Below are positions 1 to 64,000 of a DNA stretch of 64,000 nucleotides, piece by piece. Made by a program: the position numbers and the translations under genes. The notes under the pieces are model-generated. The model made no database searches. It was not told the origin of the DNA and saw nothing but the letters and a program-made list of their open reading frames with translations. The stretch is taken from contig NZ_JANHGR010000001.1 of NCBI RefSeq assembly GCF_026616205.1, positions 1,054,001 to 1,118,000 of the forward strand, written 5' to 3'. Source of the stretch: Halolamina litorea. GTDB lineage: Archaea; Halobacteriota; Halobacteria; Halobacteriales; Haloferacaceae. Each line of letters begins with the position of its first letter. Positions within the stretch are counted from its first letter, which is position 1.

Positions 1-36
1 CGCCAGCGCCGTCGTCACCGCCAGCGCCGTCGTCAC
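1..36. repeat. 18-bp tandem repeat in the linker of the cohesin-like gene
   Basis: Two perfect 18-bp copies (1-18 and 19-36) encode a Gly/Asp/Ala linker unit of the partial secreted protein. The array touches the window edge and may continue. Such repeats can change copy number by slippage and so alter linker length. Confidence 0.75.
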
Positions 37-568
37 CGCCGCTGTCGCCACTCTCGTCCCCGTCGTTCCCAACGACGGTTAGCTCGGTCCCCCGAGCGTC
101 CGTCGTGTAGCTGTGCCCCTGCTCGTCGCCGAGCGCGGTCACGGTCAGGTCGAGGTCGGTCGATCCGGCCTCGGCGCCGCGGAGCGTGACCGTCGCGATG
201 GATACGCTGCCACTGTCCTCGGTGTCGGCCAGCGCTGCGACTGCCGTCACCGACGAGCCGTCGGGCGCGACGGCCACGCGGGAGGTCTCGTCGGCCGGAT
301 CACCGTGGAGTTCGACGCCGACGATCTCCGCCGTCGCCGCGTCCGCCACGGCGACGGTGACGTTGTAGGCACCGACGCCGCCCTCGCTGGTCCCGACGAC
401 GATGTCGACCGTCGTCGTCTCCGAGACGGTGACCTGCTCTGCGGTGGCCAATCGAACGGTCGTCTCCCCTGCCCCGGCTGCAGTCGTCACTGTCGCCAGG
501 ACCAGCAGGACGGCGACGAGTGTGAACCCCATCGACGCGAGCGTGCTCCGAACTGTCTCTCGTTTCAT
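1..568 (-). CDS. Secreted cohesin-like domain protein, 3' end outside the window
   Basis: The ATG complement is at 566-568 and the frame runs off the left edge, so only the N-terminal 189 residues are seen. A short basic start (MKRETVRS) and a hydrophobic stretch ending near AAGAGE form a Sec-type signal peptide. Residues about 30-165 match the repeated domain of the next protein (shared GGVGAY, DGSS, TGSV/DSGSV and ATVT stretches), which I read as a cohesin-like beta-sandwich. A Gly/Asp-rich linker made of GGDDGAG-type repeats follows. In other haloarchaeal surface proteins such linkers lead to a dockerin or a membrane anchor, but that part is not visible. It is the last of three same-strand genes, 58 bp after its neighbour. 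The cohesin call rests on motif resemblance, not a profile search. Confidence 0.7.
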   Translation of the reverse strand, partial: MKRETVRSTLASMGFTLVAVLLVLATVTTAAGAGETTVRLATAEQVTVSETTTVDIVVGTSEGGVGAYNVTVAVADAATAEIVGVELHGDPADETSRVAVAPDGSSVTAVAALADTEDSGSVSIATVTLRGAEAGSTDLDLTVTALGDEQGHSYTTDARGTELTVVGNDGDESGDSGGDDGAGGDDGAG

Positions 569-626
569 GTATCGTGGTATGGTTTTCGAGGGATGGTTTG
601 TCGAATCGAAAAACGGGTTGGGCGGC

Positions 627-2753
627 TTAGCTGGCCGAGACCAACTCGTAGAACAGCGCTTGCACGTCGACGATGTCGACCGTGCCGTCGTCGTTGAAGT
701 CGAACTTCTCGACGTTGTTCTCCACGGCGTCGTCGTCGAGGTTCGCGAACAGCGCCTGTACGTCGACGATGTCGAGCGTGCCGTCGCCGTTGATGTCCTC
801 GTACTGGCCGTCGCCGTCGGTGTCGGTCACCGGGTTCGCGAAGTCGCCGACCGTCACCTCGGTGACGGTGAGCGAGGCGCCGTTGGTGCCAGTGATGCCG
901 TAGTTGTTGCCGTCCTCGTCGCCAAGGGCGCTGGCGGCGACGGAGAGGTCGGTCGACCCGGCGTTCTCGGCCTCCACCGTGATGGTCGCGATGACCACGC
1001 TCCCGGTGTCGGCCGTGTCCATCAGCGCGGCGTCGATGGTCACCGAGGAGCCGTCCGCGGCGATGTCGACGTTGGTCGTCTGTTCGGCCGGGTTCCCTTC
1101 GAGGTCGACGCCGGTGATGGCCGCCACGCTCGCGTCGTCCAGCGAGACCGTCGCGGTGTAGGCACCGACACCGCCGTCGGCGGTGTCGACGACCAGATCG
1201 TACGTGGTCGTGTCGTCGACCGATATCTCGTCGCTCGTCGGCGAGAGGCTCAGCGACGTGGACTTCTCGGTCACGGTGAGCGACGCGCCGCTCGTGTCGG
1301 TGACCGTGTAGCTGGCACCCTGCTCGTTCCCGAGCGCGTCGACGGTCGTCGAGAGGTCGGTCGACCCGGCGCTCACGCCCTGCACGGTGACGGTTGCGAC
1401 GGTGACGCTCCCGGTGTCGGAGGTGTTCATCAGCGCGGCGTCGATGCTCACCGAGGAGCCGTCCGCGGCGATGTCGATGTCCGTCGTCTGGCCGGCCGGG
1501 CTCCCCAGCAGGTCCACGTTCGTGATCGACCCGACGCTCGCGTCGTCGAGCGAGACCGTCGCCGAGTAGGCGCCGACGCCGCCGTCGGCGCTGTCGATCA
1601 CGAGGTCGAACGTCGTCGTGCCGCCGACGGACGTCTCACCGTCCACCGGGGAGAGGCTCACCGATGTCTCGAGCGCCGGCGGCTCCTCGGTATCGGTGTC
1701 CTGTACGGTGACGGTCGTCGTGTCGGTGCTGGTCGCGCCGTCGTCGTCCGTGACCGCGAGTTCGAAGGTGAGCGCGGTCTCCGCGTCCACGTCGGGCGCC
1801 GTGAACTCCGGTGTCGCCGACGAGGCGTCCGAGAGCGTCACGTCGGGGCCGCCGGTCTGGGTCCACGCGTAGCTCTCGATGGTGCCGTCGGCGTCCGAGG
1901 ACGCGTCCCCGGACAGCACCACGGTCGTCGACTCGTCGACGGTCTGGTCGGCGCCAGCGTCGGCGGTCGGCGCCACGTTCTCGGGCTCATCCGGGACGTT
2001 CTGGACGGCGACGGTCACCGTGTCGCTGTCGCTGGCCTCGCCGTCGGAGACGGTCACCTCGAAGGTGAGCGTGTCGTCGGCGTCGACCGCGGGGGCGGTG
2101 AAACTCGGCGTCGCCGTCGAGGCGTCAGAGAGCGTCACGTCGGGGCCGCCGGTCTGGGTCCACGAGTAGCTCAAGCTGTCGCCGTCCGGGTCGCTCGAAC
2201 CGCTGGCGTCGAGGGAGACGGACGTGCTCTCGTTGACCGTCTGGTCCGTGCCGGCGTCGGCGGTCGGCGGGCTGTTCGTGTCCGGTTCCTCGACGGTGAC
2301 GGTCGTGCTGGCGCTGTCGGTCGTCTCGGTGTCGTCAGGGCTCAGCGCCGACCCTTCGAGACCGATGGTGTACTGTCCGGGTTCGGCGTCGTCGGGGACG
2401 CTCACCGTGTACTCGACGGTGTAGCTCACGTTGACGCCGTCCTCGTCGCCGGCGAGCCAGGTCCAGGTGCCGTCGTTGTACGCGACCGGACCGTCGGCCG
2501 ACTGGGACTCGATCTCCCAGCCGTCCGGGGTCGTCGCGCTCAACTGCGGCGCGTTGAGTTCACTGACGACGAAATCGGCCGTCAGCGTCACCGTGTCGCC
2601 GGGGGTGACTGTCGTGCTGTCCGCGGACTGGGTGACCGTGACGCTCGGCTGGGCCGCGACCGTCCCGACCGGCCCGAGGACCGAGAGGACGAGCAGCAGC
2701 GCCGCGAGCGCGGCGGTCGTCTGTCTGAGGTGTTTGCGTACGGATGGGGTCAT
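627..2753 (-). CDS. Secreted PKD / cohesin-like / dockerin modular protein
   Basis: 708 residues. Residues 1-34 are a signal peptide (VRKHLRQ, hydrophobic core, cleavage near VAAQ). A beta-sandwich region spans about 36-158. Two PKD-type domains (about 160-255 and 260-355) each begin PPTADAG or APTADAG, with SWTQTGG or AWTQTGG inside. Two tandem cohesin-like domains follow (about 360-495 and 496-632). A type I dockerin ends the chain (about 635-708): two calcium-loop plus helix repeats, each containing DIVDVQALF. Cohesins bind dockerins in cellulosomes, and both modules are known in archaea, so this chain could cross-link itself or bind its neighbours. It lies 48 bp downstream of the malectin protein and probably shares its transcript. 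There is no enzyme domain and no C-terminal membrane anchor. A scaffold role is inference. Confidence 0.8.
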   Translation of the reverse strand: MTPSVRKHLRQTTAALAALLLVLSVLGPVGTVAAQPSVTVTQSADSTTVTPGDTVTLTADFVVSELNAPQLSATTPDGWEIESQSADGPVAYNDGTWTWLAGDEDGVNVSYTVEYTVSVPDDAEPGQYTIGLEGSALSPDDTETTDSASTTVTVEEPDTNSPPTADAGTDQTVNESTSVSLDASGSSDPDGDSLSYSWTQTGGPDVTLSDASTATPSFTAPAVDADDTLTFEVTVSDGEASDSDTVTVAVQNVPDEPENVAPTADAGADQTVDESTTVVLSGDASSDADGTIESYAWTQTGGPDVTLSDASSATPEFTAPDVDAETALTFELAVTDDDGATSTDTTTVTVQDTDTEEPPALETSVSLSPVDGETSVGGTTTFDLVIDSADGGVGAYSATVSLDDASVGSITNVDLLGSPAGQTTDIDIAADGSSVSIDAALMNTSDTGSVTVATVTVQGVSAGSTDLSTTVDALGNEQGASYTVTDTSGASLTVTEKSTSLSLSPTSDEISVDDTTTYDLVVDTADGGVGAYTATVSLDDASVAAITGVDLEGNPAEQTTNVDIAADGSSVTIDAALMDTADTGSVVIATITVEAENAGSTDLSVAASALGDEDGNNYGITGTNGASLTVTEVTVGDFANPVTDTDGDGQYEDINGDGTLDIVDVQALFANLDDDAVENNVEKFDFNDDGTVDIVDVQALFYELVSAS

Positions 2754-2801
2754 GGGTGGTGTGTCGCTGTGGTGGGTGTCGTGGGATCGGTCATCGTGTC
2801 G

Positions 2802-5800
2802 CTACTGCTCGCTGTCGTCCGATTCGACGATCTCGATGGCCCGGACCTCGGGGTTCTCGACCGCGCCGGTTTCGAAGACGACCGTGACGGTGCCGTCGCC
2901 GTCGTCGGTGACGGTGACGGCCTTCATCACGCCCGTCGCGTGGCCGGCGTCGGCCACGGGGTCGTACTGGCTGAGGACCTGCTGGCCCTCGATCGAGACG
3001 TTGAACTGCCGGTCGCCGGGCTCGCTGGTGCCGGTGAAGGAGTTCGCCATGTAGAGCCGGACCTCGACGGTCTGGCCGGCGTCGACGGAGAACGTCCAGG
3101 TCATGTTCCCGTACCGCTCGCAGTCCCAGACGCCGTCGGGGGTGCCGTTGGGAACGGTGCTGCCGGCGGTGACCTCGTCACCGCCGCAGTAGTTGTTGCT
3201 CGGGTCGGCGACCGACGTGAGGTACGGCGAACTCGTGTCCGCGGCGCCGGTCCAGTCGGGCCCGTCGTCGGTGGCGGGGACGGTCGTTCCCTCCCCGGCG
3301 TTCACGCGGTGCAGGACCTGTGCGGTCGTCGAGTCGCCGCCGTCGCTGTCGTCGTACTTCAGCACGACCACGTTCGAGGTCGCGCCCGTGTCGCCGCCGT
3401 CCGCGACGGCCGCGACGAAGTAGTTGAAGCCGCCCTCTGCGCCACTGCTCGACGTGTTCGTCAGCGTCACGTCGACCGTCGCCTCGCCGTTCGCGTCGAG
3501 CGTGACCGTCTCGACGGCGACGCTCTCGGCGGTGTTGGCCTCGAACGGTTCGAGGTCGTAGCCGTTCGTCTGGTTGTCGAGCCCGAGCTGGCCCTCCACG
3601 TGGAGGAGTTCGACGGTCGCTCCCGCGGGACCGGTGACGGTGACGGTCTGGTTGGCCGCGGTGACCGTCGCCGCGCTGTGGTGGCCCTCCAGCGCGCCGG
3701 CGTCGAGCGAGACGTTCTCGGCGCCGATGGTCGGCGCCGTGGGATCGTCGTCGGCCGCGGAGGCCTCTGCGCCCCCGTCGGAGCCGTCGGCGAACAAGCT
3801 CGTCGTCTGTGTGGTCCCGTCGGCGTACTCGACGGTGACGGTCGCCCCCGCGAGTTCGAGCCCGGAGACGGAGCCGGCCGCGCCGGTGCTCTGGGCGTTC
3901 TTGATGCTCGTCGGGTCGACGTCCGTCGAGAACGCGAACGTCTCGCCCGCGTCGAAGTCGCCGAAGTCGACGACGAGCTGGTCGTAGCCGTCGTCGCCGT
4001 TCTGCCCGTTGTGGGGCGCGGCGAAGGAGCCAGTGGGACTCACCGCGCTCGCGCCGCTGTCGGGCGTGAACCCCTTCGCGGTGGCGTCGCCGGCGGTCCC
4101 CTGTGGGTCGAAGACCACGTCGGGGAACGCGGCGGTCCCGAGGTCGTACGTGACCGAGGTGATCGCCACGTCGCCGGTGTTGGTGATCTCGAACGAGCCG
4201 CTCTCGTAGGTGCTCGCGTCGATCCCGCCGTTCGCGGTGACGGCGAAGTCGGCGGACGCGGTGCCCGCGTCCCCGCCGTCGTCGCTCTCGTTGGCCTGGG
4301 TGACCGTGATCGCCGAAACCTTCGCGTTGTCGTTGATCGCGGTGAAGTCGACGTTCAGCGTGCCGTCGGTGACGGTGACGGTGAACGTCTCCTCGGTGGC
4401 GTTCAGCGCGCCGACCTCGGCGAAGATGTCGTACTCGCTGAGAACCTGCTGGCCCTCGATCGAGGCGTTGAACAGCCGGTCGTTCTCGTTCGTGCCGTCG
4501 GTCGGCCCGGAGGAGTCCGGCGAGTCACTCGGGGCGGCGCCCTGGTAGATCTCGGCGAACTGGAGCGTGACCGTGTACTCGCCGTCCGCCGGAACCGGGA
4601 TGTCGTAGCCGAACGGGTCGCCGTAGCGCTCGGTGCGGTACAGCGGGTCGTCCTCGGTGTTCCCGATCTCGGGGGGCGAATCCGCCCAGTCCGACGTGCT
4701 GTAGGCCGTGCCGCCGTCGAAGTTCGCGTCCGCCTGGTAGACGGTGCCGTCCACGGCGGTGTACTCGGCGCCACCGGCGTTCACCGCGAACACGACATCG
4801 TCGGGCTGCTCGGGGTTGCCGTCGTCGACGCTCTCCTCGAGTTTCAGCACGACGACGTTCGAGGCCAGCCCCATGTCGCCGCCTTCCTGCCCGTGCGCGG
4901 CGACGAAGTAGTTGTAGCCGGCGTTGTCGTCGCCGTCGGCGGTCGTGTTCGTCAGCGTGACCGGGATGGTCGCCTCGCCGTTGGCGTCGAGCGTTGCCGT
5001 GTAGTACTCGACGTCCTGGGCGTTGTTGGCCTCGTAGGCCTCGATGTCGTAGCCCGGCTCGCCGTCGCCGTCGGCGTCCGGGACGTTCGTGAGCGAGAGT
5101 TCGCCCTCGACACGCACGAGGGTGACCGTCTCGCCCGGTTCGCCGGTGACCGTGATGCTCTGGTCGGCCGCGGCGACCGTCGCCCCGCTGTGGTAGCCAT
5201 CGAGGACGCTGCCGTTCAGCGTGAGCCCGTCGGCGCCGACCGTCGGCGCGGGCGCCTCGTCGTCGGTAACGACCGCGGTCGATCCGCCGGCCGAACCGTC
5301 ACCCATCAGTTGGGTCGTCTGGGTGCTGCCGTCCTCGTAGGTGACCGTGACCGTCGCGCGGGCGAGTTCCAGCCCGGAGACCGGCCCGGCCTCCTGGGAG
5401 TTGATCGTCGCGCCCTTGATCGAGGTCGGGTCGTTGTCGGCCCAGAACGTCGCCGTCTCGCCCGACTGGAAGTCGTCGAACTCGACGGTCATCACGTCGT
5501 AGCCGTCGTCGGCGTTCTGCCCGTTGTGGGGCTGGCTGAACGCCTCGCCGCTCCCGGGCACCGTCGTGATGCCGGTGTCGCCCTCGTCGGCGATGGTGAA
5601 CCCCTCGCCGGTCGGGTCGCCCGCAGTCCCCTGCGGGTCGTACACCATGTCCGGCAGCGTCGCCGTGCTCAGGTCGATCGAGACCGACGTGATGTTCATC
5701 TCGCCGGTGTTGGTCACCTGGTAGGTGCCGCCGCCGTAGGTGCTGGTCTCGATGCTCGAGTCGGGCGTGATCTCGACGAGCGCCGACCCGGTCTCTTGGG

Positions 5801-8800
5801 AACCGTCGTCGCCGTCGCCGACCGCCGACTCGGTCGCCCACGCGTTGATGAGCGACTGGATCGTGGCGTCGTCGATGGTCTGGTTGCCGGTGTTGGGCAC
5901 CTCGCTGTCGGTCGCCCACCAGTTGATCGCCTGCTGGATCTCGCTGTCCTCGACCAGCGAGTCGTTCTCGCCGCCAGCCGCGACGGCCTCGGCGACGGTC
6001 AGCGTCTCGGTCGGCGTCGGTTGCACCGTGACGTTGACCGTGTCGGTATCGCTGGCCTCCCCGTCGGAGACGCTCACCTGGAAAGTGTAGGTCGTCTCGC
6101 TGCTCACGTCGGGCGCGGTGAACGACACCTGCGCGCTGTCGCTCATGTCGAGCAGGCCCGTGGGCGTGCCGGCGGTCTGGGTCCACGTGTAGCCCAGCAG
6201 GCCGTCGTCGCCGTCGGGGTCCGTCGACGCCGATGCGTCGAGCGTGACCTCGGTGCCCGCCTCGACGCTCTGGTCGGCACCGGCGTCAGCCTCGGGCGGC
6301 TGGTTCGCCGGCTGATCGACGTACTCGACGTTCAGGTAGCTCCACGTGGCGTCGAACGGCGAACTCGCGCCGTTCGAGGTGGCGATGACGCCCACCGCCG
6401 TGCCGTTTCCATCGCTGCTGTCGAACCAAGCCGTCGGGACGGTCGTCTCCCCGACGAACTGTTGGCTCCCGTCGGCCATCGTGTAGTACGCTTCGACGGT
6501 GCCGTTGCTCGGGTAGACCGTCATCGAGAGCGTGGTCGTGTTGCCCGCGGTCGGTGCGGGCGGGTTCGCCACGTCGGTGAAGCTTCCGGCTTCCTCGGTG
6601 GCCAACTGGACGCCGGAGCCGCTACCGGTGCTGAACCCGGTCACTGTGAGCTTCGCGTAGTTGTCCTGATCGCCGGTGCCGATGTAGATGCCCTGTGACT
6701 GGAAGGGCTCCGCGTCGCTCGGCAGCCCGTTCACCGTCGTCTCGACGGTGAAGGGGGCGTCGGCGACGAAGCCGCGCTGGAACGCGAACTGCTGGGTGTT
6801 CGTCGCTTGGTGTGCGTCACCCTGCGGGACGTTCTCGACGGTCAGGACCTGTGCGGCCCCGCCGACGGTCATCTGCCCGGGGTCGTAGAGCGTCGCGTAG
6901 TCCGACCCGTTGGCCATCAGCCCGGTCCAGCCCTGCCCGCTCTCGCCGAACAGCGACGTCTCGGTGAACGCCATCTCGATCGGCAAGGTGGTCGTCAGCC
7001 CGTTGTCCGGGTCGAGCGCGAACAGGTCCTCGGTGTCGTCGATCCCGTCGTCGTCGTCGTCGGGGTCGTTCAGGTCCGAGGTGCCGTCGTCGTCGAAGTC
7101 CGCCGGCGTGGACGCGGCCGAACACGGGTCGGTGCCGGCGTCGATCTCGTCGGCGTTGTCGTAGCCGTCGCCGTCCTCGTCGAGGCTCGGGTCGTCGGCG
7201 CCGGTACACTGCTCGCCGGAGTCGTCGTTGTCGAAGTCGTTCGGCTCGAACACCGTGATGTCGCCGCGGGCGGTCCAGACGGTCCCCGGGAAGGGGCCGT
7301 CGTCGCCGACCGCCTCGATGCCGAGCGCGCTGATGTCGCTGAAGAAGTTCCCGGACTGGCTGACGACGCCCGTCCCGGTCGCGTTCAGTTGGACGCGCTC
7401 GACGGAGCTCGCGCCCTCGACGACGAGCAGGTCGCCCTGCATCTCGCCGCCGAAGTTCGAGGCGGTGTACTCGTCGATGCCGCCGGTCCACCCGAACGTG
7501 CCGCCGATCGAGTTGTCCTCGGTCGGGTCCTGGTAGTCACACTCGATCGGGTTCACTTCCGAGGCGGGAACGGGGCTGTTCGAGGCGTTGATGTCGAACA
7601 CCACGTTCCCGTTCGCGTCGTAGATGTCCGCGCCGGTCGGGTTCGCGCGGATCGGGGCCGCGTGGCCGCCGTAGCTCCCCTCGGTCGCGATGTGGAGCTG
7701 ATCGCCCGTGCCGTAGCTCCCGTCCTCGTTGGGCGCGTTGGTACACACGCCGCCGGCGCCCTCGTTCACCGGCTGGCCGCCCCAGCCGCCGTTCGGCCCG
7801 TTGTCGATGACGTATAGCTGGTCGTCGGCCGACAGCACGAGGTCGTAGGGGTTCCGGTAGCCCGAGGAGTAGACCTGCACGGGGCCGTCGGCGAGCCACT
7901 TCGCCTGGTTGGCGCCGTCCTGCCCGCCGAAGGGGAGGTCGTCGCCGGGCGTGGCGTCGTCGTTCCCGATCGTCGGGATCGCGTACATGAACTCGACGCT
8001 CGGGTAGGACTCGCTGCTGCCCTGCGGGTCGTAGTTCGCGAGGTCCTTGGCCGCGTAGTTCTGCTCGATCGCCGCGAGGTCGATCTCCAACACGGCCGCC
8101 GAGAGTGCGTACTCCGGCGTGTGGCCGAAGTTGTCGCTCGGCGCCCCCTTGTTGGTGTGGCCGCCCTGTGCGACGTAGAGCGTCTCGCCGTCGGCGCTCA
8201 GGTCGAGCCCGTTGGTCGCGTGGTTCTCCTCGGAGCGGGGGAGCCCGAGCACCATCACGTCGTGGTCGACGCCGTTCAGGCTGTCGCTGCTCCCCCAGTC
8301 GAGGGTCAGCCGGGAGATCGCTCCGGAGTTGGTGTCGGTGTCGTCGTCGTCGGTCCCCACATCGATGGTCGGGTCCGAGGAGGAGACGTAGACGATCGGC
8401 TCGTCGGCGGTCCCGCCGACGGTCAAGCCGGTCACCTGCCGGGTGTTCTCACCGGGGACGTAGTTCCCGTTGTCGTCGTGGTTCGGGATCGTCTGGACGG
8501 CGTCGATCGACGCCTGCGCGGTGACGCTGTAGCTGTTCTCGCCGTTCCGGGTGACGTTCAGCGCGTACACCGTCCCGCTCTGCTGGGCGACGTAGAGCCG
8601 ACCGTCGGGGCCGAACTCGAGGGCGGTGAGTTGACCCTGATCGAACCCCTGCAGGCTGCTCTTGCCGAAGCCGACCTGTGCCGTGCTCGCCCCCTCGCCG
8701 GCGAGGTCGACGGTCAGCGGCGAGTTGTTCCCGGAGTGGGAGACCTCCAGCGTCGCGGCCTTCGGTTGGGCTTCGCTCGGCGCGAACGTCACCGGGACCT

Positions 8801-9608
8801 CCGCGGACTCGCCGGGCGCGAGCGTCGTCGCCGACGGCGATCCCGCCGAGAACGCGTCGTCACCGGAGACGGTGACGCCGTCGATGGTGATCGAGGCGTC
8901 ACCCGTGCCGCCGAGGTTGGTCACCGTGACCGTCTCGGTGTCGGTTTCGCCGGTGAGCACCTCGCCGAAGCCGACGCTCGACGGGCCGCCGAGCGTGTCG
9001 GGCTCCGGCTCGGCGGCGACTATCTCGATCGCGGAGACCTTCGCGTTGTCCACCACGGTGGTGAAGTTCACGTCGAGCGTGTCGTCGCTCGGCGTCACGG
9101 TGAACGACTGCATCGTGCCGGTGTCGTGGCCCACGTCGGCGTGGATGTCGTAGTCGTTCAGGACCGTCTCGCCCTCGATCGCCACGTCGAACTCGCGCTC
9201 GCCCGACGCGGTCGCGAAGATCTCGGCGAAGTAGAGCCGGACGTCGTACGTCTGCCCGGCCGTCACGTCGAACGCCCACTGCTGGTCGCCGTAGCGTTCG
9301 GTCTGGAACACGTCGGCGGGCGTACTCGACGGGACCGACCCGTCGAGCGTGATCGCGTCACCCGTACTGTACGTCGACGTGCTCCCACTCACGGAGAGGC
9401 CGCTCGTGGAGCCCGGCACCGTCCAGTCGGGGCCGCCATCGACGGCCGTGACCGTCGATCCACCTGCGTTCACCCGATACTGTACGTCGCTACTCGTCTG
9501 AGCGGTCGCGGTCCCCGCCCCGAGCGCGACTGAGGTCACGCCCACGGACGTGACCATCAGTAACGCGAAGAGGACTGCGACCGCCTTCCGTACTGGTGTC
9601 GGTGGCAT
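2802..9608 (-). CDS. Giant secreted malectin / beta-propeller / PKD multidomain protein
   Basis: 2268 residues with a signal peptide (1-36, ending near ATAQ). Visible order: malectin-like domain (about 43-198; RVNAGG, ERYGD, VRLYFAEI); ASH/HYDIN-like sandwich (204-306; TVTNLGG, PVTFAP); beta-propeller resembling glucose/sorbosone dehydrogenases (313-790; FGPDGRLYVAQ, SGYRNPYDLVL); Asp-rich TSP3-type calcium repeats (797-870); a LamG-like region (871-1095); one PKD (1103-1198); a two-helix dockerin-like pair (1200-1268); an unnamed module (1275-1595); a second malectin (1603-1776); a second copy of the unnamed module (1782-2088); and a third malectin (2095-2267). Malectin domains bind carbohydrate, so a sugar-binding or sugar-oxidising surface role is likely but unproven. 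No PGF-CTERM anchor is present. It is the first gene of the three-gene minus-strand cluster. Confidence 0.8.
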   Translation of the reverse strand: MPPTPVRKAVAVLFALLMVTSVGVTSVALGAGTATAQTSSDVQYRVNAGGSTVTAVDGGPDWTVPGSTSGLSVSGSTSTYSTGDAITLDGSVPSSTPADVFQTERYGDQQWAFDVTAGQTYDVRLYFAEIFATASGEREFDVAIEGETVLNDYDIHADVGHDTGTMQSFTVTPSDDTLDVNFTTVVDNAKVSAIEIVAAEPEPDTLGGPSSVGFGEVLTGETDTETVTVTNLGGTGDASITIDGVTVSGDDAFSAGSPSATTLAPGESAEVPVTFAPSEAQPKAATLEVSHSGNNSPLTVDLAGEGASTAQVGFGKSSLQGFDQGQLTALEFGPDGRLYVAQQSGTVYALNVTRNGENSYSVTAQASIDAVQTIPNHDDNGNYVPGENTRQVTGLTVGGTADEPIVYVSSSDPTIDVGTDDDDTDTNSGAISRLTLDWGSSDSLNGVDHDVMVLGLPRSEENHATNGLDLSADGETLYVAQGGHTNKGAPSDNFGHTPEYALSAAVLEIDLAAIEQNYAAKDLANYDPQGSSESYPSVEFMYAIPTIGNDDATPGDDLPFGGQDGANQAKWLADGPVQVYSSGYRNPYDLVLSADDQLYVIDNGPNGGWGGQPVNEGAGGVCTNAPNEDGSYGTGDQLHIATEGSYGGHAAPIRANPTGADIYDANGNVVFDINASNSPVPASEVNPIECDYQDPTEDNSIGGTFGWTGGIDEYTASNFGGEMQGDLLVVEGASSVERVQLNATGTGVVSQSGNFFSDISALGIEAVGDDGPFPGTVWTARGDITVFEPNDFDNDDSGEQCTGADDPSLDEDGDGYDNADEIDAGTDPCSAASTPADFDDDGTSDLNDPDDDDDGIDDTEDLFALDPDNGLTTTLPIEMAFTETSLFGESGQGWTGLMANGSDYATLYDPGQMTVGGAAQVLTVENVPQGDAHQATNTQQFAFQRGFVADAPFTVETTVNGLPSDAEPFQSQGIYIGTGDQDNYAKLTVTGFSTGSGSGVQLATEEAGSFTDVANPPAPTAGNTTTLSMTVYPSNGTVEAYYTMADGSQQFVGETTVPTAWFDSSDGNGTAVGVIATSNGASSPFDATWSYLNVEYVDQPANQPPEADAGADQSVEAGTEVTLDASASTDPDGDDGLLGYTWTQTAGTPTGLLDMSDSAQVSFTAPDVSSETTYTFQVSVSDGEASDTDTVNVTVQPTPTETLTVAEAVAAGGENDSLVEDSEIQQAINWWATDSEVPNTGNQTIDDATIQSLINAWATESAVGDGDDGSQETGSALVEITPDSSIETSTYGGGTYQVTNTGEMNITSVSIDLSTATLPDMVYDPQGTAGDPTGEGFTIADEGDTGITTVPGSGEAFSQPHNGQNADDGYDVMTVEFDDFQSGETATFWADNDPTSIKGATINSQEAGPVSGLELARATVTVTYEDGSTQTTQLMGDGSAGGSTAVVTDDEAPAPTVGADGLTLNGSVLDGYHSGATVAAADQSITVTGEPGETVTLVRVEGELSLTNVPDADGDGEPGYDIEAYEANNAQDVEYYTATLDANGEATIPVTLTNTTADGDDNAGYNYFVAAHGQEGGDMGLASNVVVLKLEESVDDGNPEQPDDVVFAVNAGGAEYTAVDGTVYQADANFDGGTAYSTSDWADSPPEIGNTEDDPLYRTERYGDPFGYDIPVPADGEYTVTLQFAEIYQGAAPSDSPDSSGPTDGTNENDRLFNASIEGQQVLSEYDIFAEVGALNATEETFTVTVTDGTLNVDFTAINDNAKVSAITVTQANESDDGGDAGTASADFAVTANGGIDASTYESGSFEITNTGDVAITSVTYDLGTAAFPDVVFDPQGTAGDATAKGFTPDSGASAVSPTGSFAAPHNGQNGDDGYDQLVVDFGDFDAGETFAFSTDVDPTSIKNAQSTGAAGSVSGLELAGATVTVEYADGTTQTTSLFADGSDGGAEASAADDDPTAPTIGAENVSLDAGALEGHHSAATVTAANQTVTVTGPAGATVELLHVEGQLGLDNQTNGYDLEPFEANTAESVAVETVTLDANGEATVDVTLTNTSSSGAEGGFNYFVAAVADGGDTGATSNVVVLKYDDSDGGDSTTAQVLHRVNAGEGTTVPATDDGPDWTGAADTSSPYLTSVADPSNNYCGGDEVTAGSTVPNGTPDGVWDCERYGNMTWTFSVDAGQTVEVRLYMANSFTGTSEPGDRQFNVSIEGQQVLSQYDPVADAGHATGVMKAVTVTDDGDGTVTVVFETGAVENPEVRAIEIVESDDSEQ

Positions 9609-9982
9609 GTTGGTTGCCGCTGTCCACCACCTGCCGGCCGTGATGGGGCCGCCAGTCGGTGGAACAACGGGCCAACAGAGGTGCTACACCAGTTGTAACC
9701 ATAAACACACTAACTGGGCCGTAACGTTCTGTATAACGGCGGTTAGCGGTACACAACCATCAGTATACGGTCGACGTCTGTGGTCCACTCTGCCCCGACA
9801 GCGTCGACGACGCTGCTCGCCGTTCGTGGAACACTGAGTACGGTCCGCTGTTCACGATGTTCGTCGCGGGAAGTCGGATCGTGACTCACGATCGGGTGCC
9901 CACGGCTCGCTGCGCTCGTCTAGGAACGACTTTCCTGATTCAGAGGACGTGCCGCTGTTCGTCTCGGGTCGTTCGACAGAAG
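9609..9982. other. Intergenic region upstream of the giant secreted protein
   Basis: This 374-bp stretch has no convincing gene. It is less GC-rich than its surroundings around 9690-9760, as expected for haloarchaeal promoter DNA. On the minus strand a TATA-like GTTTAT (9701-9706) would place a transcript start about 70 bp before the ATG at 9608. Short open frames here lack coding-type third-position bias. Confidence 0.5.
9701..9706 (-). promoter_or_regulatory. Possible TATA box for the secreted-protein cluster
   Basis: The minus strand reads GTTTAT inside an AT-richer patch upstream of the 2268-residue protein. The spacing implies a leader of roughly 70 nt. Only the base composition and this weak match support it. 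Confidence 0.3.
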
Positions 9983-10055
9983 AGCCGGAGGAGGGATTTG
10001 AACCCTCGACCTATTCCTTACGAAGGAATCGCTCTGCCAGCTGAGCTACCCCGGC
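9983..10055 (-). tRNA. tRNA-Thr (anticodon CGT)
   Basis: The 73-nt minus-strand sequence folds as a full cloverleaf. The acceptor stem GCCGGGG pairs with CTCCGGC (one G-U). The D arm has GCTC/GAGC. The anticodon stem ATTCC/GGAAT encloses the loop TTCGTAA, giving anticodon CGT, which reads ACG (Thr). The T arm is GAGGG-TTCAAAT-CCCTC. The discriminator base is T and CCA is not encoded. No intron is seen. It follows the Trm5-like gene on the same strand by 55 bp. Confidence 0.97.
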
Positions 10056-10110
10056 GCGCACTCCAACGTACCGCCAACTCGAACATAAGGGTTGCGAAAC
10101 CCCACCGCGG

Positions 10111-11112
10111 TCAGTCGATCCGGTCCAGTCGCGCGTCCAGACAGACGTTCAGTTCGTGGGGGGCGTACGACCGCACGACCCGCTCTTCCAGCGTCGTCAC
10201 CTCGTACTCGTCGCCGGCGGCCGCCACCAGCGCCTCGCGGGCCCGGTCGAAGGGGCCGTCCTCGTGCTGGATGTCGTAGAGGTGGATCACACAGGAGTCC
10301 CCGGCGAACGCGACGGCGGCGTCGGCGAACTCCGCGGCGGTGTGAGGGAGGTTCATCACCAAGCGGTCGGCCCATCCCTCGTACTCCTCGGTCAACTCCC
10401 GCACGTCGCCGACGTGGGTGGTGATCCGGTCGGCGACGCCGTTGCGCTCCGCGTTCGCTTCGAGGTACGCGATAGCGTCCGGGTTGAGGTCGCAGGCGAC
10501 CACTTCCGCGCCCGCGTCGGCCATCGGGATCGCGTAGGGACCGACGCCGGCGAACATGTCCAGTACGTGCTCGCCGGGTTCGATCTGCTCCACGACGCGG
10601 TTTCGCTCGGTGGCGAGCCGGGGCGAGAAGTAGACCTCGGCCACATCGACGGCGAACTCGTGGCCGTACTCCCGGTGGACGGTCTCCGTCGGCGGGCGTT
10701 CGTCGCCCTCGTCGGCGAGCACCTCCCAGTCCCGAACTCGCGTCTCGCCTTTCACCTTCGAGTCGCGGTTGAGCACGCTCCGGACCGGGATGTCCGACTC
10801 GACGATGGCCTCGGCGATTTCGGCGGCGCGCTCGGGGTCGTCCTCGTCGACGAGCACCACGTCCCCGAGGCGCTCGTAGGTCGGCTCGTAGCCCAGCAGG
10901 TCCGCAGGTGTCTGCTGGGGGGTCCGCTCGGGCACGTCACGGTCCGAGAGGGGCAGGTCCTCGGGAACGGCGTCGGGGTCGGTGACCGGGATGAACAGGT
11001 CGCCGTTCTCGACGGCGATGCCGAACGACTGGTCGATCAGGTCCGCCTCCGCGAGGTGCTGTCGGGTCGCCTCGCCGTTCTCGCGGGCGACGACGACGCA
11101 GGGCCGCTTCAT
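10111..11112 (-). CDS. trm5: tRNA (guanine37-N1)-methyltransferase family protein (Trm5-like)
   Basis: 333 residues starting MKRPCVVVA at the ATG complement 11110-11112; the open frame continues upstream but that part looks non-coding. The N-terminal about 90 residues match the small D1 region of archaeal Trm5. A Rossmann methyltransferase core follows, with the SAM-binding stretch VLDMFAGVGPYAIPMA and the NLP-type motif LVMNLPH. The family methylates N1 of G37 next to the anticodon or, in Tyw2-type members, transfers an aminocarboxypropyl group in wyosine synthesis. NLPH suggests the Trm5 branch, but this was not tested by phylogeny. The tRNA-Thr gene lies just downstream on the same strand. 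Confidence 0.85.
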   Translation of the reverse strand: MKRPCVVVARENGEATRQHLAEADLIDQSFGIAVENGDLFIPVTDPDAVPEDLPLSDRDVPERTPQQTPADLLGYEPTYERLGDVVLVDEDDPERAAEIAEAIVESDIPVRSVLNRDSKVKGETRVRDWEVLADEGDERPPTETVHREYGHEFAVDVAEVYFSPRLATERNRVVEQIEPGEHVLDMFAGVGPYAIPMADAGAEVVACDLNPDAIAYLEANAERNGVADRITTHVGDVRELTEEYEGWADRLVMNLPHTAAEFADAAVAFAGDSCVIHLYDIQHEDGPFDRAREALVAAAGDEYEVTTLEERVVRSYAPHELNVCLDARLDRID

Positions 11113-11176
11113 ACCCGAACTCGGCGCCCGCCGCGAGTAAGGGCTGCGGTTGCCCCCGTCGGCGTCTCGCCCCGAC

Positions 11177-12481
11177 CTACGCGAGCGCTTCCAGTAGCTC
11201 CGGCGCCGACGCGGCGACTCCCGTTTCGCCGCTCCGAACCTCGCGGTAGCGCTCGGCCGCGGCCTGTGACACCGTCCGTTCGGCCAGCGACCGCCCCTCG
11301 ACACAGTAGACGGGCGTCGAGGATTCGGTGAGCCGGTCGAGCACGGGAACGAGCCCCGCCGTGAGGTCCACGTCGGCGACGACGACGGCGTCGGCGGCCG
11401 CGGCGAACTCGGCAGTTCGGTCGAGCGCCGCGGCGTCGGTCCCCGAGAGCGGGTCGACGGTGACGGTCTCCATCCCCAGCGCGTCCGCCACATCGGCGTC
11501 GCTGTCGCCCGTCGCCACGGGGCCGACCGTCGCCTCGACGCCCGCCCGGCCAAGCCGCGTGAGCAGGGGGCCCGCTCGCCCGCCGCCGGCGACGACGTGG
11601 ACCCGCTCCACGTCGGGCACGTCCGGGGCATCGATCTGTTCGGGGTTCTCCGGGAGCGCGGTCACCCGCGGGCGCTCGGTGACGGGGTCGGCGGTGACCA
11701 CCGAGGCGACGTCGAACGCCCGCTGCAGCGTCTCGCTGGTGAGCACCGTCTCCGGGGGACCGTCTGCGATCACGCCGCCGTCGGCGACGACGACCAGCCG
11801 ATCGCAGTACCGCGCCGCGGTGTCGAGGTCGTGGATCGCGGCGACGGCCGCCCGGCCCTCCTCGACCAGCGAGGCGACCGTCTCGAACGTCCGGAGTCGG
11901 TGGTTCGGGTCGAGGCTCGCGGTCGGCTCGTCGAGCAACAGGAGCGGCGTTTCCTGTGCTAACGCGCGGGCCAGCAGCACTCGCGAGCGCTCGCCGCCGG
12001 ATATCTCGGTGACGGGCCGGTCGGCGAACTCGCGTACCTCCGCGCGCTCCATCGCCCGGTCCACGGCGTCGCGGTCCGCTTCGTCCATCGCGCCGAAGCG
12101 GGGAACGTGCGGGGTTCGACCCATCTCGACGGCCTCGCGCACGCTGAACGCGAAGGAGACGGCGGTGTCCTGCGGGACCGTCGCGACCCGGCGGCCGATG
12201 GCCTTCGCCGAGAGGTCGGCCACGGGGTCGCCCGCCACGACCACCCGACCCAACTCGGGGGTGAGCGTCCCGCGCGCGGCACGTAGGAGCGTGGTCTTCC
12301 CGGCCCCGTTAGGGCCGACGAGGCCGACCAGCTCCCCGCGGGCCACGTCGAGACTCACGCCGTCGAGCACGTCGGTGCCGCCGAGGCTCACCGAGAGGTC
12401 CTCGACCGACAGTACGGGGTCGTCGGTGGGTGGCGTGTGGTCGTTGGGGGACGGTTCCGTTCGGTTACGCTGATGACTCAT
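11177..12481 (-). CDS. btuD: Cobalamin ABC transporter ATP-binding protein BtuD with C-terminal extension
   Basis: 434 residues. An ABC ATPase occupies about 20-260: Walker [10 protein letters not shown], signature ISGGERSRV, Walker [13 protein letters not shown], and the switch histidine in AAIHDLD. It powers a FecCD-type importer and sits at the cytoplasmic face with BtuC. About 170 extra residues follow ([28 protein letters not shown], and a Ser/Thr-Pro-Val-Tyr-Cys segment) and resemble a small Rossmann-like domain, seen in other haloarchaeal BtuD proteins but without a known function. The ATG overlaps the btuC stop by 4 bp (ATGA), so the pair is coupled. The cobalamin assignment comes from family resemblance and btuC/btuF context; heme or siderophore cannot be excluded. 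Confidence 0.82.
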
Positions 12482-13551
12482 AGTTCGTGGACCCTCCGGT
12501 TTCGCAGCAGGAAGAGGAAGAACGGCGCGCCGACGGCGGCGGTGACGATGCCCACCGGGAGCTCCTGGGCGCCGCTCCGGGCGACCGTGTCGGCGGCGAC
12601 GAGGAACGCCGCGCCGGCGACTGACGCCGTCGGCAGCAGCACGCGGTGATCGGGGCCGACGACCAGCCGCAGCACGTGAGGGACGATCAGGCCGACGAAG
12701 CCGATGACGCCCGAGACGGCGACGGCGGCGCCGGTGATGACCGCCGAGACAGCGAGCAGCAGTCGCTTGGTCCGCTCGACTTCGATTCCCAGCCCGGCGG
12801 CCTCCTCCTCACCCAGCAGCAGGACGTTCAGGTCTCGTGCGTACGCGAGCAAGACGCCGAAGCAGACGAGGACGAACAGGGGGAGCAGCGGGACGCCGGC
12901 CACAGGGACGAAATCTCCCCAGCCGGCGTCGTCGAGGTGGCCCATCAGCCAGTAGACGACCTCGCGCATGCTCTGGCCGGAGTGCAGCAGCATGAAGGAG
13001 GTGACCGCGCCGAGGAACGTCTGGATCGCCACGCCCGCGAGCAGGAGCGTCGCCACGGGCGTCCGGCCGCCCTCGGTCGCGACGGCGTAGACGACAAACG
13101 CCGTCACGAGCGCGCCGACGAACGCCGCCGTCTCCAGTCCGAGCCCGAACGGGAGCAGGGCGGGGGCGACGATGGACGCCACCGCACCGACGGCGGCGCC
13201 CGAGGAGACGCCGACGATGGAGGGGTCGGCCATCGGGTTCCGGAAGAACCCCTGCATCACTGTCCCGGCGGCGGCCAGCGCGAACCCCACGAGTGCGCCG
13301 AGCAGGATCCGCGGGAGCCGGACGGCCATCACGATGGCCCGATGGGACTCCCGCAGCGAGAACGAGAAGGGGTGGTGCCAGCCGAGGTCGCCGCCGGCGA
13401 GGCTCGGGACGGCGACGGCCTCCAGTACGGCCTTCACGACGGTTTCGGCGGGCACCGGGACGGGACCGATCCCGGCGCTGGCGACGATGACGGCGACGAG
13501 CGCGAGGCTGAGCGCCGCTGACCAGCCGGCCGCTCGCCGAATCGCGTCCAT
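12478..13551 (-). CDS. btuC: Cobalamin ABC transporter permease BtuC (FecCD family)
   Basis: 357 residues from the ATG complement at 13549-13551 ([10 protein letters not shown]); a TTG two codons upstream is a less likely start. About ten hydrophobic helices fill the chain, with the FecCD-family stretches [34 protein letters not shown], and [13 protein letters not shown] near the end. It forms the membrane channel with BtuD. It is read divergently from btuF across 58 bp that hold a single AT box 29 bp from this ATG, so its mRNA is probably leaderless. Confidence 0.87.
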
Positions 13552-13573
13552 ACCCAAAGCTGAGTTGCGTTAG

Positions 13574-13586
13574 ATAAATACTTATT
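13574..13586. promoter_or_regulatory. Shared divergent TATA box between btuC and btuF
   Basis: ATAAATACTTATT is the only AT-rich element in the 58-bp gap. Its centre (13580) lies 29 bp from the btuC ATG and 30 bp from the btuF ATG. Both strands read a TATA-like sequence because the element is nearly palindromic. Archaeal transcription starts about 25-27 bp from TATA, so both mRNAs should be leaderless or nearly so. No cobalamin riboswitch would fit here. Confidence 0.65.
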
Positions 13587-13609
13587 GCACTAGCTGCCAG
13601 GTGGAGTCG

Positions 13610-14836
13610 ATGCGAACGTATGCGACGCTGATGCTCGTACTGTGTACCCTCCTCGCTGGGGCCGCGCCGGCCGCGGCGGTCGGCGCGCCCGGCGCGGGCG
13701 CCGTCGATACCGTCGACGCCGCCGACGCCACGCTCCAGCAGGAGACACCCGACTGTTCCTTCCCGTTCACGTCGACCGACGTGACCGGCACCGAGGTGAC
13801 CGTCGAGGAAGCACCGGAGACCGTGACGACGCTGGGCGCCAGCGCGGCCCAGACGATGTGGGAGATCGGCGGCAAGGAGCAGGTCGTCGGGCTCAGCAGC
13901 AACGCCCACTACCTCGCGAACGCCGAGAGCCGGACGAACGTCTCGGCGGCCGGCTTCGGCTACAGCACCGAGGCCGTCGTCGGCACCGAGGCCGACCTCG
14001 TGCTCGCGGCGAACATCGTCCCCGACTCGACGGTCACGGCGCTCCGCGACGCCGGCATGACGGTCTACCAGTTCCGGGCCGCCACCTCCGTCTCGGACGT
14101 GGCGAACAAGACCGAACTGATCGGTCGGCTTACCGGCAACTGCGAGGGCGCCGCCGAGGCGAACGCGTGGATGAACGCGAACGTCGAGACGGCCACCACC
14201 GTCACCGCCGACGCCGAGGCGCCCGACGTGCTGGTCCCCCTCAGCGGCGGTTCGTTGGTCGGCGGCGGGACGTTCATCGACGCGATGGTGACCGCGGCGG
14301 GCGGCACCAACCTCGCGGCCGACGCCTTCGAGAGCGCGTACCCCTACCAGGTCTCCGACGAGCGGATCATCGAACTCGACCCCGAGATGCTGGTGCTGCA
14401 GGAAGGTCAGGAGGACCTGATCGCCTCCGAACCGTACTCGCTGACGACCGCCGGTGCGAACAACGCCAGCGTCGTCGTCGACGGGAACTACCTGAGCCAA
14501 CCGGCGCCGCGCTCGGTGGTGTACTCGACCCGGAACCTCACCGAGGGGTTCCACCCCGACGCGGCCGCTGACGCGGAGTGGACCGCGCGGAGCGAGGTGA
14601 GCGTCGGCGCCGAGGCGACGACCACCGCGACGGCCGAAGCAACGGCCGAGGCGACGGCGGAAGCGACCGCGACGCAGACGGCGACTCCGACCGAGACTGC
14701 CGCCTCGACGGCGACGCCGACCGAGGCCGACGATCAGTCGGCGGAGGAGACTACTGCCTCCGGACCCGGCTTCGGCGGCGTCGCCGCCGTGGCGGCCCTG
14801 GGCGCCGGCGCGGCGCTGCTCGCCCGCCGGGACTGA
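13610..14836 (+). CDS. btuF: Cobalamin-binding protein BtuF with PGF-CTERM anchor
   Basis: 408 residues from ATG 13610. The signal peptide (MRTYATLMLVLCTLLAGAAPAAA) is followed by a periplasmic-binding fold of the BtuF/FhuD class (TTLGASAAQTMWEIGG, TEAVVGTEADLVLAANI, DPEMLVLQEG). A Thr/Ala/Glu-rich linker with repeated TAEA units (about 335-375) leads to GPGFGG, a hydrophobic segment and ARRD, the PGF-CTERM signal that archaeosortase A replaces with a lipid anchor. The protein should therefore capture corrinoid on the outer membrane face and pass it to BtuCD, encoded divergently. Substrate identity is inferred from family and context. Confidence 0.85.
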   Translation: MRTYATLMLVLCTLLAGAAPAAAVGAPGAGAVDTVDAADATLQQETPDCSFPFTSTDVTGTEVTVEEAPETVTTLGASAAQTMWEIGGKEQVVGLSSNAHYLANAESRTNVSAAGFGYSTEAVVGTEADLVLAANIVPDSTVTALRDAGMTVYQFRAATSVSDVANKTELIGRLTGNCEGAAEANAWMNANVETATTVTADAEAPDVLVPLSGGSLVGGGTFIDAMVTAAGGTNLAADAFESAYPYQVSDERIIELDPEMLVLQEGQEDLIASEPYSLTTAGANNASVVVDGNYLSQPAPRSVVYSTRNLTEGFHPDAAADAEWTARSEVSVGAEATTTATAEATAEATAEATATQTATPTETAASTATPTEADDQSAEETTASGPGFGGVAAVAALGAGAALLARRD

Positions 14837-14878
14837 GTCACCAAAACCGCTTTCAGCGCGGCCGGCCCATTTTGACGT

Positions 14879-15157
14879 ATGATCGAGAACATCGTCTACC
14901 CCGCCTACCTCGATGCGGCCTACAGCCGCTCGGAGGGCCGCCGGGTGCCGGAGTCGGCGGCCGTCGACGAGCCGACGGTCGACGAGATCGCCAAGGCCGT
15001 CCAGCAGGTCGGCTACGACGCCGTCGTCGAGCGGGACAAGACCTACTCCCGCGAGTACGAACAGCGCGGCCGCGTCGTCGTCCAGGGCGCCGACGACGCC
15101 TCCAAGAACGACCTCGTGCAGGCCATCGCGGCCTACGTCGGCATCCTCCGGGACTGA
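14879..15157 (+). CDS. srp19: Signal recognition particle subunit SRP19
   Basis: 92 residues. The start [20 protein letters not shown] matches the archaeal SRP19 opening, in which a Trp/Tyr-Pro-x-Tyr-Leu/Ile-Asp segment is followed by a basic RNA-binding turn (EGRRVP). SRP19 clamps helices 6 and 8 of 7S RNA so that SRP54 can bind. Length is normal for the family. The stop overlaps the gar1 start (TGATG), a pairing common in haloarchaea. Confidence 0.93.
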
Positions 15158-15384
15158 TGGAGCGAGTCGGCACGGTCTCCCGGACCGCACAGGGACTCGC
15201 CATCGCCCGCTGTCCGGGCGCTGACCACCCGCCGATCGGGCGGGCCGTCGTCGACGAGAACCTCGATACCGTCGGGCGGATCGTCGACGTGTTCGGCCCG
15301 GTCGAGCAGCCCTACGTCGCGGTCACACCAAACGACCGCTCGAAGCTCACGGCGCTCGTCGGCGGCAAACTCTACGCACGGTAG
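15157..15384 (+). CDS. gar1: H/ACA RNP protein Gar1
   Basis: 75 residues. The compact beta-barrel has GRAVVDENLDTVGRIVDVFGPVEQPYVAV, matching Gar1/Cbf5-binding proteins, which help guide-RNA-directed pseudouridylation by releasing product from Cbf5. It lacks the Gly-Arg tails of eukaryotic Gar1, as is normal in archaea. It overlaps srp19 by one base and is surely co-translated with it. Confidence 0.92.
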   Translation: MERVGTVSRTAQGLAIARCPGADHPPIGRAVVDENLDTVGRIVDVFGPVEQPYVAVTPNDRSKLTALVGGKLYAR

Positions 15385-15424
15385 GACCACAACCGCCAAA
15401 CCCCTCCCGAGCGAACGCCGGGGC

Positions 15425-16432
15425 ATGACTTCCCGCGCGTTCCGAGGGACGGCCTTCGCCGCCCTCGTCTTCCTCCTCGTCCAGTTGGGGGCGCTGGCGC
15501 TGGTTCCCTCCTTCGAGGCCAGCGGCTACCAGCAGTTCGAGAACCCACAGGATCCGACGAACAGCCTGATCTACATCGCGCTGATCCTCGTGATGACGGC
15601 GCTGATGCTCGCGGCGTTCAAGTACGACTACGACTGGGTCGTCCGCGCGTTCGTCGTCTTCACCAGCGGCCTGCTCTCGTGGTACGTCCTCGGGACGTTC
15701 CTCCCCGACCTCGCCTCGATCCCGGCCGCCGCGCTGGTCTCGGTCGCGCTCTGGGTCTACCCCGAGTGGTACGTCATCGACGCCGCCGGGGTGATGATGG
15801 GCGCCGGCGCCGCGGGGCTGTTCGGCATCAGCTTCGGCCTGCTGCCGGCGATCCTGCTGCTCACGGTGCTGGCGGTGTACGACGCCATCTCGGTCTACGG
15901 CACCGAGCACATGCTCGACCTGGCCGACGGCGTGCTCGACCTCCGGATCCCGGTCGTGCTCGTGATCCCGCTCACGCTCGGCTTCTCGGTGCTCCCGGAA
16001 GACGACGAGGGCGCCGATGCGGCCGCGGACGGCGGCGACACCGACGCTGCCGGTGCTGAACACACCGACGACGAGACTGGTCCGTCGTCGCCGTCCGACG
16101 AGGCGGCCATCGAGGGCGAGAGCGATGCCGTCACCGACCGAGACGCCTTCTTCATCGGCCTCGGCGACGCGGTGATGCCGACGGTGCTCGTTGCCAGCGC
16201 CGCGCAGTTCCTCGACGCCGGCGCCATCGGCTTCGGACCGATCCCGGCGCTGAACGTCCCCGCGCTGACGGCGATGGTCGGCACGTTCGTGGGGCTGTTC
16301 ATCCTGCTCCGGATGGTGTTCGCCGGCCGGGCCCACGCGGGGCTGCCGCTGCTCAACGGTGGCGCGATACTGGGCTACCTCGCCGGCGCGCTCGCGGTCG
16401 GGGTCCCGCTGACGACGGCGCTCGGACTGTAG
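15425..16432 (+). CDS. Presenilin-type intramembrane aspartyl protease (A22 family)
   Basis: 335 residues with about nine membrane helices. The two catalytic aspartates are visible: Asp153 in VYDAISVYGT (YD motif) and Asp248 in IGLGDAVMP (GxGD motif). The C-terminal GLPLLNGGA replaces the PAL motif region. Between the two catalytic helices lies an acidic cytoplasmic loop of about 60 residues. Archaeal homologues cleave within transmembrane segments and are structural models for gamma-secretase. The substrate is unknown. Its stop lies 3 bp from the stop of the convergent PUA gene. Confidence 0.87.
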   Translation: MTSRAFRGTAFAALVFLLVQLGALALVPSFEASGYQQFENPQDPTNSLIYIALILVMTALMLAAFKYDYDWVVRAFVVFTSGLLSWYVLGTFLPDLASIPAAALVSVALWVYPEWYVIDAAGVMMGAGAAGLFGISFGLLPAILLLTVLAVYDAISVYGTEHMLDLADGVLDLRIPVVLVIPLTLGFSVLPEDDEGADAAADGGDTDAAGAEHTDDETGPSSPSDEAAIEGESDAVTDRDAFFIGLGDAVMPTVLVASAAQFLDAGAIGFGPIPALNVPALTAMVGTFVGLFILLRMVFAGRAHAGLPLLNGGAILGYLAGALAVGVPLTTALGL

Positions 16433-16435
16433 AAG

Positions 16436-16933
16436 CTACTCCTCGCCGACGTACTCCTCGTCGACGTACTCCTCGACGCCCTCCCGAACGCTGACGGCCA
16501 TCCCGCTGTTGAAGTCCTGCATCCCTTCGGCGGAGAGTTCTGCACGACCGACAGCCAGCAGTTCGCCGTCCTCGTGGACGACGAGCACCTCGTCACCAGG
16601 GCGGATGTCGTCGCCGCACTCGTCGACGAACTTCGCGAACGTGTTCTCGCCGTCGCGGACGAACGGCTCGGACTCGTCGCCGACGACGACGCGGTAGGCG
16701 AGGCCGTCGAGGTGGTCGTGGAGTCGCCGCCCGCCGGCGAAGCCGAGCGTGAAGCGCCCGTCGGTCCCCATCGATGCCAGCCGGCCGTCGGGGGCGTGGA
16801 TCTGGCTGGGACGGCCGCCGGTCGAGTAGTCGATCTCGAGGTGGGCCTCCGCGGGGAACAGCGCGTCGCCGGCGCCGCGGCCGAACTGGTAGTCCGCGGT
16901 GGTCCGCAGGTCCGCACGCGAGGTCTTGGCCAT
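16436..16933 (-). CDS. PUA-domain protein
   Basis: 165 residues. The C-terminal half (about 75-150) has the PUA signature: RDGENTFAKFV, then GDEVLVVHEDGELLAVGRAELS, ending in a Glu-rich tail. PUA domains bind RNA and are found in archaeosine and pseudouridine synthases. The N-terminal half (ADYQFGRGAGDALF, IHAPDGRLASMGTDGRFTLG) resembles the pre-PUA part of archaeosine-related TgtA2-type proteins without a catalytic barrel. The function is unknown; tRNA modification or RNA binding is likely. Upstream, on the same strand, is the NYN-domain gene. Confidence 0.75.
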   Translation of the reverse strand: MAKTSRADLRTTADYQFGRGAGDALFPAEAHLEIDYSTGGRPSQIHAPDGRLASMGTDGRFTLGFAGGRRLHDHLDGLAYRVVVGDESEPFVRDGENTFAKFVDECGDDIRPGDEVLVVHEDGELLAVGRAELSAEGMQDFNSGMAVSVREGVEEYVDEEYVGEE

Positions 16934-17007
16934 GCGGGAGCGAGGCGGGTCGCGGGAAAAAGGCTCCCGGATGCCGTCGGCGCGTCGGAGCCTGTCGACG
17001 TGTCCGG

Positions 17008-17505
17008 TTACAGCAGGAACTCCTCCTCGCGCGCGGCCATGTCGTGGAAGGCGTCGGCGGCCTCGACCAGTTCGTCGGCGGTCGAGTTCTCGAAGGCGAA
17101 CACCTCGATCCGGACGCCCTCGTGGCGCAGGTGCGAACAGAGCCGTGCGAAGTCGCCGTCGCCGCTGACCAGCACGAGCGTGTCCACTTTCGAGGCCAGC
17201 GTCACGGCGTCGAGGACGATTCCCACGTCCCAGTCGGCCTTCTGGGAGCCGTCGCCGAACGTCTTGATCTCCTTGATCTTGGTTTCGTAGCCGATCTCCT
17301 CAAGCGCCTCGAAGAAGGACTCCTCGTTGGGTGACTCCGCGCGGATCACGTAGGCCAGCGCCCGCACCAGTTCGCGGTCCATCACGGCCTTCTCGAGCAG
17401 CCCCGCGTAGTCGATGTTCCGAGAGTAGAGACTCTGAGCGGTGTGGTAGAGGTTCTGCGCGTCGGCGAGGACCGCCACGCGCTGGCCCTCGTGGATCTCC
17501 GTCAT
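17008..17505 (-). CDS. NYN-domain (LabA/DUF88-like) putative RNase
   Basis: 165 residues. VAVLADAQNLYH near the start, DWDVGIVLDAV in the middle and LVSGDGDFARL near the end supply the acidic residues of the PIN-like NYN fold (first Asp plus Asn, DxD and the SGDGDF loop). Related proteins are single-strand RNA nucleases or RNA-binding regulators. It is probably cytoplasmic. A TATA element about 27 bp before the ATG predicts a leaderless mRNA. The target RNA is unknown. Confidence 0.82.
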   Translation of the reverse strand: MTEIHEGQRVAVLADAQNLYHTAQSLYSRNIDYAGLLEKAVMDRELVRALAYVIRAESPNEESFFEALEEIGYETKIKEIKTFGDGSQKADWDVGIVLDAVTLASKVDTLVLVSGDGDFARLCSHLRHEGVRIEVFAFENSTADELVEAADAFHDMAAREEEFLL

Positions 17506-17530
17506 TACCGGTCGGTTGCGCGGCGTCGCT

Positions 17531-17538
17531 TAAAAAAC
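17531..17538 (-). promoter_or_regulatory. TATA box of the NYN-domain gene
   Basis: The minus strand reads GTTTTTTA in an otherwise GC-rich gap. Its centre is about 29 bp from the ATG at 17505, the spacing of a leaderless haloarchaeal promoter. Confidence 0.5.
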
Positions 17539-17633
17539 ACCGTCTCGGGTGTGGCTCCGTCCTCCCGGTAGCCCTGAACTACAGGAAACCTAGGACGACC
17601 AATACTTTGTGGCTGTGGGAATACGTTGGTACG

Positions 17634-18710
17634 ATGGACCGACGACGATATCTCGCCCTCACCGGACTCGGTATCACGGGCCTCGCCGGATGCAGCGGTG
17701 GCGAAGACCCCGAACTCGTCAGTGAGACGGACGGTACGTCAGACTCGCCTACCGGGAGCGCGACTTCGGAGCCAGATACGGACCCGACGACGGGAACCGA
17801 CACGTCAACCGACGAACCGACGGAAGAGCCGACCGAGGAGCCGACGGACACGCCCGCCGCCGAACGCGTCACCGCGGCCGTCGGCGAACTCGTCGAGGGT
17901 GAGTCGATGAGCCTCGTCGTCGAGTCCTTCGAGCGCGGCGTGAGCCTCGGTGAGTTCACCGAACCGGACAGCGGGAACGAGTTCGTGGAGGTCCAGATGG
18001 CCTTGAAGAACACGAGTAGCGAGTACACGGAGGTCAGTAATCTGCTACAGACCCGGCTCCGGGACGACGAGGACTACCAGTACGACCAGACGTTCGGGAT
18101 GGGGGAGACACCGGCCTTGGACGGGGGACAGTTCGCTCCCGGGGAGGTGGGCCGTGGCGCCGTCCCCTTCGAAATCCCCACCGACGCGTCGGGGCTGGAA
18201 CTCGTCTTCGACTTCGACGTCTCGCTCTTCGGCGGCATCGACCGGGCCACCATCGACCTCGAGACGGAAGCGGATCAGGTCCACCAGTTGGAGCAGACCC
18301 TGCAGGTCGAAGTCTACTCGCCCGGCGATACCGTGGAGTACGGCGACGTGCAAACGGCCGTCAACGAGTTCCGGACGGAGTCGTCGTTGGGTGAGTTCGC
18401 CCAGCCCGATGAGGGGAACGAGTTCGTCGTCGTCGACATCTCGATCACGAACAACACCGGCGAGGAACAGCGCTTCTCGACGATCCTCCAGATGATGGTG
18501 AAAGACGGCGACGGGTACACCTATCAGGAGGACCTCACCGCGACGAGCCAGCTCGACCGCGGCTTCGACGAGGGAACGCCGCTCTCCGACGGTGAAACCC
18601 GACGCGGGGAACTGGCCTACGAGGTCCAAACGGGGCGTTCCCCGCTCTACTGGGCCTTCGAGTTCAGCGTGTTCGCAAGCGGCAACAAGACGTTCTGGCA
18701 GTTGCGCTAA
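17634..18710 (+). CDS. Tat-exported lipoprotein with two DUF4352-like domains
   Basis: 358 residues from ATG 17634. MDRRRYLALTGLGITGLAGC carries a twin-arginine motif and a lipobox ending at Cys20, so the folded protein is exported and lipid-anchored. A Thr/Glu/Asp-rich linker (about 25-75, with EEPT repeats) follows. Two related beta-sandwich domains (about 80-220 and 225-358) share SLGEF, the PDSGNEF/PDEGNEF stretch, a following beta strand and a GxxxRGxxPFE/GETRRGELAYE segment, as in telokin-like DUF4352. The role is unknown. The start is fixed by the Tat signal; it is not obviously in an operon. Confidence 0.8.
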   Translation: MDRRRYLALTGLGITGLAGCSGGEDPELVSETDGTSDSPTGSATSEPDTDPTTGTDTSTDEPTEEPTEEPTDTPAAERVTAAVGELVEGESMSLVVESFERGVSLGEFTEPDSGNEFVEVQMALKNTSSEYTEVSNLLQTRLRDDEDYQYDQTFGMGETPALDGGQFAPGEVGRGAVPFEIPTDASGLELVFDFDVSLFGGIDRATIDLETEADQVHQLEQTLQVEVYSPGDTVEYGDVQTAVNEFRTESSLGEFAQPDEGNEFVVVDISITNNTGEEQRFSTILQMMVKDGDGYTYQEDLTATSQLDRGFDEGTPLSDGETRRGELAYEVQTGRSPLYWAFEFSVFASGNKTFWQLR

Positions 18711-18976
18711 CCCGTTGGGCGCCCCGTCGGACTGTCAAGGACTCCGACAGTACACGGCTTCAGGATTCACAAACGTTTTGTCCGTCGGTCACCCGCTCCC
18801 AGACGTGACGCAGTCCCCGACGGCTCGGCGCGAGCGCTCGCCCGCAGCCCCGGCCGTCGGCCCGGTCGCCGCTAAACGCGACAAACGCTGATTCTCCCGC
18901 TCTCGGCCGGCGTGGCGTCCGGTCGCTGGTGGACTCACGATCGCACTGCGCAGCGACCGCTCCACACCACACCCAA

Positions 18977-19879
18977 ATGACCGAACCCTTCAGCGGGGTT
19001 TTCCCCGCTATGACCACTCCCTTCGGGGAGGACCGACGCATCGACCACGACCGACTCGCCGCCGACGCCCGGCGCCTCGAAGCCGCCGGCGTCGACGGTC
19101 TCGTCCCCGTGGGCTCCACTGGCGAGTCCGCGACCCTGACCCACGACGAACACGCCGAAGTCGTCGAAACCGTCGTCGACGCCGTCGAGGACGTGCCCGT
19201 CATCGCCGGCGCAGGGTCGAACTCCACCCGCGAGGCCGTTTCCCTCGCCGAGGACGCCGAAGAAGCCGGCGCCGACGCGATCCTGCTGATCTCGCCGTAC
19301 TACAACAAGCCCGAAGCGGCGGGCTACCTCGACCACTACCGGACCATCGCCGACAGCGTCGACCTGCCCGGGATCGTCTACAACGTGCCCTCGCGCACGG
19401 GCCGGAACGTCCCCATCGACGTGGTCGCCGAACTCGCCGAACACCCGAATATTCAGGGCTACAAGGCCGCCAGCGGCGACCTCGGGCGCGTCTCGGAGGT
19501 CATCGAGCGCACGCGCGAGGAGGCGTTCTCCGTGCTCTCCGGCGACGACGGCCTTACCCTCCCGATCTGCTCGCTGGGCGGCACCGGCACGATCAGCGTC
19601 GTCGCCAACGTCGAACCCGAGCGCACCGGCGCGATGGTCGGCGCCGCGACGGCCGACGACATCGGCCGCGCCCGTGACCTCCACTACGAACTGGCGCCGC
19701 TGATCCGTGAACTGTTCGCCGAGACCAACCCGATCCCGGTGAAGGAGGCCATGGCGATCCGCGAGGGGCACCCGCCTCACGTTCGTTCGCCGCTCACCCG
19801 GCTGTCGGAGGACCTCCGTGCCGACCTCACCGACGCGCTCGCCGACCTCGAAGACGACGCGCCGGAGGTGCCAGCCTGA
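18977..19879 (+). CDS. dapA: 4-hydroxy-tetrahydrodipicolinate synthase DapA
   Basis: 300 residues from ATG 18977. It condenses pyruvate with aspartate semialdehyde, the first committed step of the diaminopimelate route. Key family motifs are VPVGSTGES, LLISPYYNKP, YNVPSRTGRN and the Schiff-base lysine in GYKAASGD. Length is typical for the TIM-barrel family. It opens a six-gene operon, and its stop shares a base with the dapB start (TGATG). A related KDG/KDPG aldolase is unlikely given the dap context. Confidence 0.95.
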   Translation: MTEPFSGVFPAMTTPFGEDRRIDHDRLAADARRLEAAGVDGLVPVGSTGESATLTHDEHAEVVETVVDAVEDVPVIAGAGSNSTREAVSLAEDAEEAGADAILLISPYYNKPEAAGYLDHYRTIADSVDLPGIVYNVPSRTGRNVPIDVVAELAEHPNIQGYKAASGDLGRVSEVIERTREEAFSVLSGDDGLTLPICSLGGTGTISVVANVEPERTGAMVGAATADDIGRARDLHYELAPLIRELFAETNPIPVKEAMAIREGHPPHVRSPLTRLSEDLRADLTDALADLEDDAPEVPA

Positions 19880-20679
19880 TGGCGGCGACGGACGGCGACG
19901 GTGACGCCGATGGCCCCGTCCGTCTCGTCGTCACCGGCGCGACCGGCCGGATGGGCGAAGAACTCAGCGACGCCGCCGGCGACCGCGAGGACGTGCTAGT
20001 CGTCGCCGCCGTCTCCCGAACCCCCGGCTCCGTGGCCGCCGAAGCGGCCGTCGGCACCCACCTCGACGCGGCGCTCGCGGACGAGGACCACGTCGACGCC
20101 GTCGTCGACTTCACTGCGCCCGAGGCGACCGCCGAGTACGCCGGCATCGCCGCCGAGCACGGCATCGCGTTCGTCACCGGGACGACCGGACTGGAGGGCC
20201 ACGACGCCGACCCGCTGGGTGCGCTCGACGCCGCCGCCGAATCGGTGCCGGTGCTCCACGCGAGCAACTTCTCGCGGGGCATCGCCGCGCTCCGGAGGGC
20301 GATCCGCGAGGCCGCCACGTCGCTTCCGGGCTACGACGTGGAGGTCACCGAGACCCACCACAACGGCAAGCGCGACGCCCCCAGCGGCACCGCGCTCACG
20401 CTGGTCGAGGACATCGAGGCCGAGCGACCGGACCTGACCGAACGCCAGCACGGCCGCGAGGGCGAGGCGCCACGCGACGACACCGAGATCGGCGTCCACG
20501 CCCGCCGCGCCGGCGACGTGACCGGCGAGCACGAAGTGCTGTTCGCCGGCAACCGCGAGACGCTCTCGCTCTCGCACTCGGCGGGTGACCGCGGCGTGTT
20601 CGCGGAGGGCGCGCTGGACGCCGCCGCCGCGCTCGCCGGCCGCGACGCCGGCCGCTACACGTTCACCGACCTGCTCTGA
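19879..20679 (+). CDS. dapB: 4-hydroxy-tetrahydrodipicolinate reductase DapB
   Basis: 266 residues. The N-terminal Rossmann domain has VTGATGRMGEE, and FVTGTTGL follows. The C-terminal catalytic domain has TETHHNGKRDAPSGTAL with the conserved His-His and Lys. It reduces the DapA product with NAD(P)H. Near the end, NRETLSLSHSAGDR matches the family's terminal motif. It overlaps dapA by one base. Confidence 0.95.
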   Translation: MAATDGDGDADGPVRLVVTGATGRMGEELSDAAGDREDVLVVAAVSRTPGSVAAEAAVGTHLDAALADEDHVDAVVDFTAPEATAEYAGIAAEHGIAFVTGTTGLEGHDADPLGALDAAAESVPVLHASNFSRGIAALRRAIREAATSLPGYDVEVTETHHNGKRDAPSGTALTLVEDIEAERPDLTERQHGREGEAPRDDTEIGVHARRAGDVTGEHEVLFAGNRETLSLSHSAGDRGVFAEGALDAAAALAGRDAGRYTFTDLL

Positions 20680-20723
20680 ACCGACGACTGACCACGACCG
20701 CTCACCAACCCCGACCACCACCA

Positions 20724-21557
20724 ATGACCCTCGAAACCGAGATTACCGACCTGTGGACCCGCTACCAGAACGACCTCACCGCCGCCGACGCCGGCGCCGA
20801 CGAACTCGACACGCTCGATGCCTTCCTCGCCGCGCTCGAAGCGGGCGAGTACCGCGCTGCCGAGCAGGTCGGCCCCGCGGAGTGGGAGGCCGTCGAGTGG
20901 GTCAAGCAGGGTGTCCTGCTCAACTTCGGCCTGCGCGAGACCCAGCCCCGGAGCTACGGCGGCGTCGACTACTATGACGTGCTCCCGCTGCGTGAGACCG
21001 ACGACCTCGCCGACCGCGGCGCGCGCAACACGCCCGACGGCACCGTCCTCCGCCCCGGCTCCTACCTCGGCGAGGACGTGATCATGATGTCGCCCAGCTT
21101 CGTCAACATCGGCGCCTACGTCGACGACTCGGCGCTCGTGGACTCCAACGACGTGGTCGGCTCCTGTGCCCAGATCGGCGCCGACGTGAAGCTCGGTGCG
21201 AACACGCTGATCGGCGGCGTGCTCGAACCGGTCGAGGACGCCCCGGTCGTCGTCGAGGACGGCGTCTCGCTGGGGGCGGGCTGCCGGGTCACCTCGGGCT
21301 TCGTCGTCGGCGAGAACTCCGTCGTCGGCGAGAACACGCTCCTCACGCCGCGCATTCCGGTCTACGACCTCGTTGAGGAGGAGGTCGTCTACGGCCACCT
21401 CCCGCCCGAGCGGCGTGCGTTCCAGCGCTACGTCGAGTCCTCGGTCTCCGAGGAGGAGCTGATCCCGGGCAAGGCGTACAAGCCCGCCGTCGTCGCCACG
21501 AGCCTCGAACAGGAGACGCTGGAAGCGACCCAGCGCGAGGGCGCGCTCCGGGAATGA
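20724..21557 (+). CDS. dapD: Tetrahydrodipicolinate N-succinyltransferase DapD
   Basis: 277 residues. The N-terminal helical part (about 1-95) is followed by a left-handed beta-helix of hexapeptide repeats (PSFVNIGAYVDDSALVDS, GANTLIGGVLEP, VEDGVSLGAG, VVGENSVVGENT). It succinylates tetrahydrodipicolinate, which shows that this organism uses the succinylase branch. The presence of dapE further down agrees. It is separated from dapB by 44 bp and overlaps lysA by 4 bp. Confidence 0.94.
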   Translation: MTLETEITDLWTRYQNDLTAADAGADELDTLDAFLAALEAGEYRAAEQVGPAEWEAVEWVKQGVLLNFGLRETQPRSYGGVDYYDVLPLRETDDLADRGARNTPDGTVLRPGSYLGEDVIMMSPSFVNIGAYVDDSALVDSNDVVGSCAQIGADVKLGANTLIGGVLEPVEDAPVVVEDGVSLGAGCRVTSGFVVGENSVVGENTLLTPRIPVYDLVEEEVVYGHLPPERRAFQRYVESSVSEEELIPGKAYKPAVVATSLEQETLEATQREGALRE

Positions 21558-22843
21558 GCGACGACGGCTCGCCCGCAGTCCGCCGGCTCGGCAACTGGGA
21601 CGCCGAGGGCCTCCGCGCCCTCGCAGAGGAGCACGGCACGCCGCTGTACGTCTTCGACCCAGCGCGGGTCCGCGAGAACTGTCGGCGCCTCCGTGGGGCG
21701 TTCCCCGACGCCGAGGTCCAGTACGCCGCGAAGGCCCACACCGCCCGGCGAACCCTCGAAACCGTCCACGACGAGGGGCTGGCGGTCGAGTGTGCGTCGG
21801 CCGGGGAGGTCCGGCGCGCGCTCCGAGCCGGCGTCCCGGGCGAGGACGTGACCTACACCGCGGTCAATCCGCCCGCCGCGGACCTCGAGTACGTCGTCGG
21901 CGCGTGGCGGGACCACCCCGACCTGACGATCACCGCCGGCGCCGCTGACACGGTCGATCGGCTCGAAGAACGGGGGTTCGACGGCCGCCTTCGACTCCGG
22001 GTCAACCCCGGCGTGGGCGCCGGCCACCACGAGAAGGTGGTCACCGGCGGCCACCCGAAGTTCGGCGTCGGCCTCGACCGCGCGCCGGCACTCGCCGCCC
22101 GGATCGACGAGTCGTTCGCGTTCGCCGGTATCCACGCCCACGCCGGCTCGGGAATCTCCGGCGACGACCTCGCGGACCATCGTGAACTGGTGCGCCGGAT
22201 GGGCGAACTGGCCCGCGACCTCGAAGCCGACGGGGTTCCGGTCGAAACCGTCGATGTAGGCGGCGGTTTCGGCGTTCCATACCGCGAGGACGACCCCGCG
22301 CTGGACCTCGACGCCGTCGCCGACGCGACCCGGGAGGCACTCGGGGAGATCGAGGGCCAGCTTGCCGTCGAGCCGGGGCGCTACGTCGTCGCCGACACGG
22401 GCGTCCTGCTGACGAGGGTGAACACCGTGAAGGACGCTCCGGAGACCGTCGTCGCGGGTACCGACGCCGGAATGACGGCGCTGCTGCGCCCGGCGATGTA
22501 CGACGCCTTCCACGCCGTGCGGAACCTCGGCAGGGGTGGGGACCGCCCGGTCGACGCGGACCGCGAGACGGTTGGCGTCACCGTCGCCGGCCCGGTCTGT
22601 GAGACCGCGGACCTGCTCTGTGAGAACCGGCCGCTCCCTCGCCCCGCCCGTGGCGACCTGCTCGCGGTCGGCAACGCCGGCGCGTACGGCTACGAGATGG
22701 CGTCGACGTACAACAGTCGGCCCCGCCCTGCGGAGGTCACCCTCGCGGGTGAAGTCCTGCGCCGCCGCGAGACGCTCGCGGACGTGAGCCGCCTCGACGC
22801 GCCGGGAGACTCAACCCCGCACAGCCACGAGGGGGAACCATGA
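21554..22843 (+). CDS. lysA: Diaminopimelate decarboxylase LysA
   Basis: 429 residues. It is a PLP enzyme of the alanine-racemase fold: the PLP lysine lies in VQYAAKAH, the phosphate loop in VGGGFGVPY, GIHAHAGSGI is conserved, and a catalytic Cys occurs in GPVCETADLL. It decarboxylates meso-diaminopimelate to lysine, the last step. Archaea lack a DAP-containing murein, so the pathway serves lysine only. The ATG overlaps the dapD stop (ATGA) and the stop overlaps dapF. Confidence 0.95.
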   Translation: MSDDGSPAVRRLGNWDAEGLRALAEEHGTPLYVFDPARVRENCRRLRGAFPDAEVQYAAKAHTARRTLETVHDEGLAVECASAGEVRRALRAGVPGEDVTYTAVNPPAADLEYVVGAWRDHPDLTITAGAADTVDRLEERGFDGRLRLRVNPGVGAGHHEKVVTGGHPKFGVGLDRAPALAARIDESFAFAGIHAHAGSGISGDDLADHRELVRRMGELARDLEADGVPVETVDVGGGFGVPYREDDPALDLDAVADATREALGEIEGQLAVEPGRYVVADTGVLLTRVNTVKDAPETVVAGTDAGMTALLRPAMYDAFHAVRNLGRGGDRPVDADRETVGVTVAGPVCETADLLCENRPLPRPARGDLLAVGNAGAYGYEMASTYNSRPRPAEVTLAGEVLRRRETLADVSRLDAPGDSTPHSHEGEP

Positions 22844-23823
22844 GCGTCCCCTTCGAGAAGTACGACGGGGCCGGCAACGACTTCGTCGTGGTCGACGACG
22901 AGGACTGGGACTCGGCCGTTAGCGAGCACGCGAGCGACGGCGACGCCGACGGGTCGGCGGAGGACACCTCGCCAACCGCCAGCCGTGCGGCGTTCGCCCG
23001 CATCCACTGCGACCGCGAGGTCGGCGTCGCCGACGACGGTGCCGCCCGCCACGGCGCCGACGGCGTGCTGTTCCTCTCGCTGGCCGAGGGGAGCGACACC
23101 GCCGAAGTCACCATGACGCTCGTCCAACCGGACGGCTCCATCGCGGAGATGTGTGGCAACGGCGCCCGCTGTGTCGCCGCGTGGGCCGCCGACCGCTCGG
23201 GCGCGACGACCATCGACATCGACACCCCCGCCGGCACGCGCCGCGCGGTCGTCGAGGGTGACGAGGTCGCCGTCGAAATGGGCGAGCCCTCCTTCGCTCC
23301 CGCTGACGTGCCGCTCGCGGGCGAGGAGCCGCTGATCGACGCGACGCTGGACGAACTCGACGGCACGCCCGCCGCCGGGCTCTCGGTGACCGCCGTGAAC
23401 ACCGGTGTCCCACACGCGGTCGTCTTCGTCGACGACGTGGACGAGATCGACATCGACGCCGTTGCCCCGCCGATCCGCCACGCCGAGGCGTTCCCGGCGG
23501 GCACGAACGTCACCTTCGCCTCCCGAACTGTCGACGGCGCGGGGTTCCGCCAGCGCACCTTCGAGCGCGGTGTCGAGGGGGAGACGCGAGCCTGCGGGAC
23601 CGGCGCCGTCGCCGTCGCTGCGGCCGCCAAGCGCCTCGCCCGACTCCCCGATGGCGGCAGGGGCGACGAGTGGCTCACCGTCTCGCCGCCCGGTGGGGAC
23701 CTCGGGGTCACCGTGCCCCCGGATGGGCCAGCGAGGCTGCGCGGCCCTGCTGAGAAGCGCTTCGCCGGCGAACTCCCGGCGTTCGACGACGACCGGATCG
23801 ACGGGGCGGGGGACGAGCAGTGA
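22840..23823 (+). CDS. dapF: Diaminopimelate epimerase DapF
   Basis: 327 residues, somewhat longer than the bacterial form because of an acidic insertion at about 25-50 (DEDWDSAVSEHASDGD and onward). Both catalytic cysteines are present, in EMCGNGARC and TRACGTGAVAV. The start KYDGAGNDFVVVDD matches the family. It converts LL- to meso-diaminopimelate for LysA. It overlaps lysA and dapE by 4 bp each. Confidence 0.95.
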   Translation: MSVPFEKYDGAGNDFVVVDDEDWDSAVSEHASDGDADGSAEDTSPTASRAAFARIHCDREVGVADDGAARHGADGVLFLSLAEGSDTAEVTMTLVQPDGSIAEMCGNGARCVAAWAADRSGATTIDIDTPAGTRRAVVEGDEVAVEMGEPSFAPADVPLAGEEPLIDATLDELDGTPAAGLSVTAVNTGVPHAVVFVDDVDEIDIDAVAPPIRHAEAFPAGTNVTFASRTVDGAGFRQRTFERGVEGETRACGTGAVAVAAAAKRLARLPDGGRGDEWLTVSPPGGDLGVTVPPDGPARLRGPAEKRFAGELPAFDDDRIDGAGDEQ

Positions 23824-25019
23824 GCTTCGATCCCGTCTCCTTCCTCGCCACCGCGGTACGGGACGACTCCACCGAGGACGTACGCGGCACCCGCGACCTG
23901 CTGCTCGACGCACTGCGTGACGGGGGCCACGACCCGCGTGTCGACGCCGCCGGGAACGTCCGGGCCAGCCGGGGGTCGGGTGCGCCTCATCTCGTGTTCA
24001 ACACCCACATCGACACGGTGGCGCCCCACATCCCCTTCGAGCGCGACGGCGACCGGATCCGCGGCCGCGGCTCCTGCGACGCGAAGGGGCCGCTCGCGGC
24101 GCTCCTCTCGGCGTTCCTCGACGCCGAGTGGGACGGCGAGGGAACGCTCACGCTCGCGGTCACGCCGGACGAGGAAGTGCTCTCGACCGGTGCTCACGCG
24201 CTGATGACCGGTGACGTCCTCCCCGGCGGGCCGGGCGAAGCCGGCGCCGAGGTCGACCCCCTGCCAGCAGCCGACCCCCCGCCCGACGCATACGTCGTCG
24301 GCGAACCGACCGGGCTCGACGCCTGTACCGCCGCCCGCGGGCGGTTCGAGGGGACTATCGAGGTCTCGGGGACCGCCGCCCACGCCGCCAGCCCCGAGTC
24401 GGGTGTCAACGCCGTCTCGGCCGCGGGCCGTCTACTCGGCGCGCTGGAGACCTTCGACACCGTCGACGCACACCCGCAGTTGGGCGAGGCGACGCTCGTC
24501 CCGACGGGGATCGAGGGTGGGGAGTCGACGAACCAAGTACCCGCGGGCTGTGCGATCACCATCGACCGCCGGAGCGTCCCGCCGGAAACGGCCGAGGGGT
24601 TCCGTTCGGCGCTCGAAGCGCACCTCCGGGACGCGCTCGACGCCGCGGACGGCGCCGGCAGCGACGCCGACGTGTCGGTCTCGCTGACGGCGCGGGAGAC
24701 GCCGTTCCTCGAGGCGTTCGCCACCGACACCGGGGAGCCGGTCGTCTCGGCCATCGCCGACGCCGCCGCGGCCGCGAGCGTCGACGCGGGACTGGACGAA
24801 CGCGGCGAAACACGGCCGTTCGGTGCGGCGACGGAGGCGTCCTACTTCGCGCCGGCGCCGACCGTCGTGTTCGGCCCGGGCCACCTCGCCGACGAGGACG
24901 GAGCGGTCGCCCACGCCGAACGCGAGTACGTCGACGTGGCCGCGGTCCGGGCCGCGGCCGCGGCGGTCCGAACCGCGACCGAGCAGTTGCTGGGGGACGG
25001 CGACCACACGGCGGACTGA
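23820..25019 (+). CDS. dapE: Succinyl-diaminopimelate desuccinylase DapE (M20 family)
   Basis: 399 residues from a GTG start that overlaps the dapF stop (GTGA). The M20 zinc-peptidase motifs are FNTHIDTVAPH (metal His), RGSCDAKGPLAALL (bridging Asp), TPDEEVLS (catalytic Glu) and VGEPTGLDA. The chain is split by a dimerisation domain (about 180-300). It releases succinate from N-succinyl-LL-DAP, reversing the DapD modification. The operon lacks the N-succinyl-DAP aminotransferase, so that step must be encoded elsewhere. Confidence 0.9.
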   Translation: MSFDPVSFLATAVRDDSTEDVRGTRDLLLDALRDGGHDPRVDAAGNVRASRGSGAPHLVFNTHIDTVAPHIPFERDGDRIRGRGSCDAKGPLAALLSAFLDAEWDGEGTLTLAVTPDEEVLSTGAHALMTGDVLPGGPGEAGAEVDPLPAADPPPDAYVVGEPTGLDACTAARGRFEGTIEVSGTAAHAASPESGVNAVSAAGRLLGALETFDTVDAHPQLGEATLVPTGIEGGESTNQVPAGCAITIDRRSVPPETAEGFRSALEAHLRDALDAADGAGSDADVSVSLTARETPFLEAFATDTGEPVVSAIADAAAAASVDAGLDERGETRPFGAATEASYFAPAPTVVFGPGHLADEDGAVAHAEREYVDVAAVRAAAAAVRTATEQLLGDGDHTAD

Positions 25020-25036
25020 TCGGATCGGCCACCCGC

Positions 25037-25042
25037 TTTTTT
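25037..25042 (+). terminator. Oligo-T terminator after the dap operon
   Basis: A run of six T residues lies 18 bp after the dapE stop in GC-rich surroundings. Archaeal RNA polymerase terminates at such oligo-U tracts without needing a strong hairpin. It separates the operon from the next membrane protein gene. Confidence 0.6.
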
Positions 25043-25066
25043 GGAGCCGCACCGAGTGCTCGGAGT

Positions 25067-25504
25067 ATGGCACGGTTCGTCGACGGCGCCCGGCTCGCGC
25101 GGCTCGGGCTGCTCGTCGCCGTCTCGACGCTCTCGCTCACCGCGAGTTTCGTCGGGGTCGTGGCGCTGGCCTCCGGCGAGGTGCAGGACACCGGTTCGCG
25201 GCTGCCGCTCTACGTCACCGCCACCGCCGTCGTGTTCGTCGCCGGCGTCGTCCTGTTCGAGGGGACCCGCCACCGCGGCCGACGCGCACTCGTCGGGTCG
25301 GTACTGTCGGCGCTCGCGACGCTGTTCGTCGCCGCGCTCGGCGGCGAGGGTCTCGTCTACACGCTCGCCAACCCCGAGGCGGTGTTCGAGGTCCAACTGC
25401 TCGGCTATCTGGTCTCGGCGGCGCTGCTCGGCACCGGCGTCGGCTACTGGCTGTGGCGAAACTGGGAGATGCTCCGCGTCGCGGGCATCGGCGACGCGCT
25501 CTGA
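25067..25504 (+). CDS. Four-helix membrane protein, uncharacterised
   Basis: 145 residues from ATG 25067. Hydrophobic segments lie at about 12-35, 46-64, 72-92 and 106-130, and the end is short and charged (LWRNWEMLRVAGIGDAL). No catalytic or transport motif is recognised. Codon use matches the neighbours, so it looks like a genuine gene. It follows the dapE terminator and precedes a convergent zinc-ribbon gene. Confidence 0.7.
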   Translation: MARFVDGARLARLGLLVAVSTLSLTASFVGVVALASGEVQDTGSRLPLYVTATAVVFVAGVVLFEGTRHRGRRALVGSVLSALATLFVAALGGEGLVYTLANPEAVFEVQLLGYLVSAALLGTGVGYWLWRNWEMLRVAGIGDAL

Positions 25505-25561
25505 ACGGCGCTCGAGGCGCCGAGCGGCGTCGGACCGCGTCGGCCGTCGCCGCCCGGACCT

Positions 25562-25792
25562 CTACCCGAGGAACAGGTCGACCATGTTCCCGGTGCTCTG
25601 GCCGCGGTAGAGCTCCGAGTAGCCACAGTTCGCACAGGTAACGACCTTGAAACTCCGGTTCTGGATGTCGAACATCTTCGAGAGCCCGGTGCCGCTGGTG
25701 GCGATCTCGTCGATCTCCGTCTCGGAGTGGCCACACTTCGGGCAGCCGTTCTCGTCACCCGCTCGCGGGCCGTCGTCGGTAGGAGGGCACAT
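25562..25792 (-). CDS. Small zinc-ribbon protein
   Basis: 76 residues. Two CxxC knuckles (CPKCGH at about 17-22, CANCGY at about 53-58) frame a conserved segment, MFDIQNRSFKVVTC. The pattern matches the family of small nucleic-acid-binding zinc ribbons found in bacteria and haloarchaea. The exact function is unknown. AGGAGG-like bases next to the ATG are on the other strand and do not help start choice. Confidence 0.75.
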   Translation of the reverse strand: MCPPTDDGPRAGDENGCPKCGHSETEIDEIATSGTGLSKMFDIQNRSFKVVTCANCGYSELYRGQSTGNMVDLFLG

Positions 25793-25869
25793 GCAGCGGA
25801 GCGTTTCAGGCGGCGACTCAAAAAGCTACGCCCGAAACCCGTTTGTGGTGCCCGGCCGACGACGTGGAC

Positions 25870-26109
25870 ATGCCCGCGTTCGGTATCTTCGCCCTGTTCG
25901 CGCTGGCCGCCATCGGCGGCACGCTGCTGCTCTGGGCCGCCATCGAGCGTGAGACAGACGGGAACCCACGGATGAGCCGTGCCGACGCCGAGCGGACGGT
26001 CAGACAGGATACTAACGAGGCCCGACGGGACGTCGACGAGCGCGACACCACCGACGACACCACCGACTGGGGCACCGACACGGAGTGGGGAGTCGAGGAG
26101 GATCGGTGA
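25870..26109 (+). CDS. Small single-helix membrane protein
   Basis: 79 residues from ATG 25870. One hydrophobic helix (about 5-24, FGIFALFALAAIGGTLLLWAAI) is cut here to its ends FGIFALFAL and LLLWAAIE, followed by a charged cytoplasmic tail rich in Asp, Thr and Arg (DTTDDTTDWGTDTEW). Similar short membrane proteins are common in haloarchaea and have no known function. A GTG start 27 bp upstream is possible but would put polar residues before the helix. Confidence 0.6.
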   Translation: MPAFGIFALFALAAIGGTLLLWAAIERETDGNPRMSRADAERTVRQDTNEARRDVDERDTTDDTTDWGTDTEWGVEEDR

Positions 26110-26291
26110 TTTCGCTCCGGTTCGTGTCGGAGGCCGTCGCCGTGGAGGCGTCGACGCGGGCCGCCCACGACTTCGTCGGCGCGCTCGACGACGAGGTTTC
26201 GCCACCGTTCGAGTGCATCGCCGGCCCCGGGACTACCCGTTCAGTTCGTCGACAAGTTCGTCGGCGATGCCGGTGTATCCGGCCGGCGTGA
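26107..26291 (+). CDS. Possible small or remnant gene overlapping the end of purB
   Basis: A GTG overlapping the previous stop (GTGA) opens a 61-codon frame. The first about 40 codons have strong G/C third-position bias and read like haloarchaeal protein (SLRFVSEAVAVEAS, HDFVGALDDE). The last about 20 codons run antisense into purB and become Arg-rich. It may be the truncated head of a decayed gene, or chance. No family is recognised. Confidence 0.25.
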
Positions 26292-27624
26292 GCGCGCGCA
26301 GTTCCGCGCGCACGTCCTCGTCCACGTCGAGGTCGTCGAACAGGTCGCGGAAGTCCTCGAGCGTCACGCGCTGGCCGCGGGTGAGGTCCTTCACCCGCTC
26401 GTAGGCCGCGGTGTCGCCCTCGCGGCGGAGGATCGTCTGGACGGCCTCGCCGATGATCTCCGGAGTGGCCTCCAGTTCCTCGCGCATCACCTGCTCGTTC
26501 GGGACGACCTTCCCCAGCCCCGACGCGGTCTTACGGTAGCCGATCAGGCAGTGGGCGAAGGCGGCACCGACGTTTCGCTTGACCGTCGAGTCGGAGAGGT
26601 CCCGCTGGAGCCGGGAAGTGGTGACGTAGTCCCGAAGGAAGGTGAGGTCGGCGTTGGCCTTCGAGAGGTTCCCCTCGCTGTTCTCGAAGTCGATGGGGTT
26701 GACCTTGTGGGGCATCGTCGAGGAGCCGGTCTCGCCGGCCTCGCTCTCCTGGCCGAGGTAGCGGTCGGAGACGTAGCGCCACACGTCCCGGTCGAGGTCG
26801 ACGAGGACGTTGTTGACGCCCGAGAGCGCGTCGAACAGCGCCGCGAGGTCGTCACAGGGGTTGATCTGCGTCGCCAGCGGGGTGTGTTCCAGTCCGAGGC
26901 TGTGGACGAACGCCGCCGAGAACGCCCGCCAGTCCTCGTCGGGGTAGGCGGCGACGTGGGCGGCGTAGGTGCCCGACGCGCCCGCGAGCTTTCCGGAGAG
27001 TTCCTCGGCGGCCGCGCGGGCCCGTGCCTCGGCGCGCCCGAGTCGGGCCGCGAAGACGGCCATCTCCTTCCCGAACGTCGTCGGCGTCGCCGGCTGGCCG
27101 TGGGTGCGTGCGAGCATGGGTACGTCACGGTGCTCCCGGGCCATGGCGGTCAACGCCTCCCGGATCGAGGCGATTTCGGGCAGGAGCACGTCCTCGACGG
27201 CCCCCTTCGCGTTCAGCCGGTTCGCGAGGTTGTTCACGTCCTCGCTGGTGAGCCCGAAGTGGATCCACGGGTGGAGTCGTTCGGGGGTCTCGGTCCGGAG
27301 GAAGTACTCGACGGCCTTCACGTCGTGGTTGGTCGCCGAGAACTGTTCGGTCCCCTCCGTCTCGATCTGTTTGACCAGCGCGGCGTCCTCGGCGTCGAAC
27401 TCGTCGACGACCGCCCGGAGGCGGGTTCGCTCGGCGGACCCGACCTCGCAGTCGACACCGTCGGTATCGGCGAGCGCGAGCAGGTACTCCACCTCGACGC
27501 GCAGGCGGGCCTCGATCAGCGCGGCCTCGCTCGCGTACGGCACCAGATCCGCCGTCTTGCCCGCATAGCGACCATCGAGCGGCGAGACGGCCGCCAGCAG
27601 CGACTCCCGGGGAAGCTCCTTCAT
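26233..27624 (-). CDS. purB: Adenylosuccinate lyase PurB
   Basis: 463 residues, matching the long (E. coli-type) branch. It catalyses two beta-eliminations in purine synthesis: SAICAR to AICAR, and adenylosuccinate to AMP. Motifs include the start SPLDGRYAGKT, HFGLTSEDVNN, ARTHGQPATPTTFGKE and the fumarase-superfamily signature GSSTMPHKVNPIDFENSEGN with its catalytic Ser loop. It is divergent from purN-purH, which uses its AICAR product. Confidence 0.95.
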   Translation of the reverse strand: MKELPRESLLAAVSPLDGRYAGKTADLVPYASEAALIEARLRVEVEYLLALADTDGVDCEVGSAERTRLRAVVDEFDAEDAALVKQIETEGTEQFSATNHDVKAVEYFLRTETPERLHPWIHFGLTSEDVNNLANRLNAKGAVEDVLLPEIASIREALTAMAREHRDVPMLARTHGQPATPTTFGKEMAVFAARLGRAEARARAAAEELSGKLAGASGTYAAHVAAYPDEDWRAFSAAFVHSLGLEHTPLATQINPCDDLAALFDALSGVNNVLVDLDRDVWRYVSDRYLGQESEAGETGSSTMPHKVNPIDFENSEGNLSKANADLTFLRDYVTTSRLQRDLSDSTVKRNVGAAFAHCLIGYRKTASGLGKVVPNEQVMREELEATPEIIGEAVQTILRREGDTAAYERVKDLTRGQRVTLEDFRDLFDDLDVDEDVRAELRALTPAGYTGIADELVDELNG

Positions 27625-27801
27625 GACGAACGCTCGCCCGGGCAGTCACAAAACCCTGCCGGAGCCGAGCGCGCCGATCCGCACTGTCGTGCATACGTTC
27701 GTGGGTATCTACCCCGATTCGCCGCTGATCTATGCCCGGACGTGCGTACCGCCCCTCGACCGATCGCAACGCTCTTTGCACGTTCGGCCCGCCAGTCGAC
27801 C

Positions 27802-29415
27802 ATGAAGATCGCCGGTATCGCGGGCAACCGCGGTCGAAACCTCCTGCACATTGCGGACATTTCGCCCGGCGGCGCCGAGCTCTCGGTCGTCGTCGCGAAC
27901 GGCGAGGACGCCCCCGTCCTCGACGGCGCCGAGGATCGCGGCGTTCCCGCCGTCGCCGTCGAGCGCGGCGACGACGAGTCCCGCGAGGATCACGAGGCAC
28001 GCATCCTCGACGCCCTCGCGGACTACGAGTTCGACGTGCTCTGTCTGGACGGGTTCATGCGGGTTCTGAGCCCGGAATTTCTGGACAGTGTGGACACCGT
28101 ACTGAACGTCCACCCGTCGCTGCTGCCGTCGTTCCCCGGGGCCGATGCCCACGCACAGACCCTCGACGCGAACGTCCGGACCGCCGGGGCGACGGTGCAC
28201 GTCGTCACAGAGGCAGTCGACGAGGGACCGATCGTGGCCCAGGAGTCGGTCCCCGTCTTCGAGGACGACGACGAGGCGTCGCTGAAGGAGCGCGTGCTCC
28301 ACGAGGCTGAGTTCGAGGCCTATCCCCGCGCAGTCCGGTGGTTCGCCGAGGGGGCCGTCGAGGTCGAACGCGACGACGAGGGCCGACCGGTCGGCGTCGA
28401 CCTCGCGGCCGACACCAACGGCGACCTCCCGGCACGCCGCACGGTCTCGAACCGCCGCGAGGACTCGCTGCGCTACGGGGAGAACCCCCATCAGGACGCC
28501 GCGGTGTACGCCACCGACGCGAGCGAGGAGCCGAGCGTCGTCCACGCGAGCCAGCTAAACGAGGGCGCGAAGGCCCTCTCGTACAACAACTACAACGACG
28601 CCGACGGCGCGCTGAACCTCATCAAGGAGTTCGAGGAGCCCGCCGCCGCGGTCATCAAACACACCAACCCAGCCGGCTGTGCGACCGCCGACACGCTCGC
28701 CGACGCCTACCGCGACGCGCTCTCGACCGACGCCAAGTCTGCCTTCGGCGGCATCGTCGCCCTCAACCGCGAGTGTGACGCCGAGACCGCGACCGAGATC
28801 GTCGACTCGTTCAAGGAGGTCGTCGTCGCCCCGGGCTACACCGACGACGCCCTCGACACCCTGACCGAGAAGAAGAACCTCCGCGTCCTCGACGTGGGCG
28901 ACCGGACCGACGGCACTCTCGGCCCGGAGGACCGTACGGAGCGTTTCACCGAGAAGGCGCTCGTCGGCGGCCGGCTCGTGCAGGAGCGCGACCGCTCGAC
29001 GATCACGCGCGACGATTTGGAGGTCGTGACCGAACGGGAGCCGACCGACGAGCAGATCGACTCGATGCTGTTCGCTTGGAAGGTGCTCAAACACGTCAAG
29101 TCCAACGGCATCCTGATCGCCGACGGCACCGAGACCGTCGGCGTCGGCATGGGGCAGGTCTCCCGCGTCGACGCCGTCACGCTCGCGGCGATGAAAGCCG
29201 AGAAGGACGCCGAAGGGAAGTCCGCCGAGGGCGCTGTCGTCGCCTCGGACGCCTTCTTCCCGTTCCCCGACGCCGTCGAGGAAGCCGCCGAGGCCGGCGT
29301 CGAGGCGGTGATCCAGCCCGGCGGCTCCGTCAATGACGACGACGTGATCGCGGCCGCAGACGAACTGGGGCTGGCGATGGTGATGACCGGCCAGCGCGCG
29401 TTCCGGCACGACTGA
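27802..29415 (+). CDS. purH: PurN-PurH fusion: GAR transformylase plus AICAR transformylase
   Basis: 537 residues from ATG 27802. Residues 1-about 195 are a formyltransferase of the PurN type: LNVHPSLLPSFPG holds the Asn and His, and DEGPIVAQ the Asp; the usual SGxGSN opening is replaced by AGNRGRNLL. Residues about 215-537 are the AICAR transformylase half of PurH (RYGENPHQDA, IKHTNPAGCA with the catalytic Lys-His, KSAFGGIVALN). The IMP cyclohydrolase half is absent, as expected in archaea that use PurO. Both reactions use 10-formyl-folate, so the fusion joins two one-carbon steps. Confidence 0.92.
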   Translation: MKIAGIAGNRGRNLLHIADISPGGAELSVVVANGEDAPVLDGAEDRGVPAVAVERGDDESREDHEARILDALADYEFDVLCLDGFMRVLSPEFLDSVDTVLNVHPSLLPSFPGADAHAQTLDANVRTAGATVHVVTEAVDEGPIVAQESVPVFEDDDEASLKERVLHEAEFEAYPRAVRWFAEGAVEVERDDEGRPVGVDLAADTNGDLPARRTVSNRREDSLRYGENPHQDAAVYATDASEEPSVVHASQLNEGAKALSYNNYNDADGALNLIKEFEEPAAAVIKHTNPAGCATADTLADAYRDALSTDAKSAFGGIVALNRECDAETATEIVDSFKEVVVAPGYTDDALDTLTEKKNLRVLDVGDRTDGTLGPEDRTERFTEKALVGGRLVQERDRSTITRDDLEVVTEREPTDEQIDSMLFAWKVLKHVKSNGILIADGTETVGVGMGQVSRVDAVTLAAMKAEKDAEGKSAEGAVVASDAFFPFPDAVEEAAEAGVEAVIQPGGSVNDDDVIAAADELGLAMVMTGQRAFRHD

Positions 29416-29479
29416 CCGGGTCGCCCCGTTTATTCCACGGCTTCCACGTTCGTGTATGTCTGTCGCGTGGTGACGGTGG

Positions 29480-29486
29480 ATTTATG
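29480..29486 (+). promoter_or_regulatory. TATA-like element of the ECF transporter operon
   Basis: ATTTATG sits about 33 bp before the ATG at 29516 in a 100-bp gap. The spacing allows a leader of only a few bases. No TPP-riboswitch core or other aptamer is apparent, so control would be by a protein at the promoter. Confidence 0.4.
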
Positions 29487-29515
29487 CCCTTCTGTGCAAT
29501 CCATCCACGCGTTCC

Positions 29516-30310
29516 ATGCGAGAACTACTCACGATGTGGCGCGACACGCGGATGGTAATGTTGGTGGCCGTCGTCGCGGCGGTGTACGCGGCACTGTTGA
29601 TTCCGTTCAAGCTATTCACGATCCTTCCGGGACTGACGAGCATTCGCCCGGCGAACGTCCTCCCGGTGTTCTTCGGCATCGCGTTCGGCCCCGCTGCGGC
29701 GTGGGGGTCGGCGATCGGGAACCTCATCGGCGACGTGTTCGGCGGGACGTTCGGTCCCGGCAGCATCGGCGGGTTCGTGGGGAACTTCTTCTTCGGGCTG
29801 GTCGGCTACAAGCTCTGGGGGAACCTCGGCCCGCTCTCGAGCGGCGAGGAGCCCGACTTCCGGAACCAGCGGCTCCGACAGCTGATCGAGTACGTCGCCG
29901 TCGCCGTCGCGGCCGCGGCGGCGTGTGCGGCGATCATCGCGTGGGTCGTCGACGCGCTGGAACTCGTGCCGTTCTCGGTGCTCGGGCCCATCATCCTCAC
30001 GAACAATGCGGTCTCGGCGGTCGTGCTCGGTCCGCCGCTGTTCTACCTCGCCTACCCCCGCGTGAAGGAGATGGGGCTGCTCTACCCCGACGTGCTCCGG
30101 ACCGAGGACCTCCCCAGTCGGGCGAACTCCGCCGGAGCGTTGGCGATGCTGGTGGTGCCGCTCGTCTGGATCGGGATCGCGGTGCTGGTGCTCGGGGGAG
30201 CGCCCGGATCGACGGCCCAGATCGGGCTCGGCGCCGTCGGCTTCCTCGTCACCGCTGTCGCGGCGTACGTCGCCGGCGAGAACTTCTCGGCCATCGTCCG
30301 AGAAGCGTGA
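29516..30310 (+). CDS. ECF transporter substrate-binding (S) component
   Basis: 264 residues with about six hydrophobic helices. The first helix is followed by IRPANVLPVFFGIAFGP and GSAIGNLIGDVFGG, typical of QueT/ThiT-like vitamin-binding S components. This protein would set substrate specificity of the transporter encoded next (fused ATPases and EcfT). The substrate cannot be read from sequence; queuosine precursor, thiamine-related and other vitamin ligands are all possible. The 42-bp gap to the ATPase gene suggests one transcript. Confidence 0.75.
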   Translation: MRELLTMWRDTRMVMLVAVVAAVYAALLIPFKLFTILPGLTSIRPANVLPVFFGIAFGPAAAWGSAIGNLIGDVFGGTFGPGSIGGFVGNFFFGLVGYKLWGNLGPLSSGEEPDFRNQRLRQLIEYVAVAVAAAAACAAIIAWVVDALELVPFSVLGPIILTNNAVSAVVLGPPLFYLAYPRVKEMGLLYPDVLRTEDLPSRANSAGALAMLVVPLVWIGIAVLVLGGAPGSTAQIGLGAVGFLVTAVAAYVAGENFSAIVREA

Positions 30311-30352
30311 GAAGGGAAACGGCTTTCGGCGGCCGACACGGGTGTCCAGGCG

Positions 30353-32224
30353 ATGAGTGACAGCGAGGACGTCGCCGTACGCCTCCGGGACGTGGTGTTC
30401 TCCTACGTCCGGGACGCGACGCTTCCCGACCCCGAGGTGCTGACGGGGGAAACCGACCCGGACGACCGGGAGGGTCCGGTCCTCCGCGGCGTCGATATGT
30501 CGGTGCCCGACAGCTCCTTTACGGTCGTGATGGGCGCCTCCGGCGGCGGAAAATCGACGCTGCTCCGCACGTTCAACGCGATCATCCCGGACTTCATCGA
30601 CGGCTCGTTCCGGGGCGAGGTCGACGTGCTCGGCGTCGACGCCACCGAGACGCGGGTCAGCGAGATGGCCCGCGACGTGGGGATGGTGCTGCAGGACTAC
30701 GAATCACAGCTGTTCGGCACCAGCGTCGAAGCCGAGGTCGCCTTCGGCCCGGAGAACCTCGCGGTGCCGCCCGCAGAGATCGAGCCCCGCATACAAGAGT
30801 CGCTCGAACTCGTTGGCCTCGACGACCTGGCGCCCCACCGCGAGCCCTCGGGGCTCTCGGGCGGCCAGAAACAGCGCCTTGTGTTCGCCGGCGTCGCTGC
30901 GACCCACCCGGAACTGCTCGTACTCGACGAGCCGACGAGCGACCTCGACCCCAAAGGAACCCGCGACATCGTCGACGTGGTGAACACGCTCTCGACCGGC
31001 GACGCCGCCGGCGGCGACTGGTCGGGGCCGGACACCATCGCGATGGTGACCCACAAGATCGAGGAAGCGCTGCTCGCTGACCACGCAGTGCTGCTGAAGG
31101 ACGGCAAACCCTACCGCTCGGGTACGGTCCGTGAGGTGTTCACCGACACCGACGCGCTCGCGGCGGCCCGAGTCGCCGTCCCGCCGCTGGTCGAGGCGTT
31201 CGACGAACTCGGCTGGCCCGAGAACGACCTGCCGTTGCTGCCCGCGGAAGCCCGCACGCGGGTCGAGGCTGCCGACGCCGGGTACGAGGCGCCGGCCGAC
31301 CTCGGCGTCGCGCCGGGCGGAACCGGCGCGGACCCTGGCGACCCGCTGTTCGAACTCTCGGACGTGCGCTTCGCCTACGAGACCGACCGCGGGCCGGTGA
31401 CCGCCGTCGACGGCGTCGACCTGACGGTTCGGGAGGGCGAGGTGGTGGCGCTGGTCGGCCACAACGGCAGCGGCAAGACCACTCTGGCAAAGCACTTCAA
31501 CGGGCTTCACGAGGCCGACGAGGGCACGGTCAGCTACCGGGGCCGGCCCGTGCCGGATTACGGGATGGGTGAGATCGGTCGCGAGGTCGGGTACGTGTTC
31601 CAGAACCCCGACCACCAGATATTCGCCGAAACCGTGCGGGAGGAGGTCGCCTTCGGCCCGGAGAACTTCGGGCTGGAGGGCGAAGAGCTCGACCGTCGCG
31701 TCGACCGTGCGCTCGAAACCGTCGAACTCGATGGGCTTGACGACGCCGACCCGTTCGCGTTCTCGAAGGGCCAGCGCCAGCGCGTCGCCCTCGCGGGCAT
31801 CCTCGCGACCGACCCGGAGGTCATCGTCTTCGACGAGCCGACGACGGGGCTGGACGCGACCCAGCAGCGACAGTTCATGGACCTCGTCGCCGAACTCAAC
31901 CGCGAGGAGGGGGTGACGGTGGTGATGGTGACCCACGACATGGGCACCGTCGCGCGGTACGCCCCCCGAACCGTGGTGATGCGGGACGGCGCCGTCGCCG
32001 ACGACCTCCCGAGCAGAGAGCTGTTCGGCGACGATGCGACGCTCGCGGAGTACGACCTCGTCCCGCCGCACCCGGCGGCGTGTGCGAACGCGATCCGGGG
32101 CGACGAACCGACCGCGCTCACTGCCGACGAGTTGGCGACGGCGCTTGGCGGCACCGACGCGCTGGCGGACGCGGAGCCGGTCGGCGACGCCGCCTCGGCG
32201 ACGACGGAGGGTGAGGACCGATGA
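30353..32224 (+). CDS. ECF transporter ATPase, two ABC domains in one chain
   Basis: 623 residues. The first ABC domain (about 5-280) has Walker A GASGGGKST, signature LSGGQKQRL and Walker B LLVLDEPTSDLD. The second (about 330-560) has GHNGSGKTT, FSKGQRQRVAL and VIVFDEPTTGLD. This replaces the separate EcfA1 and EcfA2 subunits of most systems. A polar tail of about 60 residues ends the chain. It energises import together with EcfT (overlapping by 4 bp) and the upstream S component. Confidence 0.9.
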   Translation: MSDSEDVAVRLRDVVFSYVRDATLPDPEVLTGETDPDDREGPVLRGVDMSVPDSSFTVVMGASGGGKSTLLRTFNAIIPDFIDGSFRGEVDVLGVDATETRVSEMARDVGMVLQDYESQLFGTSVEAEVAFGPENLAVPPAEIEPRIQESLELVGLDDLAPHREPSGLSGGQKQRLVFAGVAATHPELLVLDEPTSDLDPKGTRDIVDVVNTLSTGDAAGGDWSGPDTIAMVTHKIEEALLADHAVLLKDGKPYRSGTVREVFTDTDALAAARVAVPPLVEAFDELGWPENDLPLLPAEARTRVEAADAGYEAPADLGVAPGGTGADPGDPLFELSDVRFAYETDRGPVTAVDGVDLTVREGEVVALVGHNGSGKTTLAKHFNGLHEADEGTVSYRGRPVPDYGMGEIGREVGYVFQNPDHQIFAETVREEVAFGPENFGLEGEELDRRVDRALETVELDGLDDADPFAFSKGQRQRVALAGILATDPEVIVFDEPTTGLDATQQRQFMDLVAELNREEGVTVVMVTHDMGTVARYAPRTVVMRDGAVADDLPSRELFGDDATLAEYDLVPPHPAACANAIRGDEPTALTADELATALGGTDALADAEPVGDAASATTEGEDR

Positions 32225-33003
32225 GCAGCACCTCCCTGTACGTCGACGCCGACAGCTTCCTGCACCGTCTCGACCCGCGGGCGAAGTTGGCGCTCCTGCT
32301 GGCGATGGCGGTCCCGGCGTACACGTTCGGCCGCCCGGCGTTCATCGCGATCCCGTTCGTGGCGGCGCTGATCGGGCTCTGGATCGGCGGGGGGCTGCGC
32401 AACCTCCGGCGGGTCTGGTTCATCATCGTCGCGCTGTTCATCGTCGGCCTCGTCGTCTGGCCGGGGTTCGTCGAACGGGGCGGCCCGGTCGTCGTCGATG
32501 TCGGGCCGGTGTTCCTGACCGAGCAGCAGACGCTGTTCGCGCTCGGGCGCTCGCTGCGGATCACCTCCTTCATCCTTGGGGGGCTGGTGTACGTCTCGAC
32601 CACCTCGAACGAGGAGATCGTCCGCGGGATGCGCGGGCTGGGGCTTCCCTACGCGTTCTGTTTCGCTGTCGGCACCGCGCTCCGGCTGTTCCCGACGTTC
32701 CTCGACGCCGCGGGGACGGTGCGGCAGGCCCAGGAGGCTCGCGGGCTGGAGATCTCCTCGAAGAACCCGATCGAACGGGCACGCAGCTTCATTCCGCTGC
32801 TGATCCCGGTGTTCATGACCGCGTTCCGGAACATCGAGACGCAGTCGATGGCACTCGAGGCTCGCGGGTTCGACACGCGGAGCGAGCGCACGTTCTACCG
32901 CGAGTCCACCTTCGCGACTCGGGACTGGCTCGCGGTCGGAGCCACCGTCGCGGTCTCCATCGCGTCGATCGCGCTGTCGACGGTTGGTGTCGGGACGTTC
33001 TGA
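32221..33003 (+). CDS. ecfT: ECF transporter transmembrane component EcfT
   Basis: 260 residues with about five membrane helices. The opening DSFLHRLDPRAKLALLL is typical of EcfT/CbiQ. Two Ala-Arg-Gly coupling motifs occur: QEARGLE (about 176-182) and LEARGFD (about 212-218); these contact the ATPases. Overlap with the ATPase stop (ATGA) ensures joint production. Confidence 0.9.
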   Translation: MSSTSLYVDADSFLHRLDPRAKLALLLAMAVPAYTFGRPAFIAIPFVAALIGLWIGGGLRNLRRVWFIIVALFIVGLVVWPGFVERGGPVVVDVGPVFLTEQQTLFALGRSLRITSFILGGLVYVSTTSNEEIVRGMRGLGLPYAFCFAVGTALRLFPTFLDAAGTVRQAQEARGLEISSKNPIERARSFIPLLIPVFMTAFRNIETQSMALEARGFDTRSERTFYRESTFATRDWLAVGATVAVSIASIALSTVGVGTF

Positions 33004-33033
33004 GGGCGGACCGGACCGCCCGGCCGGTTTCCT

Positions 33034-34275
33034 TCAGAACGCGCTGCCCTCGTTGCGCCAGTCCTCGGCGTACTCCTCCTGTGCTTCGGTGACGGCGTCG
33101 ATGTCGATGTCCAGCGTCGCCAGCTTGCGATCGGCCACGTCGCGGTCCAGCCGGTCGGGGATCGCGTACAGCCCCGGCCCGAGACCGTGATCACGCGTCA
33201 GCAGGTCGTAGGCGGTGACGAACATCATCGCGTGGGTCGTGTCGATGATCTCTGCGGGGTGGCCCTCGCTGGCCGGCCCGGTGAGGTTCACCAGCCGGCC
33301 GTCCGCGAGCAGGTTCAGGTAGCGGCCGTCGGGCGTCTCGTAGCGGGTGATCCCCTCCTTGGGCTCGGTGACGGTCTCGGCGTACGCCTCGAGGCCGTCG
33401 AGGTCGATCTCCACGTCGAAGTGGCCGGCGTTGGCGAGCTGGGCGCCGTCCTGCATCGCCTCGAAGTGCTCCCGGCGGAGCACGTCCCGGGTGCCGGTGC
33501 TGGTGATGAAGATGTCGCCGATCCCGGCAGCTTCATCCATCGAGGCGACGCGATGGCCGTCCATGTGTGCCTGCAGCGCCTTGCGGGGTTCGACCTCGGT
33601 GACGACCGTCTGTGCGCCCATCCCGCGGGCCTTGCGGGCGATGCCGCGGCCACAGTAGCCGTAGCCGGCGACGACGACCGTCTGGCCCGTGATGACGGTG
33701 TTGGTGGTGATGGAGACGTTCACCAGCGCGGATTCGCCGGTGCCGTGGACGTTGTCGAAGTAGTGCTTCATCGGCGTGTCGTTGACCCCGTAGACGGGGA
33801 ACTCGAGCACACCCTCCTCGTCCATCGCTTCGGCGCGGGTGATCCCGGCAGTGGTCTGTTCGCCGCCGCCGAGTACGTTCTCGGCGACCTCGGGGTGGTC
33901 GTCGTGGACCTTCGCGATCAGTTCACAGCCGTCGTCGAGCAGGAAGTCCGGCTCCTGTTCGAGGAGTTCGTGCTGGGCCTCGTCGAACTCGTCGTCGCTC
34001 ATCCCCTCCCAGACGTAGGCCGTGATGCCGGGCTGGGCGTCGAGGTACTCGACCACGTCGCCATGGGTGGACTGGGGCTCGGAGGCGGTGAACAGCACGT
34101 CCGCGCCAGCGCGGGCCAGCGCCTCGACCAGACAGCCCGAGACGGCCTCCATGTGGGTCGCGAGGCCGATCGTGTAGCCAGCGAGCGGTTCGTCGTCTTC
34201 GTGTTCGTCGCCGAGGGACTGGAGCACCGGCGTGTACTCCCGTGCCCACGCGAGCGGATCGTCAGTAGTTGACAC
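33034..34275 (-). CDS. ahcY: Adenosylhomocysteinase (or S-inosylhomocysteine hydrolase)
   Basis: 413 residues from a GTG at 34275 (STTDDPLAW follows); the upstream open frame reads as non-coding. The NAD-binding Rossmann loop is VVVAGYGYCGRG. FPVYGVNDTPMKHYFDNVHGTGES and the C-terminal segment DRLDRDVADRKL match archaeal SAHH. It splits S-adenosylhomocysteine to adenosine and homocysteine, relieving inhibition of methyltransferases. In Methanocaldococcus the related enzyme acts on S-inosylhomocysteine; I cannot separate the two from sequence. It is divergent from folCP. Confidence 0.9.
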   Translation of the reverse strand: MSTTDDPLAWAREYTPVLQSLGDEHEDDEPLAGYTIGLATHMEAVSGCLVEALARAGADVLFTASEPQSTHGDVVEYLDAQPGITAYVWEGMSDDEFDEAQHELLEQEPDFLLDDGCELIAKVHDDHPEVAENVLGGGEQTTAGITRAEAMDEEGVLEFPVYGVNDTPMKHYFDNVHGTGESALVNVSITTNTVITGQTVVVAGYGYCGRGIARKARGMGAQTVVTEVEPRKALQAHMDGHRVASMDEAAGIGDIFITSTGTRDVLRREHFEAMQDGAQLANAGHFDVEIDLDGLEAYAETVTEPKEGITRYETPDGRYLNLLADGRLVNLTGPASEGHPAEIIDTTHAMMFVTAYDLLTRDHGLGPGLYAIPDRLDRDVADRKLATLDIDIDAVTEAQEEYAEDWRNEGSAF

Positions 34276-34346
34276 GGCTGGACCGTTCGCCCCGGGGCCG
34301 ATAAAGCGACCGAAGGCGGCCAACGTCGCGAGGGTCACTCGGCGGG

Positions 34347-34354
34347 AAAATATC
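34347..34354 (-). promoter_or_regulatory. AT-rich TATA-like element upstream of ahcY
   Basis: GGAAAATATCC on the plus strand (minus ATATTTT) is the main AT block in the 278-bp gap between ahcY and folCP. It would give ahcY a leader of about 45 nt. A second AT patch (ACAATTGTA, 34365-34373) is a short palindrome. No gene is seen in the gap. Confidence 0.35.
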
Positions 34355-34553
34355 CACCGGCCGACAATTGTACCACCAACACCTCTCAGGGCCCCACGGC
34401 TCCACCCTGTGGCGGCCCCCATCGACGACACGCTCACGAGACGACGCGAGCCGTTCCGCTGGGTCGCCACGACGTGATCGACGGTTAGCGCTACCTCCGG
34501 CGACGCCGCCCGCGTCCGAAACGGCCAAACGCCCACCGGCCGCAACGTCGACC

Positions 34554-37079
34554 ATGCACTACCACGAGGCCGCGAACTTCCTGTTCGACCTCCGGCGGTT
34601 CGGCGTGGACCCCGGGGTCGAGTCGGTGCAGGACCTGCTCGCGGCAGTCGGCGTGGATACGGCCCCCGAGAGCGGCCCCGCGTACGTCCAAGTCGCCGGC
34701 ACCAACGGGAAGGGCAGCACCGCCCGGATGGTCGAGTCCGCGCTGCGGGAGGCCGGGCTCTCGGTTGGGCTCTACACCTCGCCCCATCTGGAAACGATGA
34801 CCGAGCGGGTGCGGATCGACGGCCGGGAGATGCCCCGCTCGGCCGTCGCCGAGTTCGTCGGGGAGACGAAACCGTGGCTGGTCGACCGCGCCGCCGACGG
34901 CGCGCCGCTCACGTTCTTCGAGGTCGTCACCGCCATGGCGATCTGGCAGTTCGAGCGCGCCGACGTGGACGTGGCCGTGCTGGAAGTCGGCCTCGGCGGC
35001 GAACTCGACGCGACCTCCGCGATCCAGCCGGTCGCGAGCGCGCTCACGAACGTCTCGCTCGAACACACGAACGTCCTCGGTGACACCGTCGAGGAGATCG
35101 CCGAAACCAAAGCCCACGTCGCCCCGAAGGACCGCCCGCTGATCACCGGCGCCGAGGGCGCGGCGCTGTCGACGATCCGCGAGGTCGCCGAAGATGTCGG
35201 CGCGACTGGCGTCGTCACCGTCGGCGAGGACGACTGGCAGGGCGAGGGCGCGACCGAAGCGGACCGCCACGCTGGCGGCGCGCATCCGGACGTCACCGTC
35301 GCCTACGACGGCCGGGTGACCCACCAGCAGGCCGCCGTCTCGGTGGCCGCCGACGACTGGTCAGTCGACGCCGAGATCCCGCTGCTGGGCGAGCACCAGG
35401 CGATGAACGCCGGGATCGCCTGCACGCTGGCCCGACAGGTCGGCGCCGAACTCGGCGTGGACGTGGACCGGACCGCGCTGGAGCGCGGGTTGGCCCGCGC
35501 GGACTGGCCGGGGCGCTTCGAAGTGATGGGTCAGTCGCCGCTGACGGTGCTCGACGGCGCACATAACCCCGAGGCCTGCGAGACCGTCACCCAGACGCTC
35601 TCGACGTTCGACTACGACGACTGCCACCTCGTCGTCGCCGCGATGCACGACAAGGACACCGCGGCGATGGCGGCGGCGCTACCCGATGCCACGGTGACCA
35701 CCTGTGCGCCCGCTATCGACCGGGCGGAGGACCCCGAAGTGCTCGGGCGCACGTTCGAGGACGCCGGCTACGACGACGTGACCGTCACCGGCTCCGTGGC
35801 CAACGCGCTCTCGAAAGCGCAGGCGGCCGCCGGCGACGACGACGCGGTGCTCGTGACCGGGTCGCTCTACGCCGTCGCCGAGGCACGAACGACGTGGACG
35901 CGACTCCACGTCCCCAAGCGCGTCGACTCAATCGGCGAGGCCGAGACGGTCCTGCGGGACGCACAGGTCTCCGAACCCGGCATCTGGCGGATGCGCGGGA
36001 AGGCAGACCACCGCGTGCTCCACACGCGGGTCCAGGAGCGACAGGCCGAGTACCTCAAACAGGAGATGCTCTCGCTGGACGGCGAGTGCTCGGCCTCCGC
36101 GCTCCGGTCGGGCGGCGAACTCCACGACGTGGTGCTCTCCGGGACGATGGCGCAGTTCAAACGGCTCGCCGAGAAGCTACAGGGCCAGCCCTGGGGACTC
36201 TCTGAGTTGGGCGAGGAGATCCGCGAGCAGTTGGGCATCCAGCACAGGCCACCAGAGCGCGACCTCCCGTGGCCGGAAGACCGCACCGCCGTCATGGGGA
36301 TCCTGAACGTCACGCCGGACTCGTTCCACGACGGCGGCGAGTACGAGCGGATCGAGGACGCCGTCGCTCGCGCCGAGGCGATGGTCGACGCCGGCGCCGA
36401 CGCAATCGACGTGGGCGGGGAGAGCACCCGCCCGGGCGCCGACCCCGTCGAGATCGAGGAGGAACTCGACCGCGTCGTTCCGGTCGTCGAGGAACTGGCC
36501 GAACTGGACGTGCCGATATCGGTCGACACGCGCCGACCCGAGGTCGCCCGCGCCGTCGTTGCCGCCGGCGCCGACGTGCTGAACGACGTGGAGGGACTGA
36601 AAGACCCCGAGATGCGCCGTGTCGTCGCCGAGACGGGCGTCCCGGTCGTCCTGATGCACTCGATCGAGGCGCCGGTCGACCCGAGTACGGAGGTCGAGTA
36701 CGACGACGTGGTGGAGGAGACCGTACGCGAACTCAAAGCCCGGCTGCTTGCCGCCGAGAAGGCCGGTGTCGCCCGCGAGCAGGTCGTGATCGACCCCGGT
36801 ATCGGCTTCGGCAAGACCGCCCGGGAGTCCTTCGAACTCCTCGACCGACTGGCGGAGTTCGACGCGCTCGGCTGTCCGCTCCTTTTTGGCCACTCCCACA
36901 AGTCGATGTTCGGGCTGACCGGCGAGGAAGCGGGCGACGCGCCCCACTCGACGGTCGCCGCGACCGCGCTCGCGGCCCGCAACGGCGCCGACGTGGTCCG
37001 GGTCCACGACGTGGCCGCGAACGTCGCCGCCGCGAACGTCGCCGACGCCGCCGACGACCCGGAGGGGTTCGAGCCGTGA
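34554..37079 (+). CDS. folCP: FolC-FolP fusion: dihydrofolate synthase plus dihydropteroate synthase
   Basis: 841 residues from ATG 34554. Residues 1-about 440 are FolC: P-loop VAGTNGKGSTA, LEVGLGGELDAT and the LDGAHNPEA motif. Residues about 580-841 are FolP: MGILNVTPDSFHDGG, IDVGGESTRPGA, VVIDPGIGFGKT and FGHSHKSMFG. Between them is an archaeal extra region (ECSASALRSGGELHDVVLSG and on). FolP joins pterin to p-aminobenzoate and FolC adds glutamate, so the fusion passes dihydropteroate within one chain. Such fusions have been shown to work in Haloferax. The stop overlaps rnp3. Confidence 0.95.
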   Translation: MHYHEAANFLFDLRRFGVDPGVESVQDLLAAVGVDTAPESGPAYVQVAGTNGKGSTARMVESALREAGLSVGLYTSPHLETMTERVRIDGREMPRSAVAEFVGETKPWLVDRAADGAPLTFFEVVTAMAIWQFERADVDVAVLEVGLGGELDATSAIQPVASALTNVSLEHTNVLGDTVEEIAETKAHVAPKDRPLITGAEGAALSTIREVAEDVGATGVVTVGEDDWQGEGATEADRHAGGAHPDVTVAYDGRVTHQQAAVSVAADDWSVDAEIPLLGEHQAMNAGIACTLARQVGAELGVDVDRTALERGLARADWPGRFEVMGQSPLTVLDGAHNPEACETVTQTLSTFDYDDCHLVVAAMHDKDTAAMAAALPDATVTTCAPAIDRAEDPEVLGRTFEDAGYDDVTVTGSVANALSKAQAAAGDDDAVLVTGSLYAVAEARTTWTRLHVPKRVDSIGEAETVLRDAQVSEPGIWRMRGKADHRVLHTRVQERQAEYLKQEMLSLDGECSASALRSGGELHDVVLSGTMAQFKRLAEKLQGQPWGLSELGEEIREQLGIQHRPPERDLPWPEDRTAVMGILNVTPDSFHDGGEYERIEDAVARAEAMVDAGADAIDVGGESTRPGADPVEIEEELDRVVPVVEELAELDVPISVDTRRPEVARAVVAAGADVLNDVEGLKDPEMRRVVAETGVPVVLMHSIEAPVDPSTEVEYDDVVEETVRELKARLLAAEKAGVAREQVVIDPGIGFGKTARESFELLDRLAEFDALGCPLLFGHSHKSMFGLTGEEAGDAPHSTVAATALAARNGADVVRVHDVAANVAAANVADAADDPEGFEP

Positions 37080-37795
37080 GCGGCGACACCCCCGTCGGGG
37101 AGTTCGGGCCGTACGAAGCGGTCTACGCCGATCCCGAGGGGCAATCGACGGCTGCCCGGCAGGCCAAGACCGCCGCGGAGTACGGCTTCGACGGGATGGT
37201 CGTCCGCACGCGCGAGGCGGACTACGACCGCCACGAACTCGCTGACCGCCAGGGAATCGACGTGGTTCGGGGCATCGAGATCGACGCCGCCGACCCCGAG
37301 GGCGCGAGTGGCGCGGTCGGGAACCACCGGAGCGACTGCACGGTCCTGCTGGTCCGCGGTGGGACGGACGCACTCAACCGGTTCGCGGTGGAACAGGACC
37401 GCGTCGACGTGCTGGCGCGGCCCTTCGAGGGCGGGGGCGACGTGAACCACGTCCTCGTGAAGGAGGCCGTCGAACACGGCGTGCGTATCGAGTTCGACCT
37501 GGGGGTGGTGCTCCGGGACGACGGCGGCACGCGGGTCCGGAAACTCCGGAAACTCCGGAAACTCCGGGAGCTGATCGACTACTACGACGCGCCGTACGTG
37601 GTGAGTGCGACGCCGACCTCCCACCTCCGGCTGCGTGCCCCCCGCGAACTGGCCGCGCTGGGCGAACAGATCGGCCTCGGCGCCGACGGCGTCCGGGAGG
37701 GGTTGGCCGAGTGGGGACGGCTCGCGGTTCGGAACCGCGAGCGCCTGTCCGATTCGTTCATCTCTCCGGGGGTCAAACGGGGGCGATACGAATGA
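37076..37795 (+). CDS. rnp3: RNase P protein component 3 (Rpp30)
   Basis: 239 residues from a GTG overlapping the folCP stop (GTGA). The fold is a TIM-like barrel: the N-terminus YEAVYADPEG, then YGFDGMVVRT, VVRGIEIDA, DVLARPFEGGGDVNHVLVKEA and VRIEFDLGVVLR. It assists the catalytic RNA in trimming tRNA 5' ends, pairing with Pop5 (two genes on). A 9-bp repeat at 37536-37567 adds a Lys-Leu-Arg run before ELIDYYDAPYVVSA. Confidence 0.92.
   Translation: MSGDTPVGEFGPYEAVYADPEGQSTAARQAKTAAEYGFDGMVVRTREADYDRHELADRQGIDVVRGIEIDAADPEGASGAVGNHRSDCTVLLVRGGTDALNRFAVEQDRVDVLARPFEGGGDVNHVLVKEAVEHGVRIEFDLGVVLRDDGGTRVRKLRKLRKLRELIDYYDAPYVVSATPTSHLRLRAPRELAALGEQIGLGADGVREGLAEWGRLAVRNRERLSDSFISPGVKRGRYE
37536..37567 (+). 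repeat. Three and a half copies of a 9-bp tandem repeat in rnp3
   Basis: TCCGGAAAC occurs perfectly at 37536-37544, 37545-37553 and 37554-37562, followed by TCCGG. It encodes (Arg)KLRKLRKLR in Rpp30. The unit length keeps the frame, so replication slippage could lengthen or shorten this helix without breaking the gene. Confidence 0.85.
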
Positions 37796-38400
37796 AGCGC
37801 TCCATCGCCGACCACGCCGCCCGGTTCTCCGAGATCGCCGAAGAGTACGACGAGGCACAGGACAGCGACGAGTACGCCGCCTGCGCGTCGATGGTCGTCG
37901 AGGCCGCCGACCCCCGCCCCGAGGAGACGGTCCTCGACCTCGGGACGGGCACGGGCGCAATTGCGCTCGCGCTGGCGCCGGCGGCAGGCCGGGTGATCGG
38001 CCGGGACATCAGCGAGGGGATGCTCGCCGAGGCGCGGCGCAAAGCCGAAGCCGCGGGCCACGGGAACGTCGAGTTCGGCGAGGGCCGCTTCCGCGAGCCG
38101 AACGTCCCCGAGGACGCCGACGTCGACGTGGTCGTCTCCAACTTCGCGATGCATCACCTCGCGGACGACGAGAAACGCGAGGCCATCGACGCCATCGCCG
38201 CCATCGACCCGCGGCGGTTCGTGCTCGGGGACGTGATGCTCTCGGCGGCGATTCCCGAGGGCGAGGAACAGTACGCGCCGGAGGTCGACGATCCGGCGAC
38301 CGTCGGCGTCCTCGTCGAGGCACTGACCGACGCGGGCTTCGTCGTGAGCGACGCGACACTCGTGGGCGACCAGTACGGGGTGCTCGTCGCCGACCGATGA
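37792..38400 (+). CDS. Class I SAM-dependent methyltransferase
   Basis: 202 residues. The SAM-binding loop VLDLGTGTGAIALAL and the post-II acid region GRDISEGMLAEA are clear, with VVSNFAMHHLADDEK as motif IV. The target is unknown. The gene sits between the two RNase P protein genes with 4-bp overlaps (ATGA) on each side, a conserved haloarchaeal order that suggests, but does not prove, an RNA substrate. Confidence 0.85.
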   Translation: MKRSIADHAARFSEIAEEYDEAQDSDEYAACASMVVEAADPRPEETVLDLGTGTGAIALALAPAAGRVIGRDISEGMLAEARRKAEAAGHGNVEFGEGRFREPNVPEDADVDVVVSNFAMHHLADDEKREAIDAIAAIDPRRFVLGDVMLSAAIPEGEEQYAPEVDDPATVGVLVEALTDAGFVVSDATLVGDQYGVLVADR

Positions 38401-38876
38401 AGCACCTCCCCAAACACCTCCAGCCGCGCTGGCGCTACCTCGCGGTGGCGCTGGAGACGTGGCCCGACGCCGAGATCGGTCGGCGCGCGTTCCAGCGCGA
38501 ACTCTGGTACGCGGGCCAGAACTTGCTGGGCGACCCGGGGAGCGCCGACGCCGACCTCCGACTGCTTCGCTACCGCCTCGAGGACGGCGCCGGCGGCGCG
38601 GTCGTCCGCGCCCGCCGCGGCGAGGTCGAGGCGGCCCGTGCCGCACTGGCCTGTGTGGACGAGGTGAACGGTCACCCCGTCGGCCTGCGGGTCACCGGCG
38701 TCTCCGGGAGCGTCGCCGGGGCTTCGGAAAGCTATTTAGGCGATCCAGCCCCCAACTCCGAGTTGAGAGAGGTCGCGTTCGAAGGTGCGGATCTCCCGGC
38801 CCACCGCCGGCACGGCGTCGTCGACATCGAGGCGCCCGCGGGCTGGCTCGGCGCGACCGTCAACGAGACCGACTGA
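38397..38876 (+). CDS. rnp2: RNase P protein component 2 (Pop5)
   Basis: 159 residues. KHLPKHLQPRWRYLAV matches the Pop5 opening, and LLRYRLEDGAGGAVVRARRG with the following helix fits its RRM-like alpha-beta fold. It pairs with Rpp30 to activate the RNA subunit in pre-tRNA cleavage. The last 40 residues are a C-terminal extension. Two bp separate it from psmA. Confidence 0.9.
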   Translation: MKHLPKHLQPRWRYLAVALETWPDAEIGRRAFQRELWYAGQNLLGDPGSADADLRLLRYRLEDGAGGAVVRARRGEVEAARAALACVDEVNGHPVGLRVTGVSGSVAGASESYLGDPAPNSELREVAFEGADLPAHRRHGVVDIEAPAGWLGATVNETD

Positions 38877-38878
38877 CC

Positions 38879-39649
38879 ATGCAAGGACAACAACAGCAGG
38901 CCTACGACCGCGGTATCACTATCTTCTCGCCCGACGGGCGACTGTATCAGGTCGAGTACGCCCGCGAGGCGGTCAAGCGCGGCTCGCCCAGCGTCGGCGT
39001 CCGGACCGCCGAGGGCGTCGTGCTCGCGGCGGACAAGCGCCGCCGCTCGGAGATGATCGAACCGGACTCCGTCGAGAAACTCCACAAGGCCGACGAGCAC
39101 ATCGGCATCGCCAGCGCCGGCCACGTCGCCGACGCGCGCAAGCTGATCGACGTGGCCCGCCGCGAGTCGCAGGTCAACCGCCTGCGCTACGGCGAACCCA
39201 TCGCCGTCGAGACGCTGACCAAGACGGTCACGGACTTCATCCAGCAGTACACCCAGTACGGCGGCGCCCGCCCGTTCGGCGTCTCGCTGATCGTCGGCGG
39301 GGTCACGAACGGCGAGCCCCGCCTGTTCGAGTGTGACCCGAGCGGCACCCCCTACGAGTGGCGCGCGCTCTCGGTCGGCGCCAACCGCAACGACATCCGC
39401 GAGCATCTCGAAGCCGAGTACGACGACGAGATGAGCCTCGAGGACGGCGTCGACCTCGCGCTCTCGGCGCTCACCGTCGCCGACGACGAGGAGCTCACCC
39501 CCGAGGGGGTCGACCTTGCGACCATCGACGCCGAGACCGCCGAGTACGTCCAGCTTCCCGACGACGAGATCGAGGAGCACCTCGAGAAGCGCGACCTGCT
39601 TCCGAGCGACGACGACGAGGCCGGCGACGACGAGGCCGCCGGGGAGTAG
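38879..39649 (+). CDS. psmA: Proteasome alpha subunit
   Basis: 256 residues. The N-terminal gate helix region AYDRGITIFSPDGRLYQVEYAREAVKRG is the classic alpha signature. QQYTQYGGARPFGVSLIVGG follows. The acidic C-terminal tail (DDDEAGDDEAAGE) is typical of halophiles. Alpha rings form the gated antechamber of the 20S proteasome and dock PAN-type ATPases. There is no beta-subunit gene in the window. It ends the rnp operon. Confidence 0.97.
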   Translation: MQGQQQQAYDRGITIFSPDGRLYQVEYAREAVKRGSPSVGVRTAEGVVLAADKRRRSEMIEPDSVEKLHKADEHIGIASAGHVADARKLIDVARRESQVNRLRYGEPIAVETLTKTVTDFIQQYTQYGGARPFGVSLIVGGVTNGEPRLFECDPSGTPYEWRALSVGANRNDIREHLEAEYDDEMSLEDGVDLALSALTVADDEELTPEGVDLATIDAETAEYVQLPDDEIEEHLEKRDLLPSDDDEAGDDEAAGE

Positions 39650-39656
39650 GGCGTCC

Positions 39657-40061
39657 GTGGGCTACGAACTCCGCGAATCCCCGCCGACAGTCGAACGGTT
39701 TCTGGAACTCCGCGCGGCGGCGGGCATGAGCGAGCGCTCGCGCGAGGCCGTCGAGCGCGGGCTCCCGAACAGCCTGTACGCCGTAACGGTCGTCGACGAG
39801 GCCGACGAGACGGTCGGTATGGCCCGGGTCGTCGGCGACGACGGGTCGGTCTACCACGTCTGTGACATGGCCGTCCACCCAGACCACCAGCGACAGGGGC
39901 TGGGCAGCCGACTGATGGACGCGCTGATGGACTGGATCGAGGAAACCGCGCCGTCGTCGGCGTACGTGAACCTCATGGCCGACGTGGAGGGGTTCTACGA
40001 ACAGTGGGGGTTCGAGCGGACGGCGCCCGCCTCACAGGGGATGTACTACCGCGTCCGGTAG
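39657..40061 (+). CDS. GNAT-family N-acetyltransferase
   Basis: 134 residues from a GTG at 39657, 7 bp after psmA. The acetyl-CoA-binding motif appears as CDMAVHPDHQRQGLGSRLMDALMDWI (core QRQGLGS). The end FYEQWGFERTAPASQGMYYR is the usual terminal strand pair. Family members acetylate amines or protein N-termini; the acceptor is unknown. An ATG 66 bp further in would cut into the fold. Confidence 0.85.
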   Translation: MGYELRESPPTVERFLELRAAAGMSERSREAVERGLPNSLYAVTVVDEADETVGMARVVGDDGSVYHVCDMAVHPDHQRQGLGSRLMDALMDWIEETAPSSAYVNLMADVEGFYEQWGFERTAPASQGMYYRVR

Positions 40062-40120
40062 CGCCGAGGCTGGGGCGTCGCGGCAAGTGTGTGAAAAGGG
40101 ACGTCAGGCGCCGCGGTGGC

Positions 40121-40468
40121 TCAGTACTCCTCGTAAGCCAGCGTCATCAGCCACTGGGAGAAGGCGTCGGACTGCGGGTCGACCTCCTCCTCGCCGATGA
40201 ACGGCGTCAGCATGTCCCCGGCCATCAGTAGCGAGAAATCGAGGTCGCGGGTACGGGGCTTCAGGAGGTAGGTGTTGTGTCCGTTGTACACCGCTTCCTC
40301 GCGCTGGATCAGTTCCTCCTCGGCAAGGGCCTCCGCGATACGGCTCCCCTTGCGCGAGGAGATGTCGAGTTCCTTCCAGAAGTCGCTCTGGTAGATACCG
40401 CCGGAGTCCCGGACAAGCTCCAGCGCCCGCCGCTCGTCTTCGCTGAGGTCGAACTCGGCCGCGCTCAT
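40121..40468 (-). CDS. Winged-helix DNA-binding protein
   Basis: 115 residues. Residues about 8-75 form a winged helix: ALELVRDSGGIYQSDFWKELDIS, a recognition helix SRKGSRIAEALAEEELI and a wing with EEAVYNGHNTYLLKP. The C-terminal about 40 residues (DFSLLMAGDMLTPFIGEEE) are haloarchaeal and of unknown role. It is likely a small transcription regulator. It is divergent from the glutaredoxin gene across 86 bp and could act there. Confidence 0.75.
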   Translation of the reverse strand: MSAAEFDLSEDERRALELVRDSGGIYQSDFWKELDISSRKGSRIAEALAEEELIQREEAVYNGHNTYLLKPRTRDLDFSLLMAGDMLTPFIGEEEVDPQSDAFSQWLMTLAYEEY

Positions 40469-40554
40469 ACGGGACCGTTCGAGGTCCGGTGGTTAAAGGC
40501 TACCGTCCCCGCGGCGCAACCGTTATCCGAGCCAGCCCCCTACTTACCGACGAC

Positions 40555-40896
40555 ATGAGCTCCCAGAGCGAACTCACCGAGGAGGACGTCCGTGATCGGG
40601 TCGAGGAGGCCCTATCGGAGAACGAGATCGTCCTGTTCATGAAGGGCAACCGGCTGATGCCCCAGTGTGGCTACTCCCAGCGCGCGGTCCAACTCCTCTC
40701 GCAGTACCGCGCGGAGTTCGAAACCGTCGACGTGCTGCCGGCGCTCGACCAGTATCGTACCGTTCTCGAGGAGGAGTCGGGGTGGGAAACGATCCCGCAG
40801 GCGTTCGTCGACGGGGAGTTCGTCGGCGGCAGCGATATTCTCGCGGAGCTCGACGAGCGCGACGAACTCGCCGAGACCGTCCGTGCTGGCCCCTGA
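40555..40896 (+). CDS. Monothiol glutaredoxin, Grx4 type
   Basis: 113 residues from ATG 40555. MKGNRLMPQCGYSQRAV carries the single active cysteine in a CGYS motif (CGFS in most relatives), and WETIPQAFVDGEFVGGSDI contains the cis-proline and glutathione-binding loop. These proteins bind or pass Fe-S clusters with a low-molecular thiol; haloarchaea use gamma-glutamylcysteine. An A-type Fe-S carrier is encoded about 700 bp away. Confidence 0.9.
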   Translation: MSSQSELTEEDVRDRVEEALSENEIVLFMKGNRLMPQCGYSQRAVQLLSQYRAEFETVDVLPALDQYRTVLEEESGWETIPQAFVDGEFVGGSDILAELDERDELAETVRAGP

Positions 40897-40913
40897 ATCG
40901 CGGGCAACAACAG

Positions 40914-40921
40914 ATAAAAGG
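40914..40921 (+). promoter_or_regulatory. TATA-like element downstream of the glutaredoxin gene
   Basis: ATAAAAGG is the AT block in the 110-bp gap before the 186-residue gene at 41007. It would give a leader of about 60 nt. The match is fair but the spacing is not diagnostic. Confidence 0.35.
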
Positions 40922-41006
40922 CTCGACGGCCTAGCAACCGACGTACTCGCGTTCCCGCGGCGCGCCGACCGCGGACACCCACACCAATCCCATCCCACAC
41001 CCACAA

Positions 41007-41567
41007 ATGACTGGTCGCGTATTCCGACTGCATTCGACCCTCGAACTGCCACTCGAAGATCTCGAAGAGTTCCTCGAAGACCCAGAACTCCCGCCGGAGA
41101 TCGACGACGTCGAACTCACGCGGCGCAACAACACCCTCATCCTGAAGGCTATCGCCGAAGACGCCGATATCGGGAAGTACACCCCGACGGCACAGCTGAA
41201 AGCCAGCGTCTCCGAGACGCGGGTCTACGAGGAGGAACCGCCCAAGACCGCCCCGACGTGGGGCCAAGAAGAGGAAGAGGAGATCCCGTCCGAGCTCGTC
41301 GAGTTCGCCTGTTTCAAAGGTGACCGCGAGACGGTACTCCAGAACAGCGCGCTCCGCTTCCCGATGTTCCTCGTCCTGCGAGAACTCGCGCTGCTCTCCG
41401 AGAAGGGTACCCTGACGGCGGTGCTCGAACGCGACGACGACCTGCAAGCGGTTCGGATCGTCGAGGGCGAAGAGCGCCCGGCCAGCGTCGAGGTCGTCGA
41501 GAACCCCCGCCAAGGTAACGGGGAGGACGGCGGCGTCAACTGGCGTGACAACGAGTTCATCAGCTGA
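41007..41567 (+). CDS. Conserved haloarchaeal protein, function unknown
   Basis: 186 residues. Two parts are visible: an N-terminal alpha-beta region (RVFRLHSTLELPLEDLEEFL, then RRNNTLILKAIAED) and a C-terminal region (FACFKGDRETVLQNSALRFPMFLVLRELA) after an acidic linker (EEEEEIP). No known motif is recognised. Base composition and codon use match its neighbours. A CTGGTCG-type recognition element is not evident. Confidence 0.75.
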   Translation: MTGRVFRLHSTLELPLEDLEEFLEDPELPPEIDDVELTRRNNTLILKAIAEDADIGKYTPTAQLKASVSETRVYEEEPPKTAPTWGQEEEEEIPSELVEFACFKGDRETVLQNSALRFPMFLVLRELALLSEKGTLTAVLERDDDLQAVRIVEGEERPASVEVVENPRQGNGEDGGVNWRDNEFIS

Positions 41568-41588
41568 TCGAGCGGTCCGTCTTCTCGG

Positions 41589-41948
41589 CTACCTGAACGA
41601 GAGCCCACAGCCACACTGCTCGCTCGCGTTCGGGTTCTCGATCCGGAAGCCCCGCCCGTGTGCGGAGTCGGTCAGTTCGATGCGGACGCCGTCGACGTAC
41701 GGCGTCGCCGCCGGGTCGACGAACACCCCGACCCCGGAACGGTCGACGACGGCGGCGTCGCCGGCCGACGCGACCAGATCGAACCGGTAGGACAGTCCGG
41801 CACAGCCGCCGCGCTCGACGGCGACGCGGAGGCCGGCCGTCGACGGGTCGTAGCCTTCCTCACGCAACAGCGACGCGACCCGCTCGTCGGCGGCGTCCGA
41901 GAGGCTGATCGTCGGCGCCGGGTCCCCGATCGTTCCGTGTTCGCTCAT
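41589..41948 (-). CDS. A-type iron-sulfur carrier (IscA/ErpA family)
   Basis: 119 residues. The three conserved cysteines are present: one in VERGGCAGLSYRF and two in SEQCGCGLSF near the end. Such proteins take Fe-S clusters from a scaffold and deliver them to apoproteins such as aconitase or complex I subunits. The N-terminal 12 residues are an acidic extension. It converges with the uncharacterised gene at 41007-41567 (21 bp between stops). Confidence 0.9.
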   Translation of the reverse strand: MSEHGTIGDPAPTISLSDAADERVASLLREEGYDPSTAGLRVAVERGGCAGLSYRFDLVASAGDAAVVDRSGVGVFVDPAATPYVDGVRIELTDSAHGRGFRIENPNASEQCGCGLSFR

Positions 41949-42045
41949 CGACTGGGACAGCTACCGAACCCCCGGACATAAGGCCGGCGACCGAAAGCGC
42001 CGGCGTACCCGAACGTTCTCGGTGTCGGGGGCAGGAGACCCGGCC

Positions 42046-42507
42046 ATGAGCGACGACCTGCCGGAGGGGGACGACCCGGGACACGCACTTCCCGAGGCCG
42101 ACCTCCAGTACCCCACGATCAGCTTCGAGGAGGGCCGTATCGACTCGGATGGCTCGTTCGACCTCTCGATGGAGACCGACCGCGAGGGGATGCAAGCCGT
42201 CGCCGAGGCTGTCGCCGGCGCGCTCGCGAGCCACGATCTCGGGGTCGAGGCCGCGGAGGGGTTCACCACCTTCGGCGTCGGGCCACGAGCGGTCGAGATC
42301 TCGTTCGACCCCGACGAGAACCACCGCGGGGAACTCGAACTCACGCTCCGCCTGTCGGCGAAAGAGATGTTCGTTGACGACGGGTGCGGCGAGAAGGTCG
42401 GCTCGCGGGGCGACGCCGGCTTCGTGCCGGAGTCGATGCTGACCGGCGACGACGACGGCCGCTTCCGGTGTTACAGCTGGATCGACGACCCGGGCTCGCC
42501 GGAGTGA
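42046..42507 (+). CDS. Hypothetical acidic haloarchaeal protein
   Basis: 153 residues from ATG 42046, chosen because GGAGA lies 9-13 bp before it; a GTG 24 bp upstream is an alternative. Predicted secondary structure suggests an alpha-beta domain (GMQAVAEAVAGALASHDLGVE, FTTFGVGPRAVEISFDP). Two Cys residues (DDGCGEKV, RFRCYSW) are present without a metal motif. No family is recognised. Confidence 0.6.
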   Translation: MSDDLPEGDDPGHALPEADLQYPTISFEEGRIDSDGSFDLSMETDREGMQAVAEAVAGALASHDLGVEAAEGFTTFGVGPRAVEISFDPDENHRGELELTLRLSAKEMFVDDGCGEKVGSRGDAGFVPESMLTGDDDGRFRCYSWIDDPGSPE

Positions 42508-42604
42508 CCGACTGAGGCCAGCCGAAGGCCACTATCGGACCCTCTCAGTCGGCGTCGACGGCGCACAAAGCGACGGATCGGGCACAAGAACTTTGAGGGC
42601 CCCG

Positions 42605-42620
42605 TAATTACATGTAATTA
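42605..42620. promoter_or_regulatory. Perfect 16-bp palindrome next to a start codon (likely operator)
   Basis: TAATTACATGTAATTA reads the same on both strands and ends 4 bp before the ATG at 42625. It is a sharp AT island in about 70 percent GC DNA. A dimeric regulator bound here would cover the transcription start or the TATA position of the PAPS-reductase-like gene. The regulator is unknown. Confidence 0.7.
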
Positions 42621-42624
42621 GCCG

Positions 42625-43593
42625 ATGAGCGAGTTCCCTGACTACCTGAACGTCGACTACACGGACGGCGAGGGCGAGTCCCCCGAGGACTATCCGAGCC
42701 TCCAGCACAAGATCGAGAAGGCCATCGAGGTCACCAAACAGGGCCTCGAGGAGTACGAGAACCCCGCGATCATGTGGACCGGCGGCAAGGACTCCACGCT
42801 CACCCTCTACTTCGTGAAGGAGGTCGCCGAGCGCCACGACCTCGAAGTCCCCCCCGCGGTGTTCCTCGACCACTACCAGCACTTCGACGAACTCATCGAC
42901 TTCGTCGAGCACTGGGCCGACGAGTGGGACCTCGACGTCCACTTCGCCCGCAACGACGACGTGGGCGCCTACGTCGACGAGCACGGTCTCACCCCCGGTG
43001 ACGACATCGAGATCTCCGAACTCAACGAGCAGAACACCCACCACATCCGGAACATCCTCGAGTACGAGGAGGACACGTTCCCGTTCCTGCTCGACACGTA
43101 CGTGGGTAACCACCTGCTCAAGACGGTGCCGCTGAACAACGCCATCGAGGAGCTGAACATCGACGGCATCATCTCGGGCGTGCGCTGGGACGAACAGGAA
43201 GCCCGCGCCGACGAGACGTTCTTCAGCCCGCGCCACGACCCCGACATCTACCCGCCCCACGACCGCATCCAGCCGATCCTGCAGTTCGACGAGCGCGCGG
43301 TCTGGGACGCCTTCTGGCACTACGTCGTGCCGGACACCGTCGAGGGCTACCCCGAGGAGGGTTACGTCCCCGACAACGCCGACGACCTGCCCAACGGGCT
43401 GACGCAGGACGACATCCCGGTCTCCCCCAAGTACTTCGCCGGCTTCCGCTCGCTCGGCTCGGAGGTCTCGACCGAGAAGAGCGAGGACGAGCCCGCGTGG
43501 CACCAGGACTTAGAGAACACCACCGAACGCGCCGGCCGCGCTCAGGACAAGGAGGACCTCATGGAGCGCCTCCGCGACCTGGGCTACATGTAA
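42625..43593 (+). CDS. PAPS-reductase/CysD-like PP-loop ATPase without cysteine
   Basis: 322 residues. The ATP pyrophosphatase P-loop is MWTGGKDSTLTLYF (SGGKDS type, about 49-62). Further conserved stretches are VFLDHYQHFDE, IDGIISGVRWDEQEARADE and YPPHDRIQPILQF, as in PAPS reductase and sulfate adenylyltransferase small subunit (CysD). The chain contains no cysteine at all, so it cannot use the catalytic ECGLH cysteine of PAPS reductases; a CysD-like adenylylating role is more plausible. A perfect palindrome controls the start. It is followed by an oligo-T terminator and another PP-loop gene. Confidence 0.75.
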   Translation: MSEFPDYLNVDYTDGEGESPEDYPSLQHKIEKAIEVTKQGLEEYENPAIMWTGGKDSTLTLYFVKEVAERHDLEVPPAVFLDHYQHFDELIDFVEHWADEWDLDVHFARNDDVGAYVDEHGLTPGDDIEISELNEQNTHHIRNILEYEEDTFPFLLDTYVGNHLLKTVPLNNAIEELNIDGIISGVRWDEQEARADETFFSPRHDPDIYPPHDRIQPILQFDERAVWDAFWHYVVPDTVEGYPEEGYVPDNADDLPNGLTQDDIPVSPKYFAGFRSLGSEVSTEKSEDEPAWHQDLENTTERAGRAQDKEDLMERLRDLGYM

Positions 43594-43611
43594 CGCGCGA
43601 CCAGTAGCCCC

Positions 43612-43617
43612 TTTTTT
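43612..43617 (+). terminator. Oligo-T terminator
   Basis: Six T residues lie 19 bp after the stop of the PP-loop gene in GC-rich DNA, enough for archaeal intrinsic termination. It also sits about 50 bp before the next ATG, so it marks a transcription-unit boundary. Confidence 0.6.
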
Positions 43618-43665
43618 GGCCACCGAACCGGTGCCCGTTTAGCCGTGGCCCGACTCGGCGGGGAC

Positions 43666-44376
43666 ATGAGCTGGGTGAGCCTCTTCTCGGGCGGGAAGGA
43701 CTCCTCGTGGGCGCTCTATCGCGCCCAACAGGAGGGTCTCGACGTCGGCCGACTGCTGACCGTCCATCCCGCCGGGGACTCCTACATGTACCACACGCCG
43801 GCCACCCGGCTGGCGAGTCTCGCCGCTGAGAGCATCGCCCTCCCGCTGACGGAGGTCGAACCCGACGACTTCGGCGCCGACGACGTGGTCGACGCCGGCG
43901 CGCAGGGCGACGCCGAACTCGAACCGCTGGAGGCAGCGCTGACGGCGATGGCCGAGGACCCCGAGTTCGACCTCACTGGCGTCACCGCCGGCGCCGTCGA
44001 GAGCGAGTTCCAGACCTCCCGCATTCAGGGGCTCTGTGACCGCCTCGGTATCGACCTGTTCGCGCCGCTCTGGCAGCGCGACCCCGAGACGCTCGCCACG
44101 GAGATGATCGACGCGGGCTTCGACATCCGTATCGTGCAGGTCGCCGCCGCCGGCCTCGACGAGTCGTGGCTCGGGCGCCGACTGGACACCGACGCGCTGG
44201 CCGACCTCCGTGAACTCAACGACCAGTACGGTGTCCACGTACTCGGTGAAGGCGGGGAGTTCGAGACGTACGTCGTCGACGGCCCGCACATGGACCGGCG
44301 GATCGAGTGGGACCTCTCCACGACGTGGGAGGGCTCCAGGGGCCACGTCGTCGTCGAGGACGCGTGGCTGGAGTGA
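43666..44376 (+). CDS. dph6: Diphthine-ammonia ligase, Dph6-like
   Basis: 236 residues from ATG 43666. The PP-loop is SLFSGGKDSSWALY at the N-terminus. Later LHPAGDSYMYH-like and TGVTAGAVESEFQTSRI segments and the C-terminal LGEGGEFETYVVDGP match Dph6/MJ0570, which adenylates diphthine and amidates it to diphthamide on elongation factor 2. The family also has members of unknown function, but EGGEFET favours Dph6. A GTG 21 bp upstream is an alternative start. Confidence 0.87.
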   Translation: MSWVSLFSGGKDSSWALYRAQQEGLDVGRLLTVHPAGDSYMYHTPATRLASLAAESIALPLTEVEPDDFGADDVVDAGAQGDAELEPLEAALTAMAEDPEFDLTGVTAGAVESEFQTSRIQGLCDRLGIDLFAPLWQRDPETLATEMIDAGFDIRIVQVAAAGLDESWLGRRLDTDALADLRELNDQYGVHVLGEGGEFETYVVDGPHMDRRIEWDLSTTWEGSRGHVVVEDAWLE

Positions 44377-44439
44377 ACTGACGGGGCTCGGGGACGACCG
44401 AGTCGAAACCGATTCCGACTGACCTGCTACTCACCACCG

Positions 44440-44453
44440 ATGGATTTATCCAT
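44440..44453. promoter_or_regulatory. Inverted repeat around the TATA element before the NhaC-type gene
   Basis: ATGGAT-TT-ATCCAT is a perfect 6-bp inverted repeat with a 2-bp centre and contains the TATA-like TTTAT. It lies about 130 bp before the antiporter ATG. A bound dimer would block the TATA-binding protein, so this looks like a repressor site. It is one site and could be chance. Confidence 0.45.
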
Positions 44454-44488
44454 AAGCACTAACCACAGGTCAAGACGTGAGGTAACGC

Positions 44489-44593
44489 ATGTCACATCGA
44501 TCCATCCCCTGCCGCTATCACGACGACGAATCGTGCGTGCAGCCGGCTGCGACACGGAGCCCACGTGGAGCCTCGGAGGGGATCCATGGTTGA
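44489..44593 (+). CDS. Possible 34-codon leader peptide overlapping the nhaC start
   Basis: ATG 44489 opens MSHRSIPCRYHDDESC and continues to TGA at 44591-44593, ending 8 bases into the antiporter gene in another frame (the nhaC ATG is inside CATGGTTGA). The peptide is Ser/Arg-rich and has no hydrophobic character. Translation of it could regulate or couple to the antiporter start. It may also be a chance frame in the leader. Confidence 0.3.
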   Translation: MSHRSIPCRYHDDESCVQPAATRSPRGASEGIHG

Positions 44594-46229
44594 CCCCGGC
44601 GTGCTCGCGGCGGCGCCGCTCCAGTCGGAGAACTTCGGCGCGCTCTCGTTGGTGCCGCCGCTGTTGGCCATCGCGCTCGCGATGATCACCCGACGGGCCA
44701 TTCTCTCGCTGTTCCTGGGGGTTTGGTCCGGGGCGATCATCTACACGGGCGGCATGGGCGTCGTGACGACGTTGACGTGGACCGCCGAATCGATCGGTGC
44801 GAGCCTGTTCAACGCCAAGATCATGACCATCGTCATGTTCCTCGGCGCGGGTGTCGCGCTCATCTGGCGGTTGGGCGGGGCGTTGGCCATCGCCAACGCC
44901 GCCACCTCGCGGCTCGACTCACAGCGGAAAGTCGGGCTGGCGACGTGGATCTTCGGCATGCTCTGGTTCTTCGGGGACTACTCCAACACCGCCATCGTCG
45001 GCACGACGATGCGGGACATGGCCGATAAGATGCGGATGTCCCGGGAGAAGCTCTCCTACATCATCGACTCGACGGCCGCGCCGGTCGCGACGTTCGGCAT
45101 CTCGAGTTGGGTCGTCTACCAACTCAGCATGATCGAGCAGGGCTATCAGGCCGCCGGGATCGCCGGCGAAGCGCCCGGCTCGTTCGGCGTCTTCCTTCAG
45201 AGCATCCCGTTCAACATGTACTGCATCTTCGCGGTGGTCATGGTGGGGATCATCGTCCTCACCCAGCGTGACTTCGGCGAGATGCTCGACGCCGAACACC
45301 GCTCGTGGAAGGAGGGGAAGGTGCTCCGTGACGACGCGACGCCGATGCAGAGCGCCGAGGAGAGCCTCGGCGACGTGGTGACCGAGACGCCCCAACTGCG
45401 CTTCTTCCTGCTTCCCGTGGGCGCGCTGATCCTGGTCGTGTTCGGTGGGGCCGCCTACACCGGGCTGGCCGGTGCCGGCTCGGGTGCGGCGTTCATCGAC
45501 ATCGTGGACAACGCCGCGTTCGTCGACGCGCTCCAGTGGGGCTCGTTCACCATGGTCGCCGTCGGCCTCCTGTCGGGGGTCGGCAGCGGCCTGATGGATA
45601 TCGAGGAGGCGATGGAGACCGTCATCGACGGGTTCAGCATGATGCTGACCGCCATCTCGATCCTCATCATGGCGTGGACCATCGGCAGCGTCACCGGGAC
45701 GCTCGGGACCGGGGTCTACGTCACGAGCATCGCAGAGTCCATCGTGAGCCCCACGCTCCTGCCCGTGGTGATCCTGTTCGCGGCGGCGGTGATCGCCTTC
45801 GCGACCGGTACCTCGTGGGGGACGATGGCCATCGTGACGCCGATCGCGATCCCGCTGGCGTGGGAGATCGGCGGCAACACCCCCGAACTCCTGCCGGTCG
45901 CGGTCGGGACCGTGTTCAGCGGCGCCATCTTCGGCGACCACTGCTCGCCGATCTCGGACACGACGATCCTCTCCTCGACGTTCACCGGCGCCGACCACAT
46001 CGACCACGTCCGGACCCAGATCTACTACGCGGTGACGGTGATCCTCGTGGCGATGACGATGCTGCTGGTCTGGGGTGTCACCCGGATCACGCCCCTGGTC
46101 CTCCTGCCGGTCGGTGTGGGCATTCTCTACGGCCTGGTCTACGGGCTCTCGGAGTGGGACGCCAACCGCAAAGGAGTGCTGCCGCGGGCGCCGAAGAGCG
46201 AGCGCCGGTCGTCCCCGGCCGACGACTGA
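44586..46229 (+). CDS. NhaC-family Na+/H+ antiporter
   Basis: 547 residues from ATG 44586, preceded by a GGAGGGG ribosome-binding site; a GTG 21 bp upstream is less likely. About 12 membrane helices are present. Family motifs are WFFGDYSNTAIVGTTMRDM and FSGAIFGDHCSPISDTTILSS near the end, with ATGTSWGTMAIVTP before it. NhaC proteins exchange Na+ for H+ and support pH and salt homeostasis; some relatives carry other substrates. The leader has an inverted repeat at its TATA element. Confidence 0.85.
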   Translation: MVDPGVLAAAPLQSENFGALSLVPPLLAIALAMITRRAILSLFLGVWSGAIIYTGGMGVVTTLTWTAESIGASLFNAKIMTIVMFLGAGVALIWRLGGALAIANAATSRLDSQRKVGLATWIFGMLWFFGDYSNTAIVGTTMRDMADKMRMSREKLSYIIDSTAAPVATFGISSWVVYQLSMIEQGYQAAGIAGEAPGSFGVFLQSIPFNMYCIFAVVMVGIIVLTQRDFGEMLDAEHRSWKEGKVLRDDATPMQSAEESLGDVVTETPQLRFFLLPVGALILVVFGGAAYTGLAGAGSGAAFIDIVDNAAFVDALQWGSFTMVAVGLLSGVGSGLMDIEEAMETVIDGFSMMLTAISILIMAWTIGSVTGTLGTGVYVTSIAESIVSPTLLPVVILFAAAVIAFATGTSWGTMAIVTPIAIPLAWEIGGNTPELLPVAVGTVFSGAIFGDHCSPISDTTILSSTFTGADHIDHVRTQIYYAVTVILVAMTMLLVWGVTRITPLVLLPVGVGILYGLVYGLSEWDANRKGVLPRAPKSERRSSPADD

Positions 46230-46266
46230 TCGCCCGCGCCGTTCCGCAGTTTTCAGCGGCCGTCTT

Positions 46267-46500
46267 TCAGTTCTCGCCCTGATACAGCGGGGAGTCCGTG
46301 TCCGTACAGTCCGGGCTGCCACAGACGCCGGCTTCGTCGCCGGCGCGCTCGACGCCGGCGGCGAGCCGACCGAGTTGCCACGTGGCCTCGTGGCCCGTCT
46401 CAGTTCGGTGGTCCTCGATGAACGCCCGTGCGTCCCCCAGCGAGTCGAAGGCCCGCTCCAGCCCACAGTCCGGACAGGTGACCGTCGCACCGGTGGCCAT
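46267..46500 (-). CDS. Small C2H2-like zinc-finger protein
   Basis: 77 residues. CPDCG (Cys9, Cys12) and His31/His37 in EDHRTETGH are spaced like a classic C2H2 finger, with a helix-forming segment between them (LGDARAFIEDH). A second Cys pair (GVCGSPDCTD) follows. The family appears restricted to haloarchaea; DNA, RNA or protein partner is unknown. It is 2 bp downstream of the nucleotidyltransferase gene on the same strand. Confidence 0.65.
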   Translation of the reverse strand: MATGATVTCPDCGLERAFDSLGDARAFIEDHRTETGHEATWQLGRLAAGVERAGDEAGVCGSPDCTDTDSPLYQGEN

Positions 46501-46502
46501 CG

Positions 46503-47471
46503 TCACTCCTCCCGGTCGGCGATCTCGGAGTGAGCGCCCACGAGTGCCCCCGAGAGGTCGAGCCCCTCGACGTAGCTCGACTCGTCGACGATCGACCCAC
46601 AGAGCGTCGAGTCGACGATGGTCGCGTCCCCGAAGATCACGCTGCGGTCGAGTTCGCTGTCCTCGACGGTCGCGCCGGACATCACGTGGACGTTCTCGCC
46701 GAGGTCGGCGTCGACGGTGGCGTCGTCGGCGATGAGGTTGTCGCCACCCAGCTTCCACGCCACGGCTTCGAGGTAGCTCTCTGGCGTGCCGATGTCGAAC
46801 CACGCGCCGTCGAAGGTGAAGGCGTGGACCGACTCGCGGGACTGGAGCCACTGGATGAACCATCCGGGCTCGTCGGGGTTGTTCTCCCCAGCGAGGTAGT
46901 CGTCGAACTTCGGGAGCGTCTCCTGGGGGAACGCGTAGCAGGCGATGGAGACGAGCGTGCTCTTTGGCTCGGCTGGTTTCTCCTGGAAGTCGACGACCCT
47001 GTCGCCGTCCAGTTGGACGAGTCCGTATGAACTGGCCTGGGCCGTCGACCCGACGTCGTAGGCCGCCAGACACGGGCTCCCCTTCTCTTCGAAGAAGTCG
47101 GCGAACTCCCCGAGGTCGAAGGAGATGAGGTTGTCCCCGGCGACGACCAGCAGGTCGTCGTCGATTCCCTCGCGGTCGATGAGTTGGGCCAGCGCGCCGA
47201 CGACGCCGAACTTCTCGTCTTCCTCGACGGTCTCCTCGACGGAGACGACCGGCTTCTCGAACTCGCTGTCCGCGAGGTACTCCTCGAAGTCATCGCCGAA
47301 GCGCTCGTTGGTGGAGACGTAGACCTCGTCGACACGGTCGTCGGCTTCGAGATCGGCGAACACGTCGTCGATGACTGTTCCCTCGCCGACGGGGAGGAAC
47401 ATCTTCGGACGATTGCGGGTGATGGGCCAGAGGCGCGTCGCGTAGCCGCCCGCGAGGACGATTGCCTTCAT
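46503..47471 (-). CDS. Sugar-1-phosphate nucleotidyltransferase
   Basis: 322 residues. MKAIVLAGGYATRLWPITR holds the nucleotide-binding GGxxTRL motif, and RPKMFLPVG the sugar-phosphate Lys. VVAGDNLISFDL supplies the metal Asp. A left-handed beta-helix closes the chain (ATVDADLGENVHVMSGATVEDSEL). It makes an NDP-sugar (dTDP- or UDP-glucose type) for glycans or S-layer glycosylation; the exact sugar is unresolved. A likely leaderless promoter sits about 27 bp before the ATG. Confidence 0.87.
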   Translation of the reverse strand: MKAIVLAGGYATRLWPITRNRPKMFLPVGEGTVIDDVFADLEADDRVDEVYVSTNERFGDDFEEYLADSEFEKPVVSVEETVEEDEKFGVVGALAQLIDREGIDDDLLVVAGDNLISFDLGEFADFFEEKGSPCLAAYDVGSTAQASSYGLVQLDGDRVVDFQEKPAEPKSTLVSIACYAFPQETLPKFDDYLAGENNPDEPGWFIQWLQSRESVHAFTFDGAWFDIGTPESYLEAVAWKLGGDNLIADDATVDADLGENVHVMSGATVEDSELDRSVIFGDATIVDSTLCGSIVDESSYVEGLDLSGALVGAHSEIADREE

Positions 47472-47568
47472 ACCCTCGTCGTTGCCGGGGCCGGGGTAAA
47501 CCCTTTTTCCATCGTCGGCGCTGAGGCCGCCGGGAAAGGCGTTTGTCACCGGCCCACCAAGGAGGGGT

Positions 47569-47856
47569 ATGGAGACGACCACCCGCCAACGGATCGTCGA
47601 CGCCATCCGCGGGGCGCCGGCGACCCCCCGTGAGCTCTCGAAACAGCTCGGCGTCCCCACGAACACCGTCTACGACCACGCCCGCCACGTCGCCAAGAGC
47701 CTCGAAAGCGAGTCGGAACAGCTCCTCGTGGCGCCACCGGAGTGCAAGGAGTGTGGGTTCTCGGGGTTCGACGACCCGCTGTCGGCGCCGAGTCGGTGTC
47801 CAGAGTGTAAGTGTGAACGGCTGACCCAGCCCCGGCTGCTGGTGGAGTCGCCCTAG
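47569..47856 (+). CDS. HTH plus zinc-ribbon transcription regulator
   Basis: 95 residues from ATG 47569, preceded by GGAGGGG. Residues about 3-60 are a winged helix (RQRIVDAIRGAPATPRELSKQLGVPTNTVYDHARHVA). Residues about 58-85 hold two CxxC pairs (CKECGF, CPECKC) forming a zinc ribbon. This fusion is typical of an archaeal regulator family (COG3357 type). Targets are unknown; the adjacent DHH gene, 44 bp on, is a candidate. Confidence 0.82.
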   Translation: METTTRQRIVDAIRGAPATPRELSKQLGVPTNTVYDHARHVAKSLESESEQLLVAPPECKECGFSGFDDPLSAPSRCPECKCERLTQPRLLVESP

Positions 47857-47900
47857 CCGCCGACGGCAAGGCTTTCCCGCACGCACCGACAGCCAACGGT

Positions 47901-49469
47901 ATGGTCACCCGGCTGGTGCTGGGCTGTGGCGGAGTCGGATTCGACCTCCTCCAGCGGCTCGGTGACGACGGCTCCATCGTCGTGAGCGACGACGCTGCCC
48001 GCGCCGAGAGCCTGCGCGAGGCCGGCATCGGCGCCATCGAGGGCGATACGACCGACCCGGCAGCCCACGCCCCGGACGCCGGCGTCGTCCTCGTCGCCAG
48101 CGACGACCCCGAGCGGAACCGCGAGGTCGCCGTCGCGGCCCGGGAGGCGCTCCCCGACGCGATGCTGATCGTCTACACCGGCGAGGGGGCCGCACCGGAC
48201 ACCGTCGAGGAACTCGCGGCGGTCGCCGACGAACTGATCGACCCTACCGCCGCCATCGCCGACCAGGTCCTCGACCGCACCGTCGGCTTCGAGAGCGAAC
48301 GCGCCCGCGGCCTCCGCGCGGCACTCCTCGCCGCCGAGGAACCGGTCGCGGTCGTCGCCCACGACAACCCCGACCCCGACGCGATCGCCAGCGCGATCGC
48401 GCTGTGTAAACTCGCTGACCGGATCGGCGTCGACGCCAGGCCCTGCTACCACGGCGAGATCAGTCACCAGGAGAACCGCGCGCTGGTGAACCTCCTCGAC
48501 CTGCCGCTGATCCACCTCGAAAACGGCGACATCGAGGAGTACGGCGGCGTCGCCCTCGTCGATCACTCCCGGCCGGGGATCAACGACAGCCTCCCGGAGG
48601 AGACCGAGATCGACGTGGTGATCGATCACCACCCGCCACGGGGGCCCGTCGACGGCGAGTTCGTCGACCTGCGCAGCGGCGTCGGCGCCACCAGCACGCT
48701 GTTGACGGAGTACCTCGACCGCTTCGACGTTCCCCCGGACACGACGACCGCGACGGCGCTGCTGTACGGCATCCAGGTCGACACCAAGGAGTTCACGCGG
48801 GAGGTCTCCGGGGCGGACTTCGCCGCCGCCGCGTCGCTGATCCCCGCCGTCGACGCCGACACTCTCTCGCGGGTGGAGTCGCCGAGCCTCTCGATCGAGA
48901 CGCTCTCGGTGCTCGCCAGCGCCATCGAGAACCGCACCGTCCGCGACGGCGCGCTCTCGACGTGTGTCGGGGAGATCCGCGACCGCGACGCGCTCGCACA
49001 GGCCGCCGAACGCTTACTCGACATGGAAGGCGTCCAGATCACGCTGGTCTACGGCTTCATGGAGGAGACCATCTACGTCTCCGGGCGGGCGCGTGGCTCC
49101 GGCCTCGACCTCGGTGAGACGCTGCGGGACGCCTTCGGCGCCATCGGCGACGCCGGCGGCCACGCGGACATGGCCGGCGCACAGATCCCGCTGGGCATCC
49201 TCGCCGAGACCGGTCCGGACCTGACTGGCTCGCTGACCGAGGTCGTCTGGGAGGTCGTCGACGAACGCTTCTTCGACGCCCTCTCGGACGCCCCCGACGC
49301 GCCGGCGGCCGACGACGGACTCGAGTACGACTACGCCCCGGAGGGGGCGGCGTCGCTCGCGGTTCCGCACGACGAGCGTGAGCAGGCCGCGACCGGCGCG
49401 GACGACGGTGCCGCCTCAGACGACGTGGACGACGGCGACGGTGCCGGCTCAGACGACGCCGACGCCTGA
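47901..49469 (+). CDS. DHH phosphoesterase with N-terminal TrkA-N domain
   Basis: 522 residues. A TrkA-N Rossmann domain (about 1-115; LVLGCGGVGFDLLQRL) precedes a DHH domain (about 145-310; HDNPDPDAIASA, VDHSRPG, DHHPPRG) and a DHHA1 domain with GGHADMAGAQ (about 425-434). DHH-DHHA1 proteins include RecJ nucleases, NrnA nanoRNases and cyclic dinucleotide phosphodiesterases. The Rossmann domain could sense NAD(H) or nucleotide. The last about 65 residues are acidic and repetitive. The substrate is not decidable here. Confidence 0.82.
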   Translation: MVTRLVLGCGGVGFDLLQRLGDDGSIVVSDDAARAESLREAGIGAIEGDTTDPAAHAPDAGVVLVASDDPERNREVAVAAREALPDAMLIVYTGEGAAPDTVEELAAVADELIDPTAAIADQVLDRTVGFESERARGLRAALLAAEEPVAVVAHDNPDPDAIASAIALCKLADRIGVDARPCYHGEISHQENRALVNLLDLPLIHLENGDIEEYGGVALVDHSRPGINDSLPEETEIDVVIDHHPPRGPVDGEFVDLRSGVGATSTLLTEYLDRFDVPPDTTTATALLYGIQVDTKEFTREVSGADFAAAASLIPAVDADTLSRVESPSLSIETLSVLASAIENRTVRDGALSTCVGEIRDRDALAQAAERLLDMEGVQITLVYGFMEETIYVSGRARGSGLDLGETLRDAFGAIGDAGGHADMAGAQIPLGILAETGPDLTGSLTEVVWEVVDERFFDALSDAPDAPAADDGLEYDYAPEGAASLAVPHDEREQAATGADDGAASDDVDDGDGAGSDDADA

Positions 49470-49482
49470 TCGCACCTGCCCC

Positions 49483-49487
49483 TTTTT
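49483..49487 (+). terminator. Oligo-T terminator after the DHH gene
   Basis: Five T residues lie about 14 bp after the stop codon, flanked by GC-rich DNA. It fits archaeal intrinsic termination and precedes the CBS-domain gene. Confidence 0.5.
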
Positions 49488-49512
49488 CGTCGGGCGTCCC
49501 CAACGGTCGGTA

Positions 49513-50310
49513 ATGAGTGCTAAAGCGCGGGTCAAGGAGTACATGACCCGGGAGGTAGCGACCGTCGACGCCGACGACACGGTTCGGGAGGTGGCCGAAC
49601 GGATCGTCGAGAGCGATCACAACGGCTTCCCGGTGGTCGACGGCCGCACTGTCGAGGGGTTCGTCTCGGCCCGTGACCTCCTGCTGGCCGACGAGAACGC
49701 CCCCATCTTCACGGTGATGGTCGAGGACATCGTCGTCGCCCACCCGGAGATGGACGTGACCGACGCCGCCCGGGTGATCCTGCGGTCGGGGATCCAGAAG
49801 CTCCCGGTCGTCGACGACGCGGGGAACCTCGCGGGGATCATCTCCAACACCGATGTGGTTCGGAGCCAGATCGAACGGGCCACCCCCGAGAAGGTCGGCG
49901 AACTGATGGAGACGCTCCAGCACATCCACGACGTGCGTGTCAGACAGGAGCGCCGGACCGTCCGCCTGGACGACCTGATCCCCACGCAGGGCCGGGTGTA
50001 CGCCGACGAACTCGAAGGTCGGAGCTACGAACTCGACCACGGGCTGGCCGAGCCCTTGGTGGTCATCGCCAACGCGACCGGGCGGAAGGAACTCCTGCTG
50101 TTGACCGACGGCCACCACCGAGCGCTCGCCGCCGACCGACTCGGGATCGAGGAGATGGACGCCTACGTCATCGTCGTCGAGGCCGACGACCCGGTCACGC
50201 TGGGGATGGAGCGGACCGCGAAAAAGGAGGGCCTGACCTCCATCGACGACGTGGCGGTCGTCGACTACGCGCGCCACCCGCTGATCGAGACGACCAAGCG
50301 CCTCCAGTAG
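49513..50310 (+). CDS. CBS-pair protein with ParB/SerK-like domain
   Basis: 265 residues from ATG 49513. Two CBS domains (about 1-60 and 66-125; VREVAERIVESDHNGFPVVD, VILRSGIQKLPVVD) bind adenine nucleotides in related proteins. The C-terminal half (about 135-265) has the ParB-like motif LLLTDGHHRALAADRL (Asp199-Gly-His-His-Arg203). That motif is shared by ParB-type nuclease folds and by archaeal ADP-dependent free serine kinase (SerK). Regulation by adenine nucleotide and a kinase-like function are inference. Upstream DNA carries the DHH terminator. Confidence 0.78.
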   Translation: MSAKARVKEYMTREVATVDADDTVREVAERIVESDHNGFPVVDGRTVEGFVSARDLLLADENAPIFTVMVEDIVVAHPEMDVTDAARVILRSGIQKLPVVDDAGNLAGIISNTDVVRSQIERATPEKVGELMETLQHIHDVRVRQERRTVRLDDLIPTQGRVYADELEGRSYELDHGLAEPLVVIANATGRKELLLLTDGHHRALAADRLGIEEMDAYVIVVEADDPVTLGMERTAKKEGLTSIDDVAVVDYARHPLIETTKRLQ

Positions 50311-50375
50311 CGCCCACCGCCGGTAGCGCCCGGGGAGCCGGCAGCTATTCCTCGCCGGCCGCGTACGGTCGGGGC

Positions 50376-51497
50376 ATGAGCGACGCCGAGCCAGCGACCT
50401 TCGAACGTCGGACCCGTGCCGCACAGGAGCGCCTCCGCGAGCGCGGCGACGCCGGACTCGTGTTGTTCCCCAGCCGGAACCTCCGCTACCTCGCGGGCTA
50501 CTCCGAGGACCCCGCAGAGCGCCACCTGCTGCTGTTCGTCCCCGCCGAGGGCGAGCCAGTGTTCTTCGTGCCCGCACTTTCGAGCGAACAGATCGGCGAG
50601 GCGTCGTGGGTCGACGACGTGCGCACGTGGGACGACGCCGAGGACCCAGTCCCCCGGATCGCCGACATCGCCGAGGAGATCGGCCTCGTCGGCGGCAACG
50701 TGCTTGTCGACGACACGATGTGGGCGCTGTTCACGCAGGACCTCCGTGCCGCGCTCCCCGGCGCGACGTTCGGGCTCGCGAGCGAGGTGGTCGGTGCCCT
50801 CCGGGTCCGGAAGGACGACGCGGAGATCGACGCCATGCGCCGTGCCGGCGCCGTCACCGACGAGACGGTCCGTGACCTCCGAGAACTGGGCGAGGACGCC
50901 GTCGGCATGACCGAGGCCGAACTCGCCGACGAGATCGAGGCGCGACTGGAGGCCAACGGCGGCACCGGCGTCTCCTTCGACACCATCGTCGGCTCGGGCC
51001 CGAACGGCGCGAAACCCCACCACCACCACAGCGACCGGGAGATCGAGGCCGGCGAGCCGGTCGTTCTGGACTTCGGCACCCGGGTGGACGGCTACCCGTC
51101 CGACCAGACCCGGACGCTCGTCTTCGGCGGCGAGCCGAGCGAGGCGGTTCGGGAGGTCCACACGGTCGTACAGGAGGCACAGCGGGCCGGCGTCGAGGCC
51201 GTCGAACCCGGTGTGACCGCCGAGGCCGTCGACGCGGCCGCCCGCGACGTGATCGAGGACGCGGGCTACGGCGAGGAGTTCATCCACCGCACGGGTCACG
51301 GCGTCGGCCTCGACGTTCACGAGGAGCCGTACATCGTCGAGGGCAACGACCGCGAACTGGAGCCGGGGATGGTGTTCAGCGTCGAGCCGGGCATCTACCT
51401 GCCCGGGGAGTTCGGGGTCCGGGTCGAGGACCTCCTCGTCGTCACCGAGGACGGCTGTGAGCGGCTGAACGAGACCGACCACGGCTGGGAGTGCTGA
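50376..51497 (+). CDS. Xaa-Pro dipeptidase / aminopeptidase (M24B)
   Basis: 373 residues. The creatinase-like N-terminal domain spans about 1-145 (LFPSRNLRYLAGYSE). The pita-bread catalytic domain carries all five metal ligands: Asp232 (VVLDFG), Asp243 (PSDQTRT), His308 (RTGHGVGLDVHEEP), Glu337 (SVEPGIY) and Glu351 (VRVEDL). It cleaves dipeptides or peptide ends that have proline in second position, serving peptide turnover. It is cytoplasmic with no signal. Length is normal. Confidence 0.93.
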   Translation: MSDAEPATFERRTRAAQERLRERGDAGLVLFPSRNLRYLAGYSEDPAERHLLLFVPAEGEPVFFVPALSSEQIGEASWVDDVRTWDDAEDPVPRIADIAEEIGLVGGNVLVDDTMWALFTQDLRAALPGATFGLASEVVGALRVRKDDAEIDAMRRAGAVTDETVRDLRELGEDAVGMTEAELADEIEARLEANGGTGVSFDTIVGSGPNGAKPHHHHSDREIEAGEPVVLDFGTRVDGYPSDQTRTLVFGGEPSEAVREVHTVVQEAQRAGVEAVEPGVTAEAVDAAARDVIEDAGYGEEFIHRTGHGVGLDVHEEPYIVEGNDRELEPGMVFSVEPGIYLPGEFGVRVEDLLVVTEDGCERLNETDHGWEC

Positions 51498-51515
51498 CCG
51501 GGGCCCGGCCGCCGA

Positions 51516-53648
51516 TCAGTCGAGTTTCGCCGGATCGACCCTGAGTCGCAGGTCGGCGGCGACGGCGCCGTCGGGCAGCGCGATCAGGGGGTTCACGTCC
51601 AGTTCCTCGATCGCGGGGAACTCGGCGGCCAACTGCCCGAGCCGACAGATCGTCTCGACGACGGCGTCGAGGTCCGAGGGCTCGCGCCCGCGTGCCCCCC
51701 GGAGCAGCGGTGCGGCGGTGATCTCCTCGGTCATCGTCCGGGCCTCGCGTTCGGAAACGGGGGCGATCCGGAGGCTGGTGTCCTCCATCACCTCAACGAA
51801 GACGCCGCCGAGCCCGAACAGCACCAGCGGGCCGAACCCCGGGTCGCGGCTCACACCCGCGATGGTCTCGACGCCGCGGTCGGTGTCGAGTCGTTCTTCG
51901 ACCCGGACGCCGGTCAGGGACGCGTCGGGCCGGTGTTCCGCGAGCCGATCGGCGAGCGTCTCGAAGGTCGCCGCCGCGTCCGCGGGGTCGACGCCGATTT
52001 CGACGCCGCCGAAGTCCGACTTGTGGGTCGCCTCGGGGCTGACGACCTTCATCACGACCGGCTCGCCGATACTGGCGGCCAACTCGGCGGCCGCCTCGGG
52101 TGACTCGGCCAGTCCACCGGCCGGCGTGGGGATCCCGTACGCGTCGAGGAGGGCTATCGACTCGACGCCGAGGCTACCGTTCCCGCGCTCGGCGCCGCGG
52201 GCGATGATCTCCCGGGCCCGCTCGCGGTCCACGTCCCCGAACGTCGCCGGCGGCTCGTAGGGACGGTCCCGAAAGCGCCCGTGGCGTGCGAGCGTGTCGA
52301 CGGCCCGGACCGCTCGCGAGGGTTCGACGTAGCAGGGGATCCCCGCGCCCGTCAGGGTTCGTTCGGGCGCCTCGGTGCGCTCGCCGCCCATCAGGCAGGC
52401 CGCGATCGGGGTGTCGCTCCCCTCGGTCGCGTCGACGACGGCGTCGGCCAGTTCGTCGTAGTCGAGCATCGCCGTCGGGGCGGCGACGGCGACGACGGCG
52501 CCCACCTCGTCGGCACCGAGGACCGTCTCCAGGGCGTTCCGGAACCGCTCGACGCCGGCGTCGCCGATCACGTCGACGGGGTTGGCGATGTCGACGCCCG
52601 GGGGGAGGTGGTCGGCGAGTGCGGACTCGGTTTCGGGGGCGAGGTCGGCCATGGAGAGCGTCGAGTCCCCGACGGCGTCGGTCGCGAGCACGCCCGGGCC
52701 GCCGGCGTTGGTGACGACCGCGATGGTCCCGCTGTCGGGAACCGGCTGGCCGGCGAGCACGCCGGCGGCGTCGAACAGCTCACCCATCGTGCCCGCTCGG
52801 AGTATCCCCGCCTGCTTGGCCGCGGCGACGTAGGCGTCGTCGCTGCCGGTCATGGCGCCGGTGTGGCTGGCCGCGGCCGCGGCACCGGCCTCCGAGCGCC
52901 CGGCTTTCACGATCACGATCGGGGTGTCTGCCTCGGTCGTCACCTCGCGTGCCGCGTCGATGAACCCCCGGCCGTCGGCTACGTCCTCGAGGTAGCCGAC
53001 GACCACGTCGGTGCCCTCGTCGGCGCCCCAGAACCGCAGGAAGTCGGTCTCGTCGAGGACGGCCTTGTTGCCCAGCGAGACCACGTGTCGGAACCCGATC
53101 CCCTCGGCGGCCGCCCAGTCGAGCACCGCCGTAACGAACGCGCCCGACTGGGAGAGAAAGGAGATCGAACCCGTGTGGATTTTGTTCGGGCCGAAACTGG
53201 CGTTCATCCCCGCCGGCGTCGAGACCACGCCCAGACAGTTCGGCCCGACGACGTTCAGCCCGTACTCCGCGGCGAGGTCGCGGAGTCGGTCCTCGCGGCG
53301 CTTTCCCGCCTCGCCACGCTCGCCGAAGCCGGCGGTGACGATGATCGCGTTCCGGATCCCTGCCTCCCCGCACGTTTCCAACACCGAGAACACCACCTCC
53401 ACGGGGACCGCGATCACGGCCACGTCGGCGCCGGTGTCGGCCACGCTGGCTCGGCACTCGCGGCCGAACAGCCGCTCGTGGTTCGGGTTCACGAGCGAGA
53501 CTTCGCCGTCGAAGCCGTCGAGCAGGTTCTCGGTGATCGCTCGGCCGACCGCGCCCTCCCGCTCAGTGGCGCCGACGACGGCCACGTGGTCGGGGTCGAA
53601 CAGCCCGGCGAGCGACGGCGGGGCGCAGTGAGCAGTCGTCTCGGCCAT
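51516..53648 (-). CDS. ADP-forming acyl-CoA synthetase (acetate-CoA ligase type)
   Basis: 710 residues, the fused alpha-beta form. The N-terminal CoA-binding domain (LFDPDHVAVVGATEREGAVG, GPNCLGVV) is followed by ligase-CoA domains with the phosphohistidine in AAASHTGAMTG. An ATP-grasp domain fills the C-terminal 200 residues (LLDAYGIPTPAGG, VVMKVVSPEATHKSDFGGV, LDVNPLIALPDG). It converts acyl-CoA, ADP and phosphate to acid, CoA and ATP, conserving energy in peptide or sugar fermentation. A small uncharacterised gene ends exactly where it starts. Confidence 0.93.
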   Translation of the reverse strand: MAETTAHCAPPSLAGLFDPDHVAVVGATEREGAVGRAITENLLDGFDGEVSLVNPNHERLFGRECRASVADTGADVAVIAVPVEVVFSVLETCGEAGIRNAIIVTAGFGERGEAGKRREDRLRDLAAEYGLNVVGPNCLGVVSTPAGMNASFGPNKIHTGSISFLSQSGAFVTAVLDWAAAEGIGFRHVVSLGNKAVLDETDFLRFWGADEGTDVVVGYLEDVADGRGFIDAAREVTTEADTPIVIVKAGRSEAGAAAAASHTGAMTGSDDAYVAAAKQAGILRAGTMGELFDAAGVLAGQPVPDSGTIAVVTNAGGPGVLATDAVGDSTLSMADLAPETESALADHLPPGVDIANPVDVIGDAGVERFRNALETVLGADEVGAVVAVAAPTAMLDYDELADAVVDATEGSDTPIAACLMGGERTEAPERTLTGAGIPCYVEPSRAVRAVDTLARHGRFRDRPYEPPATFGDVDRERAREIIARGAERGNGSLGVESIALLDAYGIPTPAGGLAESPEAAAELAASIGEPVVMKVVSPEATHKSDFGGVEIGVDPADAAATFETLADRLAEHRPDASLTGVRVEERLDTDRGVETIAGVSRDPGFGPLVLFGLGGVFVEVMEDTSLRIAPVSEREARTMTEEITAAPLLRGARGREPSDLDAVVETICRLGQLAAEFPAIEELDVNPLIALPDGAVAADLRLRVDPAKLD

Positions 53649-53930
53649 TCAGATCGTGTCCTCCGGGTCGTGTTCGGCGGCCATCCGCTGGGCTTCCTCG
53701 GCGTAGCGGTCGCGGTCCTCGTCGTCGGTCTCACCGAGGTTCCCCGGGTCAGCGTCGATGCCGGCGGTGGTGTCCCGCCGGTCGCCGAAGGAGGTGAGCG
53801 CACGCTCCTTCCGGAGGTAGCGCTCGCCGTCGGGGGTGGCGTAGACGAGGATGACGATGTTCTGCTCGTCGTCGGAGTAGGTGCGTTCGACGAGCCAGAC
53901 GCGGACGGTGTCGTCGTCGGATGCGGGCAT
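53649..53930 (-). CDS. Small haloarchaeal protein, function unknown
   Basis: 93 residues. The N-terminal half is a beta-rich region (VWLVERTYSDDEQNIVILVYATPDGERYLRKERAL) and the C-terminal half is acidic and helical. Its TGA is directly followed by the ATG of the acyl-CoA synthetase with no gap, so the two are co-translated. No motif is recognised; an accessory role to the synthetase is only a positional guess. Confidence 0.7.
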   Translation of the reverse strand: MPASDDDTVRVWLVERTYSDDEQNIVILVYATPDGERYLRKERALTSFGDRRDTTAGIDADPGNLGETDDEDRDRYAEEAQRMAAEHDPEDTI

Positions 53931-53998
53931 TACCGAGGGGTAGGGCGGCGACAGGAAAACCCTTCAGGCCGAGCGTCCCCATCAGCACCGGTCGCCGA

Positions 53999-54871
53999 TC
54001 ACTCCTCGACGGGCTTCCGCGGGACGATGGTCGGCCCCTCGGGGCCGAATCCGACCTCCGCCTCGACCCCGAACACTTCCTCGAGCAGGTCCGGCGTGAC
54101 AACCTCGTCGGGTGGGCCCCACTCGTAGGGGGTGCCGTCCTTGAGCGCGATGAGGTTGTCCGCGAAGCGGGCGGCCTGCCCGATGTCGTGGAGGACGACA
54201 CAGACCGTGACCCCGCGCTCCTCGTTCAGTTGGCGGGCCGCACGGAGCACCCGAAGTTGATGGTGGAGGTCGAGGTACGTCGTCGGCTCGTCGAGCAGCA
54301 GCGCGTCGGTCTCCTGTGCGAACGTCATCGCGAGCCAGGCCAGTTGCTGTTGCCCGCCCGAGAGGCCGCCGACGGGGCGGTCGCCGAGGTCCTCGATGCC
54401 GACGCGTTCGAGAGCACGGTCGATCGCTTCGTGATCCGCCTCGCTCAGCCCCTCGAAGAACCCGCGGTGGGGGTAGCGGCCGTGTGCTGCCAGGTCCCGG
54501 ACCGTCGTCGACGCCGGGGCGTCGTTCTGCTGGGCGAGCAGCCCGAGCTTCGTGGCGAGCTCGCTCGTCCCGTAGGACTGCACGTCGTCGCCGTCGAAGT
54601 ACACCGTGCCGGACTCCGGGGTGAGTTCGGCGTTCATCGACTTCAGCAGCGTCGACTTCCCGCTGCCGTTGGGGCCGACGAGCGCCGTCACTTCGCCGGC
54701 GGGGACGGTCAGCCGGTCGAGTTCGACGACCGGTTCGCCGGCGTCGTAGGAGAGGGCGAGCTCCTTCGCTTCCAGTTCGGGCGGTGAGGGCCCGTCGGCG
54801 TCCGCATCGAGGCCGCCCTCGGTGTTCGTGTCGATACCCCCGGTCGTGTCGGTAGGTTCTCCTTTGCTCAC
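53999..54871 (-). CDS. FecCD-type transporter ATP-binding protein, iron or siderophore
   Basis: 290 residues from a GTG overlapping the permease stop (GTGA). Walker A is GPNGSGKST, the Q-loop is near LLAQQND, the signature is LSGGQQQLAWL, and Walker B is ALLLDEPTTYLD with VVLHDIGQA. It has a low-complexity Asp/Gly/Thr N-terminus of about 30 residues. It drives import through the adjacent permease. A DtxR/IdeR-like operator upstream of the permease supports iron as substrate. Confidence 0.88.
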   Translation of the reverse strand: MSKGEPTDTTGGIDTNTEGGLDADADGPSPPELEAKELALSYDAGEPVVELDRLTVPAGEVTALVGPNGSGKSTLLKSMNAELTPESGTVYFDGDDVQSYGTSELATKLGLLAQQNDAPASTTVRDLAAHGRYPHRGFFEGLSEADHEAIDRALERVGIEDLGDRPVGGLSGGQQQLAWLAMTFAQETDALLLDEPTTYLDLHHQLRVLRAARQLNEERGVTVCVVLHDIGQAARFADNLIALKDGTPYEWGPPDEVVTPDLLEEVFGVEAEVGFGPEGPTIVPRKPVEE

Positions 54872-56031
54872 AGTTGACCGACCTCCGTTCTGCGCATCAG
54901 GTAGAGGAAGTACGGGCCGCCGACGAGCCCCGTGACGATGCCGACGGGGAGTTGGGTCCCCGGCACGGCCAGCCGCGCGCCCACGTCGGCGACGGTCACC
55001 AACGCGGGGCCGGCGAAGACGCTCCCGAGGACCACGCGCTTGTAGTCGGAGCCGACCAACTGCCGGACCATGTGTGGGACGATGAGGCCGACGAAGCTCA
55101 CGATGCCGGCGACGGCGATGGCGGTGCCGGCCGCGAGCACGGCGACCGCCGAGAGCGCGAACCGAACGCGCTCGACGGACATCCCCAGCGAGCGGGCGGT
55201 GCGCTCCCCGAGGAGCAGGACGTTCAGCTGACGGGCGCCGAGCAGCGTCAGCGGCACGGTGAACAGCACCGTCCACGGGAGCGCGATGCGGACCTGCTCC
55301 CAGTCGACGCCGGTGAGCGACCCCGTGGTCCACGAGATGGCCGACTGGACGACGCCGAGGTCTTCGGTGAAGAAAAAGAGACCCGTCTGGAGCGACCCGA
55401 ACACCGTCGAGACGATCACGCCGGCGAGCACCAGCCGTACGGGGTTGGTACCGCCCTTCCACGCGATGGCGTAGACGAGGCCGAACGCGACGGCGCCCCC
55501 ACCGGCGGCGATCAGCGGGAGGAACGCCGCCAGCCCGGTGAACACGACGAGCGTGAGCAGGATCGCCAGCCCCGCACCCGCCGAGACGCCGAGGATGAAC
55601 GGCGAGGCGAGTTCGTTGCGGGTCACCGCCTGAAACACTGCCCCGGAGATGGCGAGGTTCGCCCCCACCAGCACGGCGACGATAACGCGCGGCAGCCGAA
55701 TCCCCCACACGATCAGGGTCTTACGCGAGAGGTCGGGCGGCGCCGTCGAGAGCCCGAACAGTTGGGCGACCCCCCCACCGAGCCAGTCGCCGAGGAACAA
55801 CTGCAGCATGTATCCCGGGTTCGTCCACACCTGTGGGTCGACGACGGCGTACCACGCATCGGCGATGGACATGGTGTAGGTCCCGAAGCTCACCTGTACC
55901 AGCCCGGCGACGGTGACGATGGCACAACTCCCGAGGATCAGCGCGGCGAGCCCCGAATCGATCCACGACACCGCCGAACGGAGTTCGGCGCCCGCCTCCC
56001 GTGTCTCACTTGCCACGGCGAACACCCGCAC
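54868..56031 (-). CDS. FecCD-family permease, iron or siderophore
   Basis: 387 residues from a GTG at 56031, the position expected for a leaderless mRNA 25-30 bp after the TATA element; internal GTGs at 56025 and 56016 are alternatives. About ten helices are present, with family stretches IRLPRVIVAVLVGANLAISGAVFQ, NELASPFILGVSAGAG and [19 protein letters not shown]. It forms the channel with the following ATPase. No substrate-binding protein gene is adjacent, so that subunit must lie elsewhere. Confidence 0.88.
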   Translation of the reverse strand: MRVFAVASETREAGAELRSAVSWIDSGLAALILGSCAIVTVAGLVQVSFGTYTMSIADAWYAVVDPQVWTNPGYMLQLFLGDWLGGGVAQLFGLSTAPPDLSRKTLIVWGIRLPRVIVAVLVGANLAISGAVFQAVTRNELASPFILGVSAGAGLAILLTLVVFTGLAAFLPLIAAGGGAVAFGLVYAIAWKGGTNPVRLVLAGVIVSTVFGSLQTGLFFFTEDLGVVQSAISWTTGSLTGVDWEQVRIALPWTVLFTVPLTLLGARQLNVLLLGERTARSLGMSVERVRFALSAVAVLAAGTAIAVAGIVSFVGLIVPHMVRQLVGSDYKRVVLGSVFAGPALVTVADVGARLAVPGTQLPVGIVTGLVGGPYFLYLMRRTEVGQL

Positions 56032-56042
56032 CTTGCATGTAC

Positions 56043-56058
56043 TTTAGGCAGCCCTAAA
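56043..56058. promoter_or_regulatory. DtxR/IdeR-like operator before the FecCD-type transporter
   Basis: TTTAGGCAGCCCTAAA is an inverted repeat (TTTAGG, 4-bp centre, CCTAAA) matching the core of DtxR/IdeR iron boxes, with TTAGG and CCTAA half-sites. It lies between the predicted TATA (56060-56066) and the GTG at 56031, where a repressor would block initiation. Haloarchaea have DtxR-family Idr/SirR regulators that act with Fe or Mn. Confidence 0.7.
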
Positions 56059-56059
56059 T

Positions 56060-56066
56060 AGCTATA
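56060..56066 (-). promoter_or_regulatory. TATA box of the FecCD-type permease gene
   Basis: Minus-strand CTTATAG lies about 32 bp upstream of the GTG at 56031, which fits an almost leaderless transcript. The iron-box inverted repeat is immediately downstream of it. Confidence 0.55.
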
Positions 56067-56095
56067 AGGCTAGCGGTCCGGTGATCCAGTCACCC

Positions 56096-56575
56096 TCACT
56101 CGGTGAACGACACGACCGTCGCCCCGGCGATCTCGCGGAGTCGTTCGGGATCGATCGCCCACATCGACGTGGGTGTCCCCGCAGCGGCCCAGACCGTGTC
56201 GTAATCGAGTAGTGCGGGGTCCAGAAGCGTCGTGAGGTCGGTCTCGTGGCAGATCGGTGGGACGCCGCCGATGGCCCAGCCCGTCGCCTCGCGGACCAGT
56301 TCGGGGGACGCCATCGATACGTCGTCGACTTCACAGTCGGCCCACGCCGCGAGCGCGGCCTCGTCGACGCGCTCGGCGCCGGAAGTCAGACAGAGTACGG
56401 GCTGGCTGTCAACGTCGAACACGAGGCTGTTGACGATCTGTCCGATCTCACACTCAACCGCCTCGGCCGCGTCGGCGGCTGTCGGGGTCCCCTTCTCGGG
56501 GAACTCGACCGGCTCGATGGCCAGCCCATAGCGGTCCTCGGCGGTCTCGACGAACTCCGTGACGCGAGCGTGCAT
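56096..56575 (-). CDS. YbaK/ProX-family aminoacyl-tRNA deacylase
   Basis: 159 residues. The editing-domain signature appears as EIGQIVNSLVFDVDSQPVLCLTSGAERVD (conserved Lys-type position before SLVF is Asn here) and ATGWAIGGVPPI with the catalytic glycine-rich loop. YbaK/ProX proteins hydrolyse mis-charged Cys- or Ala-tRNA(Pro) in trans. The target in archaea is not established. It ends 65 bp before the permease start on the same strand. Confidence 0.87.
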   Translation of the reverse strand: MHARVTEFVETAEDRYGLAIEPVEFPEKGTPTAADAAEAVECEIGQIVNSLVFDVDSQPVLCLTSGAERVDEAALAAWADCEVDDVSMASPELVREATGWAIGGVPPICHETDLTTLLDPALLDYDTVWAAAGTPTSMWAIDPERLREIAGATVVSFTE

Positions 56576-56644
56576 ACTCCCCGCTGGCCCACGAGGGGTT
56601 TGGATCTGACGGGGACCTCGCCGATAGATTGATTACGAATAACC

Positions 56645-57058
56645 ATGTTACTTGTGAACATGCCACAGCGTACGATCGACCCGGCCGACCGAACCGATCC
56701 CCGGTTGCGCGCGCTCGAACACGCCTGTCGGGGCGTCGTCGGCGACCGCCTCCGGAGCGTGAGCATCAACGGACCCGACCACCGCGGGACGGTCTACCGG
56801 CGAAGCGACCTTCAACCGGGCACCGACGAGGACGTCCACGAGGCGATGGCCGCCGACTCCTCCGAGCGATCAACGGTGTGCGCCGATGGCGGCCGACGGG
56901 CGGCGCCAGAAGCCGGCTGTACGGTCCACGAGTTCGAGGGCGGCTACGTGACTCGGATCGAGGTGGGCGAGACCAGCGTCGTCGCGACGACGGGCGGGAT
57001 CAAGATGGATCGCCAGACGGAACTCTCGGCGGCGGTCACGGGCATCATCGGCGAGTGA
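56645..57058 (+). CDS. Conserved haloarchaeal protein, function unknown
   Basis: 137 residues from ATG 56645; ATG 56660 (MPQRT) is an alternative start and fits better if the AT patch ATAGATTGATTACGAATAA is the promoter with a leaderless transcript. An alpha-beta protein: helix ALEHACRGVVGDRLRSVSIN, strands around GYVTRIEVGETSVVATTGGI, and a C-terminal helix. No motif is recognised. It converges with nuoN across 28 bp. Confidence 0.65.
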   Translation: MLLVNMPQRTIDPADRTDPRLRALEHACRGVVGDRLRSVSINGPDHRGTVYRRSDLQPGTDEDVHEAMAADSSERSTVCADGGRRAAPEAGCTVHEFEGGYVTRIEVGETSVVATTGGIKMDRQTELSAAVTGIIGE

Positions 57059-57062
57059 GCGG

Positions 57063-57074
57063 CTTTTCGAAAAG
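57063..57074. terminator. Palindromic bidirectional terminator between convergent genes
   Basis: CTTTTCGAAAAG is a perfect 12-bp palindrome in the 28-bp space between the stops of the plus-strand gene at 57058 and nuoN. Each strand presents four T residues after the axis, so it can serve both transcripts. Confidence 0.55.
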
Positions 57075-57086
57075 GGGAGAGACCGA

Positions 57087-58571
57087 TCAGGCGAACAGCG
57101 CCGTCGCGGCCTCCTGTGCGATCTCGATCACCGGGCCGAAGCCGGGCAGCAGCGCGACGGTCCCGACCAGCGCGATCGCCAGCGCGGCGTACAGCGCGGT
57201 CGGCGCGCTATCGAGGTCGTGGTCGCCCTCCTCGAACCACAGCGCCCGCACGACGCGGGAGTAGTAGAACAGCGAGAGCGAACTGTTGATCACCGCGATC
57301 ACCACCAGCCACCAGAGGCCGGCGTCGATGGCGCCCGTGAACAGGAACAGCTTCGAGAAGAAGCCGCCCAGCGGCGGAACGCCGGCGAGCGAGAACAGGA
57401 ACGCCGTCATCGCCACCGCGGCGAAGGGCTTCTCGGCGCCCAGTCCGTTGTAGTCCTCGAACCGGCGGCCGACCCCCCAGTTCTCCGCGAGCGCCACGAA
57501 CAGGAACGCGCCCGTGTTCATGAAGCCGTAGACGAACAGGTGGGCCATCGCGGCGCCCATCACGTCGCCGTTGGTGCTCGCCTGTGCGGAGATGGCGGCC
57601 AGCCCGATCAGGACGTAGCCCGCGTGTCCGATCGAGGAGTACGCGAGCATCCGCTTGACCTTCTCCTGGGTAGCCGCGGCGAAGTTACCGAGCACCATCG
57701 TCGCCACCGCGAGCACCTGGAACAGCAGCGCCCAGTCGATCCCGGCGCTCGCCGCGGCCCCCAGCGGGAACCCTTCGACGAACACGCGGAACGCGAGCGC
57801 GAACCCTGCGGCCTTCGAGGCCGAGGAGAGGAACGCCGAGACCGGCGCGGGTGCGCCCTCGTAGGCCTCGGGCGCCCAGAAGTGGAACGGCACCGAGGCG
57901 GTCTTGTACGCCACGCCGCCGGCGATCAGCAGGACGCCGACGCTGGCGACGCCGGCACGGCCGCCGAGGCCGCCCTGGAACGCCGCCGCCACGTCGGGCA
58001 GCACCAGCGACCCGGTCGCGGCGTAGACCAGCGAGATCCCGAAGACGAAGATGGCCGACGAGAGCGCGCCGATCAGGAAGTACTTCAGGCCGGCCTCGCT
58101 GCTCCCGCGGTCCCCCTTCAGGAACGCGACGAGCGCGTAGGACGGCAGGCTGGCGAGTTCGAGCGCGATGAACGCCGTCGCCAGCGAGTTCGCGCTGGCC
58201 ATCAGCGACATCCCGGTCGCCGCCAGCAGCACGAGCCCGTAGAGTTCGCCGCGGTTGCCCTTCCCGGCGAAGTAGTCGTAGGACGCGAGGGTGACAAGCA
58301 CCGTCACCGCCGCGAACAGCGCCGTGAAGAACAGCGACATGCCGTCGACGACGACCGCATCGGCGTAGAGTGACATGCCGCCGCTCACGAGCCCGGTGTC
58401 GGCCGTGAGGAACCAGCCGGCGGTCGCCAGCGAGGCCAGCGAGCCGACGACGGAGATCCCGGTGAGGACGCTCCCGTCGGTCTCCTCGGGCCACACGCTG
58501 TCGTAGAGCAACACTGCAAGCGCCGTGAACCCCAGCAGGAACGTCGGGGTCATCGGCGGTACCGTCACCAT
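57087..58571 (-). CDS. nuoN: Complex I subunit NuoN
   Basis: 494 residues with about 14 membrane helices. The antiporter-like core has ALELASLPSYALVAFLKG with the conserved Glu of helix 5, PFHFWAPEAYEGAP, and the Lys in SSASKAAGF. It is one of three Mrp-like proton-pumping subunits of respiratory complex I. Its ATG overlaps the nuoM stop (TGATG). It is last in the operon. Confidence 0.95.
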   Translation of the reverse strand: MVTVPPMTPTFLLGFTALAVLLYDSVWPEETDGSVLTGISVVGSLASLATAGWFLTADTGLVSGGMSLYADAVVVDGMSLFFTALFAAVTVLVTLASYDYFAGKGNRGELYGLVLLAATGMSLMASANSLATAFIALELASLPSYALVAFLKGDRGSSEAGLKYFLIGALSSAIFVFGISLVYAATGSLVLPDVAAAFQGGLGGRAGVASVGVLLIAGGVAYKTASVPFHFWAPEAYEGAPAPVSAFLSSASKAAGFALAFRVFVEGFPLGAAASAGIDWALLFQVLAVATMVLGNFAAATQEKVKRMLAYSSIGHAGYVLIGLAAISAQASTNGDVMGAAMAHLFVYGFMNTGAFLFVALAENWGVGRRFEDYNGLGAEKPFAAVAMTAFLFSLAGVPPLGGFFSKLFLFTGAIDAGLWWLVVIAVINSSLSLFYYSRVVRALWFEEGDHDLDSAPTALYAALAIALVGTVALLPGFGPVIEIAQEAATALFA

Positions 58572-60100
58572 CAGGCACCACCTCCGACCAGCGGGGCAAT
58601 CGCGTCCAGGATCATGTCGAAGAACAGGTCAGGGTAGACCCCGAGGGCGATGACCGCGAACAGCAGCACCGCCAGCGGTGCCACGTCGTGGAACGCCGCC
58701 CGGCCGACCTCGTAGTCGGCGTCGAGGCTGAACGGCCCGAACAGGGTGCGCTGCATCGCCAGCAGCAGGTAGCCCGCCACGATGACGATGCCGAACATCG
58801 CCGCCGCGGTGAACAGCGGCGCGCTCGGGATGACCGTCGAGTGGAACGCACCGACGAAGATGAAGTACTCGCCAGCGAAGCCGGCCATCAGGGGCAGCCC
58901 CATGTAGCCGAAGGCGCCGGCGATCAGGATGCCCACCGTGACGGGCATCCGGTCTGCGAGCCCGGACATGTCGCCGACCATCCGGGTGTGGGTGGTGTTG
59001 TAGATGACGCCGACGGCCATGAACATCAGCCCGGAGATCAGGCCGTGGGCGATCATCTGGAACGTCGCGCCCGCGATGCCGAACTCGGTGAACGCCACCA
59101 GTCCGAGCAGCACGTAGCCCATCGACGACACCGACGAGTAGGCGACGATCCGCTTGAGGTCCTCCTGTGCCAGCGCGAGGATCGCGCCATAGATCACGGA
59201 GAACGCCCCGAGCGCGGCGATCACGATCGCGAGATCGGACGCCACGTCGGGCAGCAGCGTGAAGTTGAACCGCAGCATCGCGTAGGTCCCCATCTTCAGG
59301 AGCACCCCAGCCAGCATCACCGAGGCCGGCGTGGGGGCCTGCACGTGAGCGTCCGGCAGCCACGTGTGTAACGGGGCGACGGGCACCTTCACCGCGAACC
59401 CGACGAACATCGCGACGAACGCGACCAGTTTCAGCGTCCCGGGGGCGAGCCCCATGAACGACCCGAGGTTGCCGCCGGCGTCGAGCGCCATCGCCACGGC
59501 GGGCAGCGACAGCGTGTCGATGCTGTCGCCGAGGCCGCCGAAGACGAGCGCGATGAAGCCGACGAACATCAGGAGGCTCGCCACGTTCGTGTAGACGAAG
59601 AACTTGATCGCCGCGTACTTCCGGCGCGGGCCGCCCCACACGCCGATCAGGAAGTACATCGGCAGCAGCGTCGCCTCCCAGAAGACGAACCAGACGAAGA
59701 AGTCCAGTGCGGTGAACATCCCCAGCAGGTTCGCCTCCATGAACAGCATCAGCCCGTAGAACTGCGACTGGCGGCTGTCGATCGGCGTCCACGCGCTCAC
59801 GATTGCGAGCGTCGTCAGGAACGCCGTCAGCACGACCAGCGGCAGGCTGATCCCGTCCACGCCGGAGAACCACTGCACCTGATAGCCCGAGAGGGTCAGC
59901 AGGTCGAAGCGTGTCTCGAACGCGAGTTGGCCGCCCGTGAGGGCGTTCCCGCTCCCGTCGAACTGTGCCCACATCCAGAGCGTCCCGGCAAGCGGGACGA
60001 GGCTCAGCGCGGCGCCGACGCGGCCGGCGACCTCGTCAGGGACGAGGAACGTGACCAGCGCGGCGACGAACGCGAAGCCGATGAGCGTCTCGATTAGCAT
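58571..60100 (-). CDS. nuoM: Complex I subunit NuoM
   Basis: 509 residues with about 14 helices. FVFWEATLLPMYFLIGVWGG holds the conserved Glu, PLHTWLPDAHVQAPTPASVMLAG the broken-helix Lys region (LLKMGTYAML). It forms the middle proton channel of the complex I membrane arm. The stop shares bases with the nuoN ATG; the gap to nuoL is one base. Confidence 0.95.
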   Translation of the reverse strand: MLIETLIGFAFVAALVTFLVPDEVAGRVGAALSLVPLAGTLWMWAQFDGSGNALTGGQLAFETRFDLLTLSGYQVQWFSGVDGISLPLVVLTAFLTTLAIVSAWTPIDSRQSQFYGLMLFMEANLLGMFTALDFFVWFVFWEATLLPMYFLIGVWGGPRRKYAAIKFFVYTNVASLLMFVGFIALVFGGLGDSIDTLSLPAVAMALDAGGNLGSFMGLAPGTLKLVAFVAMFVGFAVKVPVAPLHTWLPDAHVQAPTPASVMLAGVLLKMGTYAMLRFNFTLLPDVASDLAIVIAALGAFSVIYGAILALAQEDLKRIVAYSSVSSMGYVLLGLVAFTEFGIAGATFQMIAHGLISGLMFMAVGVIYNTTHTRMVGDMSGLADRMPVTVGILIAGAFGYMGLPLMAGFAGEYFIFVGAFHSTVIPSAPLFTAAAMFGIVIVAGYLLLAMQRTLFGPFSLDADYEVGRAAFHDVAPLAVLLFAVIALGVYPDLFFDMILDAIAPLVGGGA

Positions 60101-62185
60101 TCAGAACCACCCTCCGTAGATCGCGAACCCGACGAGCAACACCGTCAGCCCGAGGGTGAGCATCGCGGCGTAGTGAGTCACCAGCCCGTCCTGGATCCGC
60201 TTGAGTCGGGAGCCGCCGAACAGGCTGACGCTCGAGACGCCGTTGACGACGCCGTCGACGACCGCCTGATCGAACACGTCCGCGGCCTTCGAGAGCGGGA
60301 TGACGACCCGCTCGGCCAGCCAGACCTGGTACTCGTCCTGGTAGTAGTTGTTGTACAGCACGTCACGCAGGCTTCCGAGCTTCTCGGTGTGGGGCTCGGG
60401 GTCGGCGCCGCCGTAGAGGACGTACGCCGAGCCGGCGCCGAACAGCGCGAGCGCCAGCGAGAGCAGTCCCACCAGGTACGACGGCAGCTCCGCCGCCGCC
60501 ATGCCGGCGCCGTAGTCGGCGAACAGCAGGTGGTGGTAGTGGTAGCCGCTGGTACCGAGCGTCTCGGCCCAGCCGGCGCCCTCCGTCCCGTAGAGCCACT
60601 TGTGGAGGAAGTCGATCTCCGCACCGGTCAGGTCCTTGACCGGGACCATGTTGACGAACCCGATGGTCGTCGCTAGGAGCCCCAGCACGACCAGCGGGAT
60701 CTTGACGTTCCAGCCACCCTCCGAAGCCTCGCGGGCCGTGTCGGAGCGGGGCTCACCGTGGAAGGTGAGCATCACCATCCGGAACGTGTAGAAACCGGTG
60801 AACAGCACCGCGATCAGGCCCATCCCGTAGGCGACCAGCAGCGCGGTGCCGAGGCCGCTCGTGGTGCCGAGGCCGTGGACGAGCGCCTCGTAGAGCACCT
60901 CGTCTTTCGACCAGAAGCCGGCGAAGGGGACGATGCCCGCGAGCGCGAGCGAACCCGCGAGGAACGTGTAGTAGGTGACAGGCATCCGGTCTTTCAGGCC
61001 GCCCATCTCCCACATGTCCTCGTTGTGGTGCATCGCGATGATGACCGACCCCGCGCCGAGGAACAGCAGCGCCTTGAAGAAGGCGTGGGTGAGCAGGTGG
61101 AACGTGCCGGCGACGTAGCCGCCGGCGCCCAGCCCCAGCATGATGTAGCCGTACTGGGAGATGGTCGAGTACGCGAGCACCTGCTTGATCTCGTTTTTCA
61201 CGAGCCCCATCGTCGCCGCGAACAGCGCCGTGAAGGCGCCGACGAGCGCGATGATCGCCAGTGCGGTCGGCGACAGCGCGTAGAAGCCGTACATCCGGGC
61301 GACGAGGTAGACACCGGCCGCGACCATCGTCGCCGCGTGGATCAGTGCCGAGACCGGCGTCGGACCCTCCATCGCGTCGGGGAGCCACGTGTGCAGCGGG
61401 AACTGGGCGGACTTCCCGATCACGCCACCCAGCACCAGCAGGCCGATCGCGGTGAACCACATCTCGGGGCCGAGTCCGAGGAAGGTGTTGACCGTCGCTT
61501 CGCCGTTGATCGCCTGTTCGGCGAGATGCGGGAACGAGTGCTCGCCCGCGAACTTCGCGGTGCCGAACGTGGCGAACACCGCCACCACGCCGATCAGGAA
61601 GAAGTAGTCCCCGAAACGGGTGACGAGGAACGCCTTCTTCGCGGCGCTGGGCGGCCCCTCACGGCGGAACCAGAAGCCGATCAGGAGGTAGGAACAGAGC
61701 CCCACCAGTTCGAAGAACATGAACGCCATGAGGAGGTTGTCCGCGAGGACGAACCCGAGCATGGAGGCGGTGAACAGGCCGAGGCCGGCGTAGTACCGGG
61801 GGAGGCCCGTCTCGCCCTCGTCGTTCATGTAGCCGAGCGAGAACACGTGGACCAGCAGCGCGACCAGCGAGACAATGAGCAGCATCATCGACGACAGCGG
61901 GTCGATCAGGACCCCGAAGGTGAGCGTCAGCGGCTCACTCAGGCTGCCGGTGGCCGCCTCGCCGGCGGCCCACGTGTAGAACGTCTCGTTGTGTGTCTCG
62001 CCGTTACTGACCGAGAAGAACATCCACGCCGAGAGCACGAGCGACCCGGCGGTCGCCGCGATCCCGGGGAGGGCACCCCCCTTCGGCAGCAGGTCCCGCC
62101 CCGAGAGGGCGACACCGACCGCGAGACAGAACGAGAGGAACGGTAACAACGCGATCGCCACGGCGTAGTCGAAAGCTCCTGCCAT
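60101..62185 (-). CDS. nuoL: Complex I subunit NuoL
   Basis: 694 residues. The core has FFELVGLCSYLLIGFWF with the conserved Glu, PLHTWLPDAMEGPTPVSALIHAATM, and a long C-terminal part that forms the lateral amphipathic helix and anchoring helix along the membrane arm. It is the distal proton-pumping subunit. Length is on the long side of the bacterial range. Adjacent to nuoM with no gap. Confidence 0.95.
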   Translation of the reverse strand: MAGAFDYAVAIALLPFLSFCLAVGVALSGRDLLPKGGALPGIAATAGSLVLSAWMFFSVSNGETHNETFYTWAAGEAATGSLSEPLTLTFGVLIDPLSSMMLLIVSLVALLVHVFSLGYMNDEGETGLPRYYAGLGLFTASMLGFVLADNLLMAFMFFELVGLCSYLLIGFWFRREGPPSAAKKAFLVTRFGDYFFLIGVVAVFATFGTAKFAGEHSFPHLAEQAINGEATVNTFLGLGPEMWFTAIGLLVLGGVIGKSAQFPLHTWLPDAMEGPTPVSALIHAATMVAAGVYLVARMYGFYALSPTALAIIALVGAFTALFAATMGLVKNEIKQVLAYSTISQYGYIMLGLGAGGYVAGTFHLLTHAFFKALLFLGAGSVIIAMHHNEDMWEMGGLKDRMPVTYYTFLAGSLALAGIVPFAGFWSKDEVLYEALVHGLGTTSGLGTALLVAYGMGLIAVLFTGFYTFRMVMLTFHGEPRSDTAREASEGGWNVKIPLVVLGLLATTIGFVNMVPVKDLTGAEIDFLHKWLYGTEGAGWAETLGTSGYHYHHLLFADYGAGMAAAELPSYLVGLLSLALALFGAGSAYVLYGGADPEPHTEKLGSLRDVLYNNYYQDEYQVWLAERVVIPLSKAADVFDQAVVDGVVNGVSSVSLFGGSRLKRIQDGLVTHYAAMLTLGLTVLLVGFAIYGGWF

Positions 62186-62186
62186 C

Positions 62187-62489
62187 TTACCACCTCATCG
62201 ACTGCGGGACTGTCACGTCCACGTCCTTGAAGTTACGATACAGTACCAGGATGATGCCGATGCCGACAGCCACTTCAGCGGCTGCCAGCGCCATCACGAA
62301 CAGGCTGAACGTCTGTCCGGTGAGGTTGCCCCACTGGGCGCTGAAGGCCACGAAGTTGATGTTCGCGGCGTTGAGCATCAGTTCGACCGACATCAGGAAC
62401 AGCAGCGCGTTCTCCCGGGTCAGCAGTCCGTAGAGCCCGATGGAGAACACGGCCGCCGAGAGCACGAGGTAGTACTCGACGGGTACCAT
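62187..62489 (-). CDS. nuoK: Complex I subunit NuoK
   Basis: 100 residues with three helices. Conserved glutamates are in SVELMLNAANINFVAF and ALAAAEVAVGIGIILVLYR, which form part of the proton path next to NuoJ and NuoA. Length is exactly typical. Its start overlaps the nuoJ2 stop by one base (TGATGG). Confidence 0.95.
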   Translation of the reverse strand: MVPVEYYLVLSAAVFSIGLYGLLTRENALLFLMSVELMLNAANINFVAFSAQWGNLTGQTFSLFVMALAAAEVAVGIGIILVLYRNFKDVDVTVPQSMRW

Positions 62490-62875
62490 CAGTCCTCCAC
62501 CTCCTCACCGCCGGACTCCGTCCGGCTTTCCGAGGAGCGTGGCTCCTCGCGCCCCCCGTCGGTCAGCGCCGTCACCAGCCCCGTGCCGTCGCCCTCACGC
62601 CGTGCGAGCGTGACGGCGGCGACGGTGGCGGCGACGAGCACGACGCCGACCATCTCGAACGTCGCGAGGAACCCCTCGACCGAGACAGCGGCCTGCCCCT
62701 GGAGGTCCATCAGCGCGTAGCCGATGCCCGCGACGAGTGACGCGTCCTCGGCGAAGCCGGCGGCCTCGCCGAAGTTCGCGCTCAGGAAGACCGCGACGAA
62801 CACCGCGAACAGCACCGCGGCCGCGAGCCCGTTGACGTAGTTGGCGTCGGACTTCAGTTCGGGTCGACTGACCAT
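62489..62875 (-). CDS. nuoJ2: Complex I subunit NuoJ, C-terminal half gene (nuoJ2)
   Basis: 128 residues, two or three helices plus an acidic tail. SVEGFLATFEMVGVVLVAATVAAV matches the last helices of NuoJ. In most bacteria one nuoJ gene encodes what is here split between this gene and the 88-residue gene upstream. The split is common in haloarchaea. The polar C-terminal 35 residues are specific to this group. Confidence 0.87.
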   Translation of the reverse strand: MVSRPELKSDANYVNGLAAAVLFAVFVAVFLSANFGEAAGFAEDASLVAGIGYALMDLQGQAAVSVEGFLATFEMVGVVLVAATVAAVTLARREGDGTGLVTALTDGGREEPRSSESRTESGGEEVED

Positions 62876-63142
62876 CTAGCTGTACACCTCGGATTTCGGT
62901 TTGTCGGTTCGCGTGAGCATGACGGCGAACGTGATGAGCACGAGGACGCCCCCGATGTAGACCAGCACCTGCATCGCGGCGGGGAACCCTGCGTCCAACA
63001 TCACGTAGTGTACCGCCAGGCTCGACAGTGCGCCACCGAGGGCCAGCGCGGAGTGCCACGGGTCCTTCACGAGGACGACCCCGAGGGCACACCCCACCGT
63101 CACGGCGGCGAACAGCGCGAACGTGATTGTCTCTAAGACCAT
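62876..63142 (-). CDS. nuoJ1: Complex I subunit NuoJ, N-terminal half gene (nuoJ1)
   Basis: 88 residues with three helices from ATG 63142. ALALGGALSSLAVHYVMLDAGFPAAMQVLVYIGGVLVLITFAVML contains the conserved NuoJ helix 3 region (QVLVYIGGVLVL), known for a pi-bulge hinge in complex I. Its stop is adjacent to nuoJ2. Together they form one NuoJ equivalent. Confidence 0.9.
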   Translation of the reverse strand: MVLETITFALFAAVTVGCALGVVLVKDPWHSALALGGALSSLAVHYVMLDAGFPAAMQVLVYIGGVLVLITFAVMLTRTDKPKSEVYS

Positions 63143-63146
63143 TTTG

Positions 63147-63608
63147 TTACTGGTAGTCGACCTCGCCGGCACCCTCGCCCACCCACGCCGAGCGGTCGGG
63201 GTTGCGGGCTTCGAGGGGGTCGCTCCCCTTGTACCACGGGACGTTCTTCAGCTGTTCTTTGTTGTAGACGAACTCGTCTTTCGTGTCCGCCGTGAACTCG
63301 AAGTTCTGGGTCAGGAGGATGGCGTCGACGGGGCAGACTTCCTCACAGAGTCGGCAGTAGATACACTGGCCGATGTGGAGGTTGTACTCCTCGCCGTTGC
63401 GCTGGTCGTCCATCACGATCTGGATCGTGTCGTTCGGGCAGACGTTCTCACACTGCCGGCACCAGATACAGCGTTCCTGGCTGAACTTGTGGACCCCGCG
63501 GAACCGCGGGCTGACTTCGGGGGCGACCTCCGGGTACTTCACCGTGAAGGTTTGGCCGTCCAGTGCGTGCTTCATCGTCGTCGCCATTCCTTTCAGGATT
63601 CCGATCAT
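63147..63608 (-). CDS. nuoI: Complex I subunit NuoI (two 4Fe-4S clusters)
   Basis: 153 residues from ATG 63608. Two ferredoxin motifs are complete: CIWCRQCENVCP and CIYCRLCEEVCP, binding clusters N6a and N6b that pass electrons toward N2 and the quinone site. The N-terminus (KGMATTMKHALDG) is the amphipathic membrane-contact helix. It overlaps the nuoH stop by 4 bp. Confidence 0.95.
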   Translation of the reverse strand: MIGILKGMATTMKHALDGQTFTVKYPEVAPEVSPRFRGVHKFSQERCIWCRQCENVCPNDTIQIVMDDQRNGEEYNLHIGQCIYCRLCEEVCPVDAILLTQNFEFTADTKDEFVYNKEQLKNVPWYKGSDPLEARNPDRSAWVGEGAGEVDYQ

Positions 63609-64000
63609 GCTACCACTCCCACGATTAGGGCCGTGAGCACCAGGTTCAGGAAGGAGAGTTCGAGCATCCCCTTCCAGCCGACTTCGATCAGCTGGTCGAT
63701 ACGCAGACGCGGCGCCGCAGAGCGGAGCCACTGGGTGAGCAGGAAGAACGCCCAGATCTTGACCACGAACCAGAGGAAGCCGATGCTCTCCGGGCCGGGG
63801 CCGGCCGCGCCGCCGAGGAACAGCACCGCGGTGATGGCGCCGCCGAGGAAGATGTGCAGGAACTCACCCAGGTACAGCAGGACGAAGTAGACCGAGGAGT
63901 ACTCGGTCTGGAACCCGGCGACGATCTCCGTCGGCGCCTCCGGGATATCGAAGGGGTTGCGTCCCACTTCCGCCACGTTGGCGGCGAGGAACAACACGAA
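63605..64000 (-). CDS. nuoH: Complex I subunit NuoH, 5' part outside the window
   Basis: The last 131 residues of NuoH are visible; the start lies beyond the right edge. NVAEVGRNPFDIPEAPTEIVAGFQTEYSS is the hallmark quinone-site loop, and helices with FFLLTQWLRSAAPRLRIDQL follow. NuoH forms the quinone chamber and links the peripheral and membrane arms. It confirms that the operon continues upstream. Confidence 0.93.
   Translation of the reverse strand, partial: FVLFLAANVAEVGRNPFDIPEAPTEIVAGFQTEYSSVYFVLLYLGEFLHIFLGGAITAVLFLGGAAGPGPESIGFLWFVVKIWAFFLLTQWLRSAAPRLRIDQLIEVGWKGMLELSFLNLVLTALIVGVVA

Follow-up and report, generated by a model that had tools for sequence, protein, structure and literature searches.

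A class-wide palindromic operator in haloarchaea and its proposed role in sulfate activation by a cysteine-free CysD relative

Introduction

In Halolamina litorea, a perfect 16-bp palindrome nearly touches the start of a gene whose product resembles PAPS reductases and contains no cysteine, and the locus raises two questions: what reaction such a protein might catalyze, and which regulator would bind the site in front of it. We examined both across the window (the whole stretch of 64,000 nucleotides that was analysed), the host genome and 146 genomes of the order; the features involved are listed in Table 1. The reading that we favor, at a probability of roughly 0.55, is a sulfate-activation mini-regulon controlled by a ribbon-helix-helix (RHH) protein, in which the palindrome would be bound by this protein and APS would be made by a stand-alone relative of CysD. 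Orthologs of the CysD-like gene were found in 141 of the 146 genomes, which makes it the only broadly conserved candidate for the sulfate-activation step that is missing in haloarchaea.

Table 1. Positions, within the window, of the palindrome and of the features around it
Feature	Position	Strand	Basis
Probable BRE/TATA-like element, CACAAGAACTTTGAG	42583..42597	+	Just 5' of the palindrome; read from the sequence
Perfect 16-bp palindrome, TAATTACATGTAATTA, proposed operator	42605..42620	.	Sequence and conservation
CysD-like PP-loop ATPase without cysteine (322 aa), proposed to activate sulfate	42625..43593	+	PF01507, CysD profiles, tree
Dph6 (diphthine-ammonia ligase), neighbor, not in the regulon	43666..44376	+	TIGR03679, 253 bits (cut-off, 197)

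Results and Discussion

A conserved palindrome over the expected transcription start

The first-pass annotation had described a perfect palindrome ending 4 bp before the ATG, in DNA of about 70% GC, and had considered it unlikely to be there by chance. The site and its spacing were confirmed (the intervening bases are GCCG), while the GC content had been put slightly too high, the 2 kb flanking the palindrome measuring 66.7%. TAATTACATGTAATTA is unique in the window at up to 3 mismatches, and none of 100 shuffles contained a match to it. The genome scan suggested at that stage returned one exact copy and one copy with a single mismatch, TAATTACATCTAATTA, in the 3.02 Mb of the host, with few and irregular matches at 2 to 3 mismatches. 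The TATA-like regions of both sites have the string ACAAGAACTTTGAGG in common.

Conservation also argues against chance and for a real control site, as had been proposed. A site of the type TAATTAnATnTMATTA precedes the CysD-like gene in 74 of the 80 named haloarchaeal orthologous loci, ending 4 bp from the ATG in 41 of them and 6 bp in 28, and in most orthologs a T-rich TATA-like element begins 11 to 12 bp 5' of the palindrome. The orthologous promoters without it are limited to six, from Halobacterium (2), Halorubrum (2), Halopenitus and Haloparvum. The strict pattern, TAATTANATSTMATTA, is present in 111 of the 146 genomes of the order at about one or two matches per genome, the reversed pattern used as a control giving almost always zero matches in the same set. 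In G172, a relative that does not belong to the order, a near-palindrome, TAATTAAGTACAATTA, lies 6 bp 5' of the ATG (locus L293), so the operator site may predate the order.

We propose that a small regulon, spread across the haloarchaeal class, has the palindrome as its operator; our literature searches returned no description of such a regulon. The palindrome stands 3' of the TATA-like element and 5' of the start codon, and since it covers the expected transcription start, a protein bound there would block transcription; repression is thus suggested by position.

The cysteine-free protein is closest to CysD

The protein belongs to PF01507 (E = 5e-18), the fold family that it shares with the assimilatory APS and PAPS reductases (CysH), and it had been labeled a PAPS-reductase homolog without cysteine. 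This label did not hold. The best NCBIfam model is that of the CysD subfamily (E = 9e-21), with scores under the curated CysD cut-offs (NF003587, 74.4 versus 195 bits; TIGR02039, 58.4 versus 396.6 bits), and in a PDB profile search CysD (1zun) was matched at E = 7e-38, compared with 1.7e-15 for APS reductase and 5e-15 for human FAD synthase. In the tree, the CysH reductases branch apart from the CysD-like protein with a support of 100/100. When aligned with CysD of Escherichia coli and Mesorhizobium, it has the CysD-type C terminus ERxGRxxD...M...GY(F/M) and lacks the ECGLHxG motif with the catalytic cysteine of the reductases, so that the comparison with CysD suggested by the first-pass annotation proved to be the right lead. 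Judged by sequence, the product is closest to CysD, the small, catalytic subunit of the GTP-regulated ATP sulfurylase (sulfate adenylyltransferase) CysDN; it is a relative of that subunit and not a disabled reductase. The missing cysteine is to be expected because CysD chemistry needs none.

The likeness to CysD (1zun, E. coli and the Mesorhizobium nod region) further includes the PP-loop GKDS, the motif GxRxDE...RA(D/K)E, the lack of a catalytic cysteine and the linkage to DUF2061. The haloarchaeal protein differs in forming a separate archaeal clade, in its extra insertions, in having FRSLGS for FRTLGC and in the lack of a recognizable CysN gene in the genome. The SGGKDS-type P-loop noted earlier is kept as TGGKDS, GKDS being invariant in the alignment of relatives. 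As first reported, there is no cysteine in the 322 residues, and the same is true of 74 of 80 orthologs; the other six have a single cysteine each, at scattered positions that are neither catalytic nor conserved, so normal PAPS-reductase thiol chemistry is indeed ruled out and none of these orthologs has the catalytic residue restored. The Fe-S ligands of APS reductases (CC...CxxC) are also absent, GNH and GSEVST occupying those columns. Since CC and GCxPCT are found in archaeal relatives (in G258, G285, G154 and G163) at the columns of NH and GSEVST in the haloarchaeal protein, the haloarchaeal lineage probably lost a set of cluster ligands, although the direction of this change is one that we infer.

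These features also bear on two other assignments within the fold. An APS or PAPS reductase using a thiol from a partner protein would agree with the Pfam family and with a Foldseek search that placed reductases first, but the predicted model is of moderate confidence (pLDDT 72.5, with a weak loop at residues 186 to 213), and the search returned CysD and FAD synthase alike and was not discriminating; with both cysteine motifs gone, a CysD-type C terminus and its position in the tree, we regard such a reductase as very improbable. An FAD synthase with the PAPS-reductase fold, adenylylating FMN, is hardly more credible, though the profile match to the human enzyme and a palindrome beside a riboflavin synthase gene might suggest one. 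CysD is matched far better, and the riboflavin neighbor is not kept between loci, where deoxyhypusine synthase-like and metE-like genes are found as well. Haloarchaea moreover have RibL, HVO_1015 (PMC8305020). A link to riboflavin and FAD through an RbkR operator was rejected on the same grounds, namely, the varying neighbor, the RibL already assigned in Haloferax and the CysD scores.

The closest named matches to the CysD-like protein are from Halolamina (95 to 97%). In many genomes, a second CysD-like paralog, about 55 to 68% identical, lies just downstream (L037:5101-6051, L068:5503-6453 and L110:5157-6098), and no palindrome was found before either of the two paralogs examined for the site (L297 and L298). 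The closest relative outside the haloarchaeal clade (G382, L289:3927-4706) adjoins a type I phosphodiesterase/nucleotide pyrophosphatase gene.

cysD operons in other organisms

Two uncultured archaea of family f22, outside the order, carry operons that unite the elements dispersed in haloarchaea, with the gene orders RHH-RHH-DUF2061-CysD-GTPase (G285) and RHH-RHH-TauE-CysD-GTPase (G258). For their GTPases, EF-1A models give higher scores than CysN models do, and the TIGR02034 cut-off is not reached, but a gene position next to CysD would agree with a role as CysN. CysDN has been reported in ANME-1/2b archaea (PMC6286981). The f22 CysD proteins resemble the haloarchaeal one in the tail ERAGRAQDKE...LRxLGYM and in the linkage to RHH and DUF2061, and differ from it in the cysteines CC and GCEPCT, replaced by NH and GSEVST in haloarchaea, and in the adjacent EF-1A-like GTPase. 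No palindrome was found in the regions upstream of the f22 RHH operons.

On symbiotic plasmids of Mesorhizobium, the gene order is nodBCIJ-type genes, sulfotransferase, DUF2061, cysD and cysN. DUF2061 also occurs away from cysD, the link being frequent and not exclusive, and literature searches returned nothing tying the two together. We suggest that an ancestral operon of RHH, cysD and an EF-1A/CysN-like GTPase, with DUF2061 in one case, was dispersed in haloarchaea, where the palindrome would tie together its scattered parts: the CysD-like gene, either DUF2061 or the gene for a tiny two-helix membrane protein and, in certain lineages, the RHH gene as well.

Sulfate activation in haloarchaea

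Sulfated lipids and glycans are known from haloarchaea, whereas the usual enzymes of sulfate activation and reduction are rare among them. Sat-type ATP sulfurylase (PF01747) is found in only 3 of the 146 genomes; the domain is absent from the CysD-like protein and from the host genome. No genome of the 146 has a CysN over the TIGR02034 cut-off, a count that could miss a divergent CysN, as the f22 partner GTPases also fall under it. Strong matches to APS kinase (CysC) occur in 8 of the 146 and to CysH in 3, with no strong CysH match in the host, and siroheme reductases (PF01077) are absent from the host genome and its congener. Assimilatory sulfate reduction as the purpose of the gene is unsupported for this host, which lacks PF01077, Sat and a strong CysH.

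Of the three genomes with Sat, two (G011 and G037) have no CysD-like gene, versus 4 of the 143 others (p = 0.004, a contrast that rests on three genomes), as would be seen if Sat were able to take the place of the CysD-like protein. Sat stands in one operon between a siroheme reductase and a true CysH in G025 and G037 (family f9; L257 and L256) and beside an APS kinase in G011.

From its family and its genetic linkage, the enzyme would activate sulfate with ATP to adenylyl-sulfate. Since the host has no siroheme sulfite reductase and no strong CysH homolog, the APS would probably serve sulfated lipids or glycans. The main weakness of the mini-regulon is that no CysN can be recognized, on which canonical CysD depends; APS synthesis by this protein, if it occurs, would proceed without the standard partner subunit. 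The more specific model of a stand-alone, cysteine-free CysD working without CysN (or with EF-1A), under an RHH repressor and with DUF2061 or two-helix proteins as membrane partners, is a tentative one.

The lack of CysN, the rarity of CysC and CysH and the missing siroheme sulfite reductase would also fit a PP-loop enzyme outside sulfur metabolism that adenylylates another substrate (tRNA, a protein or a small molecule), as would the scores under the CysD cut-offs and the near-universal presence of the gene, even in incomplete genomes of 0.9 Mb. Against this, the gene is tied to DUF2061 and RHH by shared regulation and by operons, much as in the cysD operons of other organisms, and it is missing from two of the three genomes with Sat; we consider a non-sulfate substrate somewhat unlikely.

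Genes that share the operator

The second palindrome of the host genome abuts a gene whose 62-aa product, MLPSSAPARADFHLLFIPLAL...HPPTEN, contains two hydrophobic stretches. An LLM flavin monooxygenase near this site was ruled out as its target, the site being next to the two-helix gene. Most other genomes likewise have a homolog of this two-helix protein (YDAVLAAIP..., ending in NPP or HPP) 3' of their second palindrome, as was the case at 17 of 20 further sites that were read. In two genomes of one genus (G067 and G051; L323 and L325), the second palindrome does not abut the two-helix gene.

In Halorubrum-like genomes, an RHH gene (form A, RHH-A; 66 aa) has the palindrome just 5' of its TATA-like element and is followed by the gene for the same two-helix protein. 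In several lineages (f3, f4 and f12), the palindrome or a variant of it precedes a DUF2061 gene (PF09834), and in G101 the palindrome, RHH-A, DUF2061 and the CysD-like gene follow one another in one operon. By these associations, both DUF2061 and the two-helix family would gain a pathway.

An RHH protein as candidate binder

Genomes searched with RHH-A have one match each, either a close relative (A) or a second form, RHH-B, and never both. RHH-B is of about 69 aa and 34 to 44% identical to RHH-A, and the RHH proteins overall measure 66 to 70 aa. RHH-B reaches the RHH_1 family PF01402 (21.8 bits versus a cut-off of 20.5), and the f22 proteins score 29.5 and 25.3 bits; RHH-A itself has no Pfam match and is classed as an RHH (CopG/Arc/MetJ) protein by its full-length match to RHH-B.

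An RHH gene is present in 109 of the 111 palindrome-positive genomes and in 7 of the 35 negative ones (Fisher p = 3e-21, which overstates the independence of the genomes, as losses of both follow clades). The two positive genomes without RHH (G002 and G133) are incomplete. Six of the seven RHH-bearing genomes negative for the strict pattern carry variant sites, complete ones in G144, G116 and G101 and half-degenerate ones by RHH-A in G064, G072 and G113, and the remaining genome, G111, has no detectable CysD-like gene. Contrasts within families lead in the same direction (G033 in f1, G010 in f10 and a split within f12).

A small RHH protein is therefore the likely binder of the palindrome, occurring once per genome in one of two mutually exclusive forms. 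Were the binder instead another conserved haloarchaeal regulator, the co-occurrence would reflect shared ancestry; this would fit the RHH-B genes, which lack the palindrome and, in 14 of the 20 loci that were examined, stand beside a gene for a GT2 glycosyltransferase. It is nonetheless an unlikely account, given the counts above with their contrasts within families, the two lineages with RHH-A under the palindrome and the RHH genes found next to cysD in the two f22 archaea.

Regulation by the RHH protein, if true, would bring into archaeal sulfur metabolism a repressor type that had no earlier connection to it. Together, the conserved operator and this named candidate make sulfur control in the class testable in Haloferax. 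CdrS, a haloarchaeal RHH regulator of cell division (PMC8406309), is likewise a small RHH transcription factor, but it is a different protein that adjoins ftsZ2 and binds mostly 41 to 110 nt upstream of the transcription start site (PMC8406309).

The proximity of RHH-B to the glycosyltransferase gene (e.g., L204:2886-4092) hints at a possible link to glycan assembly. The RHH and CysD-like proteins also share a near-identical tail, LRxLGY(M/L)(E) (L294:1078-1529, L292:3434-4036 and window 43561-43590), as in ...QLRDLGYLE of RHH-B and ...MERLRDLGYM of the CysD-like protein, possibly a shared binding or turnover signal.

Neighboring genes in the window

The Dph6-like PP-loop enzyme that had been pointed out next to the gene was correctly identified, scoring over the TIGR03679 cut-off, but its adjacency is incidental, seen at no more than about 27 of the 80 orthologous loci, and Dph6 was ruled out as a functional partner. 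Farther downstream (44586-46229) is a Na+/H+ antiporter family protein (PF03553), whose best NCBIfam models, Tet(35)-like and NhaC, both score under their cut-offs. Upstream, at 40121-41948, lies a cluster of a MarR-like regulator, a Grx4-type glutaredoxin, DUF7110 and an IscA/HesB-type Fe-S carrier.
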